From Elusimicrobia bacterium HGW-Elusimicrobia-2 (lineage in GTDB: Bacteria > CG03): a stretch of 6,767 nt of DNA. The stretch spans positions 1 to 6,767 of the forward strand of contig PHAM01000078.1 of the NCBI GenBank assembly GCA_002841685.1. The letters run 5' to 3'. Both the position numbers and the translations under genes were made by a program. This document shows, one piece after another, positions 1 to 6,767 of the stretch. Within the stretch, counting starts at the first letter, position 1. Each line of letters begins with the position of its first letter. The notes below the pieces were generated by a model. The model was not told the origin of the DNA and ran no database searches. It saw only the letters and a program-made list of their open reading frames with translations.

Positions 1-1
1 G

Positions 2-112
2 ACGGCGCAATTTAAGGTGAGGCGGACAGGCAAGGACTCATTTTCTAATTATTTGAAAAAATCGCGCGAGTGCTTTAACGCGGCGGATAATTCTTTTAAA
101 AGGGGAAAATAA
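2..112 (+). CDS. C-terminal end of an unidentified upstream protein (partial, 5' end outside window)
   Basis: One frame is open from base 2 to a TAA stop at 110-112 and gives 36 residues ending in KRGK. The other two + frames hit stops within the first 20 bases. The tail is polar and rich in Lys, Arg, Asn and Ser, and has no recognisable motif, so no function is proposed. The stop lies 3 nt before the ATG of the next gene, and that gene's purine-rich ribosome binding site (AGGGG at 101-105) sits inside these last codons. This spacing is typical of genes in one operon and is the main reason to believe the frame is real. The alternative is an untranslated leader that is open by chance over a short stretch. 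Confidence 0.55.
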   Translation, partial: TAQFKVRRTGKDSFSNYLKKSRECFNAADNSFKRGK

Positions 113-115
113 ACG

Positions 116-1684
116 ATGCGAAAAATAAAAACTCAGGGAACAAAAGCCGAGTGTTCTATTCTTGCCGGCGGAGCGCTGCTGTTATTTGCGATGAGTTTGT
201 TTGCGGAAGGAACAACAACTCCAATAAATCTCTCGCTTACATCAGATATTTCCATATTTGAAAAACCGAGAGTAATAGGTTTTGATCTGGGTTTGATTTC
301 CGCGGAATCAAAGGGTGTATGGGGGTTACAATTTGCATTGCTGAATACAAAAGTTGAAGGCAATATGTACGGCTTTCAGATAGCTCCGTCATTTCCGCTG
401 GTTTCCATATCGTGGAGCGAGGAGGAGCCGGACTGGGCGTGTGTTACGAAAGGGAATGTTTACGGCGGTCAATTATCCTTACTTACAAGGAGTATTACTT
501 ATGGAAAATTCTACGGCGCGCAGTTTAACGGTTTTTCGTTTGATAGCAGGGTTATTGGGGATTTTTATGGCGTGCAAGCCGGTTTGTTCACCAACAGGGT
601 CGGCGTTGAGCCGTCGGATTTGGATTTTAAAAAAGGGTTAATTTTTGAAGAAGATTCAAATGAAAACCCCGCGGATTTTTACGGAATACAGTTCTCGGCG
701 CTGTTAGGCAATAAAGTTACCGGGAATTTCTGCGGAATTCAGTCGGGAACGCTGCTCCGCAATTATATAAAGGGTGATTTGATAGGAATACAGCTTGGCG
801 GTCTGACGTTGAACACAGTAGAAGAGAACTGTTACGGCATTCAGGCGAGCGCTTTTGCAAATCGCACAAAGCGGAATGCCGGCATATTGCAAATTGCCGG
901 AATTGCAAACTTCACGGAGCGAAACACATACGGTCTTCAGGTTTCAGGGCTGGCGAATATGACGAAGAAGACATGTTATGGCGCGCAGTTAGGCGGCTTT
1001 AACGGCGCCGAGACATTAAACGGCATACAGCTTGGCTTGCTCGGAGGCGGGGGTAAAAATATCAGAGGAATACAGATAAGCGGTTTGGGAAACGGAGCGG
1101 ATAATATCAGAGGAATACAGATAGGCGGGCTGGGAAATGGGGCGAGAAATATCAGGGGAATACAGATAAGTGCAATTGCAAACGTCGTCGATAATTTTCG
1201 CGGCATACAACTTGGCGCTATAAATTACGCGAAAAAGGATAGTTATGGTTTTCAGGGAGGTTTATTCAATAATTCACACGCTGATTTCCGCGGGCTTCAG
1301 ATAGGCGTAATCGCGACCGGAGCAGATAAATTGCGCGGCGTACAATTAGGCGGCATAACCTTTGTTAAAAAGGATTTTTACGGCCTTCAAGCGGGATTAT
1401 TAAATGTCGCGGGGGATTCCTGCGGCGTTCAACTTGCCGCCGGGGGCAATGTGGGAGATTATTTTTGCGGGCTGCAAATAGGCGTAATGGGAAATAAAAT
1501 GAGAAAAATCAGCGGAATACAGATAGGCGCTGTAAATATTACGGAACATGTCAGGGGCGCGCAGATAGGAATTTTCAATATATGCCGGACGCTTAGAGGA
1601 ATACAAATAGGGCTCATAAACAAAGCATCCGATAATTTTTTAAAGTATATGCCTATTTTAAATGTCGGCTGGTATGAAGAATAA
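116..1684 (+). CDS. Secreted GxQ-repeat surface protein (LA_2272-like)
   Basis: This is a 522-residue protein with an apparent Sec signal peptide: basic residues at 2-10, a hydrophobic core at about 15-29 and likely cleavage after Ala30 (SLFA|EG). From Gly70 to Gln497 it is almost wholly a tandem repeat with the pattern [YRC]-G-x-Q-[IL]-G-G-[LI]-x-N, and I count about 26 copies. Spacing is mostly 17-18 residues in the first half and 14-15 in the second. The repeats alternate small and hydrophobic residues, which suggests stacked beta strands, either a solenoid or a surface beta sheet. The chain ends in an aromatic tail (MPILNVGW). The style matches the surface repeat proteins annotated as LA_2272-like in Leptospira and other Gram-negative bacteria, whose biochemical role I do not know. 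It probably acts outside the inner membrane. The ATG follows AGGGG at 101-105 by 10 nt, and only this start includes the signal peptide. Family assignment is by motif resemblance only. Confidence 0.85.
   Translation: MRKIKTQGTKAECSILAGGALLLFAMSLFAEGTTTPINLSLTSDISIFEKPRVIGFDLGLISAESKGVWGLQFALLNTKVEGNMYGFQIAPSFPLVSISWSEEEPDWACVTKGNVYGGQLSLLTRSITYGKFYGAQFNGFSFDSRVIGDFYGVQAGLFTNRVGVEPSDLDFKKGLIFEEDSNENPADFYGIQFSALLGNKVTGNFCGIQSGTLLRNYIKGDLIGIQLGGLTLNTVEENCYGIQASAFANRTKRNAGILQIAGIANFTERNTYGLQVSGLANMTKKTCYGAQLGGFNGAETLNGIQLGLLGGGGKNIRGIQISGLGNGADNIRGIQIGGLGNGARNIRGIQISAIANVVDNFRGIQLGAINYAKKDSYGFQGGLFNNSHADFRGLQIGVIATGADKLRGVQLGGITFVKKDFYGLQAGLLNVAGDSCGVQLAAGGNVGDYFCGLQIGVMGNKMRKISGIQIGAVNITEHVRGAQIGIFNICRTLRGIQIGLINKASDNFLKYMPILNVGWYEE
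1058..1192 (+). repeat. Three tandem 45-bp coding repeats in the GxQ gene
   Basis: Three consecutive 45-bp units begin at 1058, 1103 and 1148, each with AATATCAG[AG]GGAATACAG. They encode the 15-residue units NIRGIQISGLGNGAD, NIRGIQIGGLGNGAR and NIRGIQISAIANVVD. The first two units match at about 37 of 45 bases, while the third keeps mainly the first half. This is the only place in the gene where repeats remain close at the DNA level. It therefore looks like the most recent duplication and a likely site of copy-number change. Confidence 0.85.
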
Positions 1685-1688
1685 AGGG

Positions 1689-1727
1689 CAATATTTGCAT
1701 TTCAAATGCGTATTTTATACAATATTG
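1689..1727. repeat. Nested inverted repeats between the GxQ gene and the ATPase gene
   Basis: An outer 7-bp inverted repeat, CAATATT (1689-1695) and AATATTG (1721-1727), encloses two smaller palindromes placed end to end. These are GCATTTCAAATGC (1697-1709) and GTATTTTATAC (1710-1720). As RNA or single-stranded DNA this would give a compact three-way junction with only T1696 unpaired at the centre. A competing 8-bp pairing also exists between TTTGCATT (1694-1701) and AATGCAAA (1736-1743). There is no T-run, so it is not a classical intrinsic terminator. It may be a protein-binding site, a processing structure, or chance in AT-rich sequence. Confidence 0.5.
1695..1723 (+). promoter_or_regulatory. 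Possible weak promoter for the ATPase operon
   Basis: TTGCAT (1695-1700) and TACAAT (1718-1723) are separated by 17 bp. The -10 box matches five of six consensus bases, but the -35 box matches only three. It would start transcription about 30 nt before the GTG of the ATPase gene. It overlaps the palindromes in the same gap, which could then act as an operator. The assignment assumes a sigma-70-like factor. The operon may instead be read from an upstream promoter outside the window. Confidence 0.3.
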
Positions 1728-1747
1728 GCAATGACAATGCAAAATAG

Positions 1748-1755
1748 CGGGAGGG
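1748..1755 (+). promoter_or_regulatory. Ribosome binding site selecting the GTG start of the ATPase gene
   Basis: CGGGAGGG contains a strong GGGAGG Shine-Dalgarno core 4-5 nt before the GTG at 1759. The first in-frame ATG (1852) has only a weak AGAAGG upstream. It would put the Walker A motif at residue 18, which is too close to the N-terminus for this family. The GTG start is therefore preferred. Confidence 0.75.
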
Positions 1756-1758
1756 CAG

Positions 1759-3048
1759 GTGGAGAAAGAAACCTTAAAAAATATTATTGCTGACCAAATA
1801 GAGACAGCGGGGGAGAAGTCCGGCAGAGAAAAAGTGATTTCAAGAGAAGGTATGGAAAAATGCAGAAAATATCTTGCTCATCCGAATATTCTCCTTATAA
1901 GCGGCCTTCGACGCGCGGGAAAGTCCGTTTTTTCCAATTTGCTCGTGAGAAACGAAAAATATGTTTTTCTTGATTTTGATGATGAGCGGCTGATTGAGTT
2001 TAACACAAAAGATTTTAATCTTCTGTTAGAATGTTTTTACGAAATTTCTGATGGTTTCGATCACATTTTACTTGACGAAATTCAGAATGTCAGCGGATGG
2101 GAACTTTTTGTGAACAGATTGAGAAAGAAATACAAGGTCGTTGTTACCGGTTCCAATGCGAATTTGATGAGTGGTGAAATGGCGACCCGGCTTACGGGCA
2201 GATTTCTTGATTTTACTCTTTTCCCCATGAGCTTTAGAGAGTTTCTGGAATTTAGCGGCATCGCAATGAAAAAGGCGTCTATTTATTCCACAAAAGAAAG
2301 AAGCAGAATAATTACCGTGTTTGAAAAATATCTGCAGAACGGCGGTGTCTTTGATTTTTATAAATTCGGCCCGGAATTTCTGAGAAACCTCTGGAGATCG
2401 GTTATTATGAAGGACATTATTGTCCGTTATAGTGTAAAATATCCCATTGTTCTTGAAGAACTGGCGCTGTTCCTCGTGAATTGTTTTACGTCAAAAATTT
2501 CGCCGAGCAGGATATGCAGAAGTCTTAAAATAAAAAGCCCGCACACGATAAGCGCATACATCAAATACCTTGAAGACAGTTTTCTTATTTTTACGGTCAA
2601 AAAATTTTCATACAAGTTAAAGGAACAGTTATCCGCGTTTAAAAAAGTGTATGTGACCGATAACGGCGCGGTAAATTCCCTTATTTTTAAGTTTAGCGAG
2701 AACAGGGGGAAGTTTCTGGAAAATATTGTTGCGGTTGAACTGAAGCGAAGATCCTTAAGAGAGGGGTTAGAAATATTTTATTGGGACAACTATAATGCCG
2801 AATGTGATTTCGTGGTCAAAAAAGGTCAGGCGTTTTGTTTTGCCTGTCAGGTGTGTTCTCATATTTCGGCGATTAACAAAAAACGGGAAATTGAAGGTTT
2901 GAAAGCGGCAATGAAGGAGTTGGGGATTAAAAAAGGCTTTATTCTGACATCATCAACAGAAGATAGTATTTTGAGCGATGGTTTTAGAATAGAAATTATT
3001 CCTGTCTGGAAGTGGCTGCTGAAAAATGGGCGGGAGGAGAATAAATGA
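1759..3048 (+). CDS. AAA ATPase with C-terminal DUF4143 domain
   Basis: This is a 429-residue cytoplasmic ATP-binding protein of the AAA_14/DUF4143 type. Visible motifs in order are Walker A GLRRAGKS (49-56), FLDFDDERL (70-78), Walker B ILLDEIQNVSGWE (103-115), sensor segment TGSNANLMSGE (130-140) and the arginine-containing TRLTGR (143-148). PMSFREFL (156-163), which typically follows in this family, is also present. The C-terminal half has the DUF4143 signature FLENIVAVELKRR (319-331), YWDN, ECDFVV (348-353) and CQVC (363-366). That layout resembles PD-(D/E)xK nucleases, but the usual catalytic E-x-K is replaced by QVC, as is common in this family, so nuclease activity is not implied. Length is normal and all ATPase motifs look intact. 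The family is widespread and its physiological role is poorly defined. The stop codon overlaps the next start (ATGA, 3045-3048), so it is probably co-translated with the membrane protein downstream. Confidence 0.93.
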   Translation: MEKETLKNIIADQIETAGEKSGREKVISREGMEKCRKYLAHPNILLISGLRRAGKSVFSNLLVRNEKYVFLDFDDERLIEFNTKDFNLLLECFYEISDGFDHILLDEIQNVSGWELFVNRLRKKYKVVVTGSNANLMSGEMATRLTGRFLDFTLFPMSFREFLEFSGIAMKKASIYSTKERSRIITVFEKYLQNGGVFDFYKFGPEFLRNLWRSVIMKDIIVRYSVKYPIVLEELALFLVNCFTSKISPSRICRSLKIKSPHTISAYIKYLEDSFLIFTVKKFSYKLKEQLSAFKKVYVTDNGAVNSLIFKFSENRGKFLENIVAVELKRRSLREGLEIFYWDNYNAECDFVVKKGQAFCFACQVCSHISAINKKREIEGLKAAMKELGIKKGFILTSSTEDSILSDGFRIEIIPVWKWLLKNGREENK

Positions 3049-3935
3049 AAATATTTCCTGAGCAATTTCCAAAGAATATTCCTCGGATTTTTTCAACTTT
3101 TATTGCCGCAAATTTCGGCGTTTATTGGATGACTATTTTAATTATTGACGAACTGATAGGCAGGCCAAGTTCAACCAGTATTTTAGGTTTCTTTTTTATT
3201 CCGTTATGGACATTTATATTTGCCGGTCTTTGTGTTTGGGTTGGTCGACTTATAAGATTTATCGTCGGTAAATTTATCCATGAACGAACTATTGAGAAAG
3301 AAAGCCTGCGCATAATCAATATAATTTTTGCCCTGACGGTCGGAGTCTCTTTTTTAGCCGGGCTTGGCAGGGTTATATGGCACGAACACTTGCAAAAGCC
3401 TCAAATTATTTATGATGCGGGTGTCATCTCAAAAGAGGCTCTTTCTGATTTTCGCAGGAAAGAATACTCCCCCGCAAAATTTGTATTTACTATTTACAAG
3501 AAAGACAAAGGAAAGACGGAGGGATTTGAGTGGAATGGAGAAAAATTGAATTTAGATGTGAGTCGTCCGCATATAAATATTTTACGGAAAGACGGGAGTT
3601 TAATGATTTCGGCAGACCTGAGTAAATATGATTATATTGGACGGATCCACGCGGCAGCTTTTGGCGCAATTAATAAAAAACAGAAATGTTTGGCTTTATT
3701 GGTGTATTTGAGGGCGACTTCTGACCGATCTATGCTCCTCATTTATGATTTTAATGGCGCGCTAATATTTCAGGAGTTGTTAAATCGCCGGTGCGGGTGG
3801 AAAACAGGGGGTATGCAAGTCGGGGTTGATGAATCGAAATGTGAATATTTATTTCTTAATGTGGATAGTCCTGCTGCATATTTTATAAAAAGGGAAGCTG
3901 GTGCCAAGAAGCAGAAGGTTGATGGAGGTAAATAG
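3045..3935 (+). CDS. Membrane protein of unknown function, three N-terminal helices and a soluble C-terminal domain
   Basis: I do not recognise this 296-residue protein. Hydrophobic stretches at about 16-38, 46-68 and 88-111 look like three transmembrane helices. Between helices 2 and 3 there is a basic and charged loop (RLIRFIVGKFIHERTIEKE), probably cytoplasmic. The remaining 185 residues are polar and rich in short beta-like segments, for example HINILRKDGSLMISADL and LLIYDFNGALIFQELL. These look somewhat like beta-propeller blades, but there are too few to call a propeller. The start has a strong GGGAGG at 3032-3037, 7 nt upstream, and overlaps the ATPase stop by 4 nt. The TAG stop directly abuts the ATG of the next gene. 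Tight packing suggests it is made together with the ATPase and the two following membrane proteins, but gives no function. Confidence 0.85.
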   Translation: MKIFPEQFPKNIPRIFSTFIAANFGVYWMTILIIDELIGRPSSTSILGFFFIPLWTFIFAGLCVWVGRLIRFIVGKFIHERTIEKESLRIINIIFALTVGVSFLAGLGRVIWHEHLQKPQIIYDAGVISKEALSDFRRKEYSPAKFVFTIYKKDKGKTEGFEWNGEKLNLDVSRPHINILRKDGSLMISADLSKYDYIGRIHAAAFGAINKKQKCLALLVYLRATSDRSMLLIYDFNGALIFQELLNRRCGWKTGGMQVGVDESKCEYLFLNVDSPAAYFIKREAGAKKQKVDGGK

Positions 3936-4826
3936 ATGAAGAAAAATATTTTGAAGGTGATAGTGTATGTTTTTGTTGTGAGTAGTGTTATATATTCCGT
4001 GATTGCCAGAATAGGAATGACGGGATTACTAAGTTGGTTTGTTGACGTGCCGTCGCTGTGCTTTATTATTGTGGGTGTTCTTTTTACGGGACTGAATTTC
4101 AGGTTGAAGGATATATTTACGGTTTTGCTGTATCCGTGGCATAAAGATAAAGTGTCGGCAAGACCGCAATATTATAAAACTGTTCTGAGGGAAGTTAACA
4201 GAAATATATTCCGTTTTGCTTTGCTGGCGTTTGTGCTTGGAGTTTATTTTATTTTCGCGTACTATGAAAACTTAGATATTGGCAGAGTATCCGCCGGACT
4301 GCTAATCAGCTCATTGCCGCTATTGTATTCATTTGTGATTATGATATTTGTCGTCAGGCCGATTGAGACGGCAATCAGCCGAATAGGGGAGGAAGAAGTA
4401 CAAAAAATTGATGACGCCGGAGAACCGGCTCACCCTATCGGGAAAAAGATAACAAAGGCGTTATTTGTATTATGGAATATATTTGCTGTAGTGGCGCTAT
4501 TTTTCTTGATAACGGCAATTGTTATTGAATTTAATGACGGGAGCAAAGAAACAAAACATAAAGTCACGGGCAAGGTCAAAAAATTATACGCCGCAAGCTG
4601 GGATGGGGGTGAACAGCGTTACGCTCTTGTTGAAACCGACGACGGCAAAGGTGAGGCTGTAGTTGAAATTTTCAGATACGAAAGCGAGAAAATTAAAGAG
4701 GGGGCTGAGCTTCCGTTGATAATAACATATAGCGATTCGCCGGGGCTTAAGCGTATGTATGCAAGAATAGACATAGAAGAAGCTTTTCGTCTCAAAAGTT
4801 TAAAAAAGGGGAAAAATAATGATTAG
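3936..4826 (+). CDS. Five-helix membrane protein with a MotA-like core and a soluble C-terminal domain
   Basis: This is a 296-residue protein with probable transmembrane helices at about 5-25, 36-54, 90-110, 118-140 and 174-198, then about 95 polar residues forming a small beta-rich domain. Two segments resemble MotA-type stator or proton-channel proteins. FVDVPSLCFIIVG (35-47) is like the MotA 'F-D-x-PSL..V.GG' segment. FVLGVYFIFAYYENLDIGR through LPLLYSFVIMIFVVRPIE (99-144) aligns with the last two MotA helices, with the same Tyr-to-Pro spacing as 'TTLYG.....F.PIA'. In contrast to MotA, the cytoplasmic region between helices 2 and 3 is only about 35 residues, the proline that opens MotA helix 3 is not seen, and a fifth helix plus soluble tail is added. 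Homology is by eye and no MotB-like partner lies in the window. A GGAGG at 3924-3928, 7 nt before the ATG, sets the start. It abuts the previous gene and overlaps the next by 8 nt. Confidence 0.82.
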   Translation: MKKNILKVIVYVFVVSSVIYSVIARIGMTGLLSWFVDVPSLCFIIVGVLFTGLNFRLKDIFTVLLYPWHKDKVSARPQYYKTVLREVNRNIFRFALLAFVLGVYFIFAYYENLDIGRVSAGLLISSLPLLYSFVIMIFVVRPIETAISRIGEEEVQKIDDAGEPAHPIGKKITKALFVLWNIFAVVALFFLITAIVIEFNDGSKETKHKVTGKVKKLYAASWDGGEQRYALVETDDGKGEAVVEIFRYESEKIKEGAELPLIITYSDSPGLKRMYARIDIEEAFRLKSLKKGKNND

Positions 4827-6516
4827 CAAGAAAAAAATTGTCCTGATAGAAATTATTAAAGGTATTCTTATGACAGCCGTTCTTTGGTTAATATTTTATT
4901 TTCTGCTGATTTTAACGGTGCCGCTTTTTTCCGCGTTAAGGAATTTTCTACCGAATTGGATAGGCATATTCTTGTTTATCCCGATATATTTTATTACTTG
5001 GATTGCTTTCGTGAAATTTTCCCGCATGGAAAAGGCCTGTGAATATGCGTTTGGAATTGAGCGAAATGTGGTTCCAGGTAAGAAGATAATGGGCTTAAAT
5101 TTCAAGCAGTATGAATACAAAGAAATACAGAAAGACAGCCGGTTATTTGTTCATCGGACTTTGTACTGGGGCGCGGCGCTGGTATTGATGTGTATTGTAT
5201 CTCATGTATCCGTCGATAAAATATATGTATCAAAATTGGAAACACAAATAGCTAATTTGAAATCGCAAAATATTCCCATTTCCATGGAAGATTGTTATCG
5301 TGAAATTCCTGAGGGCAGGAATGCTTCGCCGTATTTAGAAAAGGCCAATGAAGAATTCAGTTCTTTTTGGAAGCAGAAGAGGGGACTTCCCGTGTTGCGC
5401 GACCGGCAGATAAGAGAGTATTTATCCTCGCTTAAATGGAGCGGGAAACAAGAAAAAGATATTGACGGGCTGTTAAAATACGCCATGCCTGAACTGAGAA
5501 AAATCTATGATATTGTTAGGCGATATGATTACTGGGCGGTCAACGATTATAAGAATATAGAGAAAAATCCGCTCGAGTATAAAATTCCAAAATTAGTTAA
5601 TTATACGAGGATCAGTCAGCTTTTTTGTTTAAATGCGTTAAAATTAACAAGGCGGGGCCAATATACTCAAGCATGGAATTGGCTCCATGCTGCCGTTAAG
5701 ATTTCAAAATTTATTGCAGAACATCCGTGGCTGATATCTAAGATGATATCTATTGAGCAGCAGAGAATTGTATCTCAGGCTATTTTGAGGGTATTGTTGG
5801 AGAATCCGACGGCTAAGATTCCCGGCCAGCTTGTTAATGATTTGACTGAACTTTATAAACTGAAATTAGTTACAGATGGAATGAAATGTGAAATGGCTTC
5901 AGCTTTAGATGTGTATAGTTGGCTAATGAAAAATCCAGACGAAAGGACTTTTTCAGTTTGGTTTTCGAAAGATAATATGTTTTATAAATTATTCGGTAGG
6001 GTTTTAAGATTGCCTGGGGTGTTGGAACTGAATACCATAGAACACATAAATGCGATTATGGAGATAATTAAAAATGATGATGCGGATTGGCCGTATGCCA
6101 AAAATCCGGACTTGTTTGATGATGCCTACCAGGGTATCAGTAATTATCCGGAATGGCCATTTTATTTTATGAAAATAGTAATGCCCCGTTGGACAAATCT
6201 GTATAAAAAGGAATATGAGGCGGATACAAGCGCGCAAATTGCAATACTGAACAATGCCTTGCAGAAATTTAACAGAACAAAGAAACGATATCCAAATAGT
6301 CTTGCCGAATTGGTGCAGGGCAGTTATGTGAAAGCCGTTGACATAAAGGATAAGTTTTCCGGTCAGGAACTGATATTCAAGAAAAGCAAAGATAAATTGC
6401 TTATATATAGTGTCGGCTGGAATCTAAAAGACGACGGTGGCGAATTTGAAGCGCTCGACGAGCAGCAGCACAAAAAAGATATTGGAATCAAAATTAAAAA
6501 AAGGTGGCGTTCTTAA
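4819..6516 (+). CDS. Large membrane-anchored protein with a pseudopilin-like C-terminal segment
   Basis: This is a 565-residue protein of unknown function. Three hydrophobic helices at about 15-40, 47-66 and 113-131 anchor it. A short heptad-like stretch follows (SKLETQIANLKSQ, 138-150), then IPISMEDCYREIPEGRNASPYLEKANEEF. That sequence is of the kind found at the start of the extracytoplasmic part of many large hypothetical proteins from planctomycete-like bacteria. Residues about 190-460 are mostly helical with many aromatic residues. The C-terminus (about 468-545) has ADTSAQIAILNNALQKF, RYPNSLAEL, the DKFSGQEL motif and SVGWNLKDDGG. This resembles the globular tail of type II secretion pseudopilins (YP.SL..L, D.F.G, S.G....DGG). 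There is no N-terminal pilin-type leader, so it is not itself a pseudopilin. The ATG overlaps the preceding gene by 8 nt and has GGGG at 4808-4811, 7 nt upstream. It is the last gene of the cluster and ends about 16 nt before the insertion sequence, apparently intact. Confidence 0.87.
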   Translation: MISKKKIVLIEIIKGILMTAVLWLIFYFLLILTVPLFSALRNFLPNWIGIFLFIPIYFITWIAFVKFSRMEKACEYAFGIERNVVPGKKIMGLNFKQYEYKEIQKDSRLFVHRTLYWGAALVLMCIVSHVSVDKIYVSKLETQIANLKSQNIPISMEDCYREIPEGRNASPYLEKANEEFSSFWKQKRGLPVLRDRQIREYLSSLKWSGKQEKDIDGLLKYAMPELRKIYDIVRRYDYWAVNDYKNIEKNPLEYKIPKLVNYTRISQLFCLNALKLTRRGQYTQAWNWLHAAVKISKFIAEHPWLISKMISIEQQRIVSQAILRVLLENPTAKIPGQLVNDLTELYKLKLVTDGMKCEMASALDVYSWLMKNPDERTFSVWFSKDNMFYKLFGRVLRLPGVLELNTIEHINAIMEIIKNDDADWPYAKNPDLFDDAYQGISNYPEWPFYFMKIVMPRWTNLYKKEYEADTSAQIAILNNALQKFNRTKKRYPNSLAELVQGSYVKAVDIKDKFSGQELIFKKSKDKLLIYSVGWNLKDDGGEFEALDEQQHKKDIGIKIKKRWRS

Positions 6517-6563
6517 CATTGTGCATGATAACCCTAATTATTCATACTCTTGACGATAAAAAG

Positions 6564-6592
6564 TTGTAAAAGGCCTCCTTTTATGGTATAAT
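6564..6592 (+). promoter_or_regulatory. Transposase promoter with extended -10
   Basis: TTGTAA (6564-6569) and a perfect TATAAT (6587-6592) are separated by 17 bp. The bases TGG directly before TATAAT provide an extended -10 (TGn). The -10 box also lies within a short palindrome, GGTATAATACC (6585-6595). Predicted transcription starts near 6599 and leaves a leader of about 39 nt before the transposase ATG. One arm of a 12-bp inverted repeat fills the spacer between the two boxes. Confidence 0.75.
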
Positions 6593-6633
6593 ACCGTCGG
6601 GAAAGACAAAATACAAAACCCAAAAGGAGGCCT
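6571..6633 (+). repeat. 12-bp inverted repeat that can mask the transposase ribosome binding site
   Basis: AGGCCTCCTTTT (6571-6582) is the exact reverse complement of AAAAGGAGGCCT (6622-6633), with a 39-nt loop. The right arm contains the whole Shine-Dalgarno sequence of the transposase. The left arm lies upstream of the predicted transcription start of the element's own promoter. RNA made from that promoter therefore lacks it, while RNA reading in from the upstream operon contains both arms. The outcome is inferred: read-through RNA should fold and block transposase translation. Confidence 0.7.
6624..6630 (+). promoter_or_regulatory. Strong Shine-Dalgarno sequence of the transposase gene
   Basis: AAGGAGG lies 7 nt before the ATG at 6638. 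It is a near-ideal ribosome binding site, unusually strong for a transposase gene, and is embedded in the right arm of the 12-bp inverted repeat. That makes masking by base pairing plausible. Confidence 0.85.
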
Positions 6634-6637
6634 AAGC

Positions 6638-6767
6638 ATGGAAACACTTTGCAAATCCCAATGCTCGTTTTCATTTTACAGAAAAAAGGAGGTGGTTGTC
6701 AATTTTCGCGGGGGAGAAATAACAACAGATGCCGGATTAATACCGTTGCGTGAATTTGACCAGAGGT
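6638..6767 (+). CDS. IS1380-family transposase, N-terminal 43 residues (partial, 3' end outside window)
   Basis: The frame is open from ATG 6638 to the end of the window and begins METLCKSQCSFSFYRKKE. Residues 22-41 (NFRGGEI, TTDAG, LREFD) match the conserved N-terminal motif of IS1380-family DDE transposases ('F.GG.ITSDAG...LRE.D'). The catalytic region would lie further downstream and is not in view, so activity cannot be judged. The start is fixed by AAGGAGG 7 nt upstream, a promoter at 6564-6592, and the lack of any earlier in-frame ATG near the site. A second Shine-Dalgarno-like sequence (AAAAAAGGAGG, 6682-6692) lies inside the gene, but no good start codon follows it at the right spacing. 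The product would cut and join DNA at the element's ends. Confidence 0.85.
   Translation, partial: METLCKSQCSFSFYRKKEVVVNFRGGEITTDAGLIPLREFDQR

Follow-up and report, generated by a model that had tools for sequence, protein, structure and literature searches.

A candidate fold-back repeat over the transposase start of an IS1380-family insertion sequence

Introduction

The insertion sequences IS10 (Tn10) and IS50 (Tn5) use fold-back protection against outside transcription, and IS10 relies in addition on an antisense RNA and on Dam methylation. Among the members of the IS1380 family are IS1380A and also ISEcp1, which is known to mobilise resistance genes. In IS200, one stem-loop occludes the transposase ribosome binding site and another terminates impinging transcripts (as summarised in PMC3196728). 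In ISPpu9, which has a long 5'-UTR and two small RNAs, mRNA secondary structure controls transposase translation (PMC8450116).

Here we analyse an inverted repeat in an IS1380-family element at the end of a 6,767-nt stretch of bacterial DNA, referred to as the window at its full length. As in IS10 and IS50, the repeat lies at the left end of the element, with the ribosome binding site of the transposase under its distal arm and its proximal arm upstream of the element's own transcription start, which is here a predicted one. Unlike those IS4-type elements, ours has a transposase of the IS1380 family; moreover, the arm sequences in IS1380 change from lineage to lineage, and the first arm is placed between the -35 and -10 boxes. 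The locus shares with IS200 (PMC3196728) an RNA structure over the ribosome binding site, here a predicted one, but IS200 combines a local stem-loop with a terminator, whereas the window has no terminator-like site. It shares with ISPpu9 an mRNA structure over transposase translation, and differs from it in the proposed switch between inside and outside transcription. We regard the locus as a new instance of a known mechanism, well supported by sequence comparison and modelling. Its novelty in IS1380 is provisional: a search of the open literature, with most subscription papers outside it, found no description of fold-back in this family, in agreement with the original prediction, whose author knew of none.

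Results and Discussion

The relevant features of the window are the following.

4819..6516, + strand: co-directional upstream open reading frame, which stops 15 nt short of the element; probable origin of read-through RNA
6532..6767, + strand: left part of the IS1380-family element, running past the contig end; boundary from the comparison of copies
6532..6549, + strand: left terminal inverted repeat CCCTAATTATTCATACTC, common to copies in G000 (the genome of the window) and G001
6564..6569, + strand: putative -35 box TTGTAA (TTGAAA in the congener copies)
6571..6582, + strand: 5' arm (anti-Shine-Dalgarno) AGGCCTCCTTTT, within the promoter spacer
6584..6592, + strand: putative extended -10 box TGGTATAAT, with the variants TGGTATGAT (second copy) and TGGTACAAT (congener)
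6599, + strand: start predicted for the element's own RNA by its distance from TATAAT (6587-6592)
6622..6633, + strand: 3' arm AAAAGGAGGCCT, which spans AAGGAGG (6624-6630), the Shine-Dalgarno sequence
6638..6767, + strand: transposase gene, first 43 codons (METLCKSQCSFSFYRKKEVVVNFRGGEITTDAGL...), truncated by the contig end

Identity among the copies begins at CCC(T/C)AATTATTCATACTC, outside of which the flanks of the second same-genome copy and of six congener copies differ. This left end, CCC(T/C)AATTATTCATAC, matches the TA.CC...ATTATTCA of relatives from other phyla and is a terminal repeat of the IS1380 type. The contig ends 130 nt into the transposase gene, and the 43 N-terminal amino acids alone gave a weak match to PF13701 (DDE_Tnp_1_4; E 1.7e-4, 20.4 bits vs a cut-off of 34.7); relatives at 48-64% identity include full-length IS1380-type transposases. 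Contig ends interrupt the copies found in G000 and G001, a search of G000 found no further transposase parts, and a scan of viral contigs with the N-terminal alignment found no relative.

No terminator-like site was found in a scan of 6400-6767, in line with the original prediction, which had seen none between the operon stop at 6516 and the element. In the window and in three congener copies (L060, L062, L064) the element lies inside a co-directional open frame or follows its end within about 15 nt, which is the situation that a fold-back device would serve. The window also holds a 522-aa open reading frame (116-1684) with many short (Y/R)GIQ(L/I)G-type repeats and no Pfam match, and an ATPase gene of the AAA_14 plus DUF4143 type (1759-3048).

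The original prediction was of a perfect 12-bp inverted repeat, with one arm in the spacer of the transposase promoter and its partner over the Shine-Dalgarno sequence. All three parts are borne out. The arms are 100% complementary (12/12 pairs, 39 nt between them), the predicted promoter TTGTAA-17-TATAAT (10/12 matches, TG at 6584-6585) brackets the first arm, and the AAGGAGG spanned by the second arm ends seven nt before the ATG at 6638. In dinucleotide-preserving shuffles of the 5' region, 12 bp was reached in 0/2000 cases, with a null mean of 4.7. These shuffles, together with the control genes, control windows and held-out set described below, rule out a chance origin of the pairing. A weaker repeat, 6560-6582 with 6684-6706 (74%), was rejected, its second arm being altered in the congener (GGAGG to GGATG).

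We consider it very likely that the inverted repeat is a fold-back device which blocks transposase synthesis on RNA entering from outside. Read-through RNA would carry both arms, and the first arm, transcribed earlier, would pair with the Shine-Dalgarno arm as soon as this emerges and hide the ribosome binding site, so that, we infer, such RNA would stay untranslated. RNA from the element's own promoter would begin past the first arm and leave the Shine-Dalgarno sequence free. With the first arm placed within the -35/-10 spacer, one DNA stretch would act as promoter and silencer, and the element's own RNA would be guaranteed to lack the first arm. The presumable benefit is that the element could insert beside or inside an active gene without triggering transposition.

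Predicted folding agrees with this reading. In the window, the modelled cost of opening the region -16..+3 (positions relative to the start codon) is 14.6 kcal/mol for read-through RNA vs 4.5 for the own RNA from 6599, the closed and open states that the prediction had foreseen for RNAs starting upstream of the first arm and at 6599; these energies are modelled without the ribosome and without the kinetics of folding during transcription. When the upstream part was shuffled, the read-through opening cost was reached in 0/60 cases for the window and matched in at most 2/60 for any of 18 elements. The predicted effect is not uniform across elements, and a few GC-rich ones are predicted to be structured in their own RNA too: L105 shows little difference (16.7 kcal/mol for own RNA vs 18.1 for read-through RNA), and L081 gave 13.5 vs 24.5 kcal/mol.

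The reading further depends on where the element's own RNA starts. Seven leaders, namely that of the window and those of L081, L107, L097, L101, L102 and L117, have a -10-like hexamer at -51 or -50; in four more (L120, L136, L123, L126) it lies at -48 to -45. The putative -10 near -51 recurs in lineages without other shared leader sequence, and in the leaders that have such a hexamer the first arm directly precedes it, lying either in the spacer or on the -35. Because the first arm is 5' of the putative -10, the own transcript would begin near -39, without it; that own-promoter RNA lacks the first arm is what we infer from promoter prediction. A simple scan gave no clear sigma-70 promoter in the Acidobacteriota, L067, L116 and L118 leaders, several proteobacterial leaders being among those without one.

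The position of this hexamer bears directly on the strongest alternative, in which the main mRNA starts upstream of the first arm and the hairpin brakes translation in general until a factor, a small RNA or temperature opens it. Such a brake would fit a conserved structure that hides the Shine-Dalgarno sequence and AUG, and it has a precedent in the 5'-UTR structure and small RNAs of ISPpu9 (PMC8450116). Against it stands the -10-like hexamer that several unrelated leaders have at -51/-50, between the two arms; in the window, moreover, the element extends only 39 nt 5' of the first arm, and the terminal repeat takes up much of this. We judge the brake unlikely.

Whether the pairing itself has been maintained is seen from the relatives. 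In the second same-genome copy (L002/L039), which differs in the promoter (TATAAT to TATGAT) and in the leader (ACCGTC to ATCGTC), both arms are identical to those of the window. Among the six congener copies, which have the promoter TTGAAA/TACAAT, three (L057, L060, L062) cover both arms, both unchanged, and L063-L065 cover only the first arm, likewise unchanged. Promoter, loop and coding sequence vary among these close copies, and the arms are identical wherever covered. This identity proves little alone, because the Shine-Dalgarno arm has a separate reason for conservation. An internally deleted relic of the element (L005/L058; G003:C7, about 13226-13330) was also found, in which a deletion that begins ahead of the first arm and reaches the start codon has removed the promoter and both arms.

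Further relatives came from a scan of bacterial and archaeal genomes (43 relatives), and plasmid records added more; start codons of metagenomic relatives were set by eye from Shine-Dalgarno sequence, frame and similarity. We scored the longest perfect Watson-Crick helix between -95..-41 and -20..+5, counting those of at least 8 bp. Such a helix was present in 15/31 IS1380 leaders vs 1/35 unrelated flank control genes (Fisher p about 8e-16 for the 31-leader set vs control genes, some leaders being related and the lineages not fully independent). The choice of this statistic came after inspection of the first relatives, which gives weight to the held-out set and to the control windows. Seven of ten later leaders, two of them near copies of earlier ones, reached 8 bp with settings fixed beforehand (p about 5e-7). 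After thinning of near-duplicates, 19/35 lineages have a perfect helix of at least 8 bp at the Shine-Dalgarno/start window, compared with 0, 2, 0 and 0 of 35 in four downstream control windows (2/140 in total). We preferred perfect-helix length and downstream windows to an energy-based control in which elements exchanged arms. That control was weak (an element's own pairing came first in 11/25), since GGAGG/CCTCC is common to many arms and a GC-rich leader will pair with anything.

Leaders of Acidobacteriota, Planctomycetota, Nitrospira, KSB1, Calditrichota, Pseudomonadota and Bacillota share this geometry although their arms are unrelated, with a leader length of about 98-111 nt where the left end can be located. 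The arm reads AGGCCTCCTTTT in the window, GCAAAGGCCTC in L081, GCGGCCTCC in L105, ATAGCCAAC in L097, AGCTGTTT in L101, GGCAAGTTCCG in L067, CGGCATTGCCC in L118, CATCGGGTT in IS1380A (L119) and AAGGTGCTCC in L137. Between neighbouring lineages the two arms show compensating changes, as in L116 (TGCATCGGGCCT/AGGCCCGATGCA) vs L144 (TGCATCGGGGC/GCCCCGATGCA) and L126 (AGAACCCC/GGGGTTCT) vs L153 (AAGAACGCACT/AGTGCGTTCTT). The Acidobacteriota subfamily permits a base-by-base alignment, in which 98.6% of the pair cells are paired and four pairs carry two-sided changes (G-C to A-U and A-U to G-C among them), vs 32-51% paired and no two-sided changes when the partner is slid by one to three columns. These compensating changes within and between subfamilies show that the pairing is maintained by selection. 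Within the same subfamily, L071-L082 have a second hairpin, CTGGGT/ACCCAG, nested between the arms, also with one two-sided change.

The check that had been proposed, namely whether related leaders change both arms together, thus came out strongly in favour of the pairing, and with the predicted folding and a -10-like box 3' of the first arm it supports the fold-back reading. It also weighs against a second alternative, in which the transposase, a repressor or a host protein binds the arms as DNA and their pairing in RNA is incidental. The first arm of the window does belong to a short spacer palindrome (TAAAAGG-CCT-CCTTTTA), but most arms are non-palindromic, and the arms differ wholly between lineages while their mutual complementarity and the overlap with Shine-Dalgarno sequence or AUG persist. 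A subterminal transposase-binding site was rejected, since the arm is not repeated near the right end in L067, L077 and L101, the three copies with a right end found. We hold this alternative to be very improbable. Least probable of all is a copy-number control in which read-through RNA works chiefly in trans, its first arm being antisense to the transposase mRNA of other copies: identical arms among the copies within a genome would permit it, but there is no sign of a separate antisense transcript, and pairing within one RNA would be expected to be far faster.

Returning to the fold-back device, the pairing appears from these comparisons to be common in the IS1380 family but not universal. 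Among named members with the same transposase family, IS1380A, ISPa33 and ISAzs3 have 8-9 bp arms in the same places, with sequences unrelated to those of the window; in IS1678 the repeat is 12 nt long and carries one mismatch, again with an arm unrelated to the window's, and the arms of ISSsu5 are unrelated as well. A perfect helix of at least 8 bp is absent in 16/35 lineages, including ISPme1/IS1247 (L121/L124). The outward promoter of ISPme1 reportedly exceeds the promoter of its transposase about 150-fold in strength (PMC9330008), and these two helix-less elements may control expression differently. One may speculate, tentatively and with the odds rather against it, that a promoter-embedded fold-back is the ancestral rule of much of IS1380, retained over a very long time with arms rewritten together in each lineage, which could reduce cross-pairing of co-resident elements. 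If so, arm rewriting would let read-through RNA silence its own copy and not others.

A block on read-through, if true, would explain how IS1380-family elements can sit in transcribed genes without jumping. The lineage-wise rewriting of both arms provides an unusually clean natural test of RNA structure, and the idea known from IS10 and IS50 becomes directly testable in another large family.

Finally, the genome of the window holds further short sequences of note. At one contig end (L038/L154; G000:C44:1-90, minus strand), ACCTACCT precedes AAGTATAAT, and AGGTAGGT lies over the Shine-Dalgarno sequence of a short open reading frame (GGAGGTAGGTATG), in the same arrangement as in the window. At least 12 short repeats (L049, L038, L040-L047, L050-L052) have a terminal repeat of the same, IS1380-like type (e.g. 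CCTGCATTATTCATACTC), and they mostly break contigs. One of them, L049 (G000:C48), is complete, ending in TGAATAATCCGGG with CTAT on both flanks; from these ends and flanks, the short repeats look like MITEs mobilised by an IS1380 transposase.
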